A stretch of DNA of 64,000 nucleotides, from contig JAGQUM010000053.1 in NCBI GenBank assembly GCA_020438485.1, forward strand, positions 1 to 64,000, written 5' to 3'. Shown piece by piece: positions 1 to 64,000 of this stretch. The position numbers and the translations under genes were made by a program. Position 1 is the first letter of the stretch. Each line of letters opens with the position of its first letter. The notes below the pieces were generated by a model that made no database searches, had not been told where the DNA came from, and was given only the letters and a program-made list of their open reading frames with translations. The DNA is from Thermoleophilia bacterium. GTDB lineage: Bacteria > Actinomycetota > Thermoleophilia > Miltoncostaeales > Miltoncostaeaceae.

Positions 1-1829
1 AGAGCGTCGCCCCCCGCACCAGCGGCGAGGAGCGCCACGAGGTCGTCGGCGGGCATCGGCCGGAGCATGAGGTACCCCTGTCCCAGGTCGATGCCGAGGT
101 CGCGCAGGGCGTCGTGGTCCTCGCGGGTCTCGATGCCCTCGGCCACGACCCGCAGGTCCAGGAGGTGGGCCAGCCCCACGATGCTGTCGACCATGCCGTG
201 GCCGGCGTGGGACGTGGAGATGTCGGACACGAACTCCCGGGCCAGCTTCAGCTCCGTGGCGGGGAGGTCGCGCAGGTACGCCAGCGACGAGTGGCCGGTC
301 CCGAAGTCGTCGAGCGCGATGAGGAAGCCGCGTCGCCGCAGCTCTCCCAGCCGGTAGCGGGCGAGCCCCGCGTCGGCCATGACGGACGTCTCCGTGATCT
401 CCAGCATCACTCGCGACGCGTCCAGGCCGCTGGCGCCCACGAGCCTGTCGACGCGGTCCACCAGGCCCGCGTCCATGAGCTGGCGTGCCGAGAGGTTGAC
501 CGAAACGAACGGCGGCGTGTCCGCCACCTCCTGCCAGCGGGCGGCCTCGGCGAGCGACGCGCGCATGACGAAGTCGCCGATCTCGAGGATCTGGCCGGAG
601 TCCTCGGCGACCGGGATGAACCGGTCCGGCGGCACGAACCCGTGCTGGGGGTGGAACCAGCGCACCAGCGCCTCCGCCCCCTCGACGCGGCCCGTCGCCA
701 GGTCCACCAGCGGCTGGAAGTGGACCGCGAACTGGTTGTGGACGAGGGCCTCGTGGATGTCGGCCACCATGTCGCGGCGCTGCTCCATGCGCTCGCGCAG
801 GCGCGGCGCGTACGCCACGTGGCGCATCGTCGCCCCCTGCACCAGTGCCGAGCGCGCCTCCTCCAGGGCGAGGTCGGCGTTGGCCATGAGGTCGGCGAAC
901 GGCACGGTGCCGTCGGAGATCGCCGTGCCGCACGACAGGCCCACCTCGAGCATCTCGGTGTCCACGATGGTGGGCGGCGCCATGACGCCGTCGATGCGGT
1001 TCACGGCCACGGCGACGTCCGCCTGCCCGGGGAGCAGGACGGCGAACTCGTCGCCGCCGACCCGGGCCACCACGCCGTCGGGCGCGCCCTCCACCAGGCG
1101 ACGGCCGACCTCCACCAGCACGGCGTCGGCGGCTCCCGCGCCGTGCCGGTCGTTGGTGTCCCGGAAGCCGTCGATGTCGAACAGCATGAGCGTGCCGGCA
1201 CCCATCGCGTCGGCCTCCGCGACCAGCGCGGCGCGGTTCAGGACGCCCGTGAGGTGATCGACGGACGCGGCGCGCTCGAGGCTGCGGTTGAGGGTGTCGA
1301 CGGCGCGGCGCGACATGCCGGCCAGCAGGCCCGCGATGACCGCCATGATCGACAGCAGCGCGACGTCGCGCGCGCTCACGCCCGGCTCGAGGACACCCCC
1401 GTCGATCGCCAGCAGCGACCCGTGGAGCGTGGTCATCCACGCCACGTGTGCCAGGGCGGCCCGGTTGCCGAGGTAGAAGCCCGTCCACATGGCGGCCAGC
1501 AGGTACATGCTCGAGTCCGGCGTCGCCGCGCGCTGCGTCGCGGCGATCGTGACGGTGATCATCACGGCCGTGATCGCGCCGAGCGCGTGCAGCCCCGGAC
1601 GCGTGATGCGCGCCCCGAACCGGGCCAGCAGCGCGGACGTGATCAGGGCGCCCGCCGCCACGAACCCGACGAGCACGGGGTGGGCCCGTGCTCCCGGCGC
1701 GAAGCACGAGGCCCCCACGACGATGCCGCCCATGGCCAGGAGGAACGCCAGGGAGTGGGCGGCGAGTTCGCCGATATCGCTGCGGACCACGAGCGACCTG
1801 AGACGACGCGGATTCATCCCCAGCATCAT
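1..1829 (-). CDS. membrane-anchored GGDEF-EAL cyclic-di-GMP protein (C-terminus beyond window edge)
   Basis: The reading frame is open from ATG codons at 1829/1826 (or 1817) to the left edge, so the C-terminus is missing. The first ~170 residues are hydrophobic with about five or six membrane segments and no recognised sensor. A diguanylate cyclase domain follows, with an intact RVGGDEF motif and a DIDGFRDTND metal loop but no RxxD inhibitory site just before it. Then comes an EAL phosphodiesterase domain with EALVRW, VNLSARQ, LEITET, DDFGTG, AEGIET and GQGYL. The usual K-I-D of EAL domains reads K-L-A here. It probably makes and/or breaks c-di-GMP at the membrane; which activity dominates cannot be read from sequence. 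No strong ribosome-binding site separates the possible starts. The neighbour at 1900 is divergent. Confidence 0.9.
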   Translation of the reverse strand, partial: MMLGMNPRRLRSLVVRSDIGELAAHSLAFLLAMGGIVVGASCFAPGARAHPVLVGFVAAGALITSALLARFGARITRPGLHALGAITAVMITVTIAATQRAATPDSSMYLLAAMWTGFYLGNRAALAHVAWMTTLHGSLLAIDGGVLEPGVSARDVALLSIMAVIAGLLAGMSRRAVDTLNRSLERAASVDHLTGVLNRAALVAEADAMGAGTLMLFDIDGFRDTNDRHGAGAADAVLVEVGRRLVEGAPDGVVARVGGDEFAVLLPGQADVAVAVNRIDGVMAPPTIVDTEMLEVGLSCGTAISDGTVPFADLMANADLALEEARSALVQGATMRHVAYAPRLRERMEQRRDMVADIHEALVHNQFAVHFQPLVDLATGRVEGAEALVRWFHPQHGFVPPDRFIPVAEDSGQILEIGDFVMRASLAEAARWQEVADTPPFVSVNLSARQLMDAGLVDRVDRLVGASGLDASRVMLEITETSVMADAGLARYRLGELRRRGFLIALDDFGTGHSSLAYLRDLPATELKLAREFVSDISTSHAGHGMVDSIVGLAHLLDLRVVAEGIETREDHDALRDLGIDLGQGYLMLRPMPADDLVALLAAGAGGDA

Positions 1830-1899
1830 CGGACGGGACGGGGCGAAGTTGAGCGCCCCGCGGGCCGACCCCCACGACGGTTCTGCGAAGATCGGCCGC

Positions 1900-2385
1900 A
1901 TGAGCTACGACCTGGTGGCCCGGCGCGTGCCGCGGGCCTCGGACATCCGCCGGGCCGTCGCGCGCGACGCACCACAGCCGCGGCCGGCCGACGACGAGTG
2001 GCGAGCGATGGGCCGGCTCGCGGACGCGCTTCAGGCGGCCCTGCCCGAATGCCGGCGGTCCGAGAGCCGCGCGGGAGGTGTGATCGACCTGGAGTCACCG
2101 CGCATGCAGGTGGCACTCGGCGCCGACGAGGCGTCGATCATGGTGCCGTACTGGACGCTGGGCACGGGGGCGGACGACGTGGGCCGCGCCGGCACGCTCG
2201 CGGCGCTTCTCATCACGCGCGGCGGTTTCACCGTGTGGGACCCCCAGACGGACGAGATCATCGACCCCGGGCGTGCCACTCAGCAGGTCCGCGACGGTTA
2301 CCGGATGATGGCCCCCGCCGCGCTGCGGGCCATCGGCGGCGACGGCCCCCGGCGGTCGCGCTGGCGCTTCTGGACGCGTGGCTGA
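1900..2385 (+). CDS. hypothetical protein, 161 aa
   Basis: An ATG-started frame ([11 protein letters not shown]) encodes a soluble acidic protein with no signal peptide or membrane segment. I do not recognise the family. The C-terminal half ([26 protein letters not shown]) looks like a compact alpha/beta domain. It is divergent from the GGDEF-EAL gene across ~70 bases. It sits 46 bases before msrB and may be co-transcribed with msrB and nucS. Codon use (G/C third positions) is like that of its neighbours, which supports it being real. Confidence 0.65.
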
Positions 2386-2431
2386 GCCGGCGGAGCGCTA
2401 CGGTGACGCGACCCCGACCGCGGAGGACCCC

Positions 2432-2833
2432 ATGACGGACGACGCGCGCGACCGCGAATGGCGCCAGCGCCTCACCCCGGAGCAGTACGCCGTGACCCGC
2501 CAGGGTGCCACCGAGCGGGCGTTCACCGGCGAGTACTGGGACAACCACGCCGACGGGGCGTACGCGTGCGTGTGCTGCGGCGCCCGCCTGTTCGCCAGCG
2601 ACGACAAGTTCGACTCGGGCAGCGGCTGGCCCAGCTTCACGCGGCCGGCGACCGAGGGAGTGGTGGACGACCGGTCGGACACGAGCCACGGGATGGTCCG
2701 CACCGAGGTGGTGTGCCGCGAGTGCGGCGCGCACCTCGGCCACGTGTTCCCCGATGGCCCGGCGCCGACGGGGCAGCGCTACTGCATCAACTCCGCCGCG
2801 CTGGACTTCGCGCCGGCCGACGGGACGGGCTGA
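2432..2833 (+). CDS. msrB: peptide-methionine (R)-S-oxide reductase MsrB
   Basis: The 133-aa protein matches single-domain MsrB, which reduces methionine-R-sulfoxide in proteins in the cytoplasm. Zinc-binding pairs CVCCG and CRECG, the GWPSF motif and the catalytic [11 protein letters not shown] cysteine are all present. The residue before GWPSF, often a recycling cysteine (SGCGWPSF), is serine here (SGSGWPSF), so regeneration may use another cysteine or thioredoxin directly. The ATG at 2432 is preceded by GGAGGA at good spacing; an in-frame GTG at 2378 is less likely. It lies directly upstream of nucS, with which it is probably co-transcribed. Confidence 0.93.
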
Positions 2834-2836
2834 TCC

Positions 2837-3505
2837 CTGCGGCTGATCGTGGCGCGTTGCGAGGTGGTCTACGCCGGCAGGGTGAGCGCCCTGCTGCCCA
2901 TGGCCCTGCGGCTGATCATGATGAAGGCCGACGGCTCCATAATGGTCCACTCCGACGCCGGCGGGTACAAACCGCAGAACTGGATGACGCCCCCCACCCG
3001 GATCGACGTGGGCGGGGACGCCATCGTGGTGCGTAAGGGCTCCGGGGCGTCGGAGGAGACGCTCGAGATCCGCATCGAGGAGGTGGTGTCCGACTCCGAG
3101 CACGACCTCGGGGAGGCGGCCCGCCTGGAGAAGGACGGGGTCGAGCGCGACCTCCAGGAGGCCATCGCGGCGGCCACGGACGTGCTGGGCGACGGCATGG
3201 CGCTGGTGCGCCGCGAGTTCCCCACGCCCATCGGGCCGGTGGACATCGTGTGCGCGGACGTCGACGGCGGCTGGGTGGCCGTCGAGGTCAAGCGCGTCGT
3301 GACGATCGACGCGGTGGAGCAGATCACCCGCTACCTCGACTTCCTGCGCCGCGAGCCGGGCATGGCGGGGTGCCGGGGGATGCTGGTGGGCGAGTCCGTC
3401 AAGCCCCAGGCGCGCACCCTGGCGACCTCGCGCGACATCGACACGCTCACGGTGAGCCTGGCGGAGCTGCGGGGCCTGCGCGAGCCTGACCTGCGCCTCT
3501 TCTGA
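2837..3505 (+). CDS. nucS: mismatch-specific endonuclease NucS/EndoMS (CTG start proposed)
   Basis: This is the actinobacterial/archaeal mismatch nuclease that cleaves both strands at mismatches and stands in for MutS/MutL. It has an N-terminal DNA-binding half (KADGSIMVHSDAGGYKPQNW) and a C-terminal RecB-like nuclease half (PVDIVCADVDGGWVAVEVKR, EQITRYLDFL). It ends in DLRLF, the clamp-binding type of tail. Family members begin MRLVIARC. Here the frame reads L-R-L-I-V-A-R-C with CTG at 2837 and no ATG. The first standard start, GTG 2849, would remove RLI, a conserved first beta-strand. I therefore favour CTG 2837, three bases after the msrB stop, with translational coupling. The function is secure; the start is inferred. 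Confidence 0.93.
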   Translation: MRLIVARCEVVYAGRVSALLPMALRLIMMKADGSIMVHSDAGGYKPQNWMTPPTRIDVGGDAIVVRKGSGASEETLEIRIEEVVSDSEHDLGEAARLEKDGVERDLQEAIAAATDVLGDGMALVRREFPTPIGPVDIVCADVDGGWVAVEVKRVVTIDAVEQITRYLDFLRREPGMAGCRGMLVGESVKPQARTLATSRDIDTLTVSLAELRGLREPDLRLF

Positions 3506-3545
3506 CGGTCTGCCTCACCCTCCGGTCGAGGGTGAGGCAGACCGT
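3505..3545. terminator. perfect 18-bp hairpin between convergent genes
   Basis: The arm at 3505-3522 is exactly complementary to the arm at 3528-3545 around a 5-base loop (CGGTC). It starts at the nucS stop codon and ends 8 bases before the stop of the convergent lipoprotein gene. There is no strong U tract, so it probably acts as a bidirectional terminator or RNA-stabilising hairpin. Confidence 0.8.
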
Positions 3546-3552
3546 GGGGCGC

Positions 3553-4230
3553 CTAGGCGGACTTGCGGAAGCGGTCCAGGCGCGTCTGCACCTCGTTCGC
3601 CAGCGACCGCGCGCGCGTGGCGTTACCGTCGCGCACGGCGTCGAGGAAGTCGCTCATGGTGCGGGCCAGCCCGGGCCCCTGCAGGGCGAGGCGGTTGCGC
3701 TGCTTGTCGAGCACCGGGCTCATCAGCTGGTACGACCGCAGGCGGCGGATCATGCCGTCGAACGTCCGCAGGTCGCGCCGCAGCGACGTGAGGCGCGCGC
3801 TGAACTCGCTGGCCGAGTCGATGCTGCGCAGCGTCGACGAGAAGCTGCGCAGGGCCGTCAGCGACTGGAGCACGTCGCGCGTGTACGTGCTGGGGGGCAC
3901 GACGTGCGCGCCGGGACGCAGGTGGCGGGGCCGCGTGGGGGTCGTGTCCACCGTCGGGGTGACGGTCTCGACCGTGGGCACGGTCGGCGCCGTGGCGACG
4001 GTGGGCGCCGTCGGCGTGGTCGAGAACGTCGGCGTCGTCGACGTGGTGTCGGTGGGCGCCGTGGGCGTGGTCGAGAACGTCGGCGTCGTCGACGTGGTGT
4101 CGGTGGTCGGCGTCGAGGTGGTGGCCGTGGTGTTCACCGCCACCGTGTCGCTGTCGGTGCGGACCGCCGTGGTCCCGCACCCCGCGGCGATCGCCGATAC
4201 GCCGAGGGCAGCTGCAAGGAGTCGTCGCAT
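3553..4230 (-). CDS. Thr/Pro-rich lipoprotein, 225 aa
   Basis: The protein opens with a lipoprotein signal peptide (MRRLLAAALGVSAIAAGC) whose lipobox cysteine is residue 18, so it should be anchored outside the membrane. Residues ~25-95 are a low-complexity Thr/Pro/Ser linker containing a duplicated 17-residue unit. Residues ~110-225 form a helical, Leu/Arg-rich domain without a recognised family. TAGTCT lies 6 bases upstream of the ATG, which fits a leaderless promoter. It may be a spacer-tethered envelope protein; its function is unknown. Confidence 0.75.
   Translation of the reverse strand: MRRLLAAALGVSAIAAGCGTTAVRTDSDTVAVNTTATTSTPTTDTTSTTPTFSTTPTAPTDTTSTTPTFSTTPTAPTVATAPTVPTVETVTPTVDTTPTRPRHLRPGAHVVPPSTYTRDVLQSLTALRSFSSTLRSIDSASEFSARLTSLRRDLRTFDGMIRRLRSYQLMSPVLDKQRNRLALQGPGLARTMSDFLDAVRDGNATRARSLANEVQTRLDRFRKSA
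4016..4112. repeat. two tandem copies of a 51-bp in-frame repeat
   Basis: A 51-base unit starting at 4016 is repeated from 4067 with almost no change, the second copy being nearly complete. It lies inside the lipoprotein gene and encodes TDTTSTTPTFSTTPTAP twice. It therefore lengthens the extracellular linker in steps of 17 residues. Copy number could vary between strains. Confidence 0.85.
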
Positions 4231-4272
4231 GCGGGGAGACTAACCCGCCGGAGGCGTGCCGCGCGCCTCCCC

Positions 4273-6399
4273 TTAGTCGTGGGCGATGCCTATGCGATCG
4301 TGCAGACGGCGCAGGGCGCGCGGTGCCCACCAGTTGGTGTCCCCGAGGATGCCCATGGTGGCGGGCACCAGCAGCGCGCGCACGATGGACGCGTCGATCA
4401 GCACCGCCAGCGCCGTGCCGAGGCCGATCTCCTTCAGCACGATCACCCGCGACGTGGCGAACGCGCCCACCGCGAACGCGAACAGCACGGCGGCGGCGGT
4501 GATGACCCGGCCCGTGTGCTGCAACCCCTCGGCGATCGCCTCGTCGTTCGTCCGGCCCGCCAGCTTCAGCTCGCGGATGCGCGACAGGAGGAACACCGCG
4601 TAGTCGGTCGAGAGGCCAAACGCGACGGCGCCCAGCAGCATCGGCTGGGTCAGCCCCAGCCCGCCGGCGGGGTCGAACCTCAGCAGGCCCGCCAGGTGCC
4701 CGTCCTGGAACACCCACACGACGATGCCGATGGTGGCGGCAATGCTCAGCGCGTTCATGATCACGGCCTTCAGGGGCAGCACCACGGAGCCGGTCATCAG
4801 AAACAGCGCGGACACCGTGACGAGTGCGATGATGCCGACGGCCCACGGCAGCCCGCGGGCGAGGGCGGCCCTCTGGTCGATGAAGTCGGCGGCGGCGCCA
4901 CCCACGAGCACATCGCCGTCGCAGGGCACGTCGCGCAGGCGCTCCACCAGGGCCACCGACTCATCCGACAGCGACGGGTGGCGCGACACGACCGAGAACG
5001 ACCAGACGTCCCCGCCGGCGCGCGCGGGGGGCGTCACCTGGGCCACGCCCTCGTCGCGGCCCATCAGGCGGGCGCAGCGGCCGGCTGCCCGCCCCGCCGC
5101 GGCGGGCGATCCCGGCAGCGTCTGGGCGACCCCGATGGGCGCGCCGTCGCCGCCGGGGAACTGACGCGTGGCGATGTCCGCCACCGCCCGCGCGTCGGCG
5201 GCGGCCGGCAGCACGCCGGAGTCGATCGGGATGAAGTGAATATGCAGCGAGGGCGTCGCGAGCACCAGCAGCACCGCCGCCGTGGCCAGGGCCGTCACCA
5301 GTGGCCGCCTCAGCACGGAGTGCGACAGCCGGTACCAGGCACCCCGCGACGACTCCGCGGGTGCCGAGCGCTGCCAACGGCGCGGGGCCAGCGCGTTGAT
5401 GCGCGGCCCCAGCAGCCACAGCACCGCGGGAAGCACCACCAGCGCGGCAACGCCCGCCAGCAGAGCGACGATCAGCCCGCCCAACCCCATGGAGAACAGG
5501 AAGTTCATGGGGAACACCATCAGCCCCGCCAGGGCGGCGGCCACCGTGAGCGCCGAGTACGCCACGCTGACCCCCGACGTGCGCATGGTCTCGGCGAGCG
5601 CGGGCGCCCGGTCCCGCCCCCTCGCGAGCTCCAGCCGGAAGCGGGTGATCATCAGCAGGCTGTAGTCGACCGCGAGGCCGAGGCCGATGGCCACGATGAG
5701 GTTGGCCGAGAAGATCGACATGGTGGTGACCAGGTTGATCACCCCGACCGCCGCGAACGCCACCGCGATCACCATGCCGCCCATCAGCGGCATCACCAGC
5801 GCGGCGACGAGCCCCCGGAAGACCCACAGCGACAGCACGAACAGCAGCGGTAGCGCGATCATCTCGGCCCGGGTGAGGTCCTCCCGCACCATTGTGGTGA
5901 TCTGCTCGGCGACCGCCGCCGCTCCGCCCACGCGGACGCCCGGCAGGTGCGCAACCGCGGCGCTGACGCGCCCCGCGGCGCGCATGCGGGCATCGTCGCC
6001 GGAGGGCCCGAAGCGCGCCTCCACCAGCACGCGCTCGCCGTGGCGGGCCACGAGGGCGCCACCGCCCGGGTCGTACGGCGTGCGCACCTCCGCGACCACC
6101 GCCTCGCGCTCCAGGGCGGCGGCGACGCCGGCCACGCGGGCGCGGGCGCCGCGGCTGCGGGGCCCTCCCGGCGTCTCGACCAGCACCAGGATGCCGGCGC
6201 CGGGGCTGACGCCGGACGCCCGCTCCACCAGGTCACGCTGGTCGACCGATTCGGAGCCGGGCACGTCGAAGCCACCCGACGACAGGCGGTCGGCCAGCAC
6301 GCCCGACGCCACCCCCGCCGCGATGCTGACGAGCACCGCGACGGCGAGGACCGTACGGGCGCGTCGCATGGCGACGCGTGACAGGAATTGGATGGCCAC
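4273..6399 (-). CDS. MMPL/RND-family membrane transporter
   Basis: The 708-aa protein has the MmpL architecture: one N-terminal helix, a periplasmic-type domain (~35-165), a block of helices, a second extracytoplasmic domain (~385-500), then five more helices. GLAVDYSLLMITR and GLSTDYAVFLLSR match the paired Asp-Tyr segments of the proton relay in MMPL proteins. Members export lipids or other hydrophobic compounds using the proton gradient; the substrate here is unknown. The GTG at 6399 has GGGAGG only one base away, which is too close for comfort, so an internal ATG at 6370 is an alternative. It is transcribed alone, with a long divergent intergenic region upstream. Confidence 0.9.
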   Translation of the reverse strand: MAIQFLSRVAMRRARTVLAVAVLVSIAAGVASGVLADRLSSGGFDVPGSESVDQRDLVERASGVSPGAGILVLVETPGGPRSRGARARVAGVAAALEREAVVAEVRTPYDPGGGALVARHGERVLVEARFGPSGDDARMRAAGRVSAAVAHLPGVRVGGAAAVAEQITTMVREDLTRAEMIALPLLFVLSLWVFRGLVAALVMPLMGGMVIAVAFAAVGVINLVTTMSIFSANLIVAIGLGLAVDYSLLMITRFRLELARGRDRAPALAETMRTSGVSVAYSALTVAAALAGLMVFPMNFLFSMGLGGLIVALLAGVAALVVLPAVLWLLGPRINALAPRRWQRSAPAESSRGAWYRLSHSVLRRPLVTALATAAVLLVLATPSLHIHFIPIDSGVLPAAADARAVADIATRQFPGGDGAPIGVAQTLPGSPAAAGRAAGRCARLMGRDEGVAQVTPPARAGGDVWSFSVVSRHPSLSDESVALVERLRDVPCDGDVLVGGAAADFIDQRAALARGLPWAVGIIALVTVSALFLMTGSVVLPLKAVIMNALSIAATIGIVVWVFQDGHLAGLLRFDPAGGLGLTQPMLLGAVAFGLSTDYAVFLLSRIRELKLAGRTNDEAIAEGLQHTGRVITAAAVLFAFAVGAFATSRVIVLKEIGLGTALAVLIDASIVRALLVPATMGILGDTNWWAPRALRRLHDRIGIAHD

Positions 6400-6837
6400 G
6401 CCTCCCTCGCGATCGCCGCCAGCCTACCGCCGCGGGGTGTCTCGTCGGCGTGGCCCTTCCCCGGCGTCCCGTCCGGCAGCGGGTGGCGCGCCCTCGCCGC
6501 CGTCGCCCGGGCCCCGGCGCGCGCGGCCCGGCGGGCCTGCCGGTGCGCGGGGTTCACCGCGAGGGGGAGCCGGCCCCCGCGGTCCGCGTCGTCGCCCGAG
6601 GCGCCGACGCGTTCGGTGCGAACGCCCGGTTCGCGGAGCTCCGCCCGCCCGCCGGTCTCGCCGCGGCCGTGACGGTGGACGGCGCGCTGGCTGCCCCTGC
6701 CTGCCCACTCGACGCTCGCGGGCGCGCCGTGCACGGTGGCCGGGCATGGAGCGTGGGCGGGCGGGTCCGCGCCCGCCCGCCCCGTCCTCCCGGGTGGCAC
6801 CATGGAGGCGACCGTCCCGCGACCACCGGAGGTGCCC
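6400..6837. other. 438-bp divergent intergenic region, no gene recognised
   Basis: It lies between the divergent MMPL transporter and Lin0512 gene. Open frames here are Arg/Pro/Ala-rich on both strands and resemble no protein family. It presumably holds the promoters of both neighbours. I see no clear palindrome, RNA gene or repeat. Confidence 0.5.
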
Positions 6838-7191
6838 GTGCCCGAGTCAGTCTTCCCCGCGTTCCTCGAGATGGGGCTGGGCGTCGACCTGGTCGGCGAG
6901 GACATGACGAAGGTCGCCCGCCGTGCGGTGCGCGAGGCGATCGGGCGCACGTCGCTGCCGGGCATCACGCGCCTCGTGCCCGGCGGCGACCGCGCCAACA
7001 TGCGCGTGGAGGCCGTCGTGGCCGTCCCCCGCCCCGGCGAGGTGGACGTGGACGCCGTGGCGGCGGAGTTCCCCTACGGAACGGTCACCGTCACGCCGGT
7101 GGAGGGCGGTCTGCGCACCCCCAACGGCACGGGAGCGGTCGGCGCCGACACCATGGTGTGCGCCGTCGCGGTGATCCGCGTGGGCTGGTAG
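6838..7191 (+). CDS. Lin0512 family protein, 117 aa
   Basis: The sequence (FLEMGLGVDLVGEDMTKVARRAVREAI, then MRVEAVVAVPRPGEVDVDAVAAEFPYG, ending in DTMVCAVAVIRVG) matches the small conserved Lin0512 family of unknown function. These proteins resemble a duplicated cyclohydrolase-like alpha/beta fold. The GTG at 6838 is chosen because GGAGG ends 5 bases upstream. An ATG at 6802 would add a Pro-rich tail that the family lacks. It is followed 45 bases later by the ABC-2 exporter. Confidence 0.8.
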   Translation: MPESVFPAFLEMGLGVDLVGEDMTKVARRAVREAIGRTSLPGITRLVPGGDRANMRVEAVVAVPRPGEVDVDAVAAEFPYGTVTVTPVEGGLRTPNGTGAVGADTMVCAVAVIRVGW

Positions 7192-7236
7192 CCGCGACGG
7201 GGCGCAAGGGCCGGGCAGGGCGCTACCGTGCCCGGC

Positions 7237-7974
7237 GTGACGCCGCCCGTGCCCGCCCTCGACTGCCGCGACGTCCGCAAGCGCTTCGGCGACGTGCAGG
7301 CACTCGATGGACTGTCGCTGACCGTGCCGGAGGGCGCGTTCTTCGGCCTGTTGGGGCCCAACGGGGCGGGCAAGACCACGCTGATCCGCAGCATCGTCGG
7401 GCTCACCCATCACGACTCCGGCGACGTTGAGGTGTTCGGCCTTCCCGCCGGCCGGACCCGGGCCTACGCCAGCCGCCGGCTGATCGGGTACGCCCCGCAG
7501 GACGTGTCGTTGGACCGCTTCGTCACCGTCCGGCGCCTGCTGACCCTCCACGGCCGCTACTTCGGCATGACCAAGCACGACGCGGCGGACCGCGCCGACG
7601 AGATGCTGGACGTGTTCGATCTGACGTCCAAGTCGCGCAGCCTGGCGAACCAGTTGTCCGGCGGCATGCGCCGCCGCCTGCTGCTGGCCCGCGCCCTGCT
7701 GCACCGGCCGCGCCTGGTGATCCTCGACGAGCCCACCGCCGGCGTCGACATCGAGTTGCGCACCGACCTGTGGGAGTACATCCGCCGGCTCCACCGCGAC
7801 GGCACCACCATCGTGCTGACCACGCACTACCTCGAGGAGGCCGAGGAGCTGTGCGAGCGGGTCGCGTTCATCGGCGCGGGCCGCATCACCGAGGACGGCA
7901 CGCCGGACGACCTGCGGGCTCGCTACGGCGCCAGGCGCCTGGAGGAGATCTACCGGGCCGTGGTGGGCAGGTGA
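7237..7974 (+). CDS. ABC-2 exporter ATP-binding subunit
   Basis: The ATPase has Walker A GPNGAGKTT, signature LSGGMRRR, Walker B LVILDEPTAGVD and an H-loop (TTHYLEEAEEL). It is of the drug/polysaccharide ABC-2 class and should energise the permease encoded next. TACCGT at 7224-7229 lies 7 bases before GTG 7237, so I prefer this start as leaderless; GTG 7228 overlaps the hexamer and would add three residues. The stop overlaps the permease start (GTGA). The substrate is unknown; antibiotics, lipids or glycans are typical of the class. Confidence 0.9.
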   Translation: MTPPVPALDCRDVRKRFGDVQALDGLSLTVPEGAFFGLLGPNGAGKTTLIRSIVGLTHHDSGDVEVFGLPAGRTRAYASRRLIGYAPQDVSLDRFVTVRRLLTLHGRYFGMTKHDAADRADEMLDVFDLTSKSRSLANQLSGGMRRRLLLARALLHRPRLVILDEPTAGVDIELRTDLWEYIRRLHRDGTTIVLTTHYLEEAEELCERVAFIGAGRITEDGTPDDLRARYGARRLEEIYRAVVGR

Positions 7975-8783
7975 CGGCACGCCCCGTCACGGACGTGCCC
8001 ACGCCCGAGGAAATCCGCCGCGCCCAGTTGCGCGGGGTCGCGGCGCTGTGCGAGCGGGAGGTGGTCCGCGTGCTGCGCCTGTGGTCGCAGACCATCCTGC
8101 CGCAGGTGCTCGGCGCCGTGCTGTTCATCGTCGTGTTCGGCATGGCCCTGGGCGGGCGGATCCGCTCGATCGACGGCGTCTCGTACCGCGAGTTCATCGT
8201 CCCCGGCCTCGTGCTGATGGGGGTGGTGACGGCGGCGTTCGCCAACAACGCCACGTCCCTGTACCAGGCCCGCTCCGACGGGTTCATCGAGGACCCCGTC
8301 AGCAGCCCCATGTCGCCCACGCAGTTGGCGCTGGGCTACACGGCGGGCGGCGTGGTGCGCGGCCTGCTGATCGGGGCCGGCACGCTGGTGGCCGCGGCGT
8401 TCTTCGTGCCGGTGCACGTCGCGAACCCCGTCGCTCTGGTGCTGGCGGTGACGGCGGCCGCCGTGGGGGCCGCCGCGCTGGGGACGATCATCGGCCTGCA
8501 CTCCAAGGGGTGGGAGCTGCAGGCGTTCACGGGCACCATCGTGCTGCAGCCGCTGGTGTTCCTGGGCGGGGTGTTCTATTCGGTGGACGACCTGCGCGAC
8601 CCGTGGCACGCGCTCACCCGCGCGAACCCCATCCTCTACATGGTGGAGGCGGTGCGGTACGGCATGCACGGATCGTCCGCGCTGTCGCCGTGGCTGTCGG
8701 TCGGGGTGACCGTGGCCATCGCCGCCGCGCTGCTGGGCTGGTCGTGGACGCTGTTCGTCCGCGGCACCGGCCTGCGCACTTAG
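7971..8783 (+). CDS. ABC-2 type transporter permease
   Basis: This 270-aa integral membrane protein has about six helices. The cytoplasmic N-terminus is followed by LPQVLGAVLFIVVFG, and the FIEDPVSSPMSP loop and LGGVFYSVDDL are typical of ABC-2 permeases of the NodJ/DrrB type. Its GTG start overlaps the ATPase stop by four bases, so the two subunits are translationally coupled. They should form one exporter, likely as two plus two subunits. Confidence 0.9.
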   Translation: MTARPVTDVPTPEEIRRAQLRGVAALCEREVVRVLRLWSQTILPQVLGAVLFIVVFGMALGGRIRSIDGVSYREFIVPGLVLMGVVTAAFANNATSLYQARSDGFIEDPVSSPMSPTQLALGYTAGGVVRGLLIGAGTLVAAAFFVPVHVANPVALVLAVTAAAVGAAALGTIIGLHSKGWELQAFTGTIVLQPLVFLGGVFYSVDDLRDPWHALTRANPILYMVEAVRYGMHGSSALSPWLSVGVTVAIAAALLGWSWTLFVRGTGLRT

Positions 8784-8802
8784 GCGGGGGGGTCGGCGGC
8801 AG

Positions 8803-8955
8803 TCAGGCGTCCGCGGTGGGCGGGCGCTCGTCCTCGGGAGGCCGCACCCAGAGGTACGTGCAGTTCGCGCACTGCACGACGTCGTCCGCGATATAGCGGA
8901 ACACCTTCAACCCGCACGTGGGGCACCGGTCGATCCGTGGGCCGTCGTCGGTCAT
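8803..8955 (-). CDS. 50-aa zinc-ribbon protein
   Basis: A short minus-strand frame begins MTDDGPRIDRCPTCG, continues with KVFRYIADDVVQCANC, and ends in an acidic/Pro-rich tail. The two CxxC pairs 17 residues apart form a one-domain zinc ribbon, as in small nucleic-acid-binding or chaperone-like proteins. CAGAAT lies 7 bases upstream of the ATG, which fits a leaderless start. It is convergent with the ABC permease, 19 bases away. The function is unknown. Confidence 0.72.
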   Translation of the reverse strand: MTDDGPRIDRCPTCGLKVFRYIADDVVQCANCTYLWVRPPEDERPPTADA

Positions 8956-9002
8956 CCCCCGGATTCTGGCACCCCGACGCCCTCACCGGCGGTGCGTGCG
9001 GT

Positions 9003-9410
9003 TCATGTGTCGGCGATGGGCGTGACGCCGGTCACGGCGCAGCCCCGCACCGTTCGCGTGCCGACCGTCAGCTTCGCCCTCATCCCGGTGTTCCTGCCGT
9101 TGTGGCGACACGCACCGGACGTGACCGTCAGACCGACGTCCCGGCCCTTGCGACGCCCCGTGAAGTCGACGCCGCGGCTGAAGGCGCTGCGCGAGACCCG
9201 CACGGTGAACGTGCCCAGCGACGGGGATTCCACCCGCAAACGCCCCTTGCTCACCACGGCCCGCCACGCGGGGGCCTTGCCCGTGCCCCAGGCGGTGAAC
9301 GCCGTCCCGGGTCCCGCCTTGGACGCGGGTACCGCGGAGGCCGGTGCCAGGGCGGCGGAGCCGGCGCCGAGGGCGACCGAGGCGGTGAGGGCGATGAGAG
9401 CGGTGCGCAT
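9003..9410 (-). CDS. secreted protein resembling the COG3650 domain
   Basis: A 135-aa protein starts with a Sec-type signal peptide (MRTALIALTASVALGAGSAA). The mature part has a small beta-rich pattern: AWGTGKAPAWRAVV early, then two cysteines in GACRHNGRNTG and RGCAVTG. This is like the short extracytoplasmic domains grouped as COG3650, where two cysteines probably form a disulfide. The function is unknown. It is divergent from the cyclophilin gene across a ~140-base promoter region. The family assignment is tentative. Confidence 0.7.
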   Translation of the reverse strand: MRTALIALTASVALGAGSAALAPASAVPASKAGPGTAFTAWGTGKAPAWRAVVSKGRLRVESPSLGTFTVRVSRSAFSRGVDFTGRRKGRDVGLTVTSGACRHNGRNTGMRAKLTVGTRTVRGCAVTGVTPIADT

Positions 9411-9549
9411 GCGTGTCCTCCGAGGCGGGCGCGGCGGACCATCCCGCCGTGCAGACACCACACTAGGCCGCTCACCCCACGCCCGCGCATCGGTTCGGTA
9501 ACGGCCGCGTACCGGTCCGCGACGCCGGCGCGCCGCTATGTTTGATGGC

Positions 9550-10221
9550 GTGAATCGACGCATCCTCGTGTCGGCGGCGGCCGCGCTGGCGCTGGCGGCC
9601 CTCGCGGCCGGCTGCGGCGGGAACGACACCGCGGCCACGCCCTCCACGCCCGCCACGTCCCTCGTGAAGGGCTGCGACGTCGCCCCGCCCGCCCGCGCGG
9701 CGGCCCCGAAGACGTACGACGCCGAGCCCCCCATGACGGTCGACGCGGCGCGGAAGTACACGGCGACCATGACGACATCGTGCGGCACGCTGACCATCGC
9801 GCTCGACCCGAAGGCCGCCCCGCACACGGTCAACAGCTTCGTGTTCCTGGCGCGCGAGGGATTCTTCGACGGCCTGGCGTTCCACCGCATCCTCCCCGAC
9901 TTCGTGGCCCAGGGCGGCGCACCCGGCGGCGCCCCGGACGGCGGGCCCGGCTACGAGTTCCAGGACGAGTTGCCGTCCCGCCCGTACCGCGTCGGCGACA
10001 TCGCGATGGCCAACGCCGGCCCCGGCACCAACGGCTCCCAGTTCTTCCTCATCACGGGCGCGCGGGGCGCGGCGCTGGGCCCCGACTACTCGCTGTTCGG
10101 ACACGTCACGAAAGGCGCGGACGTGCTGAAGCGGCTGAACGCGGTGGCCGACCCGACCGCGTCGAGCGGCACTCCGGTCCAGCCCACGTACATCCAGTCG
10201 GTCACGATCGCCGAGAAGTAG
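9550..10221 (+). CDS. lipoprotein peptidyl-prolyl cis-trans isomerase (cyclophilin)
   Basis: A signal peptide with lipobox LAALAAGC anchors the protein outside the cell. The cyclophilin fold starts near residue 70, with the active-site segments AFHRILPDFVAQGG, NAGPGTNGSQFF and SLFGHVTKGADVL. It should catalyse proline isomerisation during folding of exported proteins. Two starts are possible: ATG 9538 and GTG 9550. TATGTT at 9537-9542 looks like a -10 hexamer that includes the ATG, and GTG lies 7 bases after it. That pattern recurs in this window, so I choose GTG. Confidence 0.92.
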   Translation: MNRRILVSAAAALALAALAAGCGGNDTAATPSTPATSLVKGCDVAPPARAAAPKTYDAEPPMTVDAARKYTATMTTSCGTLTIALDPKAAPHTVNSFVFLAREGFFDGLAFHRILPDFVAQGGAPGGAPDGGPGYEFQDELPSRPYRVGDIAMANAGPGTNGSQFFLITGARGAALGPDYSLFGHVTKGADVLKRLNAVADPTASSGTPVQPTYIQSVTIAEK

Positions 10222-10232
10222 CCTCGTACGAC

Positions 10233-10922
10233 ATGGCCACGCGCAACCACACCGTCGACGATTACCTGGAGGCCCTGTACTTCCTGGCGTTCCCGGTGGG
10301 TGAGTACGGGCCCATGGTGGACGGGCAGCGCCCGGCCCCGGCCGCGCGCGTCGCCGAGATGCTGGGCGTGTCGGCGCCGACCGCGTCCGGGATGCTGAAG
10401 CGCCTGGAGGCCGAGGGGCTGATCGAGCGCGACGGCCGCCGGCCGCTGCTGACGCCCGAGGGCCGCACCCGCGCCGAGACGGTGGTGCGCCATCACCGCA
10501 TCATCGAGCGGTTCCTGACCGACTTCATGGGCTACACGCCCGCCGAGTCCCACGTTCACGCCGACGCGATGGGCGAGGCGTTCACCGACGAGATGGTCGA
10601 GCGTCTGGCCGAGAAGCTGGGCGGCCCGGACCGCTGCCCGCACGGCTGGCCGGTGGACCCCTCACACGAGCAGGCCGAGAACCTCGAGCTGGTGGCGCTT
10701 GCCGACGTGGCCCCGGGGTCGTCGGTCGTCATCGTGAGGTTGGCCGAGCACGACGGCGACCTGCTGCACCGCTTCTACGACGAGGGCCTCGTGCCGGGCA
10801 CCCGCGTGGAGGTGGAGCGCGCCGGCGGGGACGTGAGCGCGTCGGTGGACGGCGCCGCCCGGGTCATCGACGAGCCCGCCGCCCGCGGCCTGTTCGTACG
10901 GGTCGAGGCGACGGCCCCGTAG
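10233..10922 (+). CDS. DtxR/MntR-family metal-dependent regulator
   Basis: The order is an N-terminal winged helix (RVAEMLGVSAPTASGMLKRLEAEGLI), a dimerisation domain with CPHGWPVDPS, and a C-terminal FeoA/SH3-like domain (~150-229). Such proteins repress metal-uptake genes when loaded with Fe(II) or Mn(II). VDDYLE near the N-terminus supplies Asp and Glu like those of MntR. The usual (W/L)-E-H metal-ligand motif of the dimerisation helix reads G-E-A here, so metal choice or sensing may differ. No metal transporter is adjacent, so the targets lie elsewhere. Confidence 0.88.
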   Translation: MATRNHTVDDYLEALYFLAFPVGEYGPMVDGQRPAPAARVAEMLGVSAPTASGMLKRLEAEGLIERDGRRPLLTPEGRTRAETVVRHHRIIERFLTDFMGYTPAESHVHADAMGEAFTDEMVERLAEKLGGPDRCPHGWPVDPSHEQAENLELVALADVAPGSSVVIVRLAEHDGDLLHRFYDEGLVPGTRVEVERAGGDVSASVDGAARVIDEPAARGLFVRVEATAP

Positions 10923-11052
10923 CGCCGACGCGGGGCCCACATGCCCGCGGTTCCGGGACGATCCCGCACACGGCGCCCATCCCCGCGCCGGCGACGCCGC
11001 CGCCAGGCACGGCCGCGCGCGGTGCCGTCCGTGCCGCCGGGCGGCGCGGTCG

Positions 11053-11418
11053 CTAGACGGCGCTGAGCGGCGCCGACGCCCGGAACCCGGGGTTGACGCA
11101 CTCGCCGGGATGGCGGTGCTCGAACGCCGGCTCCACGCCGCAGCCGCAGTGGTCGAACGGCTCGCGCCACACCCGCAGGCCTCCGAACCCGGCGCGCGAA
11201 CGCTGCAGTTCACGGAACCGCTCCACGTCGACCTCCACCCCGAACACTCCGTGCGTGCAGCCCATCACGCGGCGCCCGAAGCGGTCGGCCAGGTACAGGC
11301 TCGGGCAGCGCGACGCCACGCAGTGCGACGGGTACACGACGCGCGTGCACCGCACCGGGCACTCGCGGCATCCGCCCACGGCGGCGAACGCGGCGGACGT
11401 ATCGGTGTGTTCGCTCAC
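11053..11418 (-). CDS. cysteine-rich protein of unknown function, 121 aa
   Basis: Nine cysteines are spread over the protein: C-x2-C-x3-C near residue 16 (CRECPVRC), then HC, RCPSLY, MGCTHGVFGVE, HCGCG and GECVNPGF. There is no signal peptide, so it is cytoplasmic and likely binds Zn or an Fe-S cluster. I do not recognise a named family. The GTG start has TACGGT 6 bases upstream, the leaderless pattern seen for other genes here. It is divergent from copC. Confidence 0.7.
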   Translation of the reverse strand: MSEHTDTSAAFAAVGGCRECPVRCTRVVYPSHCVASRCPSLYLADRFGRRVMGCTHGVFGVEVDVERFRELQRSRAGFGGLRVWREPFDHCGCGVEPAFEHRHPGECVNPGFRASAPLSAV

Positions 11419-11606
11419 CGGGCGACCGTACCCCACGCCCCTGCCCGGCGCCACCCGCGGGGAGGCCCGACCGCGGGGAGGGCGAACGTGCGGACCCTCA
11501 CGGAAATCCCACTGATCGCTCGCCCGCCCTTAACCGCGGCGGTGGCCCGGGAGCGCACGCGTTGCCTAGGCTGGAGTCCCCTGAGATCGCCTCCGGAAGG
11601 ACGCCC

Positions 11607-11987
11607 ATGCGCCGCCTCTCCCCCCTCCCCGTCGCCGCCCTCACCGCGGCCGCCGCCCTCGCCGCGTCCGGCGTGGCGTCCGCGCATGCCGGCCTGGCCT
11701 CCACGAGCCCGCGCAAGGGTTCCACGGTCGCGTCGCTGCCCAACGCGGTGTACCTGACGTTCGGCGGCCAGGTGGCGCGCGTGCTGAGCGTCAAGGTCAT
11801 CCGGCGGGGGGCGAACACCAACTACGCCACCCGGGCGGGGCTCGACCCCCGCAACGTCAACCGCGTGAAGGCGACGCTGCGGCGCGTCGGACCGAGGGGC
11901 GTGTACACCGTGCTCTGGAAGGTGCGGGTCGCCGACGGGCACATCCAGACCGGCAGGTTCAGCTTCCGCACCCGCCGGCCCGGCTGA
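11607..11987 (+). CDS. CopC-domain copper-binding protein
   Basis: A 126-aa exported protein has a signal peptide ending near SGVASA, so the mature form begins with His (HAGLASTSP). That is the amino-terminal copper ligand of CopC/YobA proteins. The beta-barrel segments LPNAVYLTFGG and VRVADGHIQTGRFSF, with a conserved DGH, also fit. It probably binds Cu(II) outside the membrane; no CopD partner is fused or adjacent. GGAAGG precedes the ATG at 11607 at good spacing. The gene is convergent with dnaE, 9 bases apart. Confidence 0.85.
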   Translation: MRRLSPLPVAALTAAAALAASGVASAHAGLASTSPRKGSTVASLPNAVYLTFGGQVARVLSVKVIRRGANTNYATRAGLDPRNVNRVKATLRRVGPRGVYTVLWKVRVADGHIQTGRFSFRTRRPG

Positions 11988-11996
11988 CCCAGCCGC

Positions 11997-14900
11997 CTAC
12001 TGAACCACCACGCAGCCGTCGCCCAGCAGGTTCCGCAGCGACGCCTGCAGGCTCGAATCCTGGGCGTCGACCCTGAAGGCCTCGCCCAGGCGGTAGCGGG
12101 TCACGCAGTCCTCGGCCTCCATCAGCATCACCACCGACGCGTCCCCCCGGTGGTCGAGGAACAGGCGCCGCAGCTGGTCGATGTGGCTCTGCACGACGCC
12201 CGTTGAGGGCAGGCGCACCGTGAGGCGGGCCTCCTCACCGTCCGGGTCGATCTCGAACGCCGTGAACGTGCGGGCCACGATCTTCGTCTCGGACTCGGAC
12301 TTGCGGTCGACGCGGCCGCCCACCAGCACGATGGCGTCAGGGCGCAGCAACTCGCGGAACTCGGTCAGCGCGTCGGGCATGACTACCACCTCGACGCTGG
12401 CCTCCAGGTCCTCCAGGCGCATGAACGCCATGGGCTCGCCCTTGCGCGTGGTGATCTGCTTGAGCTCGCCCACCATGCCGCCGACCGTGACGTACTCGCG
12501 GTCCTGCCGCTCGCCCAGCGACCCCAGACCGCATGTGACGGCCCGGCGCAGCTGGCGCCGGCAGTCGTCCAGCGGGTGGCTCGAGACGTAGAGCCCGAGG
12601 GCCTCCTTCTCGTCGGCGAGCATCTGCTCCTTGTCGGTCTCCTGGTCGGGGACGGGCGGGTCCAGCGACACGGCCGGGGCGTCGCCGACCTCGGCCATCA
12701 GCCCGAACAGACTCTCCTGTCCGGCCGCCGCGTCGCTGCGCGCCTTCGCGGCCTGTCCCATCGCGGCGGGCAGCACCTCCAGCATGCCGGCGCGGCTGCC
12801 GTCCGTGGAGTCGAACGCGCCGGCCTTGACCAGCGACTCCAGCGCCCGCTTGTTCACCTGGGCCTGGTCCACGCGGCGGCAGAAGTCCCAGATCGACGTG
12901 AACGCGCCGCCCGACTCGCGCGCCGCGATGATCGCCGACACGGCGTTCTCGCCGACGCCCTTCACCGCGGTCATGCCGAAGCGGATGACCCGGTCGCAGG
13001 TGACCGCGAAGTCCGACCGGCTGGCGTTGACGTCGGGCGGCAGCACCTCGAGACCCATCTCACGGCAGGCCGCCACGTAGAACGGCACGCGGTCCTTGGT
13101 GTCCATCACCGACGACAGCAGCGCCGCCATGTACTCGGCCGGGTAGTTGCACTTGAGGTACGCGGTCCGGTACGAGACCAGGGCGTAGCACGCGGCGTGG
13201 CTCTTGTTGAAGCAGTAGTCGCCGGCCGCCTCGCACATACCCCACAGGTCCTCGGCCACGTTGGGCGCCGTGCCGCTGGCCACGCAGCCCTCGACGAACT
13301 CGTCGCGCAGTGACGCCATCAGCTCCTTGTTCTTCTTGCCCACCGCCTTACGCAGATCGTCGGCGCGCGAGGGCGAGAAGCCCGCCAGCGCACGCGAGAT
13401 CGCCATGAGCTGTTCCTGGTAGATGGCCACGCCGTACGTGGGTCCGGTGATGGGCTCGAGGCGGGGGTCCTGGAACCTCACCTCCGACGGCATCCGCTTG
13501 TTGCGGGCGTACGTGGGGATAAACGCCATCGGGCCGGGGCGGTACAGGGCCACCAGCGCGATGAGGTCGGCGAACTCGGTGGGCCCCACCTCGCGCAGGG
13601 CGTCGCGCATGCCGCTCGACTCGAACTGGAACACGCCCAGCGCGTCGCCGCGGGCCAGCATGCGGTACGTGGCGGCGTCGTCCAGCGCCACCTGCTCGAT
13701 GTCGACGTCCTCGCCGTGCGTCTCCCTGATGAGGCGCAGGCAGCCCTGGATGACGTCGAGGTTGCGCAGGCCCAGGAAGTCCATCTTGAGCAGGCCCAGC
13801 GCCTCGACGTCGTGGTCGGGCACCTGGGTGACGACGTTGCCCTCATCGTCGATGCGCACCGGGATGTAGTCGGTGACGTCGCCGGGCGCGATCACCACAC
13901 CGGCGGCGTGAACGCCCTCGTTGCGCACCTGCCCCTCCAGCGGACGGGCGGTGTCGATGATGGTGCGGACGGCCTCGTCGCTGGCGTACGCGGCGGCCAG
14001 CTCGGAGCCGTCCTTCATGGCGTCTGCCAGCTTGATGCCGATGGGCCGCTCGGGCACGAGCTTCGCGATGCGGTCCACCTGGCCGTAGCTGAAGCCCAGC
14101 ACGCGGCCGGCGTCGCGCACCACGGCGCGGGCCAGCATCTTGCCGAACGTGCCGATGCGGGCCACGGCGCCGCGACCGTACTTCTCGGTGACGTACGCGA
14201 CGACGCGGTCGCGGCCGGCCACCTCGAAGTCGGTGTCGATGTCGGGCATCGACTTGCGGCCCGGGTTGAGGAACCGCTCGAACAGCAGGTCGTGCTCGAG
14301 CGGGTCGAGGTCGGTGATGCGCAGCGTGTACGCCACCAGCGACCCGGCGGCCGAGCCGCGGCCGGGGCCCACGGCCACGCCGTTGTTGCGCGACCACGCG
14401 ATGTAGTCCCACACGATCAGGAAGTAGGCCGAGAAACCCATCTCCTCGATGACGTCCAGCTCGAACCGAAGGCGCTCGCCGGCGCCCTGCGGCCACTGCG
14501 TGCCGTAACGCATCCGCATGCCGTCGCGGCACAGCTTCTCGAGGTACGACGCGGGGGTCTCGCCGTCGGGCACGGGGAACCGCGGCAGGCGCGTCTCGCC
14601 GATGGGCAGGACGAGACCCTTGCAGCGCTCGGCGATCTCGAGCGACACCGGGATCGCGTCGACGAAGTCGGGCAGCGCCTGGGCCATCTCGGCGCCGGTC
14701 TTGAGGTAGAACTCCTTGGTGTCGAACTTGAAGCGGTTCGGGTTCGACAGCACGTCGCGTGTCTGGATGGCCAGCAGGGCCTCGTGCGACTCGGCGTCGT
14801 GCTGGCACACGTAGTGGGCGTCGCACGTCGCCACCATCGTCTGGTTCGCGTCGAGCGCGATCCTGCGCAGTTGCTCGTTGATGCGGAACTGCACGGGGAT

Positions 14901-15440
14901 GCCCGAGTTCTGGATCTCGACGTAGACGTCGTCCTTGCCGAAGATCTGGTTCAGGCGGTCGAGCTCTGTGCGGGCGCCCGGCAGGTCGTCCTTCTCCAGC
15001 AGCCCGCAGATGGTCCCCGACAGGCAGCCGGTCAGCGCGATGACGCCGTCGGCGTGCTGGGCCAGCAGCTCGTAGTCGACCCGCGGCCGGCGGTGGAAGC
15101 CCTCGAGGTACCCCTTCGAGCAGAGCTTGATGAGGTTGTAGTAGCCGTCGGTGTTCTCGGCCAGCAGCGTGATGTGGGCGCGGTTCTCACGGCCACCGGG
15201 GCGGGCGTGGCGGTCGGGCACGAGGTACGCCTCGAGGCCCACGATCGGCGTGATGTCTCGCTTCTTCGCCTCGCGGTACAGCTCGATGGCGCCGCTCATC
15301 ACGCCGTGATCGGTGAGCGCTGTGGCGGTCTGCCCCATCTCCTCGACGCGGTCGAGCAGGCGCCCGATCTTGCACGCGCCATCGAGGATGGAGTAGTCGG
15401 AGTGGACGTGCAGGTGAGCGAAGTCGGGCGTCGAAGGCAT
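11997..15440 (-). CDS. dnaE: DNA polymerase III alpha subunit
   Basis: This 1147-aa replicative polymerase has an N-terminal PHP domain (HLHVHSDYSILDGA), a C-family polymerase core with GPGRGSAAGS, catalytic aspartates in PDIDTDFE and KMDFLGLRNL, a tandem HhH region (~830-860), and an OB-fold near 990-1070 (VTVGGMVGELKQITTRKGEP). The length is normal for DnaE1. GATAAT (minus strand, 15453-15448) lies 7 bases before the ATG, so the mRNA is probably leaderless. No dnaQ or clamp gene is nearby. Confidence 0.97.
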   Translation of the reverse strand: MPSTPDFAHLHVHSDYSILDGACKIGRLLDRVEEMGQTATALTDHGVMSGAIELYREAKKRDITPIVGLEAYLVPDRHARPGGRENRAHITLLAENTDGYYNLIKLCSKGYLEGFHRRPRVDYELLAQHADGVIALTGCLSGTICGLLEKDDLPGARTELDRLNQIFGKDDVYVEIQNSGIPVQFRINEQLRRIALDANQTMVATCDAHYVCQHDAESHEALLAIQTRDVLSNPNRFKFDTKEFYLKTGAEMAQALPDFVDAIPVSLEIAERCKGLVLPIGETRLPRFPVPDGETPASYLEKLCRDGMRMRYGTQWPQGAGERLRFELDVIEEMGFSAYFLIVWDYIAWSRNNGVAVGPGRGSAAGSLVAYTLRITDLDPLEHDLLFERFLNPGRKSMPDIDTDFEVAGRDRVVAYVTEKYGRGAVARIGTFGKMLARAVVRDAGRVLGFSYGQVDRIAKLVPERPIGIKLADAMKDGSELAAAYASDEAVRTIIDTARPLEGQVRNEGVHAAGVVIAPGDVTDYIPVRIDDEGNVVTQVPDHDVEALGLLKMDFLGLRNLDVIQGCLRLIRETHGEDVDIEQVALDDAATYRMLARGDALGVFQFESSGMRDALREVGPTEFADLIALVALYRPGPMAFIPTYARNKRMPSEVRFQDPRLEPITGPTYGVAIYQEQLMAISRALAGFSPSRADDLRKAVGKKNKELMASLRDEFVEGCVASGTAPNVAEDLWGMCEAAGDYCFNKSHAACYALVSYRTAYLKCNYPAEYMAALLSSVMDTKDRVPFYVAACREMGLEVLPPDVNASRSDFAVTCDRVIRFGMTAVKGVGENAVSAIIAARESGGAFTSIWDFCRRVDQAQVNKRALESLVKAGAFDSTDGSRAGMLEVLPAAMGQAAKARSDAAAGQESLFGLMAEVGDAPAVSLDPPVPDQETDKEQMLADEKEALGLYVSSHPLDDCRRQLRRAVTCGLGSLGERQDREYVTVGGMVGELKQITTRKGEPMAFMRLEDLEASVEVVVMPDALTEFRELLRPDAIVLVGGRVDRKSESETKIVARTFTAFEIDPDGEEARLTVRLPSTGVVQSHIDQLRRLFLDHRGDASVVMLMEAEDCVTRYRLGEAFRVDAQDSSLQASLRNLLGDGCVVVQ

Positions 15441-15522
15441 GCGGTTGATTATCGGGCCGGCGTCGGATTACACGGTGCCCGGCGGCGGCGGTGCGCGGGT
15501 CGGGCGGGCGGCGCGCGCGAGC

Positions 15523-16194
15523 CTACGCGGCGGCGGGCGGCGGATCGGCGTCGTCGGCCGCCGGCTCCTCCGGGGCACGGTGCTGCAGCATCATCAGGCC
15601 CCACTCGCCCCCGATGATGAGGCGCGACGCGTCAGGGGTCCATACGCCGCAGCGGGCGAAGCGGATGTAGCGCATCACCGCCCGGTCGGCCACGCGTACG
15701 ATCGCGAGACCGCGGTAGCGGGGGGGCTCCACCACCGGCACGGCGGCGTATCCCCCGCCCGACTCCACCGCGGCGCCGGGCGGCAGGTCGCCGCCGGCCA
15801 GATCGTCGATCCACGCGGGCTCGGGCAGGCCGGCGGCCGGATCCGTCTCGGGGTGCGCCTCGGACATGACGGCCAGCGTCGCCGCGTCCCACGTGCGCTC
15901 CACCATCTTGTTGACGCCCCGCAGCACGCCGTCCTTGAGAGCGAGCGCCAGCGCCCCCTCGCGCGCCGCCGCCACGACCCGCACGGGTCCCACGCCGGCC
16001 ACTGTGGCGTCCCGGTCGGTGCCGGCCAGTGTCAGTGACGTGCGCGGGGGCGGCGACAGCATCAGCCCGTTCGGCGGCTCCGCCCTCCGGCGGCCGGGCA
16101 GCTTGCCGCGTCGCTGGAGCACGTCGAGCACGCCCGACCACGCCCCCGGGTCGTCGGGGATCACGGGCGGGGCGCCCAGCGGTCGGGTGGTCAT
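15523..16194 (-). CDS. hypothetical protein, 223 aa, C-terminus shared with upstream neighbour
   Basis: The cytoplasmic protein begins MTTRPLGAPPVIPDD with GGAGG five bases before the ATG. The second half has repeated short beta-strand motifs (PVRVVAAAREGALALALKDG, RGLAIVRVADRAVMRYIRF) and the segment RLIIGGEWGLMMLQHR. An almost identical motif, RIAIGGEWGLAVAG, closes the next gene upstream, so the pair probably arose by duplication. It may be a partial beta-propeller. No function can be assigned. Confidence 0.65.
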   Translation of the reverse strand: MTTRPLGAPPVIPDDPGAWSGVLDVLQRRGKLPGRRRAEPPNGLMLSPPPRTSLTLAGTDRDATVAGVGPVRVVAAAREGALALALKDGVLRGVNKMVERTWDAATLAVMSEAHPETDPAAGLPEPAWIDDLAGGDLPPGAAVESGGGYAAVPVVEPPRYRGLAIVRVADRAVMRYIRFARCGVWTPDASRLIIGGEWGLMMLQHRAPEEPAADDADPPPAAA

Positions 16195-16261
16195 CGCGGC
16201 CTCCGGATGCGGCGGGGAACTCGACCCCGAAGGGTAGCCGACCCGGCGGCGATCGGCGCCG

Positions 16262-17182
16262 CTACGCGTCGTCGGCGACGGGACCGGCGACGGCCAGGCC
16301 CCATTCGCCGCCGATCGCGATCCGGTGGTCGGCGAGGAGCGCCCCGGCGCGCGCGCCGACCACCTCCAGCGCCACGGCGCCGTCGGCCGCGCGGTGCACG
16401 GTGACGCCGCCGGTGCCGGCCAGCAGCACCCACGCGCCGTCGGGCGACACCGCGATGTGGTCGGTGCCCGCGGGTCCCTGCCAGCGCTCGGCCGTGCCGC
16501 CGCCGCACACCGTGACCCCGCCGTCCTCGTGCAGGGCCGCCGCCGCATCCGCGGCCGCGGCCGCCCTCAGCATCACCACGCGGGAGCCGTCGGCCGGCTC
16601 CGTGCCGGCCGGGCCGACGGCCGCGCCGCGGGCCACCCACACGGCGTCGTCCGCGCCCAGCGCGACGGCGTCCACCGGGCCCCCGCCGTGCGCCGCAACG
16701 GGAGATCCATCGGCCAGCCGCGCCAACGAGACACCGCCGGGGTCGGCCACCGCCAGCGTCAGCCCGTCGGGGGAGATCGCCACGGGACCCTCCCCCAGCG
16801 CCGCCACGCGGTCGCCCAGGCTTGGCAGCACGACGGCCCGCCACCCGTCCCCGGCGTGGAGCAGCCCGGCGTTGGCATCGGCCGCACCCATGGCCCGGTC
16901 GGCGCCGGGGGGGCGGCGGTCGAACAACTGCCCCGCGTCGGACGTGCGGACGCTGCGCACCACGCCGGGGGCCCAGGCCACGACGAGCGCGCCCCCCTGC
17001 GCGGCGTCGAGGCCCTGGCACGGCACCGGGCCCGCCGCGACCAGCGCCACCCGATCCCACGGCGAACCGTCCACGTCCCCGGACCCCGCGGGCTCCAGGC
17101 GCAGCCCGCCCGGCCCCAGACCCACGCGCGAGCGCGCCGGGGCCGCGGCCCGGTCGATGCGCAGGGCCGGCGGTGGCGCCAT
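16262..17182 (-). CDS. beta-propeller-like protein, 306 aa
   Basis: Repeated units of the form GPVAISPDGLTLAVAD, GPVDAVALGADDAVWVA and DHIAVSPDGAWVLLAGTGG resemble WD40/PQQ-type blades, about six in all, in a soluble protein without a signal peptide. The C-terminus GGEWGLAVAG matches that of the downstream gene. The ATG at 17182 follows GAGG; a GTG at 17191 is an alternative. It likely serves as an interaction scaffold; the partner is unknown. Confidence 0.65.
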   Translation of the reverse strand: MAPPPALRIDRAAAPARSRVGLGPGGLRLEPAGSGDVDGSPWDRVALVAAGPVPCQGLDAAQGGALVVAWAPGVVRSVRTSDAGQLFDRRPPGADRAMGAADANAGLLHAGDGWRAVVLPSLGDRVAALGEGPVAISPDGLTLAVADPGGVSLARLADGSPVAAHGGGPVDAVALGADDAVWVARGAAVGPAGTEPADGSRVVMLRAAAAADAAAALHEDGGVTVCGGGTAERWQGPAGTDHIAVSPDGAWVLLAGTGGVTVHRAADGAVALEVVGARAGALLADHRIAIGGEWGLAVAGPVADDA

Positions 17183-17458
17183 GCGCCTCACGACCTCACC
17201 CCGCGGCGGGCGGCATGGACGTGATGGTGGGTCACAACAGGACCTCCGGGCGATGTGGGTGCGGACCGCGTGCGGCACGGTGATCCTAGCCCGCGCGCGA
17301 CCGCGGCCGGCCCGCTGTTCGTCCCCGCCCTCCGCCGCCCCGCCGTCCTGCGATCACGCTACGGTCCGACATCGAGGATTTCTTCGCTCATTTCCGCCCG
17401 CCCGGCACCGATATCATCCCCATTGAACCTTTTCGTGTGCTCTCGCGATCCATTGACC

Positions 17459-17908
17459 ATGACCCTGACACCCCATAGCGAGCACGTCCGCGTGGAGGCG
17501 ACGCTGCAGTCGCTGGCCCGTGTGCGCGAGGCGCTCGAAGCGACGCTCGATCGGGTGGACTGGCCGGCAGACGACGAGAGCCGGCTGATGCTGGCGGCCG
17601 GCGAGGCGGTGTGCAACGCGATCGAGCACGGCTCCGTGCCTGCGGGCCACGTCGACGTGGCCATCGACACCGACGCCGGGGGCCTCACGCTGGTGGTCAC
17701 CGACGAGGGCGACCCCGGCCGGCCCGCCCGCATCGACGCCCACGCGGCCGCGCCGCCCCACTCCAGCGTGCGCGGCCGGGGCATCATGATCATGCGCGAG
17801 CTCGCCGACACGCTGCGCATCGAGCCCAGCGGCCGGGGCGTCCGGGTGACCATGCGGTTCGAGCGCGCCGCCGGCGGCGTCCACGCCGCCCGCCCCCGCG
17901 TGGCCTGA
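17459..17908 (+). CDS. RsbW/SpoIIAB-type serine kinase (anti-sigma factor)
   Basis: The 149-aa protein is a GHKL ATPase with N-box EAVCNAIEHGS, G1 box DEGDPG and G2 box RGRGIMIMRELADTL. Such proteins bind a sigma factor and phosphorylate an anti-anti-sigma partner. No sigma or STAS gene is adjacent, so it belongs to an orphan arrangement. A GTTT-N16-GGGTAG promoter of the general-stress type exists elsewhere in the window (37928). The ATG at 17459 is chosen because the family fold starts within 15 residues; there is no Shine-Dalgarno sequence. Confidence 0.85.
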   Translation: MTLTPHSEHVRVEATLQSLARVREALEATLDRVDWPADDESRLMLAAGEAVCNAIEHGSVPAGHVDVAIDTDAGGLTLVVTDEGDPGRPARIDAHAAAPPHSSVRGRGIMIMRELADTLRIEPSGRGVRVTMRFERAAGGVHAARPRVA

Positions 17909-17916
17909 CGCAGGCG

Positions 17917-17955
17917 GGGGACGGGTGACCCGGGCGCGAAGCCCGGGCCGGCCCC
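17917..17955. terminator. hairpin between convergent genes
   Basis: CCCGGGC (17929-17935) pairs with GCCCGGG (17941-17947) around GCGAA, with a further imperfect GGGGG/CCCCC clamp outside. It lies between the stops of the kinase gene and the FtsX-like permease, so it probably ends both transcripts. Confidence 0.65.
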
Positions 17956-17959
17956 CGTG

Positions 17960-20479
17960 CTACTCGGAGGCGATCGCCTCCAGCACGTTCAGCTTCGCTG
18001 CCCGTCGCGCCGGCAGGATGGCGGCGAGCACGCCGAACAGCGCGGCGACGATCACGAACGCGATCATCGACAGCCAGGGGATCCCGATCGCGGTGAGGTC
18101 CGGGAACGCCTTCACGGCCACCACGCCGAGGAACGTCCCGACCACCAGGCCGACCAGCGCCCCGATCAGGGCCACGATGACGGCCTCCCAGCGGATCATG
18201 GCCCGCGTTCCGCGGCGGCTGAGCCCCACGGCCCGCAGCAGTCCGATCTCACGCGTGCGCTCGAACACCGACAGCGCCAGCGTGAGGATGATGCCGAACA
18301 CGGCGATGAAGATGGCCATGGCCAGCAGCAGGTAGAACATCGCGAGCAGCTGGTTGACCTGGTTGCCGATCAGGTCGATGTAGCCCTGTCGCGTGTACAC
18401 CTCGACGCTGGGGAACGAGGCTAGCGCCTTCTTCACAGCCTCCTTGGCCTCGTCCGGCGACACGCCGGGCGCAGCCTTCGCGAAGATGCCCTGGTTGCGC
18501 AGCTGGGTGGAGTTCGCGTCGATCTGCTCGTTCGACATGAAGTAGTTGCCGAACGTGCTGTCCTTGAAGATCGCCACCACCCTGCGCGGCTTCTCGCCCG
18601 TCGACGCGAACGTCATCGGCAGCATGGAACCCACCTTCAGGTTCATGCTGTCGGCGCGATCGCGCGACACCGCGACGGTGTCGGGGCTCGCCAGGTCGCC
18701 CAGCGAACCCTCCTCGACGCCGGCGTCGTACACCTCGTCGACCCGGTCGGGAACGACGCCGCTGACCCACTGCGCGCCCTTCTCGTCTCGGAAGGCCGCG
18801 GTGCGCGACACCAGCACGTCGGTGATCTGCGGAACCTTCAGCACCACGTCGTCGGCGGCGACCGTGAAGCCGCCCGATCCCTGGGCGAATGCGACCACGT
18901 CGGCGTGCAGCCGGTCCTCGATCGAGCCCACGAACGTCTTGTGCAGCGACGAGGCGAAGATGCTGACCGCCGTGACGAGCGCGACGCCGATGGTGAGCGC
19001 GGCCGCGGTCTGGGCGGTGCGGTGCGGGTGCCGCATGGCGTTGCGCCGCCCGAGCCGCAGCGGCATCCTGCCGCCCCGGGGCCCGAACAGCCGGCCGATG
19101 CCGTTCGCCAGCGGGCTCGCGACGTACTGGGTGAGCGCCGCCGCCCCGAAGAACAGGATGATGGATCCCAGCGCCAGCAGTGTGCTGCGCGGCGCCGTAT
19201 CCATGTCGCCGAACGTCCCCCACAGAACCATGGCCACGCCCGCGACAGCCATGGCGATCGCCAGCGCGATGCGCCAGCGCGACGTGGGACCGACGGGTGC
19301 CGGATGCAGCGCGGACATGGGGGACACCCGGCTCGAGCGGTACGCGGGGCCCACGGCCGACAGCAAGGTGACGAGGATGCCCACGATGAGGCCGGAGATG
19401 ATCGCGCCCGTCGTGATCACCAGCGACTGGTCGGGGAGGTCCGCGCCAACCGCGTTGAAGAGCTGCTGCAGGGCCCAGGCGACAACGATGCCGAACGCCA
19501 CGCCCAGCAGCGACGCGACGATCCCCACCATCAGAGCCTCGAGGATCACCGAGCCCATGATCTGCCGCGACGACGCGCCCTGGGCCCGCAGCAGGCCGAT
19601 CTGGCGCCCGCGCTGCGCGATGGTGATCTGGAACGCGTTGAAGATGATGAACGCGCCGACGAACAGCGCGATGCCCGCGAACACCAGCAGCACGTTGCGG
19701 AAGATGTCGATGAACGACTGGAACTGGTTCGCGACCTCCTCGTTGGCCTGCGTGGCCGTGACGGCCTCGAAGCCTGCGGGGAGCACCTTCTGCACGTCGG
19801 CGGCCAGCTTTGTGTCGCTGACGCCGGGGTCGGCCGCCACGTCCAGGGTGGCGAACCTGCCGGAGCTCGTGAACACGCGCTTGGCCGTGTCGAGGGTGAA
19901 GAACGCCAGCGTGGCGCCGCCCGCCTGGCCCGTCTTGCCGAACTTCGCGGTGCCGCTGAGGCGGTACTTGGCGGGCCCGACGTCGGTGACGACCGTGACC
20001 TCGCCGCCCACCGGAACGCCGGCCTTCTTGGCGGTCTCGGTGTCGAGGACCACCTCGTTGTTCTCGCGCGGCGGGTTGCCCTCGACCATCTGCATCGGGT
20101 TGGTGGGGCCGTCGTACCAGTTGAACCCCATCGTGGGGGCGCCCCCGCCGCCCACGGCCTTGCCCTCGGCGTCGACGACCTGCGCCTGGCCGAGGATGGT
20201 CCCCTCGGCGGCCCGCACGCCGGGGACCCGCCGGACCTTCTCCAGCACGTCCGCGGGCACGGGCTTGCGGTCCGACTCGCTCACCACCGCCTTGCCGCGC
20301 ACCTGCACCGCCGACTGCGAGTTCTCGACGTTGAAGATGTTGCTGAACGACTTGTTGATGGTGTCGGCCAGCACGATGGAGCCGGTGACGAAGCCCACGC
20401 CCAGCACGACGGCCAGGGATGTGAGAAACAACCTCAGCTTGTTGGACAGGAGGTTTCTACGCGCTTGCTTGAAGACCAT
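17960..20479 (-). CDS. FtsX/MacB-like ABC transporter permease
   Basis: The 839-aa protein has an N-terminal helix (LTSLAVVLGVGFVTGSIVL), a large extracytoplasmic domain (~55-260), a three-helix FtsX block (~265-385), a further pair of helices, a second extracytoplasmic domain (~510-690) and a final FtsX block. This two-FtsX layout is typical of actinobacterial LolCE-like exporters. The region near 440-490 (FGPRGGRMPLRLGRRNAMRH) links the halves. With the ATPase encoded 10 bases upstream it should form a mechanotransmission or lipid/peptide exporter. Confidence 0.9.
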   Translation of the reverse strand: MVFKQARRNLLSNKLRLFLTSLAVVLGVGFVTGSIVLADTINKSFSNIFNVENSQSAVQVRGKAVVSESDRKPVPADVLEKVRRVPGVRAAEGTILGQAQVVDAEGKAVGGGGAPTMGFNWYDGPTNPMQMVEGNPPRENNEVVLDTETAKKAGVPVGGEVTVVTDVGPAKYRLSGTAKFGKTGQAGGATLAFFTLDTAKRVFTSSGRFATLDVAADPGVSDTKLAADVQKVLPAGFEAVTATQANEEVANQFQSFIDIFRNVLLVFAGIALFVGAFIIFNAFQITIAQRGRQIGLLRAQGASSRQIMGSVILEALMVGIVASLLGVAFGIVVAWALQQLFNAVGADLPDQSLVITTGAIISGLIVGILVTLLSAVGPAYRSSRVSPMSALHPAPVGPTSRWRIALAIAMAVAGVAMVLWGTFGDMDTAPRSTLLALGSIILFFGAAALTQYVASPLANGIGRLFGPRGGRMPLRLGRRNAMRHPHRTAQTAAALTIGVALVTAVSIFASSLHKTFVGSIEDRLHADVVAFAQGSGGFTVAADDVVLKVPQITDVLVSRTAAFRDEKGAQWVSGVVPDRVDEVYDAGVEEGSLGDLASPDTVAVSRDRADSMNLKVGSMLPMTFASTGEKPRRVVAIFKDSTFGNYFMSNEQIDANSTQLRNQGIFAKAAPGVSPDEAKEAVKKALASFPSVEVYTRQGYIDLIGNQVNQLLAMFYLLLAMAIFIAVFGIILTLALSVFERTREIGLLRAVGLSRRGTRAMIRWEAVIVALIGALVGLVVGTFLGVVAVKAFPDLTAIGIPWLSMIAFVIVAALFGVLAAILPARRAAKLNVLEAIASE

Positions 20480-20489
20480 TGGGGCGCCC

Positions 20490-21245
20490 TCAGTCCATCG
20501 CCTTCATGCGGTCGAAGATGGCGTCCTGGGTGGGGCGCTCCATCTCGTCCACGATCTTGCCGTCCATGAGGAAGATCACGAGGTCGGCGTGGCGGGCCGC
20601 GCCGGGGTCGTGTGTGACCATGAGGATGGTCTGGCCGAACTCGTCGACGGCGCCACGCATCACCTGCAGCAGCTCGGCCGACGACCGGGAGTCGAGCTGT
20701 CCCGTGGGCTCGTCGGCGAAGATGATCTGGGGCCGGGCGACGATGGCCCGGGCGGCGGCGACGCGCTGCTGCTGGCCGCCGGACAGCTGCGAGGGGCGGT
20801 GATCCAGCCGGTCGTGGATGCGCAGGTCGGTCGTGACCTTGTCGAACCACTCCTGGTCGACGTCTCGGCCCGCGATGTCGAGCGGCAGCATGATGTTCTC
20901 GCGGGCGTCAAGCGTGGGCACCAGGTTGAACGCCTGAAAGATGAACCCGACGTTGTCGCGGCGAACCTTGGTGATGGCGTTCTCGGACAGGGCCGTGAGC
21001 TCGGTGTCGCCGATCCACGTCTGGCCCGACGTCAGCCGGTCGAGCCCCGCCATGCACTGCATCAGCGTGGACTTGCCCGAGCCCGACGGCCCCATGATCG
21101 CCGTGAACCTGCCCGCGGGGAACTCGCGGGTCACGCCGTCGAGCGCCCGCACCTCGTTGTCGCCGGTGCCGTAGAGGCGGCGGCCGTCCTCGATGCGGGC
21201 CGCGAGCCCAGGGGTCGCGGCAACGGGGGGCGCTTCGGTGGCCAT
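20490..21245 (-). CDS. MacB/LolD-family ABC ATPase
   Basis: Walker [10 protein letters not shown], signature LSGGQQQR, Walker B IIFADEPTGQLD and the H-loop VTHDP define a 251-aa MacB/LolD-type ATPase. About 20 extra N-terminal residues precede the domain. The ATG has GGAGAAG at good spacing. It is first in a two-gene operon with the FtsX-like permease and starts 147 bases after argD. TAGGTT (minus, 21305-21300) could be its -10 box. Confidence 0.92.
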   Translation of the reverse strand: MATEAPPVAATPGLAARIEDGRRLYGTGDNEVRALDGVTREFPAGRFTAIMGPSGSGKSTLMQCMAGLDRLTSGQTWIGDTELTALSENAITKVRRDNVGFIFQAFNLVPTLDARENIMLPLDIAGRDVDQEWFDKVTTDLRIHDRLDHRPSQLSGGQQQRVAAARAIVARPQIIFADEPTGQLDSRSSAELLQVMRGAVDEFGQTILMVTHDPGAARHADLVIFLMDGKIVDEMERPTQDAIFDRMKAMD

Positions 21246-21392
21246 GTCTTCTCCAGGTGACGCGTGGACCGAGGGGCCCCGCGGGGCCCGGACGGGGGCA
21301 ACCTACCGACGGCGGCGAGCGGCGCGGGTATCGGAACGGTTAATGCGGGTTGCGCACGTTGGAGGACCGCCGGAACCTGCCGGCGGGCGCGG

Positions 21393-22571
21393 CTACGAGG
21401 GCGCCAGAATCCGCCGGAGCGCCGCCACGAGACCGTCGATGTCGTCGCCGTCGATCACGAGGGGGGGCAGAAAGCGCAGCGTCCGCGGCGTGGTGTTGTT
21501 GACGAGGTAACCGGCCTGCAACATCTCGCCGACGACGTCGGCGGCCCTCGGCGTGACCAGGTCGACGCCGCACATCAGGCCCATGCCGCGGGCCTCCACG
21601 GCCAGCCCGTCGGCCACCAGGCCACGCAGCCCCTCGAGCAGGCGGGCGCCCTGCACGCGCACGTTCTGAAGCAGCGCGGGATCCTCCAGCACTCGACACG
21701 CGGCCAGCGCGGCGGCGCACGCCAGCGGGCTGCCCGCGAACGTGGAGCCGTGGTCGCCGGGCTGGAATGCCTCGTCCACGCCGGGGCGGGCGGTGACGGC
21801 GCCGATGGGCACCCCCCCGCCGAGGCTCTTGGCCAGCGTCATCACGTCCGGCGTCACCCCGAGCTGCTGGTACGAGAACAGCGACCCGGTCCGGCCCATG
21901 CCGGTCTGGATCTCGTCGAACACCAGCAGGGCGCCGTGCCGGTCGGCCAGGTCCCGTGCGAGTCGCAGCATCTCGATGGGGACCGGCTGCACCCCGATCT
22001 CCCCCTGGATGGTCTCCACGAAGATGGCGCACGTGCGCTCCGTGACGGCGTCCCGCAGGCTTGGCACGTCGCCGCGGTCGACGTGGCGCACGCCGGGCAC
22101 CACGGGCAGGAATCGCTGCTGCTTGTCCGGCTGGCCCGTGAGCGACAGCGACCCGTACGTGCGGCCGTGGAAGCCGTCCACGAGGGCCACCGCCTCGGTG
22201 CGCCCGGGCCCCGCGTGCTTACGGGCCAGCTTGAGGGCCGCCTCGTTGGCCTCCGCGCCCGAGTTGCAGAAGAACACACGCCCGCCCAGCCCGCGGTCGC
22301 GGATCCACTCGGCCAGCGCGACCATGGGCTCGGTGTAGTACAGGTTCGAGACGTTGATGAGCGTCGCCGCCTGGTCCTGGATGGCCCTGACCACGTCGGG
22401 GTGGCAGTGGCCGACGTTGATCATCCCGATGCCGGCCATGCAGTCGACGTACCGGCGCCCGTCGGCGTCGTACAGGTGCGCTCCCTCGCCGCGCACGAAC
22501 TGCACGGGCAGGCGTCCGTAGTTGTGCATCAGGGCCGCCTGCTCGCGGCGCACCAGCGTCTCGTCGATCAC
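21393..22571 (-). CDS. argD: acetylornithine aminotransferase
   Basis: A class-III PLP aminotransferase of 392 aa converts N-acetylglutamate semialdehyde to N-acetylornithine. It has the cofactor segment NSGAEANEAALKLARK, Asp in LLVFDEIQTGMGRTG and PLP lysine in TLAKSLGGG. The GTG at 22571 overlaps the argB stop (GTGA), which excludes the longer upstream frame. It is the last gene of the pheST-argCJBD run; argF and argR, which often follow in actinobacteria, are absent. Confidence 0.96.
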   Translation of the reverse strand: MIDETLVRREQAALMHNYGRLPVQFVRGEGAHLYDADGRRYVDCMAGIGMINVGHCHPDVVRAIQDQAATLINVSNLYYTEPMVALAEWIRDRGLGGRVFFCNSGAEANEAALKLARKHAGPGRTEAVALVDGFHGRTYGSLSLTGQPDKQQRFLPVVPGVRHVDRGDVPSLRDAVTERTCAIFVETIQGEIGVQPVPIEMLRLARDLADRHGALLVFDEIQTGMGRTGSLFSYQQLGVTPDVMTLAKSLGGGVPIGAVTARPGVDEAFQPGDHGSTFAGSPLACAAALAACRVLEDPALLQNVRVQGARLLEGLRGLVADGLAVEARGMGLMCGVDLVTPRAADVVGEMLQAGYLVNNTTPRTLRFLPPLVIDGDDIDGLVAALRRILAPS

Positions 22572-23440
22572 GCGGTGATCTTCGTGCCGACGCCGTCCTC
22601 CGTGAACACCTCCATCAGCGCGGAGTGCGCCACCCGCCCGTCCACAACGTGCGCAGCCCCGACGCCGTGGGCCAGCGCGTCCCGCACGGCCGCGAGCTTG
22701 GGCAGCATGCCGCCCGACACGGCGCCCGAGCTCACCATGTCCTCCAGCTCGACCAGGCGGCATTCGGAGACGATCGACCGGGGGTCGCCCGCGTCGCGCC
22801 TGATGCCCTCGACGTCGGTGAGGAAGATGACCTTGCGCGCCCCGAGCGCGCCGGCGAGGCTGCCCGCCACGGTGTCGGCGTTGATGTTGTAGCTCTGGCC
22901 CTCGTCGTCGACGCCGACCGACGCCACCACGGGCACGAAGTCGCCCAGGCGCTCGAGAACGTGCGGGTCGACGGACTCCACGCGACCCACGAACCCCAGG
23001 TCGGCGGCGTGCTCGGCGTGGGTCGCCCGGATGAGGCCGCCGTCCTCGCCCGCCAGGCCCACGGCGCGGACCCCGGCGACGTTGAGCTGGGCGACGATCT
23101 CCTTGTTGACCTTGCCCACCAGCACCATCTTGGCCAGCTCCATCGTGGCGGCGTCCGTGACCCGCAGCCCCTCCACGAACCGCACCTCAAGGCCGAGGCG
23201 CTCGGAGTAGCGCGAGATGTCGGGTCCGCCGCCGTGGACGACGACGGGGTTCATGCCCACCAGCTTCAGCAGCGCCACGTCGCGCGCGAACGACGCCTTC
23301 AGCTCGGGGGCCACCATGGCCGCCCCACCGTACTTGATGACGATGGTGTCGCCCGCGAACTCGCGGATGTACGGCAGCGCCTCGAGCAGCACGCCCACGC
23401 GCTGCTCGAGGCCCCGCAGGCGGTCCCGGTGCGGGCTCAC
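22568..23440 (-). CDS. argB: acetylglutamate kinase
   Basis: The 290-aa amino-acid kinase phosphorylates N-acetylglutamate in the second step of arginine synthesis. It shows IVIKYGGAAM, the substrate loop VVVHGGGPDIS, and NINADTVAGSLA. The N-terminal helix (HRDRLRGLEQRVGVLLEAL) suggests the hexameric, arginine-inhibited type. The GTG at 23440 overlaps the argJ stop by four bases. Confidence 0.96.
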   Translation of the reverse strand: MSPHRDRLRGLEQRVGVLLEALPYIREFAGDTIVIKYGGAAMVAPELKASFARDVALLKLVGMNPVVVHGGGPDISRYSERLGLEVRFVEGLRVTDAATMELAKMVLVGKVNKEIVAQLNVAGVRAVGLAGEDGGLIRATHAEHAADLGFVGRVESVDPHVLERLGDFVPVVASVGVDDEGQSYNINADTVAGSLAGALGARKVIFLTDVEGIRRDAGDPRSIVSECRLVELEDMVSSGAVSGGMLPKLAAVRDALAHGVGAAHVVDGRVAHSALMEVFTEDGVGTKITA

Positions 23441-24663
23441 GTGTGGTACTCCGCGTTCAGGCTCACGTACGCCTGTCCCAGGTCGCACGCCCAGAGGTCG
23501 TACGCGGCGACGCCGCGCCCCAGCCTGACGGTGATGTCGTACTCGGCCTTCTCCATGGCGGCGCCCGCGGCGGGGTCCGACAGCCCGGCCCCGTCGATGG
23601 CCACGGCCAGGTCGGCCGGAACCCCGGGCGTGCGGGCCAGCGCGGCCCCCACGGCCTGCGAGATGCGCCCCCAGTTGGGGTCCCTGCCGAACAGGGCGGT
23701 CTTGACCAGCGGCGAGTCGCCGACGGCGCGGGCGACGCGCTCGGCCTCGTCCGCGTCGCGGGCGGCCTCCACGCGCACGCGCACGGCATGCTCGGCGCCC
23801 TCACCGTCCTTGACCATCTGGATGGCGGCCCAGCGGCACACGGCGGCCAGCGCATCGCGGAACGCGGCCAGGTCCTCGCCCTCCAGGGGGTCCCCCTGGC
23901 CGTTCGCCAACACCAGCAGCGTGTCGGACGGGCTCATCTGGCCGTCGACGCTGATGCGGTTGAACGACGCGGCGGCCGCGTCGGCGGCGGCGGCCTGCAG
24001 GTCCTCGACCACGAGGGCGGCGTCCGTGGTGACGAACGCGAGCATCGTGGCCATCGTGGGGCGGATCATGCCGGCGCCCTTCGCCGCGATGCCGATGCGG
24101 ACGGCGCCGCCGGGAAGGTCGAGGGTGAACGCGCCCGTCTTCGGGGCGCGGTCGGTGGTGCAGATGGCCTCCGCGAACGCGGGCCCGCCGTCCTGCGCCA
24201 GCCCGGCGGCGGCCGCGTCGATGCCGGGCAGCGCCAGGTCGAGATCGATGCGCTCGCCGATGGTGCCCGTGCTGCACGCGGCGATCTGCTCCACGGGGAC
24301 GTCAAGGTTCTCGGCGGCGCGGGCCAGCATCGCGAGCGCGTCCTCGCGGCCCGCGGCGCCCGTGGCGGCGTTGGCCTTGCTGGCGTTGACGAGGACCGCC
24401 CGGAACGCCCGGCGGTCGCGCGTGCGGTTGAGCTTGACGGGCACGGACGGCAGCGCGTTGACGGTGTCGACGAGCGCCGCGACGTTGGGCCGTGTGCTCA
24501 TCAGGATGCCGATGTCGCGGGCGTCGCGGTCGGTCTTCGCGCCCGACGCGACGCCGGCGGCCGCGTAGCCCTCGGGCGTCGTGACGGACCCGCCCTCGGC
24601 GAGCCGCAACCCCTCGGGGGCGCCCAGCCAGTCGTCGCGCTCGATGGGCGGGAACGCGGTCAC
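23437..24663 (-). CDS. argJ: bifunctional ornithine acetyltransferase/N-acetylglutamate synthase
   Basis: This 408-aa protein recycles acetyl groups between acetylornithine and glutamate. The self-cleavage site is seen in KGAGMIRPTMATMLAF, where Thr of MATML becomes the new N-terminal nucleophile. STGTIGERI and GRDPNWGRI are also conserved. Having argJ means a cyclic pathway, so a separate argE is not needed. The GTG start overlaps the argC stop. Confidence 0.96.
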   Translation of the reverse strand: MTAFPPIERDDWLGAPEGLRLAEGGSVTTPEGYAAAGVASGAKTDRDARDIGILMSTRPNVAALVDTVNALPSVPVKLNRTRDRRAFRAVLVNASKANAATGAAGREDALAMLARAAENLDVPVEQIAACSTGTIGERIDLDLALPGIDAAAAGLAQDGGPAFAEAICTTDRAPKTGAFTLDLPGGAVRIGIAAKGAGMIRPTMATMLAFVTTDAALVVEDLQAAAADAAAASFNRISVDGQMSPSDTLLVLANGQGDPLEGEDLAAFRDALAAVCRWAAIQMVKDGEGAEHAVRVRVEAARDADEAERVARAVGDSPLVKTALFGRDPNWGRISQAVGAALARTPGVPADLAVAIDGAGLSDPAAGAAMEKAEYDITVRLGRGVAAYDLWACDLGQAYVSLNAEYHT

Positions 24664-25643
24664 AGGAGTCCCTCCGTCTCGGGGCGACCGGCCATGAGGT
24701 TGAGGTTCTGCAGCGCCTGGCCGGCGGCGCCCTTCACGATGTTGTCGATGACGCCGAACGCGATCACGCGGCCGCGCCGAGCGTCAAGCAGAGGACACAC
24801 CTGGACGTAGTTCGTGTGCTGCACCCCGCGCAGCCCCGGGGGGCGTTCCACGATCTCCACGAACGGGTGCCCGTCGTAGTGGGCGCGGTAGAGGTCCAGC
24901 AGGTCGTCCTGCGAGGCCGGCGGGTCGGTGAGCCGGGCGTAGCACGACGCCATCTCGCCGCGGTCGGCGGCTACCAGGTGCGGAGTGAACGTCACGTCAA
25001 CGCCCAGCTCCTGGGCGATCTCGGGCTCGTGGCGATGGCTGAGCACCTTGTACGGCGTGACGTTCTCGGTGACCGACGAGAAGTGCACGGCGTCGGTGGG
25101 CGTCTTGCCCGCCCCGCTGACGCCGCTCTTGGCGTCGATGACGACGTCGGAGAGGCGCCCCGCCAGGGGCAGCAGCGCGATGACCGCCGCGGTGGGATAG
25201 CAGCCCGGGTTGGCCACCAGGCGGGCCCCGCGGATGCGCTCGCGGTGGGCCTCGGGCAGGCCGTACACGGCCTCGGCCAGCAGGTCGTGACGGGAGTGGT
25301 CGAAGCCGTACCACTCGGGGTACAGCGCGGGGTCGTGCAGGCGGTGGTCGGCCGACACGTCCACGACGCGCACGCCGTTGTCGACCAGCGTCGCGACGAG
25401 TTCGGACGCGGCGGCGTGCGGGTAGCACACCGCGGCGAAGTCGCCGCGCGCCGCCAGCGCCGGGTCGGGCGATTGCAGCGCCGCCGCGACGCGGTACTGC
25501 GGATAGATGTCGACCAGGCGCGTGCCCTCATCCGAGCGCGCGGTGATGGCCCCGAGGCGGAAGTGCGGGTGGGCGTCGACGAGCGCCGCCAGCTGGGCGC
25601 CCGCGAAGCCCGCCCCGCCGAACACGTGGACGGTGGCGCTCAC
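24660..25643 (-). CDS. argC: N-acetyl-gamma-glutamyl-phosphate reductase
   Basis: The 327-aa NADPH-dependent reductase has FGGAGFAGAQLA for the dinucleotide, the catalytic cysteine in VANPGCYPTA and the histidine segment SHRHEPEIAQEL. It makes N-acetylglutamate semialdehyde for ArgD. The GTG at 25643 overlaps the pheT stop (GTGA); the longer frame upstream is out-of-frame pheT. Family N-termini begin at exactly this point. Confidence 0.96.
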   Translation of the reverse strand: MSATVHVFGGAGFAGAQLAALVDAHPHFRLGAITARSDEGTRLVDIYPQYRVAAALQSPDPALAARGDFAAVCYPHAAASELVATLVDNGVRVVDVSADHRLHDPALYPEWYGFDHSRHDLLAEAVYGLPEAHRERIRGARLVANPGCYPTAAVIALLPLAGRLSDVVIDAKSGVSGAGKTPTDAVHFSSVTENVTPYKVLSHRHEPEIAQELGVDVTFTPHLVAADRGEMASCYARLTDPPASQDDLLDLYRAHYDGHPFVEIVERPPGLRGVQHTNYVQVCPLLDARRGRVIAFGVIDNIVKGAAGQALQNLNLMAGRPETEGLL

Positions 25644-28060
25644 CTCGGCTCGGCCCCGTGCTCGGCGGCCAGGGCGTCGCGCACCGCGGCGGCGGCGGCG
25701 GCGATCTCGTCGTCGGTGAGGGTCCGGCCGGGGTCGGCGATGGTGAGGCGCAGCGCCAGGCTGACCCTGCCCTCCCCCACCTGGGCGCCCTCGTAGCGGT
25801 CGAACACGGCGGCGTCGCGCACCAGCGGTGCCCCGGCGGTGCGGGCCGTGGCCACCAGTGCGGCCGCGGGCGTGGCGCGGCCGACGACGACCGCCAGGTC
25901 GCGCGTGGACACCGGCACGCTCAGCAGGTCCTCGTATTGCGCGGCGCCGGAGGGTGCGGCGGCCCGGAGCCCGGCAAGGTCCAGCACGACGGCCGTGGCG
26001 GGCCCGGTGACGTCGAAGTTCGCGAGCACGCGCGGGTGCACCTCGCCCACCCAGCCCACGGTGACGTCGCCCGCGGCCAGGCGCGCCTGGCGCACGGGGT
26101 GGAAGTACGGCGCGGCGTTGGGCGCGGCGTCGGGCCGCACGCCGGCCACGCGGCACAGCGCGTTCGCGACGCCCAGCGCGTGGAACACGTCGTTGTCGCC
26201 CGGGTCGCCGCGCCAGTGCTCGCGCACCGGGGGACCGAACATCAGCGCGGCCAGGAACTCGCGCTCGTCGGCCAGGTCGCCGGCGGGCGCGTACGTGCGG
26301 CCCACCTCGAACAGGCCGCCGGTCATGCGCTGGTGGCGTTGGTTGCGGGCCGCGGCGCGCAGCAGGCCGGGCAGCATCGATCGGCGCATCACGGCCATCT
26401 CCTCGGAGATGGGGTTCGCGAGCGTCAGGACGTCGCGGCGCGGGTCGTCGGCGGCCATCCGCATCAGGTCGGCGTCGGCCTCGGGCACGAAGCGGTACGT
26501 CACGGCCTCGTGCAGGCCCAGGTCGGCGGCGCGGCGGGTGAGGCGGCGGGCCAGCGCCTGGGCGGGCGTGCGGCGGCCGTCTCCCACGAGGCGCGGCAGT
26601 AGCACGGGGACGTCGGCGTAGCCGTGTATGCGCCCGACCTCCTCGATGAGGTCGGCCTCGCGGGTGACGTCGTCGCGGCGCTCGAACGGCACGGTGACGT
26701 CGAGGCCGCCGGGCGCGTCGGCGACGCCGAAGCCCAGGCGGGTGAGCGTCTCGCGCGCCTCGGCCACCGGGATGTCGATGCCCAGCACGGCATTCGTGCG
26801 GGCGGTGCGCACGCGGATCGTCGCGGGCGCGGGCGGCGGCGCGGCGAGCGTGTCCAGCGTGCCGGGCACCATGCGGGCGCCGCACAGCTCCACCAGCAGG
26901 CGGCTGGCGATGCGCAGGGCCCGCTCGGGCAGCTCCACCGGCAGGCCCTTCTCGAACCGGCCGCTCGACTCCGACCGCAGGCCCAGCGCGAGCGACGTGC
27001 GCAGGATGGTGGGCCCGTCGAACGCGGCGGCCTCCAGCAGCAGGCGCGTCGTGCCGTCGTTCACCTCGACGTCCTCGGCGCCCATGATGCCGGCGATGAC
27101 GCACGGGCGCTCGGCATCGCAGATGGCCAGCATGTCGGGGCTGAGCGCGCGCCTCTGGCCGTCCAGGGTCGTGACCGGCTCGCCGTCTCCGGCGCGGCGC
27201 ACCACCACGGCGGGGCCCGCCATGCGGTCGAGGTCGAACGCGTGCAGCGGCTGGCCCGTGAGCAGCATCACGTAGTTCGTGACGTCCACGACGTTGCTGA
27301 TGGGCCGCATGCCGGCGGCCGCGAGGCGCGCCTGCATCCACGCGGGCGACGGGCCCACGGTGACGCCGGTGAAGGCGCGCGCCATGTACCGGGGGCACAG
27401 GTCCGGGGCCTCGACGGTGAGCGTCACCAGGTCACCCACCTCGCCGTCGCCGTCGGCGGGCGGGTCGGAGTCGTCGAGCGGGGCCAGCGGCGCCCCGGTG
27501 ACGGCGTGCACCTCGCGAGCCACCCCGTACACGCCCAGGCAGTCGGGGCGGTTCGACGTGATCTCCAGGTCGAGCACGGTCTCGACGATGGGCAGCACGT
27601 CGGACAGGCGGGTACCGGGCGGCGCGTCGGTGTCGAGCTCCACGATGCCACCGCCGTCGCCGGGCAGGCCCAGCTCGGTCTCGCTGCACAGCATGCCGCT
27701 GCTCTCGACGCCGCGCAGCGTGACGGTGCCCAGCGGCTCGCGGCCGGGCAGCACGGCGCCGGGCAGGGCGACGGCCACCGTCAGGCCCGCGCGCGCATTC
27801 GGCGCGCCGCACACGATCCGGCGGGGGGATTCCTCGCCGACGTCAACGCGGCACACGCGCAGGCGGTCGGCGTTCGGGTGCTGCTCGGCCTCGAGCACGC
27901 GCCCCACGCGGAAGTGGTCGAGGTTTCCGCCCGCCGCGGGCACGCGCAGCGCCTCGACGTCTTCCACGGCCGTGCCACTGTCGGCCAGCCTCTCGGCCAG
28001 GTCGTCGGGCCCGAGGCCGTGGTCGACGTACTCGGCCAGCCACCCCAGCGGCAGCCTCAC
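25640..28060 (-). CDS. pheT: phenylalanyl-tRNA synthetase beta subunit
   Basis: The 806-aa subunit begins VRLPLGWLAEYVDHGL, as the family does. A tRNA-binding OB-fold follows (~45-150), then B3/B4 editing domains (~200-390, EITSNRPDCLGVYGVAREV), B5 (~400-470), a catalytic-like core and the C-terminal anticodon-binding FDX domain (VPVSTRDLAVVV). It pairs with PheS in an alpha2-beta2 enzyme charging tRNA-Phe. The GTG at 28060 overlaps the pheS stop by four bases. Confidence 0.97.
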   Translation of the reverse strand: MRLPLGWLAEYVDHGLGPDDLAERLADSGTAVEDVEALRVPAAGGNLDHFRVGRVLEAEQHPNADRLRVCRVDVGEESPRRIVCGAPNARAGLTVAVALPGAVLPGREPLGTVTLRGVESSGMLCSETELGLPGDGGGIVELDTDAPPGTRLSDVLPIVETVLDLEITSNRPDCLGVYGVAREVHAVTGAPLAPLDDSDPPADGDGEVGDLVTLTVEAPDLCPRYMARAFTGVTVGPSPAWMQARLAAAGMRPISNVVDVTNYVMLLTGQPLHAFDLDRMAGPAVVVRRAGDGEPVTTLDGQRRALSPDMLAICDAERPCVIAGIMGAEDVEVNDGTTRLLLEAAAFDGPTILRTSLALGLRSESSGRFEKGLPVELPERALRIASRLLVELCGARMVPGTLDTLAAPPPAPATIRVRTARTNAVLGIDIPVAEARETLTRLGFGVADAPGGLDVTVPFERRDDVTREADLIEEVGRIHGYADVPVLLPRLVGDGRRTPAQALARRLTRRAADLGLHEAVTYRFVPEADADLMRMAADDPRRDVLTLANPISEEMAVMRRSMLPGLLRAAARNQRHQRMTGGLFEVGRTYAPAGDLADEREFLAALMFGPPVREHWRGDPGDNDVFHALGVANALCRVAGVRPDAAPNAAPYFHPVRQARLAAGDVTVGWVGEVHPRVLANFDVTGPATAVVLDLAGLRAAAPSGAAQYEDLLSVPVSTRDLAVVVGRATPAAALVATARTAGAPLVRDAAVFDRYEGAQVGEGRVSLALRLTIADPGRTLTDDEIAAAAAAVRDALAAEHGAEPR

Positions 28061-29070
28061 GCGAACTGCTCCAGGAAGCGCACGTCGCCCTCGAGCAGCA
28101 GGCGCAGGTCGGGAAGGCCGTGGCGGACCATCGCGATGCGGTCGAGGCCCATGCCGAACGCGAAGCCGGTGTAACGCTCGGCGTCGTAGCCCACGAAGCC
28201 GAACACGTCGGGGTCGACCATGCCGGCGCCCAGCAACTCCAGCCACAGGCTGCGCCCGCGCTTGTCGACCCACCGCACGTAGAGCTCCACGGAGGGCTCG
28301 GTGAACGGGAAGAAGTGCGGGCGCAGGGCGTACTCCACGTCGTCGCCCAGCAGCTCGCGCGCGACGTGGACGAGCGTGCCCTTGAGGTGTGCCAGCGACA
28401 GGCCCTCGTCGACGGCCAGCCCCTCGAGCTGGTGGAACATGGGGCTGTGCGTGGCGTCCACGTCGTCGCGGCGGTACACGACGCCGGGGCTGATGACGTA
28501 CAGCGGTGGCCGGGCCTCCTCCATCGCGCGGATCTGCACGGGCGAAGTCTGGGGGCGCAGCGCCACACCGTCGCGGCCGCGCACGTAGAACGTGTCGGAC
28601 GGCGAGCGCGCGGGGTGCCCCTCGGCCACGTTGAGGGCCGTGAAGTTGTGGTACTCGTCCTCCACCTCGGGCCCGTCCGCGATGCGGTAGCCCATCGCCA
28701 GGAAGATGTCTTCGAGCTCCCAGCGCACCTGCGTGAGCAGGTGGACGGCCCCCGCCGGATGGGGGTCGCCGGGCAGCGTGATGTCGGTGTCGTCGGCGGC
28801 CAGCGCGGCGCCCATGGCATCGGCCTCGAGGGCGTCCTTTCGCGCGGTGAGCGCCGCCTCGACGGCCTTGCGGGCCTCGTTCGCGGTCTTGCCCACGGGC
28901 CCGCGCTCGGCCGGCTCAAGGCGGCCGATGCCGGACAGGATCTCGGCCAGCGGGCTCTTGCGGCCGACGTGCGCGACGCGGGCGGCCTCCAGCGCGTCCA
29001 GCGTGTCGGCGGCGTCCACGGCGGCCAGCGCCTGGTCGCGCAGCGGGGCGATGTCGTCGAGGGTGGCCAC
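28057..29070 (-). CDS. pheS: phenylalanyl-tRNA synthetase alpha subunit
   Basis: The 337-aa catalytic subunit has an N-terminal coiled coil (~1-90), motif 2 in FHQLEGLAVDEG, and motif 3 in GFAFGMGLDRIAM, whose small alanine helps set phenylalanine selectivity. The family segment LRTHTSPVQ reads LRPQTSPVQ here, a mild change near the ATP site. It starts 6 bases after the rRNA methylase stop, leaving no room for a T-box leader. It is part of the infC-to-argD run. Confidence 0.97.
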   Translation of the reverse strand: MATLDDIAPLRDQALAAVDAADTLDALEAARVAHVGRKSPLAEILSGIGRLEPAERGPVGKTANEARKAVEAALTARKDALEADAMGAALAADDTDITLPGDPHPAGAVHLLTQVRWELEDIFLAMGYRIADGPEVEDEYHNFTALNVAEGHPARSPSDTFYVRGRDGVALRPQTSPVQIRAMEEARPPLYVISPGVVYRRDDVDATHSPMFHQLEGLAVDEGLSLAHLKGTLVHVARELLGDDVEYALRPHFFPFTEPSVELYVRWVDKRGRSLWLELLGAGMVDPDVFGFVGYDAERYTGFAFGMGLDRIAMVRHGLPDLRLLLEGDVRFLEQFA

Positions 29071-29076
29071 GGCCCG

Positions 29077-29865
29077 TCAGGCTACAGAACTGCGCTGGCG
29101 CAGGGCTTCCGCCATCAGCGCGGCCCCCGCCGCGGCGACGTTCAGCGACTCCGATCCGGGCGCCTGGGGGATGGCGACGCGCACCACCGGCAGGGAGCCG
29201 ACGTGGGTGATGGCGGGCCCGATGCCGTCGCGCTCGGCGCCCAGGGCCAGCACGGACGGCGCGGTCAGGTCGCACTCCCACGGTGGGACCCCGTCGTGCG
29301 GGTCGGCCGCGACGATCGCGAACCCCTCGCGCGTCGCGAGGTCCTGCATCCGCACGCCCTCCAGCAGCGGCACGGCGAACGTGGCCCCCATGGCGGCCCG
29401 CACGGCCTTGGGGTGGAACGGATCGGCCGAGCCGGGCCCCGTGGCCAGCCAGTCGGCGCCCAGTGCGGCCGCGGTGCGGACCAGCGTGCCGACGTTGCCG
29501 GGGTCGGCCACGCCGCCCAGCCACACGCCCAGGTGCGGCGGGAACGCCACGTCGGCGAAGCCGCGCTGGGCCGGCTGCGGCACGATCGCGATGACCCGGG
29601 GGTGGGCGGCCATCGCGCTCGAGCGGTCCATGACCTCGGGGGGCACGGCGTAGCGCTCGGCCACGCCGGCGGTGGCGGTCACCAGATCGGCCACGTCGTC
29701 CAGCCGCGCGTCGTCGAAGAACACGGCGGCGGGCGTCACCCCCCGCTCAAGCGCGGCGCGCAGCAGGTCCTCGCCCTCGAGCGACAGCAGCCGCCGCTCC
29801 CGGCGGACCTTCTTGGCCTCAAGCGCCCGCGCGAGCTTGAGGTACGGGTTGCGCGGGGACGTCAG
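29077..29865 (-). CDS. SpoU/TrmH-family RNA 2'-O-methyltransferase (CTG start proposed)
   Basis: The C-terminal SPOUT domain has LGGVADPGNVGTLVRTAAALGAD, LALGAERDGIG and VAIPQAPGSESLNVAAAGAAL, which form the knotted SAM site. Upstream of the first standard start (GTG 29739) the frame continues as LTSPRNPYLKLARAL and RRLLSLEGEDLLRAALE. That is the N-terminal substrate-binding domain normal for this family. No ATG, GTG or TTG occurs between 29739 and the in-frame stop at 30024. Initiation at CTG 29865 (or CTG 29874) is therefore inferred, 43-50 bases after the rplT stop. Target RNA is unknown; 23S rRNA is likely from the context. Confidence 0.9.
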   Translation of the reverse strand: MTSPRNPYLKLARALEAKKVRRERRLLSLEGEDLLRAALERGVTPAAVFFDDARLDDVADLVTATAGVAERYAVPPEVMDRSSAMAAHPRVIAIVPQPAQRGFADVAFPPHLGVWLGGVADPGNVGTLVRTAAALGADWLATGPGSADPFHPKAVRAAMGATFAVPLLEGVRMQDLATREGFAIVAADPHDGVPPWECDLTAPSVLALGAERDGIGPAITHVGSLPVVRVAIPQAPGSESLNVAAAGAALMAEALRQRSSVA

Positions 29866-29917
29866 GCGGCGCAGGCCGCGAGGGCCCGCGCCGGGGGACG
29901 TGCGCGCCGCGCCGGTG

Positions 29918-30292
29918 TCAGGCCGGCGTTGCGTGCTTGCTGCGGGCGTCGCGGGCCTGGGAGACCAGCGAGGCGAACGCGTCGGGCTCGTGGACCGCCA
30001 GGTCGGCGAGGACCTTGCGGTTCAGCTGGATGTCGGCCAGCTTCAGCCCGTGCATGAACTCGCCGTACGTGGACCCGTTGAGGCGTGCGGCCGCGTTGAT
30101 GCGGGCGATCCACAGGCGGCGGAAGTCGCGCTTGCGGACCTTGCGGTCGCGGTACTGGTACTGGAACGACCGGAGCACCTGTTCCTTCGCGCGCCGGTAC
30201 GACGACTTCTTCGTGCCCCAGTAGCCCTTGGCGTGGTTAAGGACCTTACGACGCTTCTTCTTGGCCGCGACCGACCGCTTGACGCGCGCCAT
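29918..30292 (-). CDS. rplT: 50S ribosomal protein L20
   Basis: The 124-aa protein begins [20 protein letters not shown] and contains the L20 segments [16 protein letters not shown] and [14 protein letters not shown]. It binds 23S rRNA early in large-subunit assembly. Its ATG overlaps the last base of the rpmI stop (TGATG), so the two are translationally coupled. It is part of the classic infC-rpmI-rplT operon. Confidence 0.98.
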
Positions 30293-30489
30293 CAGCGCTT
30301 CCCCAGCTGACGCAGGATGGAGGCCGCGTGCTCGTCGGCCATGCCGCGCGTCGCGCGCTTCTTGCGGCGGGCGTTGCCCGACATGTGCTCCAGGTTGTGG
30401 CGCAGGCCGGCGGGCAGGAACTGCACCTTGCCGGTGGGCGTCACGCGGAAGCGCTTGGACGCGGACTTGCGGGTCTTGACTTTCGGCAT
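30292..30489 (-). CDS. rpmI: 50S ribosomal protein L35
   Basis: The basic 65-aa protein [20 protein letters not shown], continuing RRKKRATRG, is L35 at its usual length. It starts two bases after the infC stop, with a GAG-rich Shine-Dalgarno inside the infC end. Confidence 0.98.
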
Positions 30490-30491
30490 CT

Positions 30492-31124
30492 CTACTCGGT
30501 CTCGCTGTTTGCGGGTGCGGCGGCCGGGGTGGCGGCGGCCGGGGTGTCCGACCCCGAACGCGCCGATGGTGCCGGCCCATCCTTGAGGGGGTTCAGCATC
30601 ATCACCATGTTGCGGCCGTCGAGGTTGGGCTTGCTCTCGACGGTGCCGAAGTCCTTGAGGTCATCGGCGAGCCGAAGAAGGATGGACTCTCCGCGCTCGG
30701 GATGCAAGAGCTCCCGCCCGCGGAACATGATGGTGACCTTGACCTTGTCCTTGTTGCGCAGGAAGCGCTCGACGTGCCCCTTCTTGGTCGCGTAATCGTG
30801 CGGGTCGATCTTCGGGCGGAACTTGATCTCTTTGATGACGATCTGGCTCTGGTGCTTGCGGGCCTGCTTGGCCTTCTGCTCCTGCTCGTAGCGCCACTTG
30901 CCGTAGTCCATGATCCGCACGACCGGCGGTCGCGCGTCGGCGGCCACCTCGACGAGGTCGAGGTTGGCATCCGTGGCGATCTGGAGCGCGCGCCCCACGG
31001 GGACCACGCCGCGGTTCTCGCCGGTGTGGTCGATCAGCCGCACCGATTCGGCACGGATCGCTTCGTTGATGCGGGTGGACGGTCCTGCGGGCGGGCGCGT
31101 GTCCGGACCGCGCCTAGGGGGCAA
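30492..31124 (-). CDS. infC: translation initiation factor IF-3
   Basis: The N-terminal domain ([15 protein letters not shown]) and C-terminal domain ([30 protein letters not shown]) are clear. IF3 binds the 30S subunit and checks start codons. An Ala/Pro-rich C-terminal tail of ~25 residues extends beyond the usual end. The first standard start is TTG at 31124. Family N-termini begin near INE, where the codon is ATC, a rare start type known for infC autoregulation, so the true start is open. A five-codon frame (ATG at 31131, MLFAP) overlaps the TTG and could modulate initiation. Confidence 0.95.
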
Positions 31125-31350
31125 ACAGCATCACATGCGCGCTCCGGCGCAGCCTCCAGTCAAGAGTTTCGTCCCGCCTGACGGCGGTGCCGGCATCTCC
31201 GGCGGCCCGCCGAGCGGGCCGTGCGGCCGTCCGCGAGTCCGAGAACGATAGCAGCGGGTGCCGTGGCCCGTCCAGGCATCGCGCGGCGCGTGCCACGCCG
31301 TGGACGGCCGTGGTGGGCACCCGCCGCGCGAGCGCCCCGCCACCGGGGTC
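31125..31350 (-). promoter_or_regulatory. infC operon leader/promoter region
   Basis: About 226 bases precede infC without a gene. TATCGT (minus, 31250-31245) is a plausible -10 box, which would leave a ~115-base leader. The leader holds GC-rich inverted segments near 31200-31220 and the five-codon upstream frame. This resembles the situation of IF3/L20 leaders in general but matches no known class that I can name. Confidence 0.35.
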
Positions 31351-31380
31351 GGGGACGGGCCCGCGAACGCGGCCCGCCCC
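31351..31380 (-). terminator. terminator of the HU gene
   Basis: On the minus strand GGGG-CGGGCC pairs with GGCCCG-(T)-CCCC around a 9-base loop, starting about 12 bases after the HU stop. A long stem without a T tract is typical of GC-rich actinobacteria. Confidence 0.65.
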
Positions 31381-31391
31381 GCGGGACGTCG

Positions 31392-31682
31392 CTACTTCTT
31401 CTTGCCCGAGGCGACCTCGGACTTCAGGACGGCGCCCGGCGTGAAGCGCGGTACCGTGCGCGCCGGGATCGTGACCTTCTTGCTCGGGTCCTGCGGGTTC
31501 ACGCCCACGCGCTCGGCCCGGTGCGACAGCGAGAACTTGCCGAACCCGGCGAAAGCAACATCCTGACCGCCCTTGAGCGCGTCCTGGATCTCGTCGAGGA
31601 CGGCCTGCACGGCCCGCTGCGCCTCGGCGTTGGTCATATCGGCGCGCTTGGCGACGCGACCGACGAACTCGGTCTTGTTCAT
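31392..31682 (-). CDS. hup: HU-family DNA-binding protein
   Basis: The 96-aa protein begins MNKTEFVGRVAKRADMTNAEA and has the DNA-contact arm FGKFSLSHRAERVGVNPQDP with RTVPRFTPG. It is the short form without the Lys/Pro-rich tail found in mycobacterial HupB. GGGGG lies ahead of the ATG at 31682, and the longer upstream frame is not coding in character. It bends and compacts chromosomal DNA. TAGCTT (minus, 31732-31727) may be the -10 box. Confidence 0.97.
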   Translation of the reverse strand: MNKTEFVGRVAKRADMTNAEAQRAVQAVLDEIQDALKGGQDVAFAGFGKFSLSHRAERVGVNPQDPSKKVTIPARTVPRFTPGAVLKSEVASGKKK

Positions 31683-31939
31683 CACAACCCCCTGGAGGTG
31701 CGGTTCCGACGGCTTACTGGTCTGGGAAGCTAGCAGCATCCTCGGACAGGATCGCAAGCCGGAGGGGTTCTCGCCGACCAATGGCATCGTTGCGCAGCCC
31801 CGGGGATGGCCTCGGCGCCGGGTCCCCCTGACGCGCCGGGCGCCGCCTATATCGGCTGCACCCCCCGGAAAACTCAACCCCCCACGGCGTAGAGGTTGTG
31901 CCTACGTAGCCCGCGGGTCGGCGCGACGACCAATACCCT

Positions 31940-33985
31940 GTGCGCCGCGCCCGGAACATCGTCCTCTCGCTCGCCCTGGCCGGGGTGGCGACGCCTCCCG
32001 CGGTGGCCCAGAGCGTCGGCCCCGACCAGGGGTCGGTGCTGGTGAAGATGCGTCCCGGGACGGGTCCGGGCGACCGCGCCGCCGTGGGCGAGGCCCTGGA
32101 CGCGGGCCGACCGGTACCGCTTCCCGGCGGGTGGCTGGAGTACCCGGTGGACTCCCCCGTGACCGCCGGCGCGGCCCGACGGGCGCTGGGCGCGACGCGC
32201 GACGTGGCCGCCGTGGACGTGCCGCTTCGCGTGGCCCCGGCGGGGGTCACGAACGACCCGATCCTGGCGAGCGGTCAGCAGTGGGGGCTGCTGAACACCG
32301 GGGTCGGCGGCGGCACCGCGGGGATCGATATCGGAGCGACGACGGCCTGGGACGCCACCCGCGCGCGCGGCCGCGTCGTGGTCGCCGTCATCGACACCGG
32401 CGTGCGGGTGACACATCCCGACCTCGCCGGTTCCATCTGGACGAACCCGGGGGAGGTCCCCGGCAACGGCGTGGACGACGACGGCAACGGGTTCGTCGAC
32501 GACGTCAACGGCTGGGACTTCCTGAACGACGACGCCAGCGTCTACGACGATCCCACCCAGGACGAGCACGGCACCCACGTGGCGGGTATCGTCGCGGCGC
32601 GGGCCGACAACGGCATCGGGATCGCCGGCGTGGCGCCCAACGCGGTCGTGATGCCCCTGAAGTTCATGGACACGACCGGCGGGTTCAACACGGACGCGGT
32701 CGCGGCGATCCGTTACGCGGTCGACAACGGGGCCACCGTGATCAACGCGTCGTTCGGCGGCGACACCCCGGACGCGCTGATGTGCGACGCGATCCAGTGG
32801 GCCGCCTCCCGAGGCGTGACGGTGGTGAGCGCCGCCGGCAACGCGGGCCGCGACATCACGGCCCAGCCCGTGTGGCCCGCGGCGTGCACCGAGCCGTCGA
32901 TGCTCACCGTCACCGCCGTGGACGCCTCCGGTGGGCTGCCCGGGTTCGCGAACCGCTCGTCGACACTGGTGGACACCGCCGCGCCGGGCGCCCGCATCGC
33001 GTCGACCGTTCCCGGTGGATACAGCTACATGAACGGCACGTCGATGGCGGCCCCCGCCGTCGCCGGCGCGGCGGCCGTCGTGCGCGGGGAGGGCCTCGCG
33101 ACGACGCCGGCGGCCGTCCGCAACCTGCTGCTGGGCAGCGTGCGGCCGCTGCCGTCGCTGGCGGGCGCCACCGTGAGCGGCGGCATGGTGAGCATGTCGC
33201 GGGCCCTTTCGGTGCCCCAGGCACCGGCCGACACCACGGCCCCGGACGCCCCCCCGGTGACCACCCCCGCGACCGGCGCGATGACGGACTCCAACGACGT
33301 CACGATCCGATGGAACGCCAGCACCGCGCCCGACGTGGCCGGCTACGAGTTGGTGATCGACGGTACGACCGTGGGCACCACCACCGGCCTCGGAGCGAAC
33401 GTGTTCGCTGCCGACGGGCCGCACTCCGTGCGCGTCCGGGCCGTGGACGCGGCCGGTAACGCGGCGGAGGGCCCCACCGCGACGTTCACGGTGGACGCCA
33501 CCGCCCCCACGACACCCCGCGTGCGCGGCGTGAAGACGACCGGGTCCGCCATCGTGATCCGGTGGACCGCCGCGCAGGACGTCGGCAGCGGCGTGGCCCG
33601 CTACGACGTGCTGATGAACGGCACCACGCGGCGCGTCGCCGCGGCGGGAGCCACGTCGGCCACGATCCGGACCGCCGGCCGCAGCGGCAAGGTGGTGGTA
33701 CGCGCCGTCGACCGGGCCGGGAACTCCGCCACGTCGTCCGTCGCGCGCACGCCGACCGTGACGGTGCGCGCCATCACGTCCAAGGGGCGGCGCGCCGCCC
33801 GGGTGACCGCCCGCGTACGCAGCAAGGTGCGGCTCGCGGCCGTGCGCCGAGGGCGCAGCGTCGCCACCGCGACCTTGGTGGTGCCCAAGGGCACCACCAA
33901 GGTGCGGCTGGCCCGAGCGCTCGAGTCCTCCGTGTCGCGCGGCGCCGCGCTGCGGGTGACGTCCGCCGAGACGCTGGGCCGCTAG
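31940..33985 (+). CDS. secreted subtilisin-like serine protease (S8)
   Basis: The 681-aa exported protein has a signal peptide (cut near PAVAQS) and a short propeptide-like region (~30-100). The S8 catalytic domain has Asp152 (VIDTGV), His210 (HGTHVAG), oxyanion Asn269 (NASFGG) and Ser368 (NGTSMAAP). An insertion at ~176-192 (NGVDDDGNGFVDDVNGWDF) looks like a calcium loop. Two fibronectin-III-like domains follow (~430-605), then a basic C-terminal tail. It probably acts as an extracellular protease. Its TAG stop overlaps the stop of the convergent gene within CTAG. Confidence 0.93.
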   Translation: MRRARNIVLSLALAGVATPPAVAQSVGPDQGSVLVKMRPGTGPGDRAAVGEALDAGRPVPLPGGWLEYPVDSPVTAGAARRALGATRDVAAVDVPLRVAPAGVTNDPILASGQQWGLLNTGVGGGTAGIDIGATTAWDATRARGRVVVAVIDTGVRVTHPDLAGSIWTNPGEVPGNGVDDDGNGFVDDVNGWDFLNDDASVYDDPTQDEHGTHVAGIVAARADNGIGIAGVAPNAVVMPLKFMDTTGGFNTDAVAAIRYAVDNGATVINASFGGDTPDALMCDAIQWAASRGVTVVSAAGNAGRDITAQPVWPAACTEPSMLTVTAVDASGGLPGFANRSSTLVDTAAPGARIASTVPGGYSYMNGTSMAAPAVAGAAAVVRGEGLATTPAAVRNLLLGSVRPLPSLAGATVSGGMVSMSRALSVPQAPADTTAPDAPPVTTPATGAMTDSNDVTIRWNASTAPDVAGYELVIDGTTVGTTTGLGANVFAADGPHSVRVRAVDAAGNAAEGPTATFTVDATAPTTPRVRGVKTTGSAIVIRWTAAQDVGSGVARYDVLMNGTTRRVAAAGATSATIRTAGRSGKVVVRAVDRAGNSATSSVARTPTVTVRAITSKGRRAARVTARVRSKVRLAAVRRGRSVATATLVVPKGTTKVRLARALESSVSRGAALRVTSAETLGR

Positions 33986-34410
33986 GCCAGGAGCATCACC
34001 CGCATCACGGAGTGGCCGCCGGGGCCCTCCGCCTCGGCGAACCCCACCAGGCACGGCAGGGAGTCACGCATCTGCATGACGTCCCCGTCCGTCAGGCGGC
34101 CGCCGGCCAGCGCGTACCCCGCGATTTCCTTCAGCAGGCGAACGGCGCCCTCGAGGAACATCGTGGGGACGTTCTGCATCTCCAACTCCGGGTGGGCCGC
34201 GTACATCTCCAGCCCGACGGTGGCCAGGCGCGCGCCGCGGGCCTGGCCGTCCTGGGTCAGCCACGCCCGGCGCGCCAGGTCGGCGACGGCGGGGCGGTCG
34301 TCGCCCCCCTCCCCGATCGCCTGCAGCTCGCCGTGCCCCGGAGCATCCGGATCGTTGGGCGTCTGCACCGCGACCTGGACGCGGGGATCGTCGATCTTCT
34401 CCCTGCTCAC
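33982..34410 (-). CDS. hypothetical protein coupled to the FAD monooxygenase, 142 aa
   Basis: The GTG at 34410 overlaps the stop of the upstream monooxygenase by four bases, so the pair is co-translated. The protein is soluble, starting VSREKIDDPRVQVAV, with a helical middle (MYAAHPELEMQNVPTMFLEG) and a C-terminal LVGFAEAEGPGGHSVMRVML. I recognise no family. The coupling suggests a partner or a downstream enzyme of the oxygenase. The stop codon is shared with the convergent protease through CTAG. Confidence 0.72.
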   Translation of the reverse strand: MSREKIDDPRVQVAVQTPNDPDAPGHGELQAIGEGGDDRPAVADLARRAWLTQDGQARGARLATVGLEMYAAHPELEMQNVPTMFLEGAVRLLKEIAGYALAGGRLTDGDVMQMRDSLPCLVGFAEAEGPGGHSVMRVMLLA

Positions 34411-35555
34411 GCGGCCGCCGGCGGCGGCCACCGCTCGTCGTCGCGGGGTCCGGGCCCGGCCACCTGCAGGCGCTGGCGGCCGGGGTCCATGGCCTCCAGC
34501 GGCCGCACCACCGGCGAGCGCCACGCCTCGAACGCGCGGCACGCCGCGTCGGGGTCCTCCGGGTTCTGCCGGACGGCCTCGGCCAGCGCGTGCGCGTCGG
34601 CCATGCCGACGCCCGAGCTGACGCCCGTCTCGGGGCCGAAGAAGTGGGCCGAGTCGCCGATCAGGATGAGCCCCGGGATCCACCACTTCGGCGTGGTCAT
34701 CAGTACCGGCTCCGAGTAGCGGATCTGGTCGATGGACGTGACGCCCTCCACGGCCGCCGCCGATTCGGGCAGCAGGCGCGCCCACATCTCCTTGATGGCC
34801 TCGACACCCGGGGCCAGCGCGGCCTCGGCTCCGACCTTGTCGCACGTGCGCCACCCCGCCGACCCCTCGGGCCAGCTGAGCGTTCCGATGTGGCTGTTGT
34901 CCGACATGTAACCCATCGCGAACGACACCGATCCGACAGCGGGGCTCATGAACGAGAGCGCCGCCTCGCCCAGCGGCGTGAACTCGGCCTCCATGCCCGC
35001 CATGTTGCGCAGGGGCGAGTTCATTCCGTCGCACGCGACCACCAGGTCGGCGTCGACATCGCGGAGTTCGTCGTCCGCAGCTGTCTCGACGCTCTCGTCC
35101 TTGACGACGCCCCCGATCAGCTGGGGGCCCTCGGTGGTCTGGCCGAACGTGCCCTGCGACGGGGGGGTGAACTTCGAGCCGTCCTTCGGCGGTCCCTTCA
35201 CCGTGAGGCCGATGATGCGGCCGTCGTCGTCGCGCCGCAGGCCCGCCACGGTGTGTTCGTACTCCACCGGCAGCCCGTCGGCGAGCGCGTGGATGAGCTT
35301 GCCCACCTCGATGCAGATGGCCACGGCGTCGCCGCCGCCCGCGCCCGGCGCGATGTCGCGACCCTGGGGGCGAAGGTCCTTGAGGATGCCCAGCTCCTCG
35401 AGGGGAGGGTACGCGTGGTAGCCCATCATGTAGCCGCGCCGGATGTAGACGCTCTCGGGCATGCGCTCGAATACCGTCGGCTCGAACCCCCGGGCCCGCA
35501 GCAGGCGGGCAAGCGTCAGCCCGACGATGCCGCCGCCGGCGATTGCGACCTTCAT
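34407..35555 (-). CDS. FAD-dependent aromatic-hydroxylase-like monooxygenase
   Basis: GGGIVGLTLARLLRARG at the N-terminus binds the ADP of FAD, and LILIGDSAHFFGPETGVSSGVGMADAHAL is the GD motif of p-hydroxybenzoate-hydroxylase-type enzymes. VVACDGMNSPLR corresponds to the DG motif. The 382-aa length is typical. The ATG at 35555 is preceded by GGGGGAGGGG. The substrate is unknown; relatives act on phenols, polyketides or antibiotics. The coupled small protein downstream may take part. Confidence 0.88.
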   Translation of the reverse strand: MKVAIAGGGIVGLTLARLLRARGFEPTVFERMPESVYIRRGYMMGYHAYPPLEELGILKDLRPQGRDIAPGAGGGDAVAICIEVGKLIHALADGLPVEYEHTVAGLRRDDDGRIIGLTVKGPPKDGSKFTPPSQGTFGQTTEGPQLIGGVVKDESVETAADDELRDVDADLVVACDGMNSPLRNMAGMEAEFTPLGEAALSFMSPAVGSVSFAMGYMSDNSHIGTLSWPEGSAGWRTCDKVGAEAALAPGVEAIKEMWARLLPESAAAVEGVTSIDQIRYSEPVLMTTPKWWIPGLILIGDSAHFFGPETGVSSGVGMADAHALAEAVRQNPEDPDAACRAFEAWRSPVVRPLEAMDPGRQRLQVAGPGPRDDERWPPPAAA

Positions 35556-35628
35556 GTCGTTCCCCTCCCCCGAGTTGCAAAACGATTCACACCAACACTA
35601 GCCCGCCTCTCCGGGCCGGCGCCACGGG

Positions 35629-37032
35629 TCACCCGAAGCTCGGCCGCCCGGCGCTGACCACGCGCCACGGCGTGTCGACGCTGTCGGTGAGTCCAAGCTC
35701 CCATGTCTGGGTGAACGCGCCGGGCCGGTCCTGGCTTCCCGCGATGGCGTCGGCGGTGTCCCGGTCCTGCACGAAGCGGATTCCGATGAGGTCGGCGCTG
35801 ACCGTCACGGTGGGCGGCGAGTTCTCGGGCTCCACGGCCAGCACGCGGAAGCGCCGCACCTGCGGTCCGCGCACCACCAGCCGCGTGCGTCCCGCGGGGT
35901 CGCCGAAGTAGAGCATCTGCGCGACCGCGGCCGGGTCGCTGATGGCCAGCAGGTTGTCGTCGTCCCCGTCGATGGCCTCCGCCCACGCGCGCAGCACGCG
36001 CCGGGCCGCCGACTCGATGACCCCGGGGTCGTACCGGCGGTCCATCAGCGCGGTGTCCTGCGCCTTCGCCCGCGCCGACCCCTCGAAGTCGAGGTCGGCC
36101 AGCGCCGCGAGGCGCTCCGGGTCCACCGCATGCTCGGACGCGTACTCCACCAGTGCCTCATCGGACGCCGCCGGGTTCTCGACGGGCTCGGCGATGATCG
36201 GGGCCTTCAGCTCGTGCTCGCCCTCCAGCTCCTGCTGGATGGACATCAGCATCCAGTGGCCGTCGCGCGGCGCCAGCGTCCAGAACTCGCGGATCGCGGC
36301 TGTGGTCGACGTCATGCCGTCGAGGTACACGGTGTTGCCGAAGCGGTCGACCACGTAGTCCTCGGTGAGCGCGGAGATGCGCACCACGACGCGATCGTCC
36401 GACGTGCCGGGCAGGTTCGTAATGCCCACGTACTCGATGCGGACGGGACCCTGCACCGACACGCGGTTGCGCCAACCGCGGCTGTCGAAGTCGTCCAGGC
36501 GGCGCGACCACTCCACCATCAGGTCGCCGTTGACCAGCCGTGCCAGCGCGTTGCGGTCGCGGTTGTCCCACGCCACCTGGATCTGCCGGAACAGGGCCTC
36601 GGCCTCGCCGTTGACCCGCTCGGCCGCGAACACCGGGTCGTCCTCGGCCGCCACGTACGACTTCAGGCGCACCTCCTCCACCCGCCGCGTCCTGACCCGC
36701 TCGGTCTTGCGGTCGCGCCGGGCGGCCACGCCCGGGTCGCGCATACCGGCCAGCGCCCGGCGGCGGCGGTGCTGGTTGTACGCCGAGACGATCATCACGA
36801 TCGCGAAGATCATGAAGATCACGAGCAGGAACGTGGGGTTGCCGGTGACGATCACCGGGGCGCCGTAGCCACCCCCGTATCCGCCACCGTAGCCGCCGCC
36901 GCCCCCGCCGAAGCCACCGCCGCCGCCGCCCCCGCCGAAGCCGCCGCTGCCGCTGCCGGCGGCGCCCAGCGCGGGGGCGGCCCAGACGCCGAGCGCGAAG
37001 AGGGATCCCATCACCGTGGCGGGCAGGCGCAT
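35629..37032 (-). CDS. Tim44-domain membrane protein with Gly-rich spacer
   Basis: The 467-aa protein has a signal peptide/first helix, a glycine-rich stretch (~28-65), a transmembrane helix (TFLLVIFMIFAIVMIVSAY), then a Tim44-like domain (~120-290: EALFRQIQVAWDNRDRNALARL). A second domain of similar predicted shape follows (~330-467). Such proteins are thought to associate with the membrane. TACACT lies 6 bases before the ATG, a leaderless signature. It is divergent from the SDR gene. Confidence 0.85.
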   Translation of the reverse strand: MRLPATVMGSLFALGVWAAPALGAAGSGSGGFGGGGGGGGFGGGGGGYGGGYGGGYGAPVIVTGNPTFLLVIFMIFAIVMIVSAYNQHRRRRALAGMRDPGVAARRDRKTERVRTRRVEEVRLKSYVAAEDDPVFAAERVNGEAEALFRQIQVAWDNRDRNALARLVNGDLMVEWSRRLDDFDSRGWRNRVSVQGPVRIEYVGITNLPGTSDDRVVVRISALTEDYVVDRFGNTVYLDGMTSTTAAIREFWTLAPRDGHWMLMSIQQELEGEHELKAPIIAEPVENPAASDEALVEYASEHAVDPERLAALADLDFEGSARAKAQDTALMDRRYDPGVIESAARRVLRAWAEAIDGDDDNLLAISDPAAVAQMLYFGDPAGRTRLVVRGPQVRRFRVLAVEPENSPPTVTVSADLIGIRFVQDRDTADAIAGSQDRPGAFTQTWELGLTDSVDTPWRVVSAGRPSFG

Positions 37033-37122
37033 GGCGCCAGTGTAGCCACGTGCCCCCGCCGTGGCGCGCGCCGTCGTCGCGAGGCATGATGCCCCGCACC
37101 ACGCCCACGGCAGGAGACACCA

Positions 37123-37917
37123 ATGAGGATCGACCAGGCCCACGCCCTCGTCACCGGCGCGTCACGCGGGCTCGGCGCCCGGGTCGCGCGTCGCCTGGCG
37201 GACGAGGGCGCCGTCGTGACGCTGGTGGCACGCTCGGCGGACCAGTTGCGGGCCCTGGCCGACGAGATCGACGGGCACGTTCTGGTGGCCGACCTGGCCG
37301 ACCCGGCGGCCCGCGACGGGCTGGTCGCGCGCGCCGCGGCCCAGGCCGGCCCGCCCGTCACCATCCTGGTCAACAACGCCGGCATCGACATGGCCGGCCA
37401 CCTGCCCGACATGACGCCCGACGACCTGCAGCGCCTTATCGCCGTCAACGTCACGGCTCCGGCGGAGCTCGCCCGACAGGCCATCCCCGGGATGCTCGGC
37501 GCGGGCGGCGGTTCCATCGTCAACGTGTCGTCTCTGGCCGGCGTGGGCGTGTTCCCCGGCCTGGCGGCGTACTCGGCGACGAAGGCCGCGCTGACCCATT
37601 TGTCGGCGGGCCTGCGGGCCGACCTGCGGGAGCTGCCGATCGCCGTCACGACCGTCGAGACCGGGCTGATCGTCCCCACCGACATGGCCGAGTCGGTGAA
37701 CTCGTACCCTCCCACCAGGGCCTCGTTCCACCGTTTCCGCCACCTGCTGCCCGACACCGACGCCGACGACCTCGCGGACGCCATCGCGAAGGCCGTCGCC
37801 GGTGGCCGCCGGCACGTGCGGCGGCCCGTCCGCGCGCAGGGCTTCTCGCGGCTCGTGGAGATGCCGCGCCGCATCACCGAGTGGATGCTCGCGGGGGTGC
37901 CACCGCGGGTGGGCTGA
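37123..37917 (+). CDS. short-chain dehydrogenase/reductase
   Basis: Classical SDR of 264 aa: cofactor loop TGASRGLG, NNAG motif (LVNNAGIDM), catalytic Ser in VNVSSLAG and YxxxK in YSATKAAL. The segment VTTVETGLIVPTDM follows the usual product-release region, and the ARS after the second strand suggests NADP. GGAGA is well spaced before the ATG. The substrate is unknown. The next operon starts behind its own stress-type promoter. Confidence 0.92.
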   Translation: MRIDQAHALVTGASRGLGARVARRLADEGAVVTLVARSADQLRALADEIDGHVLVADLADPAARDGLVARAAAQAGPPVTILVNNAGIDMAGHLPDMTPDDLQRLIAVNVTAPAELARQAIPGMLGAGGGSIVNVSSLAGVGVFPGLAAYSATKAALTHLSAGLRADLRELPIAVTTVETGLIVPTDMAESVNSYPPTRASFHRFRHLLPDTDADDLADAIAKAVAGGRRHVRRPVRAQGFSRLVEMPRRITEWMLAGVPPRVG

Positions 37918-37927
37918 GCCCGCCGAC

Positions 37928-37953
37928 GTTTCCCCCGGCGGCGCCACGGGTAG
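37928..37953 (+). promoter_or_regulatory. general-stress sigma (SigB/SigF-like) promoter
   Basis: GTTT at 37928-37931, a 16-base spacer, then GGGTAG at 37948-37953. This matches the GTTT-N13-17-GGGTA(C/T) type used by SigB/SigF in actinobacteria. It lies ~60 bases before the GTG of the envelope stress cluster, whose ribosome-binding site is GAGAGGAG. That such proteins are stress-induced elsewhere supports the call. Confidence 0.6.
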
Positions 37954-38013
37954 GCACCCTCCCGAGCGGGGGCGTCCGCACGCCTCCGCGGTCGAGACGA
38001 GAGGAGTCGCACC

Positions 38014-38619
38014 GTGGAAGAGACGCGCCCCGTGAGCGCCGGGTCGGACGACTCGGCCGTCGACGTCGCGAAGCAGCAGGCGTCCGATGTCGCCGGACAG
38101 GCCACTCAGGCCGGCCGCGACGTGGCCGAGACGGCGAAGGCCGAGACCCAGCAGGTGCTCCAGAACGCGGGTCAGCAGGCCCGGCAGGTCTGGGACCAGA
38201 CCCGCACCGAGTTGGCATCGCAGAGCTCGGCCCAGCAGCAGCGCCTGGCCGGCGGCCTCCAGAGCGTCGGCAGGGAGTTGCGCGAGATGGCCGACGGCGG
38301 GACGTACAACGGCGTGGCCAGCGACCTGGCCCGTCAGGGGGCCGACAAGGCCGACGACCTGTCGGCGTGGCTCCGGGACCGCGAGCCCGGCGACGTCGTC
38401 GACGAGGTCAAGCGGTTCGCGCGCAGCAACCCCGGGATGTTCCTGGCCGGCGCGGCCGTGGCCGGCCTGTTGATCGGCCGCATGACCCGCGGCCTGGCCG
38501 ACGACCGCCGCGGCGCGGACGACGACACCGCGACCGCGTCGCCGCAGCGCATCGCCGGCGACCCCGGCGCGACCGCGCGGCCGGCCGGCGTGCCCCAGTC
38601 CGGCGGGGCGATGCGATGA
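38014..38619 (+). CDS. Gln/Ala-rich helical envelope protein with C-terminal membrane segment
   Basis: Residues ~15-110 form amphipathic helices rich in Ala, Gln and charged residues, reminiscent of LEA/apolipophorin-like proteins. A single hydrophobic helix (PGMFLAGAAVAGLLIGRM) lies near 145-162. The GTG has GAGAGGAG upstream. It is first of three overlapping genes (ATGA, GTGA) found together in many actinobacteria. It probably supports envelope stability under stress; the exact role is unknown. Confidence 0.8.
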   Translation: MEETRPVSAGSDDSAVDVAKQQASDVAGQATQAGRDVAETAKAETQQVLQNAGQQARQVWDQTRTELASQSSAQQQRLAGGLQSVGRELREMADGGTYNGVASDLARQGADKADDLSAWLRDREPGDVVDEVKRFARSNPGMFLAGAAVAGLLIGRMTRGLADDRRGADDDTATASPQRIAGDPGATARPAGVPQSGGAMR

Positions 38620-39080
38620 ACCGGGCCGGCGACGCAACCGTCGCGCGGGAGCGCCCGGTGCCGCTGGGCGACCCGCTGCTCGAGGCGGAGCCTGGCCGCC
38701 TGAAGTCGGCCGGCCCCCTCATCAGCGCCATCGTTGAGGATGCCAGCACGCTGATGCGGCAGGAGGTCGCCCTGGCCAAGGCGGAGGTGCGCCAGTCGGC
38801 TCAGCAGGCCGGCAAGGGCGCCGGGATGATGGCCGGGGCGGCGCAGGGGGCGCAGTTCGCGCTGCTGTTCCTGTCGGTGGCCCTGTGGTGGGCGCTGGGG
38901 GCCGGAGCCGACTGGGGGCTCGGATGGTCGGCGCTGGTCGTGGCCGTGCTCTGGGGCCTGATCGCCGCGGCCCTCGCGCTGGCGGGCAAGTCGGCGCTCC
39001 GGGACGTCGGCGTGCCCCGGACCGTCGAGACGGCGAAGAAGATCCCGACCGCGATGAAGGGTGAGGAGGCCGCGCTGTGA
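38616..39080 (+). CDS. holin-like (DUF1469, phage holin superfamily III) membrane protein
   Basis: The 154-aa protein contains the amphipathic segment STLMRQEVALAKAEV and two helices (AQFALLFLSVALWWALGAG and ALVVAVLWGLIAAALALAG), the DUF1469 layout. Despite the name it is a chromosomal housekeeping family, not a phage lysis gene. It overlaps both neighbours by four bases. Confidence 0.88.
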   Translation: MNRAGDATVARERPVPLGDPLLEAEPGRLKSAGPLISAIVEDASTLMRQEVALAKAEVRQSAQQAGKGAGMMAGAAQGAQFALLFLSVALWWALGAGADWGLGWSALVVAVLWGLIAAALALAGKSALRDVGVPRTVETAKKIPTAMKGEEAAL

Positions 39081-39685
39081 GTGTGAGCGACGACCCCGAG
39101 GTGATCCGGCAGCAGATCGCGCACACGCGCGACAGCCTGAGCCGGCACGTCAACGCGCTGGGCGAGTCCGTGGCCCCCGGCAATGTCGCGCGCCGCCAGG
39201 TCAGCAAAGTCGGAGACAAGTTGAGCGGAGCCAAGGAGATGATCATGGGAGCGAGCGAGCACACGCAGGAGACCGCCTCGTCGGCCCGGGAGGGCGCGTC
39301 GAGCGCGCTGTCCAGCGCGGGGGACGCGGTTCAGGGTGCGCCGGCCCAGGCCCGCCAGAGGACGCAGGGCAACCCGCTGGCCGCCGGTCTGGTGGCGTTG
39401 GGGGCCGGTCTCCTGCTGGGGTCGCTGGTCCCGTCCAGCAAGCGCGAGCGCGACGCCGCGCTGGCCGCGAAGGACCGCGCCGAGCCGCTGAAGGACGAGG
39501 CGCAGCGCATCGCCAAGGACGCGGGCGAGCACCTGAGGGAGCCGGCGATGGGGGCCGTCGAGTCGGTGAAGACCCACGCGCAGCAGGCGGCGGAGACCGT
39601 GAAGGCCGAGGGCCAGACCGCCGCCGACGACGTGAGGGCCGGCGCGCAGGATGCCGCCGACACGGTGAGGGACAGCCGCTCGTGA
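39077..39685 (+). CDS. DUF3618 membrane-associated protein
   Basis: The N-terminus (DDPEVIRQQIAHTRDSLSRHVNAL) is the DUF3618 signature. Helical Ala/Gln-rich linkers follow, then a hydrophobic segment (AAGLVALGAGLLLGSLVP) and a second coiled stretch rich in Ala and Glu. It ends the three-gene cluster and is followed by a strong terminator 9 bases after its stop. The three products probably act together at the membrane. Confidence 0.88.
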   Translation: MSVSDDPEVIRQQIAHTRDSLSRHVNALGESVAPGNVARRQVSKVGDKLSGAKEMIMGASEHTQETASSAREGASSALSSAGDAVQGAPAQARQRTQGNPLAAGLVALGAGLLLGSLVPSSKRERDAALAAKDRAEPLKDEAQRIAKDAGEHLREPAMGAVESVKTHAQQAAETVKAEGQTAADDVRAGAQDAADTVRDSRS

Positions 39686-39693
39686 CACGCGCG

Positions 39694-39727
39694 CCGCGGG
39701 TGCCCGGCGGCCGCCGGGCACCCGCGG
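39694..39727 (+). terminator. 34-bp perfect palindrome after the stress cluster
   Basis: Bases 39694-39710 are exactly complementary to 39711-39727, giving a 17-bp stem with a minimal loop. It lies right after the DUF3618 stop. There is no T tract. Confidence 0.75.
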
Positions 39728-39777
39728 ATGGGCACGCCCAGACTGAGGCGCTTTGTGCGCTATGTGTCTCACTCGGA

Positions 39778-39783
39778 TATAGT
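39778..39783 (+). promoter_or_regulatory. -10 box TATAGT of the MFS gene
   Basis: TATAGT ends 8 bases before the ATG at 39792, so transcription should begin at or within two bases of the start codon. A clear -35 at standard spacing is lacking; TTGTGC lies 19 bases upstream of the hexamer. The preceding segment is richer in A/T than the surroundings. Confidence 0.55.
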
Positions 39784-39791
39784 CGGTCGTC

Positions 39792-41033
39792 ATGACGACG
39801 ACGCACCGCGAGAGCCGGGTGACGCGCGGCTCCTGGCTCGCCCTCATCGGGATGATGGTCCTGACGATGGGCACCAGCACCATCACCCCGCTGCTGCCCG
39901 TCTACCGCTCGCACTTCGGGCTCAGCACCGCCACGGTGACGCTGCTGTTCGTGACGTACACGGTCACGGTCGTGCCGACCATGCTGATCGCCGGCAACCT
40001 CAGCGACCGCCTCGGACGCAAGAAGCTGATGCTGCCGGCCATGGCGCTGATGACCCTGGCGTCGCTGACGTTCGCGCTGGCCGAGTCGGTGCCCATGCTG
40101 TTCGCGGGCCGTGTGCTGCAGGGCCTCGCGATCGGTGGCTTCCTGGGGGTCGGGGCGGCGTTCGTCGTGGACCACGCGAAGGCCGACAACAAGGCTCTGG
40201 CGGCGGCGCTGGCCGGCGTGTTCTTCCGGCTGGGCTTCGGCCTTGGCCCGGGCCTGGCGGGCATCGCCGCACAGTACGGACCGAGCCCCCGCCACACGCC
40301 GTTCTGGGGCCACATCGCGCTGATGGTGGTGGGCATCCTCGCGATCACCGCGGCGTCGGAGACGCTGGTTCGCAGGGCCGATCCCGGCCCGTTCCGCATC
40401 CGCATCGGCGTGCCCGAGGGCCAGGCCGCGGGGTTCCTGACGTTCGTGGCGCCCGCCACGTTCATGATGAGCTTCGTGGAGGGCACTTTCCTGTCGGTGG
40501 TGCCGATCTTCGTGTTCGACACGCTGGGCGAGCGCAACCTCGCGATCCTGGGCGGCATCGGATTCCTGACCCTCGCGCTGGGCGGCCTCGCGCCGTTCCT
40601 GGCCCGCGGCATGGACCCGCGCCGCGCAATCATGTTCGGCGCCATGTCGTCGGCGGTCCTGTCGCTGCTCGTCGTCGCGTCGTCGAAGGTCGACAGCGTC
40701 GCCCTCGTGCTGGCGGCGTCCGCGCTGATCGGCGTGATCAACGGGTTCATCCTGTTCGGCGGCACCGTGATCTGCGGGCTGATCGTGCCGCTGCACGAGC
40801 GCGGCAAGCTGATGTCCGTCTTGTACATGTGCGCGTACGCGGGGACCGTCCCGACCGTCGCGCTCGGCTACATGGCCGATGCCATCGGCCTCACGAAGAC
40901 GCTGCTGGTCTTCTCGCTGGCCGCCATCGCCATCGCGCTGTTCGTCGTGATCGTGGGCCGGCGCCTGTTCCCCGGGGTGATCGTGCACCGCGAGGAGCAC
41001 CACGCGCACACCCCCGCCGCGGTCCCCGAGTGA
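39792..41033 (+). CDS. major facilitator superfamily transporter
   Basis: The 413-aa protein has 12 predicted helices and motif A in the 2-3 loop (GNLSDRLGRKK). GRVLQGLAIGGFLGVGAA in helix 4 is of the drug:H+ antiporter type. A His-rich C-terminus (HREEHHAHT) might bind metal. The substrate is unknown; a role in drug or metabolite efflux is plausible. It overlaps the next gene by four bases. Confidence 0.9.
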   Translation: MTTTHRESRVTRGSWLALIGMMVLTMGTSTITPLLPVYRSHFGLSTATVTLLFVTYTVTVVPTMLIAGNLSDRLGRKKLMLPAMALMTLASLTFALAESVPMLFAGRVLQGLAIGGFLGVGAAFVVDHAKADNKALAAALAGVFFRLGFGLGPGLAGIAAQYGPSPRHTPFWGHIALMVVGILAITAASETLVRRADPGPFRIRIGVPEGQAAGFLTFVAPATFMMSFVEGTFLSVVPIFVFDTLGERNLAILGGIGFLTLALGGLAPFLARGMDPRRAIMFGAMSSAVLSLLVVASSKVDSVALVLAASALIGVINGFILFGGTVICGLIVPLHERGKLMSVLYMCAYAGTVPTVALGYMADAIGLTKTLLVFSLAAIAIALFVVIVGRRLFPGVIVHREEHHAHTPAAVPE

Positions 41034-41626
41034 GCCGGCCGGCCGCGTGGGCGGCCGCGGCGGTGTTCGTCGTCGCCGTGGCGCAGCTGGCGGTGGGGGC
41101 GTTCGCGGGACTCGACCAGTTCGAGGGCAAGGCCTTCGGGGCCCGGCTGGGGTTCTACCCCGCGATGATGCTGGTGGCGCCCGCGGCGTGGTGGCTGCTG
41201 CGGGGCCGGCGGGGTGGCGCCGCCGACCCGCCGTGGGCGGCGTTCGCGCTGATCATGGCGCCGTTCCTGATCGACGTCACCGGCAACACGCTGGACCTCT
41301 ACGACCGCGTGTGGTGGTGGGACGATGCGAACCACTTCGCCAACTGGTTACTGCTGTGCCTGGGCATCGGCCTTCTGCTGGCCCGGGGGTGGCGCCACAC
41401 GGGCGCCGCGCTGGCCCTGACGGTCGCCGGCGTGGGCGCCCTGCTGGCCATCGGGTGGGAGATCGCCGAGTGGTGGGCGTTCATCCGGCACGGCACCGAG
41501 AGGACGACGGCCTACGAGGACACGCTGGGCGACGAGGCCCTGGGCACCCTCGGCGGAACGGTCGCGGGTGCTGCGCTCTGGTGGCGCCACACCCGCCGCG
41601 GCGATTCTGGGCAGTCCGGCGAGTGA
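41030..41626 (+). CDS. YjdF/DUF2238-like integral membrane protein
   Basis: About five helices. The motif DRVWWWDDANHFANWLLLCLG and the closing GWEIAEWWAF correspond to the D...H and WEIxEW signatures of DUF2238 proteins. The GTG start overlaps the MFS stop (GTGA), so they are co-translated. The function is unknown. Confidence 0.78.
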   Translation: MSRPAAWAAAAVFVVAVAQLAVGAFAGLDQFEGKAFGARLGFYPAMMLVAPAAWWLLRGRRGGAADPPWAAFALIMAPFLIDVTGNTLDLYDRVWWWDDANHFANWLLLCLGIGLLLARGWRHTGAALALTVAGVGALLAIGWEIAEWWAFIRHGTERTTAYEDTLGDEALGTLGGTVAGAALWWRHTRRGDSGQSGE

Positions 41627-41681
41627 GGGCCGGCTCACCGGGGTAACGCCACGGGGACACCCCGATGATGAGGAGGACCCC

Positions 41682-41846
41682 GTGGATCAGTCCAAGGTGT
41701 GGTACATCGCCGCCGTCCTGTTCCTGGTGGCCGCGGTGGCCTCGTTCATCGGCGGGCAGTCCGTGTTCGGCGGTGCGTTCATCGCCATCGGCGCGATGTG
41801 CGTGGCCCTGGGGTACATCGAGGCGCGCAAGGGCGGCCGTACCTAG
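41682..41846 (+). CDS. 54-aa membrane protein with two helices
   Basis: A GTG with AGGAGGA upstream starts VDQSKVWYIAAVLFLVAAVASFIGG, followed by a second helix (GAFIAIGAMCVALGYIEAR) and a basic tail. Small two-helix proteins like this are common in actinobacteria, without known role. GGGTAA at 41641 could be a stress-type -10. Its TAG stop overlaps the universal stress protein stop within CTAG. Confidence 0.75.
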   Translation: MDQSKVWYIAAVLFLVAAVASFIGGQSVFGGAFIAIGAMCVALGYIEARKGGRT

Positions 41847-42289
41847 GCGGCCTCGACCGGCTCGTCGGGGACGGGCGGCGGTACCAGCAGCACGGGGCAT
41901 TCGGAGTGGTACGCCAGGTATGCGGCGAAGCTCCCCATCACCATGCGCTTGAAGAAGCCCTGGTGGCTGGCCGCCACCAGTATGTCGACGTCGTTCTCCT
42001 TCGCCCACGCCACTGCCTCGGCGGGCGGGAAGTTGGCATAGCTGTCGACCACGACGATCTCGCAGTCGGGAACGTCGGCGACCATCTCGGTGAGCCAGTC
42101 GGGGATGTCCTGCGACGGCGGCTCCGGCGGCGGGTAGTACACGCCCACGTACACGGGCGGCGGGATCAGGTGGACGGCGGTCAGACGGGCGGCACCGGAC
42201 TGCTCGCGCACGCGCGCGGCGTGGTGCAGGCCGCGCAGCGACGCCTCGCTCTGGTCGACGCAGCACGCGATGTGGTCGATGCGGGACAT
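41843..42289 (-). CDS. universal stress protein (UspA family)
   Basis: The 148-aa Usp-fold protein begins SRIDHIACCVDQSEAS and ends with SHQGFFKRMVMGSFAAYLAYHSECPVLLVP. The usual G-x2-G-x9-G-S ATP loop is altered at its first glycine (SHQG), so ATP binding may be weak. The proline-rich loop YYPPPEPPSQDIP is uncommon. AGGGAGAAG precedes the ATG at 42289; the frame upstream of it is not family-like. Confidence 0.88.
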   Translation of the reverse strand: MSRIDHIACCVDQSEASLRGLHHAARVREQSGAARLTAVHLIPPPVYVGVYYPPPEPPSQDIPDWLTEMVADVPDCEIVVVDSYANFPPAEAVAWAKENDVDILVAASHQGFFKRMVMGSFAAYLAYHSECPVLLVPPPVPDEPVEAA

Positions 42290-42406
42290 GCTTCTTCTCC
42301 CTTTCCCCGTGCAGACTGCCCCGGACAAGTGGGGCACCCGTATCTCACTCCCCGCGCGGACCGATCACAAGGCGGCCGGCCGCGGTGAGTGTCCCGGGCG
42401 TCGGGG

Positions 42407-42505
42407 TCACCCGCCCCCGCGCATCCCGAACAGCACGAGCGCGAGCGGCGCGAACAGCACCCCCGCGGGAACGGCGAACAGGCCGAGTGCCAGGCTGGCC
42501 ATCAT
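42407..42505 (-). CDS. possible 32-aa single-helix membrane peptide
   Basis: The frame MMASLALGLFAVPAGVLFAP continues with LALVLFGMRGGG, which is almost wholly hydrophobic. AAGGGGG is 5-8 bases before the tandem ATGs. It resembles the many tiny membrane peptides of actinobacteria, but chance frames of this size occur. It is just upstream of the Usp gene, in the same direction. Confidence 0.42.
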   Translation of the reverse strand: MMASLALGLFAVPAGVLFAPLALVLFGMRGGG

Positions 42506-42771
42506 GGCGACCCCCTTCGGGCCAGGGAACCCCGGGTATGCCGGGTACACCCCGACTCTACGCCCCCGGCGGGCCCGATCGCCGGCACGGGCGCCGCCTT
42601 TGCCGTGTCTTGGCCGGGCCGCGCCACCATCGGCCTGCGGGGTGCCGTCGGCGTGCGGGGTGCCGCCCGGACGTCCAGGCGCATCCCGGACGTCCGGGCG
42701 GTGGACCGCCGCGGCCCGCGGGGGGTACGGTCGTCGCTCAGGTCCGTGTGTTCGCGAACGGGAGATGCGGG

Positions 42772-43806
42772 ATGCGTCGGGTGTTTTCGGCGGTGGTGGC
42801 GGCGATCCTGGGGGTTGGGTGCGGGGCCGCGACGGCCGGGGCCGCCCCCGCCCCCGGTTTGCGGGTCACGGTGACGCCGGGCGCGTCGGTCGCGCCGGGC
42901 GAGTGGGCCACCGGCTCGGTGCGCGTCGCCAACAGCACCCGGGTGGTGCGCCGGCGGGTGGTCGTGAGCGTGCGGGCCGCAGGCGGCGGCAGGGCGCAGA
43001 TCTCGACCGGGCGGGGGCGCTGGGCCGCCCGTGCGGTCATCGGCGCCATCCGCGCCCGGGGGTCCGTGACCCGCCGCATGCGGGTGAGGACCACGGACGC
43101 CGCAGCGCGCCTCACGGTCAGCGTCAGCGCGGCGGGGGTGGCCCGGCGCACGGTTACCGCCGCCCAGACGCCCCTGCCTCCCCGCCTGGAAGGGCGCGTG
43201 TTCTGGCACAAGGTGCTCACGGGGTACGACGAAAGCCTGTACTTCGCCGCGCCCGGCTTCGCGTACCGCGGCCTGCTGGACGATGGCGCGTTCCCGGCGT
43301 GCGCGGCCGTCACCGCGACAGGCGCGGGCGACGGCTGCGTGGCCGCCTCGTACACCCCCGCCACGGGGGCCGTGAGCGTCGACGGCGTCGCGGGCACCGT
43401 CGACCTGAAGGCCCACACCCTGACATTGGACGGCGACAAGTACCTGGAGGCCGCCCCGCAGGCCGCCGGCGCGGCATTCGACGTGGACCTGTTCACGGCC
43501 CGGATGACCGGCCTGTGCCCCCTGTACTGCAACTACTACACGGGCTACCTGCGGCTGTACCCCAACGGCCGGTTCCAGAAGGCGTCCGTGCACTCGTGGA
43601 CCGGATCGGTGTCCGACGGCACGGTGCTGCCCCCCGACAAGCAGGGCGTGTACGCCGTGCTGCCCGGCAGCCTCATCCGGTTCACGTACGACGACGGCAC
43701 CGTGGTCACCCAGACCCTGGGGGTGTTCCACTCCGCAGCGGGCGTGCCGGACCCGAAGGAGGGCCTGCTGATCGGCGGCGAGGGGTGGTTCGTGAAGTCC
43801 TCGTAG
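42772..43806 (+). CDS. secreted protein of unknown function, 344 aa
   Basis: A signal peptide (cut near AGAAPAP) is followed by a beta-rich domain (~30-140) resembling a DUF11/CARDB-like fold (GEWATGSVRVANSTRVVRRRV). A second domain (~150-344) has four cysteines (FPACAAV, DGCVA, GLCPLYCNYY) likely paired outside the cell. I do not recognise the second domain. GGGAG precedes the ATG at 42772. It is followed by a hairpin. Confidence 0.78.
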   Translation: MRRVFSAVVAAILGVGCGAATAGAAPAPGLRVTVTPGASVAPGEWATGSVRVANSTRVVRRRVVVSVRAAGGGRAQISTGRGRWAARAVIGAIRARGSVTRRMRVRTTDAAARLTVSVSAAGVARRTVTAAQTPLPPRLEGRVFWHKVLTGYDESLYFAAPGFAYRGLLDDGAFPACAAVTATGAGDGCVAASYTPATGAVSVDGVAGTVDLKAHTLTLDGDKYLEAAPQAAGAAFDVDLFTARMTGLCPLYCNYYTGYLRLYPNGRFQKASVHSWTGSVSDGTVLPPDKQGVYAVLPGSLIRFTYDDGTVVTQTLGVFHSAAGVPDPKEGLLIGGEGWFVKSS

Positions 43807-43808
43807 AG

Positions 43809-43828
43809 CCGGGCCGCCGCCGGCCCGG
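43809..43828 (+). terminator. hairpin after the secreted-protein gene
   Basis: CCGGGCC (43809-43815) pairs with GGCCCGG (43822-43828) around six bases, starting two bases after the stop codon. Confidence 0.6.
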
Positions 43829-44186
43829 GGCGCCCGCCGTCGCGCCCGACGCATCCCTGCCGGCCACCCGCGGGACCTCCGCGGCGGGCGATCGGCGCGG
43901 CGTGTCGCCCGGCTCTACGACGACGGTGCACTGAAAGCCCGTCATCGGTGGTGACCTCGAACACCGACGCGTCCCCGGCTGGGTCGAGGTCTCGCAGCGT
44001 CCCCCGCAGGCCCGGACGCCTTGACGGGCGCCCTGATCCCGGTGCCCGCGCCGAGCCCGCCGGGCCGGCGACCGGTTCTGACCTCAGAGGTGCGCGTTCG
44101 ACGTGACCCGCCGTCTCCCGGGGCGCGCGGTCTCCGGCCGGCGAGGACGGGCCGGCGCCGCACCCGGCGCGCCCGCCGAACGACGC
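43829..44186. other. ~360 bp with no recognised gene
   Basis: It lies between the secreted-protein terminator and the tmRNA terminator. The Arg/Gly/Pro-rich open frames on both strands look like GC artefacts. I found no tRNA-like cloverleaf, repeat or integrase site, although the 3' end of a tmRNA gene is a common target for integrases. Confidence 0.5.
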
Positions 44187-44216
44187 GGGGGAGCCCAGGT
44201 TCCCCTGAACTCCCCC
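44187..44216 (-). terminator. tmRNA terminator hairpin
   Basis: On the minus strand GGGGGAG / CTCCCCC (7 bp) encloses CAGG / CCTG (4 bp) with 2-base internal loops and a GGAA tetraloop. It begins about 10 bases after the predicted tmRNA 3' end. Confidence 0.75.
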
Positions 44217-44225
44217 GGTTGGAGG

Positions 44226-44593
44226 TGGACCCGGCCGGCACTGCCCCGGCGTCCGAAAGCGCTTACGTGTCAGTTTCTCCGAGCGCAGTCGAAGGGATTG
44301 GTCTCACACGCGGCGGCCCCTCCGACCCACCGTCCACGTGCCAGGCGCTCCTTCAATCTCGCCCGCCGACCGAGTGCCGTTGCCGACGGACCAGGGCTGC
44401 TGGCTGACACCGGTGATCTCCCCCGCAGCCCGGGGGAAGGCCGATGGCTCTCAGTGACTGCTAGTTAGGCAGCGAGAGCGAGCTTGGGAGAAGACTCCGC
44501 AGCTACGTTGTGTTCCCGGTTGATAACGCGGTCCTCCGGGTCCGCGGCTCGCTTACCGACACGCTCCCGCCCCGTCGAAACTGGATCGGGCCC
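44226..44593 (-). ncRNA. ssrA: tmRNA (transfer-messenger RNA)
   Basis: The 5' end GGGCCCGATCCAGTTTCGAC has the conserved D-loop-like segment. GGGCCCG (44593-44587) pairs with CGGGUCC (44233-44227) as the acceptor stem, followed by discriminator A. The tag frame runs to TAA at 44465 and ends AAESSPKLALAA, with EHNV before it; the resume codon is probably among V-I-N-R just upstream. Stalled ribosomes would thus be rescued and products tagged for proteolysis through the -ALAA end. The 3' part UUUCGGACG matches other tmRNAs, but the T arm is GCCGG-GGCAGUG-CCGGC. Its loop departs from UUCRANY. CCA is not encoded exactly (CCU). Confidence 0.93.
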
Positions 44594-44601
44594 GTGGGTA
44601 C

Positions 44602-44629
44602 ATGGTAGCGGGACCCCGTGGGCCGTCAA
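44602..44629 (-). promoter_or_regulatory. sigma-A-type promoter of ssrA
   Basis: On the minus strand TTGACG (44629-44624), a 16-base spacer and TACCAT (44607-44602) precede the mature tmRNA 5' end by 8 bases. The +1 therefore coincides with the acceptor stem, which supports both calls. Confidence 0.75.
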
Positions 44630-44750
44630 CCGCCGTCCTAGAGCAATTGGCCATCCCGTGTCCTGCCCTGGCGGTGCAGGGGGCGGCGGCCCGTGCCGAT
44701 GACATGGGAGGGCCGCCGGATCGCGCGCCCTCGCCACCACCTCGACAGGG

Positions 44751-47285
44751 ATGTCCATGCCTCGATTTCGCCTCGCGCCGATGGTCGGCGCGGTCCTGGC
44801 CGCCGCCGCCATCGCCCCCGCCGCCGCGAGCGCGGCGCAGGTCTGGCCCGCGCTGACGACCGACCACGTCTTTCCCGACAGCACCCCCGCCGCCAACGCC
44901 GACGCGGGGTTGAACCTGTTGACCGCCCGCGGCGAGCAGGAGGGCGGCCAGGTGGCCGTCCGGCCCGACGGCCCCGTGCGCGTACCCGCCACGGTGGGCG
45001 ACCTCACCGGCCCCGGCGTCATCCCCGCCGCGAACGTGTCGGTGTACCGCGTCGGGTACGTTCGCCTCACCCAGCCGTCGACCGGCATCGGCCCGCTGCA
45101 CGGCGACGGTCGCTACGGCGACCCGCTGATCCCGGTGGACGGCGGCGTGGATCTGCCCGGCGGCGAGACCACGGCCCTCTACGTACTGGTGGACGTCCCG
45201 GCCGGCCAGACGCCCGGCACGTACGCCGGCGCCCTCGACCTCGGCGCGCTGGGCCGGTTCCCGCTGAGCGTCGACGTCACCCCGGCCACCGCGAACCGCG
45301 ACGAGTTCCCGATCGTCGCCCGGCTGCACACCATCAACCTGGCGAAGTCGCTGGGCACGACGCCCGACGACCCCGCGTTCGTGAAGGGCGTGTACGGGGA
45401 CCTGCTGCCCATGCTGCGCGCCCGCGGCGTCAGCCCGGGGCGCGCGCCGCTGGCGGACCCCGTCGTGGACGCGGCGTCCGGCACGGCCACATTCGGTCCC
45501 CGGTCGAGCGCCAACCTGGACGCGTACTTCGGCATGGGCTTCGCCCGCACGGAGGTGCCGTTCCTTCCCAACCAGCCCACGTACTCCGGGGGCGAGGACC
45601 GCGCGTACACGGCCACCGCGCAGCGTCAGGCCACGGCCAACGGCATCGCAGCCCGCTTCGGCGGGCGGGCGGGATCCAGCTACTCGCTGGTCGTCGACGA
45701 GCCGACCGAGGCCGAGTACCCCGTGGTGAACCGCGCCGCATCAATCCTGCACGCCGCGTCGCCCCGCATCCCCGTGATGGTGACCGAGGCGCCGTCGGCC
45801 AAGGCCGTGGCCCAGATGGGCAGTGCCGTCGACATCTGGACCCCACCGCTGTGGGACCTCTACAAGGACCCCGCCGCGAGCCGCCGCGTGGTGTCCCAGG
45901 GCAAGACCCTGTGGTGGTACACGTACGGCAGCGACACGCAGCGGTACACCCCGAACGTCCTCATCGACAAGTCGGGCGCCGATCCCCGGGTGCTGGGCTG
46001 GCTGGCCCAGAAGGAGGGCGTCCAGGGCTTCTTCTACTGGGGGCTCAACAACTGGGGCGGCAAGGACAACTTCGTGTCGCCCAACGCGGACGCGTGGTAC
46101 CTCAGCCACACCAAGGCCGACGTCAAGTGCGGCGCCGCCAAGCGCGCGGTCGGCGGCAACGGCGAGGCCAGCCTCATCTGGCCGGGCTCTAGCCCCTCGC
46201 GCCCGGCGTACGGCTCGCTGCGCCTCGAGTCGCTGCGCGATGGCGCCGAGGACAACAGCCTGCTGCGTCAGCTCCAGACGGCGGACCCCGCCGCGTACGC
46301 CCAGGTGATGAACGGGATCTCCAAGCCGTTCACGGGCACCACGGATGGCGACGAGGGAGACGCCTGCGGCGACTACGCCCGGCCGGGCTATCTGCCGGTG
46401 GTGGACGACTCGCCGGCCGACCTCGACGCCGCCCGCCGCATCGTGCTGGCGCGCCTGTCGGGCCGTCCGCTGGCGACGCTGTCGGGCCGCATCGTGGCCC
46501 CCCAGGCCGCCGAGACAGGCCGCCGCCGCACGCGCGGCAAGTCCGTGGTCACCCGCGGCGTGCACGGCGCGATCGTCCGCTTCGGCACGCTGGAGACCAC
46601 CACGAAGCCCGACGGCTCCTGGACGCTCACGAACGTGCCCGCCGTGGCCGGCGAGGTCAAGGTGAGCCTCGATTCCGAGGGCACGATCGGCGCGGTGTCC
46701 GCGCCGGTCGACCGGGCGACGCTGCAGGCCGGTGGCGGCGTCGTGACCACGCCCTCCCTGCCGACCCGTCCCAGCCGCCCGCTGGTGGGTCCGGGCCTGG
46801 GCCGCTTCACGGCGGCCGCACGTCCCGCTGCGGTCCGCGAGCGGGCCGGGACCGTGACGCTGACGGTGGGAAACAAGTACACCGCGGCCGGCCGCTCGGC
46901 CTTCGGCGCCGGCGGCAAGACCCCCTCGGTGGAGGCGTTCTACACCCGGAAGGCCGCCTCCCGGGCGGCTCGCAACTGGAAGGCGTACCGCTACCTGGAC
47001 CTCACGGTCGAGGTGCTGCGCCAGTCCAAGGAGGGCCAGCGCTGGTACCTGATCGTGACCCCCGGCGGCCACTTCACGAACTCGCGCAACCTGGCCGTGG
47101 GCCGCAAAGTGCAGCACGTCCGCATCGACCTGCGCCGCCCGCACGCGTCGAAGGGCGTGATGAAGGGGATGAACAACGTGAAGTACATCCGTTTCGGCCT
47201 GCAGAGCGCGCTCCCGCAGGACTGGCGTGCCGGGCAGAGCCCGACCGTGAAGCTGCGCGTCAGCAACATGCGGCTGGTCAAGTAG
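44751..47285 (+). CDS. secreted DUF4091/GH123-like glycoside-hydrolase-type protein
   Basis: The 844-aa protein has a signal peptide (cut near ASAAQ), an N-terminal beta domain (~30-180), and a TIM-barrel-like region with an Asp-Glu pair at 316-317 (LVVDEPTEAEYP) as in GH123 enzymes. The DUF4091 segment is WWYTYGSDTQRYTPN, ADPRVLGWLAQKEGV and FFYWGLNNWGG (~385-450), with ESLRDGAEDNSLL later. A carboxypeptidase-regulatory-like domain (~560-640) and a C-terminal domain of unknown type follow. It probably cleaves an extracellular glycan; the substrate is unknown. ATG 44751 has GACAGGG upstream. Confidence 0.85.
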   Translation: MSMPRFRLAPMVGAVLAAAAIAPAAASAAQVWPALTTDHVFPDSTPAANADAGLNLLTARGEQEGGQVAVRPDGPVRVPATVGDLTGPGVIPAANVSVYRVGYVRLTQPSTGIGPLHGDGRYGDPLIPVDGGVDLPGGETTALYVLVDVPAGQTPGTYAGALDLGALGRFPLSVDVTPATANRDEFPIVARLHTINLAKSLGTTPDDPAFVKGVYGDLLPMLRARGVSPGRAPLADPVVDAASGTATFGPRSSANLDAYFGMGFARTEVPFLPNQPTYSGGEDRAYTATAQRQATANGIAARFGGRAGSSYSLVVDEPTEAEYPVVNRAASILHAASPRIPVMVTEAPSAKAVAQMGSAVDIWTPPLWDLYKDPAASRRVVSQGKTLWWYTYGSDTQRYTPNVLIDKSGADPRVLGWLAQKEGVQGFFYWGLNNWGGKDNFVSPNADAWYLSHTKADVKCGAAKRAVGGNGEASLIWPGSSPSRPAYGSLRLESLRDGAEDNSLLRQLQTADPAAYAQVMNGISKPFTGTTDGDEGDACGDYARPGYLPVVDDSPADLDAARRIVLARLSGRPLATLSGRIVAPQAAETGRRRTRGKSVVTRGVHGAIVRFGTLETTTKPDGSWTLTNVPAVAGEVKVSLDSEGTIGAVSAPVDRATLQAGGGVVTTPSLPTRPSRPLVGPGLGRFTAAARPAAVRERAGTVTLTVGNKYTAAGRSAFGAGGKTPSVEAFYTRKAASRAARNWKAYRYLDLTVEVLRQSKEGQRWYLIVTPGGHFTNSRNLAVGRKVQHVRIDLRRPHASKGVMKGMNNVKYIRFGLQSALPQDWRAGQSPTVKLRVSNMRLVK

Positions 47286-47328
47286 CACCCGGTCTCCGGC
47301 GGCCCGCTCCGGCGGGCCGCCCCGGGTG
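47286..47328. terminator. strong hairpin between convergent GH123-like gene and smpB
   Basis: GGCGGCCCGC (47298-47307) pairs with GCGGGCCGCC (47312-47321) around TCCG, clamped by CACCCGG / CCGGGTG further out. It fills the gap between the two stop codons and should serve both strands. Confidence 0.8.
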
Positions 47329-47823
47329 TCAGCCCCGCTTCATCGCCCGGGCGGCCTCGCGGCGGGTCTCACGCTCCACGATGGTGCGGCGCTTGTCGTG
47401 CAGCGTCTTTCCGCGGCCCAGGCCCAGCTCGAGCTTCGCGCGTCCATCCTTGAAATACATGCGCAGCGGGATGAGGCTGAGGCCCCGTTCGGCCAGCTGC
47501 GACTGCAGCTTGTCGAGCTCGCGGCGGTGCAGCAGCAGCTTGCGGTCACGCTGGGTGTCGTGGCGGGCGTACCCGGCGTTGGCGTACTCGTGGATGGTGG
47601 CCTTGACCAACCACGCCTCGCCATCGCGGATGGACACCCAGGCGTCGACGATGGACGCCCCCCGCTCGCGCAGGCCCTTGACCTCGGTGCCGACCAGAGC
47701 GATGCCCGCCTCCAGCGTCTCGATGATCTCGTACTCGAAGAACGCCCGGCGGTTGCGCGCGATGTCGCGGTAGCGGTCGTCGCCGCCCCTCTTCTTGCTG
47801 CCCTTGTTCTTGCCCGGCGTCAT
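47329..47823 (-). CDS. smpB: SsrA-binding protein SmpB
   Basis: The 164-aa protein has the SmpB fold: ARNRRAFFEYEIIETLEAGIAL, GTEVKGLRERGASI, HEYANAGYARHDTQRDRKLLLH and a basic tail (GKTLHDKRRTIVERETRREA). It binds the tRNA-like domain of tmRNA and delivers it to stalled ribosomes; the ssrA gene lies 2.7 kb downstream on the same strand. The partner gene is separated by an opposite-strand gene. TACCCT is 9 bases before the ATG. Confidence 0.97.
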   Translation of the reverse strand: MTPGKNKGSKKRGGDDRYRDIARNRRAFFEYEIIETLEAGIALVGTEVKGLRERGASIVDAWVSIRDGEAWLVKATIHEYANAGYARHDTQRDRKLLLHRRELDKLQSQLAERGLSLIPLRMYFKDGRAKLELGLGRGKTLHDKRRTIVERETRREAARAMKRG

Positions 47824-47876
47824 GGACCGGACAGGGTAGCGCGCGCGGGGTCAGCCGTGTGGCCTATGGTGGGCGC

Positions 47877-48701
47877 ATGACGAGCGTCGTCGGCCGTCCC
47901 CATCCCGCGCTCGCGGGCCTCGTGGACCGCTACGTGGGGTTCCGCGAGGACCTGGATCCGCGGGCGATCCACCACGGGCTGCCGTCGACCACGGTCACCG
48001 TGATCCTGGCCTTCGACGAGCCCCTGGACGTGGAGTGGCACGGCGGCCGCCAGCGATTCTGGACGCTGGCGGGGGCCCTTCACACGCGCCCGGCGATCGT
48101 GCACACCCACGGGTTCCAGCACGGCATCCAGCTCGGGCTGTCGCCCATGGGCGTGCGGCTCCTGCTGGGCCTGACCGCCGGCGACCTGCGCGGTGCGAAC
48201 GCCGACCACGAACTGCTGCCGGGAGGCGTCGACCGTGCGACCCACGCGCGGATCACGCAGGCCCCCGACTGGCCGGCCCGGTTCGGGCTGCTCGACGAGT
48301 GCCTGCTGGGCGTCCTGGCGCGCGCGTCCCGTCCTCCGGTGCCCGACGATCTCGCCGAGGCCTGGCGGCTGGTGGTCGCCGGCGGGGGCCGGCTGGGCGT
48401 CGACGCGCTGGCGGCCCGCGTGGGGTGGAGCCGGCGCCACCTGTCCACCCGATTCCGCGCCGAGTTCGGCGTGACCCCGAAGGAGGCGCTGCGGCTTGCG
48501 CGCTTCGAGCGCGCGCACCGGCTCGCCGGAGCCGGCATGCCGCTGGGCGACGTCGCCGCGGCCGCGGGGTACGCCGACCAGGCGCACCTCACTCGGGAGT
48601 GGCGCGGTTTCGCCGGCCGGCCCCCCGCCGCGACGCTGGCCGAGGTGTTCCCAATCGTTCAAGACGAGGGCGACGCCACCGTGGGAACCTTGGCCGCATG
48701 A
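47877..48701 (+). CDS. AraC-family transcriptional regulator
   Basis: The C-terminal double helix-turn-helix (DALAARVGWSRRHLSTRFRAEFGVTPKEALRLARF, second HTH DVAAAAGYADQAHLTREWRGF) is clear; the N-terminal ~150 residues are a ligand-type domain (GLPSTTVTVILAFDEP). It overlaps the VOC gene by four bases and probably regulates it. TATGGT lies 6 bases before the ATG, fitting a leaderless start; a GTG at 47859 is less likely. Confidence 0.9.
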   Translation: MTSVVGRPHPALAGLVDRYVGFREDLDPRAIHHGLPSTTVTVILAFDEPLDVEWHGGRQRFWTLAGALHTRPAIVHTHGFQHGIQLGLSPMGVRLLLGLTAGDLRGANADHELLPGGVDRATHARITQAPDWPARFGLLDECLLGVLARASRPPVPDDLAEAWRLVVAGGGRLGVDALAARVGWSRRHLSTRFRAEFGVTPKEALRLARFERAHRLAGAGMPLGDVAAAAGYADQAHLTREWRGFAGRPPAATLAEVFPIVQDEGDATVGTLAA

Positions 48702-49111
48702 CCACCACCACGCTGTTCACCACGCTCACCTTCGCCGACCCCCGTCGCGCCATGGCCTTCCTCGAGGCGGTCGGGTTCACCCGCCGCGCCGTCTACACCG
48801 ACCCCACCGACGACGACGTGATCGTCCACGCCCAGTACGCGTGGGGCGACCGCGGCGGCATCATGTTCGGCTCGCCCAGGGACGAGCGCTCGCAGCCGGG
48901 CCAGGGCGACTTCGAGGACCGGGTCGGCGTCGGCAGCTGCTACTGCGTCGTCGCCACCGACGAGGACGTCGACGACCGGCACGCGGTGGCCCTGGCGGCG
49001 GGCGCCACGTCCGTGCAGGAGCCCATGAGCCCGGACTACGGGGGCCGCACGTGCACGGTGCGCGACGCCGAGGGCAACCAGTGGACGTTCGGGTCCTACC
49101 CCGGGGAGTAG
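48698..49111 (+). CDS. VOC-family (glyoxalase/bleomycin-resistance) protein
   Basis: The 137-aa protein has two beta-alpha-beta-beta-beta modules: TLTFADPRRAMAFLEAVGF at the start and [20 protein letters not shown] at the end. VOC proteins bind metals or small hydrophobic drugs. The ATG overlaps the AraC stop (ATGA). The last 16 bases overlap the 3' end of the convergent dienelactone-hydrolase gene. Confidence 0.88.
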   Translation: MTTTTLFTTLTFADPRRAMAFLEAVGFTRRAVYTDPTDDDVIVHAQYAWGDRGGIMFGSPRDERSQPGQGDFEDRVGVGSCYCVVATDEDVDDRHAVALAAGATSVQEPMSPDYGGRTCTVRDAEGNQWTFGSYPGE

Positions 49112-49845
49112 GGGGCCCGCAGCTCCGTGAGCGCCTCCGCCCACGCGCGGTCGCGGGCGGCCTCGTCGAACGCGGGCGCGCCGGGCCAGAAGAAGGCGTG
49201 GCCGGCCCCGTCGATCTCGATCATGCGGCCGTCCACGCCCGGCGCGGCGAGCGCGCGGGCCACGCGGACCCGCTCCTCGGCGCCGACCACGTGGTCGGCG
49301 GTGCCAAGCACCACCACGATGCGCCCCCGCGCGTCGGCGATGCGCTCCAGCGCCGCCCGCGACGCGCGGATGGGCCCGTCCGGCGCGCCCAGCCATCCCG
49401 GGTACATCGCCACGGTGGCGCATACCGGCAGCGCCGCCGCGGCGATGACCGCCGCGTGGCCACCGGCGCTGAACCCCAGGAGGCCCGCGGGGTCGCCGGA
49501 GGCCCCGAGACGGGGGCGGGCGTCGAGGACCGCCCGCACGTCATCCACGATGCCCTCTGGGGTCAGCTCGCCCAGGTGGACGAACGCGTCGGCCCGCCCC
49601 TCGTCGTCCTTGGGGAACTGAGCGCCCGGCGGCGCGGTGCGGTGGAACAGCTCCGGCGCGGCCGCGACGAAGCCCCGGTCGGCGAGGCAGCGGAGCGCCC
49701 ACGCCATGTCGTCGTTGACGCCGAACAGCTCGTGAAGCACCACCACGAGCGGGCCCGCCGCCGCGCCCGCGGGGCGCGCGACCCTCACGCGGAGGACGTG
49801 CCCCCCGGCGACCGGCAGGTCGACGGTGTCGAGGCCCCGGCTCAC
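49096..49845 (-). CDS. dienelactone-hydrolase-family protein (serine nucleophile)
   Basis: An alpha/beta hydrolase of 249 aa: [13 protein letters not shown], nucleophile elbow [11 protein letters not shown], Asp in [11 protein letters not shown] and His in GAGHAFFWP. Classical dienelactone hydrolases use Cys (GxCxGG); this one has Ser, as in some relatives. It overlaps the AKR stop by four bases. It belongs to a probable three-gene operon (DJ-1, AKR, DLH) divergent from a LysR regulator. Confidence 0.87.
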
Positions 49846-50834
49846 CGGCCCTGGTCGGCCAGCCGCTGGAGGCCGGCGGGGTAGCGGTCGCCCGCCACGT
49901 GCTCGGGGGCCGCGGCCCGTTCCAGGGCGGTCATCTCGGCGTCGTTCAGCACGATGTCGGCCGCCGCGGCGTTCTCCTCGATGCGCTCCGCGCGCCGCGA
50001 ACCCGGGATGGGCACGATGCGGTCCCAGCGGCGCAGGACCCACGCCAATGCCACCTGCGCCGGGGTGGCGCGGCGGGCCTCGGCCACGCGGGCGACGGCG
50101 TCGGCGATGACGGCGTTGCGATCCAGGTTGCCCTTCGCGAAGCGGGGCATGTGCCCGCGCACATCCCCCTCGCCGAACTCGGCGCCGGCCTGGAGGGCAC
50201 CCGCCAGCAGCCCGCGGCCCAGGGGGCTGAACGCCACCAGCCCCACGTTGAGTTCCTGCAGCGTCGGCAGCAGCTCGTGCTCGGGCAGGCGGGTCCACAG
50301 CGCGTACTCGTTCTGCACGGCAGTGATGGGGTGCACGCGGTGGGCGCGTCGCAACACGGCGGGCCCCACCTCGGACAGGCCCAGGTGGCGCACCTTGCCC
50401 TCGCGTACCAGGTCGGCCATCGCCCCCACGGTCTCCTCGACGGGGACGCGGGGGTCGACGCGGTGCAGGTAGTACAGGTCGACATGGTCGACGCCGAGAC
50501 GGCGCAGGCTGGCCTCGATGGCCTCGCGGAGGTGCGCGGGGCTGCCGTCCACCTGCGGGCCCTGCGACAGCGGCGACGAGACGAAGCCGAACTTCGTGGC
50601 CAGCACCACGTCGTCGCGACGGCCGGCGATGGCGCGTCCCACGAGCTCCTCGTTGTGGCCGTCGCCGTACACGTCGGCCGTGTCGATGAATGTGACTCCC
50701 ACGTCGAGCGCGCGCCGGATCGTCCGGATCGACTCGTCGTCCTCCGCGGCGCCGTACGACCCGGAGAAGCCCATGGCGCCGAGCCCGACGGCCGAGACCG
50801 CCAGCCGAGCCGGCCCCAGAAAACGCGTGTTCAT
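49842..50834 (-). CDS. aldo/keto reductase
   Basis: The 330-aa (beta/alpha)8 reductase has the tetrad in [14 protein letters not shown] (Asp, Tyr), LATKFG (Lys) and YLHRVDP (His), with NADPH-binding [15 protein letters not shown]. It is close to the YajO/quinone-reductase-like group that takes aldehydes and aromatic ketones. The ATG overlaps the DJ-1 stop (ATGA), so translation is coupled. Confidence 0.93.
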
Positions 50835-51394
50835 CGTGTGCCTCGCCCCGTCGTCGCCGCGCCCGGCAGGTACCCCATCCCCTCGCCGACCCCGCGGGCC
50901 GACGCCGGGTTCCGCCCGGTGACCGGACGACCGGCCACCACCGTGTTCGCCGCGAAGCCCGGGGCCGTGCCCGCCCTCGCGCCGGCGACGCGCGGCGCGT
51001 CCCGGGGCGGGAACGGGACCACGTCGGTGAGCCCCGCCGGCCCGTGGCACACGGCACCCACGACGCCGCCGCCGTGCACGCCGGCCGGGTCGGGATCGCC
51101 GCGGAAGTCCCACATCGTCCCGTGGCCGCCGGCCGGGAACACGGCGTCGCGTGCCGCCGGGTCGGCGTCGGCCTGCGCCGCCGTGGAGTGCAGCCCGTCG
51201 CCCACCGCGGGATCGCCCGGGAACGCTCGGGAGACGTCGTCGCCGCGACCACCCGGGTCCGTGGGGGTCTCGCCCCCTCGCCGGCTTGCGAGCCCCGCGT
51301 GCGGGTGGGACGCCCCGGGCGGGTACCACCCGGTCGCGCGGCCCGTGCCGCCCTGCGTCCCGTGACTCGTGAGCACGAACCGCCCGTTCGGCAT
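50831..51394 (-). CDS. DJ-1/PfpI (Hsp31-like) protein with internal deletions, possibly decaying
   Basis: The frame begins [20 protein letters not shown] and has [28 protein letters not shown] (the Cys-His pair) and [14 protein letters not shown], as in class-I glutamine-amidotransferase-like chaperone/glyoxalases. At 187 aa it is ~40 shorter than relatives. The loop after CHGPAGL, usually ~30 residues including VTGFTNxEE, is missing. Shorter gaps appear after HPHAG and DPDPAG. All gaps are in frame, so translation persists, but the fold must be damaged. GGAGGGA precedes the ATG. It is first in the operon with AKR and DLH. Confidence 0.75.
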
Positions 51395-51495
51395 CGTCCC
51401 TCCGTCTCTCGTCGCGTGCCCGTTCGCGGTCCACCGTACGTCCGGCCCGGCAAGAGATCAATTCACGAAACATCACCCTGGAGATAAGCTGCGTT
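51395..51495. promoter_or_regulatory. divergent promoter region of the LysR and DJ-1 genes
   Basis: The 101 bases are noticeably richer in A/T (around 51450-51475) than the surroundings, typical of a LysR-controlled divergent promoter. ATAA (51484-51487) and TTAT (51494-51497) form a short inverted repeat over the LysR start; GATAAG at 51483 is 7 bases before its ATG. Confidence 0.5.
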
Positions 51496-52389
51496 ATGGC
51501 ATCGGAGCTCGAGCTGCTGCGCAGCTTCGTCACCGTGTACCGCGCCGGGTCCATCACCCGCGGGGCCCCCCGGCTCGGGCTGACGCAGCCCGCCGTTTCG
51601 GCCCACGTCCGCGACCTCGAGACCCGCGTGGGACGCCCGCTGTTCACGCGGTCGCCCCGTGGCTCGGTGCCCACCCAGGCCGCGCACGACCTGGCGCGGC
51701 GTGTCGCGCCGCACATCGACGCGCTGGCCGGCGTGGTGGACTCCGGCGCCGGCGACCCGCTGGAGGGCTCCGTGCTGCACGTGGGCGGGCCCGCCGAGTT
51801 CCTGGCGGTGAAGGCGCTGCCCGTCCTGGCCGGGCTCGTGGACCGCGGCGTGCGTCTGCGGGTGCGGCACGACCTGCCCGGCCCGCTGGTCGAGGACCTG
51901 GCGGGCGGGTCTCCGGACGTGGTGATCGCCACGCGCCGCGTCGACCACCGCGCGATCGAGTACGAGACGCTGTACCTCGAGGAGTTCGTCTTGGTGGGCG
52001 CGCCCCGCTGGGCGGCGGAGGCCTCGCGGGGACGCCGGGGCGGCCCCGACCCGGGGGCGGTGGCCCGGATGCCGCTGATCGCGTACTCGGAGGAGCTGCC
52101 GGTGACGGCGCGCGCGTTCGAGGAGGCGCTCGGCGCGGCGTCCCCCGAGCCGGCGGTGCTCGTCCCCGACCTCCGGGGCGTGGCTGCCCTCGCGTGCGCC
52201 GGCGCGGGGGTCGCCGCGCTGCCCCGTTACCTGTGCGAGACCGCCCTCGACCGGGGGGAGCTGGTGGAACTGGCGCGGCCGGCGTCGCCCACCCGCAGCC
52301 CGATCCACGCGGCGTGGCGCCGGGGCGAGAGCGCGGCGACGGTGCACGCGGCGCTGCACGTGCTGCGCGCCGCGGCCCGAGCGTGGTGA
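51496..52389 (+). CDS. LysR-family transcriptional regulator
   Basis: The N-terminal winged helix ([39 protein letters not shown]) and a periplasmic-binding-like effector domain (~90-295) make a standard 297-aa LTTR. It is transcribed divergently from DJ-1/AKR/DLH and most likely regulates them. The effector is unknown; the AKR suggests an aldehyde or ketone. Confidence 0.93.
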
Positions 52390-52473
52390 GGCCCCCGGCG
52401 CGAGGACCCGACGGGGGCGCGGGCGGGGGTCACGGACGGTAGCGTCCAGACACTGCCGGCGACGGAGGCGAGC

Positions 52474-53103
52474 GTGGCGGAGACCGGAGACCCGGGCGGA
52501 CGCGAAGACGCCCACCGTGGCGCGCACCCGTTCCGCCACCGGTGGAACCACAACAGCGAGTACTACCCCGCGCTGGCGGGCGTTGTGGCCGGCTGTGACA
52601 GGGTGCTGGACGTCGGGTGCGGCGAGGGGACGCTGGCCCGCTACCTGTCCGGTGAGGGCCATCGCGTGACGGGCCTCGACGCCGACGCGTCGGTGCTGCC
52701 GGGCGCGGGGCCCGGCCCGTCGTTCACGCTCGGCGACGCCGAGGACTTGCCGTTCCCAGACGAGTCCTTCGACGCCGTGACCATGGTGGCGGTGCTGCAC
52801 CACGTCGACGCCCCGCGCGCGCTGGCCGAGGCCCGGCGGGTGCTGCGCCCCGGCGGGCGCCTGGCCGTGATCGACATCGCGCGCGCACGCGGCCCGCGGG
52901 GCGCCGCGGCGTGGGTGAGGTACCGCTGGATCCACCATGTTGCGCGCCGGGGTACCACCCACTGGGAGCCCGGGACGCGCAAGGTCGACCCCCGCCTCGA
53001 CGGGGCGGCGACCCGCCGGCAACTGGAGGCCGAGCTCCCCGGCGCCGTGGTGCGCCGCCTCCCGCTGTGGCGCTACCTGGCCATCTGGACGGCCCCGACG
53101 TGA
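52474..53103 (+). CDS. class-I SAM-dependent methyltransferase
   Basis: Motif I VLDVGCGEGTLARYL, motif II GLDAD, GDAEDLPFPDESFDAV and LRPGGRLAVIDI define a Methyltransf_11-type enzyme of 209 aa. GGAGG is well placed before the GTG. The substrate is unknown. It is convergent with the DedA gene, 4 bases apart. Confidence 0.9.
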   Translation: MAETGDPGGREDAHRGAHPFRHRWNHNSEYYPALAGVVAGCDRVLDVGCGEGTLARYLSGEGHRVTGLDADASVLPGAGPGPSFTLGDAEDLPFPDESFDAVTMVAVLHHVDAPRALAEARRVLRPGGRLAVIDIARARGPRGAAAWVRYRWIHHVARRGTTHWEPGTRKVDPRLDGAATRRQLEAELPGAVVRRLPLWRYLAIWTAPT

Positions 53104-53107
53104 CGCC

Positions 53108-53878
53108 TCATCTGGCGCCGGAGCCCCACCCCCGGCACCCGGACGCCGCCGGAAGCGTGCGCGCCCACCGCGCGACGCGCCCCGGCATGTGACACCTGCC
53201 CGCCACGAGGCCCACCCACCCCGCGGCGAGCGCCAGCGCCACGGCCCCGCGCGCCGCCGCGGCGGCGATGACGTCGGGGGCCCGATCGCTGCGGCGGACC
53301 ACCGCCACGGTCGCGGCGGCCGCACCCATCGCCAGGCCCGCCGCCAGGACCAGAACCACCGCCCGCGCCCCCAGCGCGTACACCACGAGCGCCGTCGCGG
53401 CCGACCACGCCGCTGCCCCCAGCAGGTTCGCCGGCGCGAACCGCACCAGCGGCATCCGCGACGCCCCCGCGGCCATGGCTCCGGCCACGCGCACGCCGGG
53501 CAGCCACCGCGCCAGGAACACCGCCCACAGCCCGTGCCGGGCGAAGAACCGGTCCGCGCGCTCGATGGCCGCCCGTCGGTGGTGGCGCAGCAGGCCGCGG
53601 TCAGACACCAGCGCGTCGCGCCCGAGGTGCCGCCCCATGGCGTAGCCCACGTTGTCCCCCGCCGCGCCGGCGATCGTCGCGACCGCGATCACGAGCGAGA
53701 GGCTCAGGTGCCCCGCGGCCGCAAGCATCGACGCTGCGACCAGCGCGGTCTCGCCGGGGACGGGCAGCCCGGCCGACTCGGCACCCACCAGCGCGGCCAG
53801 CGCGCCGTACCCGATTCCCGGCGGGACGGTGACCCACAAGCGGCGTGCTCCCCTCGTGTCGGACGGCGGTCCCCCCAC
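53108..53878 (-). CDS. DedA/SNARE-associated family membrane protein
   Basis: The sequence GLPVPGETALVAASMLAAAGHL, GDNVGYAMGRHLGRD and ARWLPGVRVAGAMAAGASRM are DedA hallmarks (the acid in the re-entrant loop, and the R-x-x-P-G-x-R motif). DedA proteins act as lipid scramblases/undecaprenyl-phosphate translocases. A C-terminal extension of ~70 residues holds two further hydrophobic segments. The GTG at 53878 is the longest start; the family fold begins ~20 residues later, so a downstream start is possible. Confidence 0.88.
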   Translation of the reverse strand: MGGPPSDTRGARRLWVTVPPGIGYGALAALVGAESAGLPVPGETALVAASMLAAAGHLSLSLVIAVATIAGAAGDNVGYAMGRHLGRDALVSDRGLLRHHRRAAIERADRFFARHGLWAVFLARWLPGVRVAGAMAAGASRMPLVRFAPANLLGAAAWSAATALVVYALGARAVVLVLAAGLAMGAAAATVAVVRRSDRAPDVIAAAAARGAVALALAAGWVGLVAGRCHMPGRVARWARTLPAASGCRGWGSGAR

Positions 53879-53956
53879 CTCAGCAGTCGCATGTGAAGGC
53901 CGCGTGAACGCCCGTCGCGGATGTGCCCAGGGCCGCCTCGCGCGTGGCGTCCGTCC

Positions 53957-54544
53957 TCAGCCCGTGGCTCCCCGGACCGCGTACCGGTGGAGGGTGACGC
54001 CCTCCGCGTACGTCCGCTGCTCCAGCAGGTCGCACGCGACGCGCTCGTGGGGGACGTCGAAGAGCGGGCGGCCGCGGCCGAGGACGACGGGGTGGATGAA
54101 CAGCATCAGTTCGTCGAGCAGCCCGGCGCGCAGGAGCGCAGTGGCCAGGGTGGCGCCGCCGACGCCGATATCGCCGTCGGTCCCGTCCCTGAGGGAGGCG
54201 AGCTCGGCCATCGCGTCGGGGCCGCCGACGACCCGGGTGTTGTGGCCCGCGCTCGTGCGGGTGCTCGAGACCAGCACCTTCGACGCGTCGGTCCAGATGC
54301 GGCCGTACTCGCGCATCACGTCGGACTGGGACGCGTCGCCCGCGGCGGCGGGCCAGTACCCCTCCATCGTCTCGTAGACGACCCTGCCCTGCACCATCAT
54401 CGCGAGCGCCCGGGCCCGCGCGTTGAACTCGCGGTGAAGGGACTCGGTGATGCGCATCCAGTCGCCGCCGCCCTGTTCACCCGGGTCCTCGTCGATCATG
54501 AGGTCGAGCGACGTGTTCATCCAGTAGACGAAGCGGCCGGCCAT
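53957..54544 (-). CDS. RibD C-terminal/dihydrofolate-reductase-like protein
   Basis: The 195-aa protein has RFVYWMNTSLDLMID, QGRVVYETMEGYWP and GVGGATLATALLRAGLLDEL with HPVVLGRGRPLF, the usual RibD_C pattern that binds NADPH. Members reduce unknown small molecules rather than riboflavin precursors when alone. GGAGG precedes the ATG at 54544. It is divergent from hxlR across the putative operator region, a frequent pairing. Confidence 0.9.
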   Translation of the reverse strand: MAGRFVYWMNTSLDLMIDEDPGEQGGGDWMRITESLHREFNARARALAMMVQGRVVYETMEGYWPAAAGDASQSDVMREYGRIWTDASKVLVSSTRTSAGHNTRVVGGPDAMAELASLRDGTDGDIGVGGATLATALLRAGLLDELMLFIHPVVLGRGRPLFDVPHERVACDLLEQRTYAEGVTLHRYAVRGATG

Positions 54545-54558
54545 GGGAGCCTCCCCCG

Positions 54559-54620
54559 AGGTGGTTGCGTGTTGCAATCACTCTGCCCCGTGCTAGAGTG
54601 GTTGTCAAGAGCAATCACTC
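54559..54620. promoter_or_regulatory. HxlR operator/promoter with repeated CAATCACTC-type motifs
   Basis: CAATCACTC occurs at 54575-54583 and again within 54611-54620. Its near-inverse GAGTGGTTG is at 54596-54604, and a related GAGGTGGTTG at 54558-54567. Between them TTGCAA (54573-54578), a short spacer of ~15-16 bases and TAGAGT (54594-54599) look like a promoter for hxlR. A dimeric regulator bound here would cover both divergent promoters, suggesting autoregulation. Confidence 0.6.
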
Positions 54621-54632
54621 GGGAGGTGTCGC

Positions 54633-55124
54633 ACGGCACCGCGCAACCAGCCCCGCTCGGGGTGCCCCATCAACGCGGCCGTCGAGGTGCTGGGAGACCC
54701 CTGGACCCTCGTCGTGCTTCGCGACGTGGTGTTCGGCGGCCGGCGTCACTTCCGCGAGCTGCTGGCGCAGTCGGAGGAGGGCATCGCGTCGAACGTGCTG
54801 GCGTCGCGGCTGAAGGCCCTGGTCGCTGCGGGGCTGCTGACGCGGGACGACGCGCGGCGGGGCCAGCGGGCGCGGTACAGCCTTACCGAGGCGGGAATTC
54901 AGACTCTGCCGGTGTTGGTGGCGCTGGGCGCGTGGGGGCGGGCGCACCTCGCCACGACGCCGCTTCTGGCGGCGCGCCAGCGGGCCATGGAGGACGGCGG
55001 CCCGGCGTTCGTCGAGGGGCTGATGAACGAGCTTCGGGAGGCCCACCTGGGCGTGCCGCGCCCCGATCCCGGGGCGCCCCGCCCCAGCGACGCGCTGCGC
55101 GCCGCGTATGAGGCGGCTCGGTGA
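54633..55124 (+). CDS. HxlR-family winged-helix regulator (ACG start proposed)
   Basis: The winged helix (VEVLGDPWTLVVLRDVVFGGRRHFRELL, ASNVLASRLKALVAAGLLTR) is typical HxlR. The family-conserved first helix, RSGCPINAAVEVLG with its cysteine, precedes the first standard start, GTG 54687. No ATG/GTG/TTG occurs in frame back to the stop at 54594. GGGAGG at 54621-54626 is exactly 6 bases before ACG 54633, so initiation at ACG is plausible. The cysteine may sense oxidants or electrophiles. The stop overlaps the photolyase start. Confidence 0.88.
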   Translation, partial: TAPRNQPRSGCPINAAVEVLGDPWTLVVLRDVVFGGRRHFRELLAQSEEGIASNVLASRLKALVAAGLLTRDDARRGQRARYSLTEAGIQTLPVLVALGAWGRAHLATTPLLAARQRAMEDGGPAFVEGLMNELREAHLGVPRPDPGAPRPSDALRAAYEAAR

Positions 55125-56569
55125 GCGCCTGCCCCACCGTGGTGTGGTTTCGCCGCGACCTACGCACGGCCGACAACACCGCGCTGGCCCGGGCGTGCGC
55201 AGACGGGCCCGTGGTGTGCGTGTGGGTGCGCGACCCGGCGCTCTTGCGCCGTCGCCACCACCGGGCCCCCGGGCGGCTGGCGTTCCTACGCGACGGCCTG
55301 CGGGCGTTGGACGCCGACCTGCGGGCCCGTGGTTCGCGACTGGTGGTGCGCACGGGCGCGCCGGAGGCCGTGCTGGCCGACGTGTGCCGCACGGCGGGCG
55401 CTCGCCGCGTGGTGCACGCCGCGGAGGTCTCGCCGTGGGGGCGCGCGCGCGACCGGCGCGTGGCGGCGGCGCTCGCCCGCGACGGCGTGCGCGTGGACGA
55501 GGTGGGCGGCGACCTGCTGGTCGACCCCGGTGACCTGCCCGGCTCGTCCGGTGAGGGGTACCGCGTGTTCACGCCCTTCTGGAGGGCATGGCGGACGTTC
55601 CCCCTGCCCAGGCACTCCCCCGCGCCTGAGCGCGTCGACGGACCGCGCCTGGACGGCGAGGACCCCGGGGACGTAGCGGCCGGCGACCCGCCCGCGCCCG
55701 CCGGCGCCTCCGTGGCGCGCGACGCTCTGGTGAGGTTCATACGCGACGGCGGCGCCGACGGATACGCCGACACCCGCGACGATCCCGCCGCCGACGCCAC
55801 GTCGCACCTGGGCGCATACCTGAGGCTGGGGATGTGCACGGCGGCCCAGGTCGGCCGGGCGCTCGGCCTGCCGGGCGTGCTGTCCGCCGGCAGGGAGGAG
55901 TTCTGGCGTCAGATCGCGTGGCGGGAGTTCTTCCACCATCTGATGGCCCGCCGCCCGGGCGTCGCCCGCGCCGCGCTCGACCCCGCCCTGCGCGGCGTGG
56001 CGTGGGACGACGACCCGGACGGCCTGGACGCGTGGCGACGCGGCCTCACGGGTTATCCGCTGGTGGATGCGGGGATGCGGCAGCTCGCGGCCACGGGGTT
56101 CATGCACAACCGCGTGCGGATGGTGGCCGCGTCGTTTCTGGTCAAGGACCTCCACGTCGACTGGCGACGCGGCGAGACCGTGTTCATGCAGGCGCTCGTG
56201 GACGGCGACCCGGCCAGCAACAACGGCGGCTGGCAGTGGGTGGCGGGCACCGGGGCCCACGCGGCGCCGTACTTCCGCGTCCTCAACCCCGTGCGGCAGG
56301 CTCAGCGGTTCGACCCGGGCGGCGCGTACATCCGCCGATGGGTGCCCGAGCTGGCCGGGGTCTCCGGGGCCCGCATCCATGAACCGTGGCGGATGACCCC
56401 CGACGAGCAGGAGGCGGCCGGCTGCGTGATCGGCGTGGACTACCCGGGCCCCGTCACGGACCACTCCGGCGCCCGGGAGCGGGTCCTTCGGCTCTACCGC
56501 GACGCCCGCGCGCGCTCGTCGCGGGCTCCGGGAGGCCACCCGTCTCCGGGGGACGACGCCGCGGTGTGA
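55121..56569 (+). CDS. phr: deoxyribodipyrimidine photolyase
   Basis: The 482-aa flavoprotein of the cryptochrome/photolyase family has an N-terminal antenna domain (VVWFRRDLRTADNTALARA) and a C-terminal FAD domain with SHLGAYLRLGMCTAAQV, EFWRQIAWREFF, GYPLVDAGMRQLAATGFMHN and GGWQWVAGTGAHAAPYF. It repairs cyclobutane pyrimidine dimers with blue light. The GTG overlaps the hxlR stop (GTGA), so it is co-translated with the regulator, which may link light/oxidant stress to repair. Confidence 0.95.
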   Translation: MSACPTVVWFRRDLRTADNTALARACADGPVVCVWVRDPALLRRRHHRAPGRLAFLRDGLRALDADLRARGSRLVVRTGAPEAVLADVCRTAGARRVVHAAEVSPWGRARDRRVAAALARDGVRVDEVGGDLLVDPGDLPGSSGEGYRVFTPFWRAWRTFPLPRHSPAPERVDGPRLDGEDPGDVAAGDPPAPAGASVARDALVRFIRDGGADGYADTRDDPAADATSHLGAYLRLGMCTAAQVGRALGLPGVLSAGREEFWRQIAWREFFHHLMARRPGVARAALDPALRGVAWDDDPDGLDAWRRGLTGYPLVDAGMRQLAATGFMHNRVRMVAASFLVKDLHVDWRRGETVFMQALVDGDPASNNGGWQWVAGTGAHAAPYFRVLNPVRQAQRFDPGGAYIRRWVPELAGVSGARIHEPWRMTPDEQEAAGCVIGVDYPGPVTDHSGARERVLRLYRDARARSSRAPGGHPSPGDDAAV

Positions 56570-56597
56570 TCGCGGAAGCCCGGCGCCCTACGCGAGC

Positions 56598-56633
56598 GCC
56601 GTGGCCGCCCGGGTGAGCCCGGGCGGCCACGGC
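56598..56633. terminator. 16-bp perfect hairpin between convergent photolyase and NirS-like genes
   Basis: The arm 56598-56613 is exactly complementary to 56618-56633 with the loop TGAG. It lies between the two stop codons and should act in both directions. Confidence 0.8.
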
Positions 56634-56640
56634 GGACCCG

Positions 56641-58353
56641 TCAGTAGATGTCGTGCGCGGTGTTGTACACGTTGAACTTGCCCGTGGGCGTCACGAGCCA
56701 CGGGCCCGTGATGCGCTTGATCTCCTTCAGCGTGCGGTCGTTGTAGATGATCAACTCGCCGCGCCGGGTCCAGTTGGAGACCCATACCTCGGTGCCCTGC
56801 TTGTTGTACTCGAAGTGCACCCCGCGGCCGGCCTTCGTGGCGGTCCAGCACTTGTGCAGCTTGCCCGCCGCCTTGGAGTAGACGCAGATGCGCCGCGACT
56901 CCTTCTCGGATGTCGCCAGCGTCGCGTCGGTCCACACCCAGGGTGACTTGGGGTGCGTCTTCAGGAACAGGGTCCCCGCCGACGGGAGCTTCACCTTGCG
57001 CACGACCTTCCACGCGTACTCGGGGTGGTTGGCGGGGTCGGCCCCGTAGATGGTCAGCTTCCCCTCGCCCATGTGGGTGGTGGCCATCACCCATCCGTAC
57101 TTCGGGTCCTTCCAGTTGGCGCCACGCCCCGGGTGAGGCTTCGTGCCCGTGTCGATGAGCGCGACGCGCTTCTGGTCCTTCACGTCGATGACGGCGATCT
57201 GGTTCTGCATGTTCGCCGCGATCGCCAGGTAGCGGCCCGTGTGGTCGAACCCGCCGTCGTGCAGGAAGCGCTGGGCAGCGATCATCTTGGAGATCGGGAA
57301 GCCTGGCTTGGAGTAATCCACGATCGCCACGTAGCCGGATTCCTTGAGCGCGACCGCCCATACCGGCGCCGCGTGCGACGGCGCGATCACGGCGATGCGA
57401 ACCTCCTTGAGCTTCTGGCCGTCGATGCTCTCGGTGGGGACGGGCACCACCTTCTGGGGCTTCAGCGTGAGCCCGTCGTAGATCACGTACTGCATGGGCC
57501 AGTAGCAGCCCTCGATGATCCACTTGTCCTCGAACCCCTTGAACTTGCTGCCCTCGACGCTGCGCGCGTCGATGCAGCCCTTGACCTCGGCCACGACCTT
57601 GGGGGTCTTGTACCAGAGGTCGATCAGCGTGATCTTGCCGTCGCGGCCGATGGCGTAGAAGTACCGTCCGGTGGCGCTGGAGCGCAGGATGTGCACGGCG
57701 TAGCCGGTGTTCAGCAGCGCCACGCGCTCCTTGGTGTCGGAGTCGAAGATGCCCACCTTGCCCGCGTCGCGCAGGATGACGCCGGTGTAGTTGGTCCAGT
57801 CGCGAGTGGTCTCAGGCTTCGTGGGACGTTCCTTCACGGGGACCTTCAGGTCCCACGTCGTCTCGATCTCCTCCAGCGGAAGCTGGGGCGGTTCCGGGGG
57901 GTCCATCTGCAGGAAGCGGGCCATCATGGCCACCTCGTCCTTGGAGAGGAACCCCGCCTTGCCCCACGGCGGCATGCCGCCGGGCAGACCGTTCTGCACC
58001 ACCGCCTCGATCGCCACCGATCCGCGACGGCGCATCGTGCCGGGGTCCAGTGGCGGGCCGGTCGCGCCCGCACGCAGCGACCCGTGGCACCCGGCGCACT
58101 GCTTGAAGAAGATCTCGGAGGCCCGGTGGAACTGGGCGTCGTCCAGCGCGACACCCTCGGCCAGCGGCGGCGTGGGGAGGGTGGACGTGGGGGTCTCGGC
58201 CCCGCCGCCCCCGGTCGACGCCGCCGTGCCACTCGACGAGTCGTCGTCGCTGCACCCGACGATCCCCGCGGCCAGCGCGGCGGCGGCCGCGACGGCCAGT
58301 ACGTACCTCGGGCGTCCTGCGGCGCGCCCTCTGCCGGATTCCTCTCGCATCAT
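56641..58353 (-). CDS. cytochrome cd1 (NirS-like) lipoprotein
   Basis: A lipobox (AAGIVGC, Cys34) and an Asp/Ser-rich linker lead to a cytochrome c domain with CAGCH (Cys86, Cys89, His90) and a Met in PGGMPPWG. The eight-blade d1-heme propeller follows: LLNTGYAVHILR (proximal His221), APSH (His327), FLHDGG (His365), PHPGRGANW and the terminal LVTPTGKFNVYNT. These match dissimilatory nitrite reductase NirS, which reduces nitrite to NO, including both distal histidines. No nirF/D/L/G/H/J/E genes for heme d1 are in the window. Activity thus depends on genes elsewhere, or the protein is a cd1-like sensor. GGAGG precedes ATG 58353. Confidence 0.88.
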   Translation of the reverse strand: MMREESGRGRAAGRPRYVLAVAAAAALAAGIVGCSDDDSSSGTAASTGGGGAETPTSTLPTPPLAEGVALDDAQFHRASEIFFKQCAGCHGSLRAGATGPPLDPGTMRRRGSVAIEAVVQNGLPGGMPPWGKAGFLSKDEVAMMARFLQMDPPEPPQLPLEEIETTWDLKVPVKERPTKPETTRDWTNYTGVILRDAGKVGIFDSDTKERVALLNTGYAVHILRSSATGRYFYAIGRDGKITLIDLWYKTPKVVAEVKGCIDARSVEGSKFKGFEDKWIIEGCYWPMQYVIYDGLTLKPQKVVPVPTESIDGQKLKEVRIAVIAPSHAAPVWAVALKESGYVAIVDYSKPGFPISKMIAAQRFLHDGGFDHTGRYLAIAANMQNQIAVIDVKDQKRVALIDTGTKPHPGRGANWKDPKYGWVMATTHMGEGKLTIYGADPANHPEYAWKVVRKVKLPSAGTLFLKTHPKSPWVWTDATLATSEKESRRICVYSKAAGKLHKCWTATKAGRGVHFEYNKQGTEVWVSNWTRRGELIIYNDRTLKEIKRITGPWLVTPTGKFNVYNTAHDIY

Positions 58354-58451
58354 GGCGTGCACCTCCGTTTCCTCGCGTCGGGCCGGTGGCGGGTTCACCG
58401 CCACCGGGTTGGGCGCGGTGGGTGACCGGCCACCATTCTCGACGGGATTTG

Positions 58452-58468
58452 TTCGATGATTCACCGAA
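58452..58468. promoter_or_regulatory. 17-bp near-perfect palindrome upstream of the NirS-like gene
   Basis: TTCGnTGAnTCAnCGAA is symmetric at 14 of its 17 positions (the two mismatched bases plus the centre excepted). It lies ~100 bases upstream of the ATG, in an A/T-rich island. It is neither an FNR/NnrR box (TTGAT-N4-ATCAA) nor an obvious NsrR site, so the regulator is unknown. Confidence 0.55.
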
Positions 58469-58888
58469 TAAATTCCGGTCGTCCACTGTGGAGTAACCGC
58501 ACGTCGCCCCGGTCGGGGACGAACGGCCCAGCGGCGCCGGGCGCGCGCCCGCGGTCTCAGCCCGGCGTGGCCTGCCGGGGCTTGGTTCCGGGCGGGCGGA
58601 CGGGGATCCGCCGCAGCTCTCCTGCCGGCCGAGGCTTTCGATGACCGCGGCCCGGCAGGCGTCGCCGGGCGCGACGAGAGCCCTCCGCGGCGTTCCATCG
58701 GCGCCATCGGGCGCGCCCCGCGCCACGCGTCGACAGCCGCCACGGGGCACGCGAGACGGCCGACGGCGCGGCGTCCCGTGTCGACGAGAGCTCGACGAGA
58801 CGCGCTCGAGCTCGCCGGATCTCCGCGTGCCCGAGCCGTCGTCGAGACGCAGCCGCCCATCCGCCTCGTCCCTCGGACCTCACGGACC
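58469..58888. other. ~420 bp with no recognised gene
   Basis: It lies between the NirS-like promoter and the rnr terminator. It is GC-rich with several short inverted repeats (for example around 58505-58520). Reading frames in all directions look like GC artefacts. It may hold an mRNA leader or an unrecognised small RNA. Confidence 0.4.
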
Positions 58889-58911
58889 GGGAGCCGGCCT
58901 CCGTGGCTCCC
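58889..58911 (-). terminator. rnr terminator hairpin
   Basis: GGGAGCC / GGCTCCC around a 9-base loop begins two bases after the RNase R-like stop codon on the minus strand. Confidence 0.6.
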
Positions 58912-58912
58912 C

Positions 58913-60712
58913 CTACCGCCTTCTCGGAATCTGCCGCCGCCGGGCCCGCGACAGGCCCACCACGCGCGGGGCTGCCTCGCTGACCCACACCAGCGACACG
59001 CGCCCGCGCAGGGGTTGCACGTCGAAGATCTTCACATCCAACGCGTCTGCGAGGCGGAAGCCACGGTCGCTGGACTCCCCGACCAGTGCGATCTCCAACG
59101 CATCCAGCACCAGCGGCTCGTCGCTGATGCGCTTGGCCGGCAGGAAACCCTCGAGCGCGACGCCGAAGCTGACGAACACCCCGCCCGGGACGACGCCGGT
59201 GACCTCGCCGCGGTACACACGTTCGGGGTCCTGACGGAACAGGGCCTGGGCGTACATCGCGGCGCAGATGCGGTCGCCGCGGCGCTCCAGGGCCGCGGCT
59301 TCGCGCTCGGAGTCGGAGTTCTGCTGGCCCACCACCTCCAGTACGTCCTTCCCGGCGAGCGACGTGTCGTCGCCCAGGGTGTGCAGCAATGCGCGGTGGA
59401 CAACCAGGTCGGGGTAGCGGCGGATCGGTGACGTGAAGTGCGCGTACGCGGCGCTGGCGAGCCCCGAGTGCGTGACGTGCGCGGGCGTGTAGTAGGCCTG
59501 CCCGAGCGCCCGCAGCACCAGGGTCCACAGGCCGGTGCCGCGCCGGGTGTCTCCCTTTGCGGCCAGCGACGCGACGTGGCGGCCGACGGCCTCCCCCGCC
59601 GCCGTGGCGGCGCGACGGCACTCGGCGGGCCCCATCTCGCGGTCGCTCAGCGGCGGCGTGGCCACGCCCAGCGCGTCCAGGCGCTCGTAGAGCCTCTGCA
59701 CCCGCGCGGGGTCCGGGTCGGGGTGGTGGCGAAACAGGGCGGGCACGCTCTTCGCGATCAGGTGCCGCGCGACGGCCTCGTTGGCCGCCACCATGCAGTC
59801 CTCGACGATGCGGTGTGACTCGGTCTGCTCCTCGACGTGCACTCCGGTGACGCCGTCCGGGGCCAGCGAGAACTGCGGCTCGCCGCCCCCCACCGTGAGG
59901 CCGCCCGCCGCGTCGCGCCGCGCGCGCAGCCGGCGCGCGGCCTCACGGGCCGCGTCCACGGTGGGCGCAAGGCCGTCCTCCGGCAGCGCCCCGCCGGCGA
60001 GGTACCGGTCGACGTCCGGGTACGTCAGGCGGCACTCCGACCGGATCGCCGCGCGGTAGAAACGGGTGTCCGACACCGACCCGTCGGTGTGGACGAGCAT
60101 CTCGGCGGTCACGACGCGGCGCACCACGCCGGGGCGAAGGCTGCACAGGTCGTTGGCCAGGCGCGTGGGCAGCATGGGATCGACGGTGCCCGGCAGGTAC
60201 ACGCTGTTGCCGCGCCGCTCGGCCTCGGCGTCGATGTGCCCGCCGGGCGCGACATAGTGCGACACGTCGGCGATGTGCACCCAGAGGCGCACGCCGTCAC
60301 CCTCCGGCGCGGCCGCGATGGCGTCGTCGTGGTCTTTCGCGCCCTCCGGGTCGATGGTGACGACGCTCTGCGCCGTCAGGTCGCGGCGCCCGGGGTCGGC
60401 CAGGGGGTCGCCCTCGACCAGCTCGGCGGCCTCCCCGTCGACGCGGCGGGGCATGCCCCACCCCTTCCCGTCGTCGGCCAGGAGCGCCGCCATGGCGGCC
60501 AGCGGCGACCGGGACGGGCCGAAGACCCGCACCACCTTGCCCTGGCGGCCGCGCACCGTGACCTGCACGAGGTCGCCCACGCGGGCCTCGCCGCGCTGCT
60601 TGGCGCCCATCGGCACCGGCTCGCCGGGCGCGAACGCGGGCTCGGCGGCGGCCCCCCGGCCCGCGCCGGCGATGACGCCCACGAACTGGGTGGCCGGGCC
60701 CCCGCGGCTCAC
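58913..60712 (-). CDS. rnr: RNase R-like RNB-domain exoribonuclease, short form
   Basis: The RNB catalytic core contains TIDPEGAKDHDDAIAA with the metal-binding aspartates, VSHYVAPGG, PHFTSPIRRYPDL-type YAHFTSPIRRYPDLVVH and an S1-like domain near 510-580 (YRGEVTGVVPGGVFVSF). At 599 aa it is shorter than E. coli RNase R, lacking the N-terminal HTH and the second cold-shock domain. It degrades structured RNA 3' to 5', and RNase R acts in tmRNA-mediated decay elsewhere. The GTG overlaps the protease stop (GTGA). Confidence 0.92.
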   Translation of the reverse strand: MSRGGPATQFVGVIAGAGRGAAAEPAFAPGEPVPMGAKQRGEARVGDLVQVTVRGRQGKVVRVFGPSRSPLAAMAALLADDGKGWGMPRRVDGEAAELVEGDPLADPGRRDLTAQSVVTIDPEGAKDHDDAIAAAPEGDGVRLWVHIADVSHYVAPGGHIDAEAERRGNSVYLPGTVDPMLPTRLANDLCSLRPGVVRRVVTAEMLVHTDGSVSDTRFYRAAIRSECRLTYPDVDRYLAGGALPEDGLAPTVDAAREAARRLRARRDAAGGLTVGGGEPQFSLAPDGVTGVHVEEQTESHRIVEDCMVAANEAVARHLIAKSVPALFRHHPDPDPARVQRLYERLDALGVATPPLSDREMGPAECRRAATAAGEAVGRHVASLAAKGDTRRGTGLWTLVLRALGQAYYTPAHVTHSGLASAAYAHFTSPIRRYPDLVVHRALLHTLGDDTSLAGKDVLEVVGQQNSDSEREAAALERRGDRICAAMYAQALFRQDPERVYRGEVTGVVPGGVFVSFGVALEGFLPAKRISDEPLVLDALEIALVGESSDRGFRLADALDVKIFDVQPLRGRVSLVWVSEAAPRVVGLSRARRRQIPRRR

Positions 60713-61929
60713 TTGGCCTTCGCGGCCGCCACGGCCACGGCCCTGTTGAGCGCCTCGTCGGCCGGGGTCTTGGGGTTGTCCTGCGCCTTCACATCGGGCG
60801 GCAGGCCGCGTTTGGCCAGGTCGAACCCGGACGGCGTCAGGTAGCGGGCCGTGGTGTAGCGCAGCGCCCCGCCGTTGCGCAGCTCACGGGTGGTCTGCAC
60901 CAGGGCCTTGCCGAACGTGCGGGTGCCCACCAGCGTGGCGTCGTCCTCGTCGCGCAGGGCGCCCGCCACGATCTCGCTGGCGCTGGCGCTGTTGCGGTCG
61001 ACCAGCACCACGACGGGCAGCGACGTCACCGGATCCCTGGTGGTCCTGAGGGTCTCCCTGGAACGGTGAAGCCCCTCCGTGGTGACCACCGCGCTACCCC
61101 TGTCCGTGAACGCGCTCACCACCCCCACCGCCTCGTCCACCAGGCCGCCGGGGTCTCCACGCAGGTCGAACACGAACGACCGCACGCCCTTCTTGCCCAG
61201 TGCGGCGACGGCGTCGCGCACCTCCCCGCCCGCGCCGCGATCGAACTCGGACAGCCGCACGTAGCCGACGGCCACGTCGCCGCGGCGAACGACGCGGGAC
61301 CGCACCAGGGGGATCCGCACCTTGGCGCGGGTGAGCGAATACACCTTGTCGGCGGCGCCCTTGCGGCGGATGCCGACCCGCACAGGCGTTCCCTCCTTGC
61401 CGCGGATGCGGTGCACCACCTTGTCGAGCGTCGGCCCGGGCACCACCTTGTCGCCGTCGACGCTGATGATGACGTCACCGCGGCGCAGGCCGCCCTTCAG
61501 CGCCGGCCCGCCGGGATAGACGTCGAGGATCGTGACGCCTTCGGGGCGCCGCGCCACCGAGATGCCGATGCCGGTGAGCGTCGCATCGAGGTGCTGCTGC
61601 ATCGCCGCGTAGTCCTGCGGGGTCAGGTAGTAGGTGTACGGGTCCTTGAGGGTCGCCACCATGCCCGCGACCGACCCCTTCTCCAGGGCCGCCTTGTCGA
61701 CGCTCTTGTAGTAGCCGTCCTCCAGCAGCGCGCGGACCTCGGAGCCGATGGGGTCGTCGGTGGCGCCCAGCACCCACCCGCGCACCGGCGGCGGCAGGTC
61801 GCTGAGGCCGGTGGCGCGCGGGTGGCCGCCCACCAGTACACCGACGGCGAACGCGGCGACGATGGCCAGCGCGGCGAGGACCACGCCCACGAGGCGGCGG
61901 GGCCGTCGGCCCTGAGGCGGCGTGCTCAC
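60709..61929 (-). CDS. C-terminal processing peptidase (S41)
   Basis: The 406-aa protein has one N-terminal anchor helix (LVGVVLAALAIVAAFAVGVLVGG), a PDZ domain (~115-195, VTILDVYPGGPALKGGLRRGD) and the S41 catalytic domain with Ser in NSASASEIVAGAL and Lys in TRTFGKALVQ. It cleaves C-termini of exported proteins. TATGAT (61944-61939) lies 9 bases before the GTG, so its mRNA starts at or near the start codon. It shares an operon with the RNase R-like gene. Confidence 0.93.
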   Translation of the reverse strand: MSTPPQGRRPRRLVGVVLAALAIVAAFAVGVLVGGHPRATGLSDLPPPVRGWVLGATDDPIGSEVRALLEDGYYKSVDKAALEKGSVAGMVATLKDPYTYYLTPQDYAAMQQHLDATLTGIGISVARRPEGVTILDVYPGGPALKGGLRRGDVIISVDGDKVVPGPTLDKVVHRIRGKEGTPVRVGIRRKGAADKVYSLTRAKVRIPLVRSRVVRRGDVAVGYVRLSEFDRGAGGEVRDAVAALGKKGVRSFVFDLRGDPGGLVDEAVGVVSAFTDRGSAVVTTEGLHRSRETLRTTRDPVTSLPVVVLVDRNSASASEIVAGALRDEDDATLVGTRTFGKALVQTTRELRNGGALRYTTARYLTPSGFDLAKRGLPPDVKAQDNPKTPADEALNRAVAVAAAKAK

Positions 61930-61950
61930 TGACGGTCGATCATAGACGCG

Positions 61951-61985
61951 CCCCCGCGCCCGGACGCACGACCCGGGCGCGGGGG
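61951..61985 (-). terminator. ftsX terminator hairpin
   Basis: CCCCCGCGCCCGG (61951-61963) pairs with CCGGGCGCGGGGG (61973-61985), 13 bp around 9 bases. It starts 8 bases beyond the ftsX stop. The S41 promoter TATGAT follows at once, so ftsEX and the S41 operon look like separate units. Confidence 0.75.
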
Positions 61986-61992
61986 GCCCGGG

Positions 61993-62904
61993 CTAGATCT
62001 TCAGGAACCGCCGCAACGTGATGCCGCTGCCGAGCGCCCCGACGACGGCGCCGGAGATGGTGAGCAGCGCGGCCAGCGCGAGGAAGCTGATCGGGAAACC
62101 CTCGGCCTTGGTGAGGCTGTCGTTGCGCTCGACGAACGCGTCCACGATGAACACCTTGCCGGCCCACAGCAGCCCGATGGCGATGAGCGCGCCGACGACC
62201 CCGCAGATGAGCCCCTCGATCACGAACGGCCAACGGATGAACCAGTTGGTGGCGCCCACCAGGCGCATCACCTCCACCTCGCGACGCCGGGCGAAGATCG
62301 ATAGCCGGATGGTGTTGGCGATCAGCAGCACCGAGGCGACGGTGAGGATGCTCACCAGCGCCAGGCCGGCGTACTGGATGAACGTGGCGATCTTCAGCAG
62401 CCGGTCGGTGGTCTGCTTCGCGTACGTCACCCCCCGCTCTCCGCCTCGGCCCATCGTATGGTCGATGGCCGGTTCCTCCACGATCGCGTTGCGGATCTCG
62501 GCGTTGCGGTTGGGGTCGACCGGCTGGATGCGGAACGACGCGGGGATGACGTTGCTGGGCAGCAGTTCGAGGATCGAGGGGTCGCGCAGGCGCTCCTTGA
62601 GGTCCTTCACGGCCTCGTCCTTCGAGACGTACTGGAAGTCCTTCACCAGGCCCTGCTGCTGCAGCTGCTTGATGTGGTTCTGCAGCGAGCTCACCTGCTG
62701 GTCGGTGGCGCTGTCGGAGATGTACGCCTTGACGTCCAGGCGGTCCTTCTGCTTGTCGACCGTGGACTGGACGTACAGGAACGACGGGATGAACGTGCCG
62801 AGGATGAACACGGCGATCATCACGGTCACGATGGCCGCGACGGCGATGGCGACGTTCGAGCGGATCGACCGCAGCGCCTCGAAGAAGAAGAACCCGGGCT
62901 TCAC
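61993..62904 (-). CDS. ftsX: cell-division protein FtsX
   Basis: The 303-aa protein has a short cytoplasmic N-terminus ([16 protein letters not shown]), one helix, an extracytoplasmic loop (~50-170; YVSKDEAVKDLKERL is the X-lobe region), and three C-terminal helices with FARRREVEVMRLVGATNWFIRWPF. With FtsE it controls cell-wall hydrolases (NlpC/P60-type RipC in actinobacteria). The GTG overlaps the ftsE stop (GTGA). Confidence 0.95.
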   Translation of the reverse strand: MKPGFFFFEALRSIRSNVAIAVAAIVTVMIAVFILGTFIPSFLYVQSTVDKQKDRLDVKAYISDSATDQQVSSLQNHIKQLQQQGLVKDFQYVSKDEAVKDLKERLRDPSILELLPSNVIPASFRIQPVDPNRNAEIRNAIVEEPAIDHTMGRGGERGVTYAKQTTDRLLKIATFIQYAGLALVSILTVASVLLIANTIRLSIFARRREVEVMRLVGATNWFIRWPFVIEGLICGVVGALIAIGLLWAGKVFIVDAFVERNDSLTKAEGFPISFLALAALLTISGAVVGALGSGITLRRFLKI

Positions 62905-63791
62905 TGGACACCCCCGATGGGCGTCTCGACCCGGGCGTAGCGGGCCTGGCGCTGGTCGCGCACGATGCGGCCGTCCTCCAGGGCGATCACGCGCATCTGC
63001 ATCTTGTCCACCAGCTCGCGGTCGTGCGTGGCCATCACCACGGTCGTGCCGGTGCGGTGGATGCGGTAGAGCAACTGCATGATGTCGATGGACGTCTCGG
63101 GGTCGAGGTTCCCGGTGGGCTCGTCGGCGATCAGGAGGCGCGGGTGGTTCACGAAGGCGCGCGCGATCGAGACGCGCTGCTGCTCGCCGCCGGACAGCTC
63201 GTTGGGATGGCGGTCGCCCTTGTCGGCCAGGCCGACGAGGCTGAGGATCTCGGGCACCTTGCGGCGGATCGAGCGCTGGTCGTCGCCGGTCACCATGAGG
63301 GCGTATGCGACGTTCTCGTACACGGTGCGACCCGGCAGCAGCTTGTAGTCCTGGAACACGCAGCCGATGCCGCGGCGCAGCTGGGGGATCTTGGAGCGGC
63401 GCAGCTTCGACAGGTCCCGCCCGCCCACCGTCACGCGGCCGGACGTGGCGGCGACCTCACGGGTGAGCATGCGGATGAACGTGGACTTACCCGAACCCGA
63501 CGGGCCCACGAGGAACACGAACTCGCCGGCGTCGATCGACACGCTGACGTCGCGCAGGGCGTACGTGTCGGTGCCGTACTTCTTCGTGACCTTCTCGAAG
63601 ATCACCATGGGGCCGTCGCCCGGGCGCAGCAGGCTGCGGCGGTCGATGCGGCGCTCACCGTCGCGGCGGCGCTGGCGGCGCTCCTCCTGGGTGATCATCT
63701 CGGGCTCGGCGGCCGCGCGGGCGGCCATGTCGGCCCCGTCGGGGGCCGTGGCCGTGCGGGGCGCGTTCGCGTCGTCTGGGTCGGGACTCAC
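62901..63791 (-). CDS. ftsE: cell-division ATPase FtsE with N-terminal extension
   Basis: The ABC ATPase core starts at [12 protein letters not shown] and has [29 protein letters not shown] and VMATHD. An in-frame extension of 61 residues precedes it (acidic, then [18 protein letters not shown]), starting at GTG 63791 with GGAGG nine bases upstream. ATG 63608 would give the canonical length but has no ribosome-binding site. The basic extension is unusual for FtsE and might bind the membrane or a partner. It is coupled to ftsX. Confidence 0.92.
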
Positions 63792-64000
63792 GTCGTAGCA
63801 CCTCCGGGAGATGCGTCGGTCACAAGGGATCGGGACCGGATCACCGGGAACACGTTCCCTTCGGCGCATGGTCGCAGCGCCTGAGCGCGCGGGCGTCGAT
63901 CGGTGTTCCCCGGGACTGTCACGTCAGATTTACACACCTTGTCGTACGGCTCGCCCGCTCGCGTGGAGCGGCGGATGCGTGTTCGCCGCGCGGACGACGA
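63792..64000. other. right-edge intergenic sequence upstream of ftsE
   Basis: No gene is seen here; prfB, often found upstream of ftsE, is not in the window. The inverted repeat GGGAACACGTTCCC at 63846-63859 (symmetric except for its centre) and a related half-site GTGTTCCC near 63903 might be regulatory. The A/T-rich stretch around 63925-63940 could hold the ftsE promoter. Confidence 0.35.

Follow-up and report, generated by a model that had tools for sequence, protein, structure and literature searches.

nirS is a marker gene used for denitrification. The encoded cytochrome cd1 nitrite reductase of Pseudomonas aeruginosa (PDB IDs: 1nir and 6tsi) is a soluble, periplasmic protein whose gene lies in a nir cluster for heme d1 synthesis. 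NirF, together with NirC, was recently reported to introduce the keto groups of heme d1 and to be essential for d1 synthesis (PMC13168839). A lone form of NirS was published from Chloroflexi as C1-C2-NirS, with the absence of neighboring genes noted (PMC8756737); in the main text of that paper, we found no discussion of a genome-wide absence of d1 genes or of a lipid anchor. A survey of NirS assigned Actinobacteriota to its clade 5 and described clades differing in nirBEFJNT gene content (PMC10999283), and its supplementary tables may already hold part of the gene-absence pattern described below. Because these two studies are published, lone NirS is not new as such; our literature search found no paper on how lone NirS obtains heme d1.

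Here, we analyzed a window (the whole stretch of 64,000 nucleotides) from a Thermoleophilia metagenome-assembled genome (MAG; 91-contig draft, 95% complete) encoding a lone NirS. Its closest NirS relatives and two named MAGs from the same order point to Thermoleophilia. The protein adds to the known NirS family, and the gap in its cofactor supply is the point of interest.

Identity of the window protein

The original prediction of a NirS-like lipoprotein had the open reading frame at exactly the right coordinates, and a good Shine-Dalgarno sequence precedes the gene (Table 1). Pfam searches identified Cytochrom_D1 (PF02239; E 5.6e-101) and Cytochrome_CBB3 (E 1.6e-11) domains. The top matches in the PDB were NirS (1bl9, E 1.9e-147; 1aof, E 4.8e-137), with NirN (E 1.2e-47) and NirF (E 3.1e-6) far weaker. 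The AF2 model (mean pLDDT 80; signal peptide and linker <50) gave 6tsi and 1nir as its best Foldseek matches (E 2.5e-58). Relative to P. aeruginosa NirS, the protein shows 41–43% identity over the fold alignment, the same order of c and d1 domains, and all heme ligands, and differs in being lipid-anchored and encoded alone.

Table 1. Features of the nirS locus in the window
Feature	Position	Strand	Basis
DNA photolyase gene, convergent neighbor of nirS	55121..56569	+	Same neighbor beside the nirS remnant of G012 (L103)
nirS, lipoprotein cytochrome cd1 nitrite reductase, 570 aa + stop	56641..58353	-	Sequence, Pfam, PDB, tree, AF2/Foldseek
Heme d1-binding eight-bladed propeller, residues ~185-570	56644..57801	-	PF02239 full length; AF2 and Foldseek to 1nir/6tsi
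His407, distal catalytic His (= P. aeruginosa H369)	57133..57135	-	PDB matches, alignment
His365, distal catalytic His (= P. aeruginosa H327)	57259..57261	-	PDB matches, alignment
His221, proximal d1 ligand (= P. aeruginosa H182)	57691..57693	-	PDB matches, alignment
Cytochrome c domain, residues ~70-150, CAGCH at 86-90, axial Met127	57904..58146	-	Pfam, alignment
Lipoprotein signal peptide, lipobox I-V-G-C34 (residues 1-34)	58252..58353	-	Sequence
Shine-Dalgarno GGAGGT, 7 nt before ATG of nirS	58361..58366	-	Sequence

Alignment with canonical NirS, NirN, and NirF showed that the protein was identical to NirS at all heme-c and d1 ligands checked. The d1 positions compared were R156, H182, R198, R225, Y245, H327, H369, and R372, which we take to be pocket residues of P. 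aeruginosa NirS. The mutant chains 1hzu (H327A) and 1hzv (H369A) aligned exactly at His365 and His407. The predicted c-heme site, proximal histidine, and both distal histidines were thus confirmed (CAGCH/Met127, His221, and His365/His407). The pocket Arg and Tyr residues are also present, and close relatives in other Thermoleophilia carry identical catalytic-site residues. NirN and NirF share the propeller superfamily with the window protein, but carry Asp and Tyr, respectively, at the H327 position, where the window protein has His, and NirF lacks a c domain. In the maximum-likelihood tree, NirS (100/99), NirN (100/99), and NirF (100/100) formed separate clades. The window protein fell inside NirS (100/99), in one group (100/99) with the NirS of three further Thermoleophilia; this group was sister (100/99) to NirS of a MAG labeled "Myxococcales" (L015). 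The phylogenetic check proposed in the original prediction thereby disposed of a placement with NirN or NirF, and tree and distal-residue states together ruled out either identity. By sequence, AF2 fold, and tree, the protein, with its c-type heme domain and eight-bladed d1 propeller, is a genuine member of the cytochrome cd1 nitrite reductase family.

The Chloroflexota C1-C2-NirS (PMC8756737; 52–54% identity) is likewise lone, bears a lipobox, and occurs without NirF and NirJ, but has an extra N-terminal cytochrome c domain, also found in NirS of Bipolaricaulota and L015. The window protein is not a C1-C2-NirS: it contains a single CxxCH, and residues 34-69 form a Ser/Gly/Thr-rich linker of ~35 residues. 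NirS of L015 shares 65% identity and a lipobox with the window NirS; unlike the latter, it carries the extra domain and has nirJ, nirF, and ahbAB downstream.

Predicted membrane location and genomic neighborhood

The lipobox of the window NirS bears out the predicted lipoprotein. Actinobacteria are monoderm, and the anchor would therefore lie at the external side of the cytoplasmic membrane; a proposed true nitrite reductase at the outer membrane face accordingly stands as to NirS identity and falls as to site. The proposed alternative, an NO or nitrite sensor, gained no positive support: Pfam detected no signalling domain, no signalling partner was present among the annotated flanking genes, and the full catalytic pocket is retained. 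Lipoboxes were found in NirS of L014, L101, L015, and Chloroflexota and were visible in nearly all lone NirS examined, with SJ49 (L016) as an exception, so that, judged from sequence, most of the lone carriers examined have a lipobox-bearing NirS. The lipid anchor most likely substitutes for periplasmic retention in a monoderm.

The window covers most of a 70.8-kb contig that also carries genes named from their sequences as SecA-, PrfB-, and FtsEX-like, and nirS is therefore chromosomal rather than on a stray contig. Besides the photolyase gene, nirS adjoins a gene for an RNB-domain ribonuclease. No other denitrification or d1 gene occurs among the 20 annotated window genes, and of the 50 ORFs picked in it, nirS alone encodes a CxxCH protein. 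The earlier statement that no d1 or donor gene lies nearby thus holds for the neighborhood, with the qualification that the upstream d1 enzymes CobA and AhbAB are encoded elsewhere in the genome. Upstream of nirS, region 58384-58468 contains a perfect 9-bp stem, CGGTGGCGG-TGAAC-CCGCCACCG, ending ~30 nt before the ATG. An AT-rich patch ~100 nt before the ATG holds a 17-bp near-palindrome, TTCGGTGA-A-TCATCGAA. A scan for promoters and terminators found none. A tmRNA gene (Rfam RF00023, 87.7 bits) lies at 44223-44593 (- strand).

NirS was found in 5/42 genomes of the order, one of them with a truncated remnant. A same-genus genome (G011) yielded no NirS, and in G012, from another genus, only the C-terminal ~265 residues of nirS are left (L103 9325-10116), beside the same photolyase gene. 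Because the remnant shares this neighbor and G011 lacks NirS, the locus looks old in the family, with loss or truncation in places.

Heme d1 supply in lone-NirS genomes

Genome-wide searches of the window genome detected CobA-HemD, an AhbA-AhbB fusion (siroheme decarboxylase) in a hemB-ahbAB-hemL cluster (C75), and two radical-SAM enzymes, one AhbC-like (C66) and one TIGR04053/AhbD-like (C62); HemE and ferrochelatase were not found. Across the order, AhbAB was present in 39/42 genomes, and ferrochelatase occurred only in two of the three without AhbAB. Heme b is therefore evidently made through siroheme in this order, which accounts for the upstream half of the d1 route; as core metabolism, this shared half is not evidence of a d1 pathway. 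CobA-HemD, AhbAB, and the two radical-SAM proteins, both resembling heme-b enzymes, fit the order's Ahb heme-b pathway. AhbC- and AhbD-like radical-SAM proteins occurred in only ~13/42 genomes of the order, despite near-universal AhbAB. Most genomes of genus g12, several of them 95–98% complete, gave only weak matches, and the one inspected was HpnH.

The d1-specific biosynthesis genes that usually accompany NirS, although not a strictly defining trait, were not found in the genome. Profile scores and a tree of radical-SAM proteins revealed no true NirJ. C66 was rejected as the missing NirJ: the AhbC model scored it above the NirJ model (345 vs 286 bits), true NirJs showing the reverse, and it fell outside the NirJ clade (99/97), paired with its counterpart from the NirS-less sister genome G011. 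Within the order, the presence of NirS was not significantly linked to that of the AhbC-like gene (3/5 vs 10/37, p=0.16). A PF02239 search of the whole genome, which scores NirF at E 1e-60 to 1e-139 where present, returned NirS only, without a second propeller for NirF or NirN. As NirF is reportedly essential and has a reported role in keto-group formation (PMC13168839), the missing NirF is a real gap. A genome-wide check for d1 genes, as the original prediction had suggested, thus recovered the upstream enzymes and none of NirJ, NirF, and NirN.

The search was extended to 11 further NirS-bearing genomes: eight Chloroflexota, for which the records give no completeness figure, one Bipolaricaulota, and two clustered controls. 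The eight Chloroflexota genomes contained no significant PF02239 protein besides NirS and no NirJ, and the Bipolaricaulota genome only weak extra PF02239 matches and no NirJ. Together with four Thermoleophilia genomes with intact NirS (one 67% complete), NirJ and NirF were undetected in 13/13 lone-NirS genomes, whereas both controls (a Myxococcales MAG and a SAR324 MAG) encoded NirS, NirJ, and NirF (2/2); because the lone-NirS lineages are related, the Fisher test (p 0.01) is only indicative. On these searches, the missing second half of the d1 route is common to other single-membrane bacteria with NirS.

Possible routes to a functional enzyme

We favor, with moderate confidence, a catalytically competent, surface-tethered NirS whose heme d1 is finished by unrecognized enzymes or imported. 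NirS would be exported and its c heme attached outside the cell, and the lipid and flexible linker would hold it at the outer surface of the cytoplasmic membrane; there it may reduce nitrite to NO, drawing electrons from membrane cytochromes. CobA and AhbAB would make and decarboxylate siroheme, already serving heme b, and the last steps, carried out elsewhere by NirJ and NirF/NirC, could fall to unrecognized enzymes acting after didecarboxysiroheme or be replaced by import. We prefer this reading because sequence, tree, and fold lie within NirS with checked ligand positions identical to the canonical enzyme, because the locus is on a contig with SecA/PrfB/FtsEX-like genes and is common to G012, because AhbAB and CobA-HemD are present, and because nirS-only Thermus strains reduce nitrite and a Thermus plasmid nirS cluster lacks NirJ and NirF. 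Counting against the competent enzyme are the lack of a second PF02239 propeller, the heme-b-like character of the radical-SAM proteins, the reported essentiality of NirF (PMC13168839), and the majority of the order without NirS. A broader proposal, that the lone NirS of monoderms obtains d1 without NirJ and NirF, through enzymes for didecarboxysiroheme still to be found or by NirS finishing its own cofactor, is tentative. Self-finishing would treat NirS as a NirC-like c domain joined to a NirF-like propeller; an inspection of lone NirS for NirF-like residues hinting at self-maturation found none convincing.

A functional NirS might instead take d1 or a late precursor from canonical denitrifiers nearby, which we regard as unlikely. 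The fully conserved d1 pocket in the absence of detectable NirJ and NirF in the 13 genomes, and a predicted cell-surface position that an external cofactor could reach, agree with such cross-feeding; the enzyme would then depend on neighbors, and we know of no d1 uptake system. Reduction of nitrite in culture by nirS-only Thermus strains (PMC9270275) also speaks against it. Decidedly doubtful is the occupation of the propeller by another tetrapyrrole, such as didecarboxysiroheme or heme b, in a redox protein or NO/nitrite sensor: a complete d1 route is not visible, NirJ and NirF were not found, and the distribution is patchy, but all d1 ligands checked and both catalytic histidines are kept, and neither a signalling domain nor a sensor partner among the annotated flanking genes was seen.

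The remnant in G012 and the lack of NirS in G011, together with the retention of nirS-nirJ-nirF-ahbAB in the nearest relative outside the class, could also mark nirS as a relic, disappearing in the wake of the d1 genes. We consider this quite improbable, given that four copies are intact and keep their catalytic residues, and that synonymous change among them exceeds nonsynonymous change (dS being understated at this GC3). Least credible is that NirJ and NirF lie in unassembled parts of the MAG, as a 91-contig, 95%-complete draft might allow; NirF is also missing in G010 (96%) and G013 (98%), a joint chance of ~4e-5 if it were present and losses were independent, and is absent from the eight Chloroflexota genomes, one of them that of the isolate Longilinea arvoryzae, although the same model detects it strongly where present.

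If these lineages hold intact NirS without the known cofactor route, either an undiscovered d1 pathway or cell-to-cell transfer of d1 would be implied; alternatively, nirS counts overstate denitrification. L. arvoryzae and the nirS-only Thermus strains make the cofactor question testable. Thermus strains with nirS as the only nir gene found reduce nitrite in culture (PMC9270275), and at the level of the plasmid cluster Thermus may serve as a partial precedent for NirS without NirJ and NirF. NirS of Thermus plasmid pTF24b shares 53% identity with the window NirS, and NirF and NirJ are absent from its cluster, as in the window; it differs in an N-terminus without an obvious lipobox and in adjoining genes for a TIGR04053 radical-SAM protein and a cytochrome c552. 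On this plasmid (L040 10078-15167), genes for a multicopper oxidase, NirS, the TIGR04053 radical-SAM protein, and cytochrome c552 lie consecutively, and the TIGR04053 protein is a candidate NirJ stand-in in Thermus.
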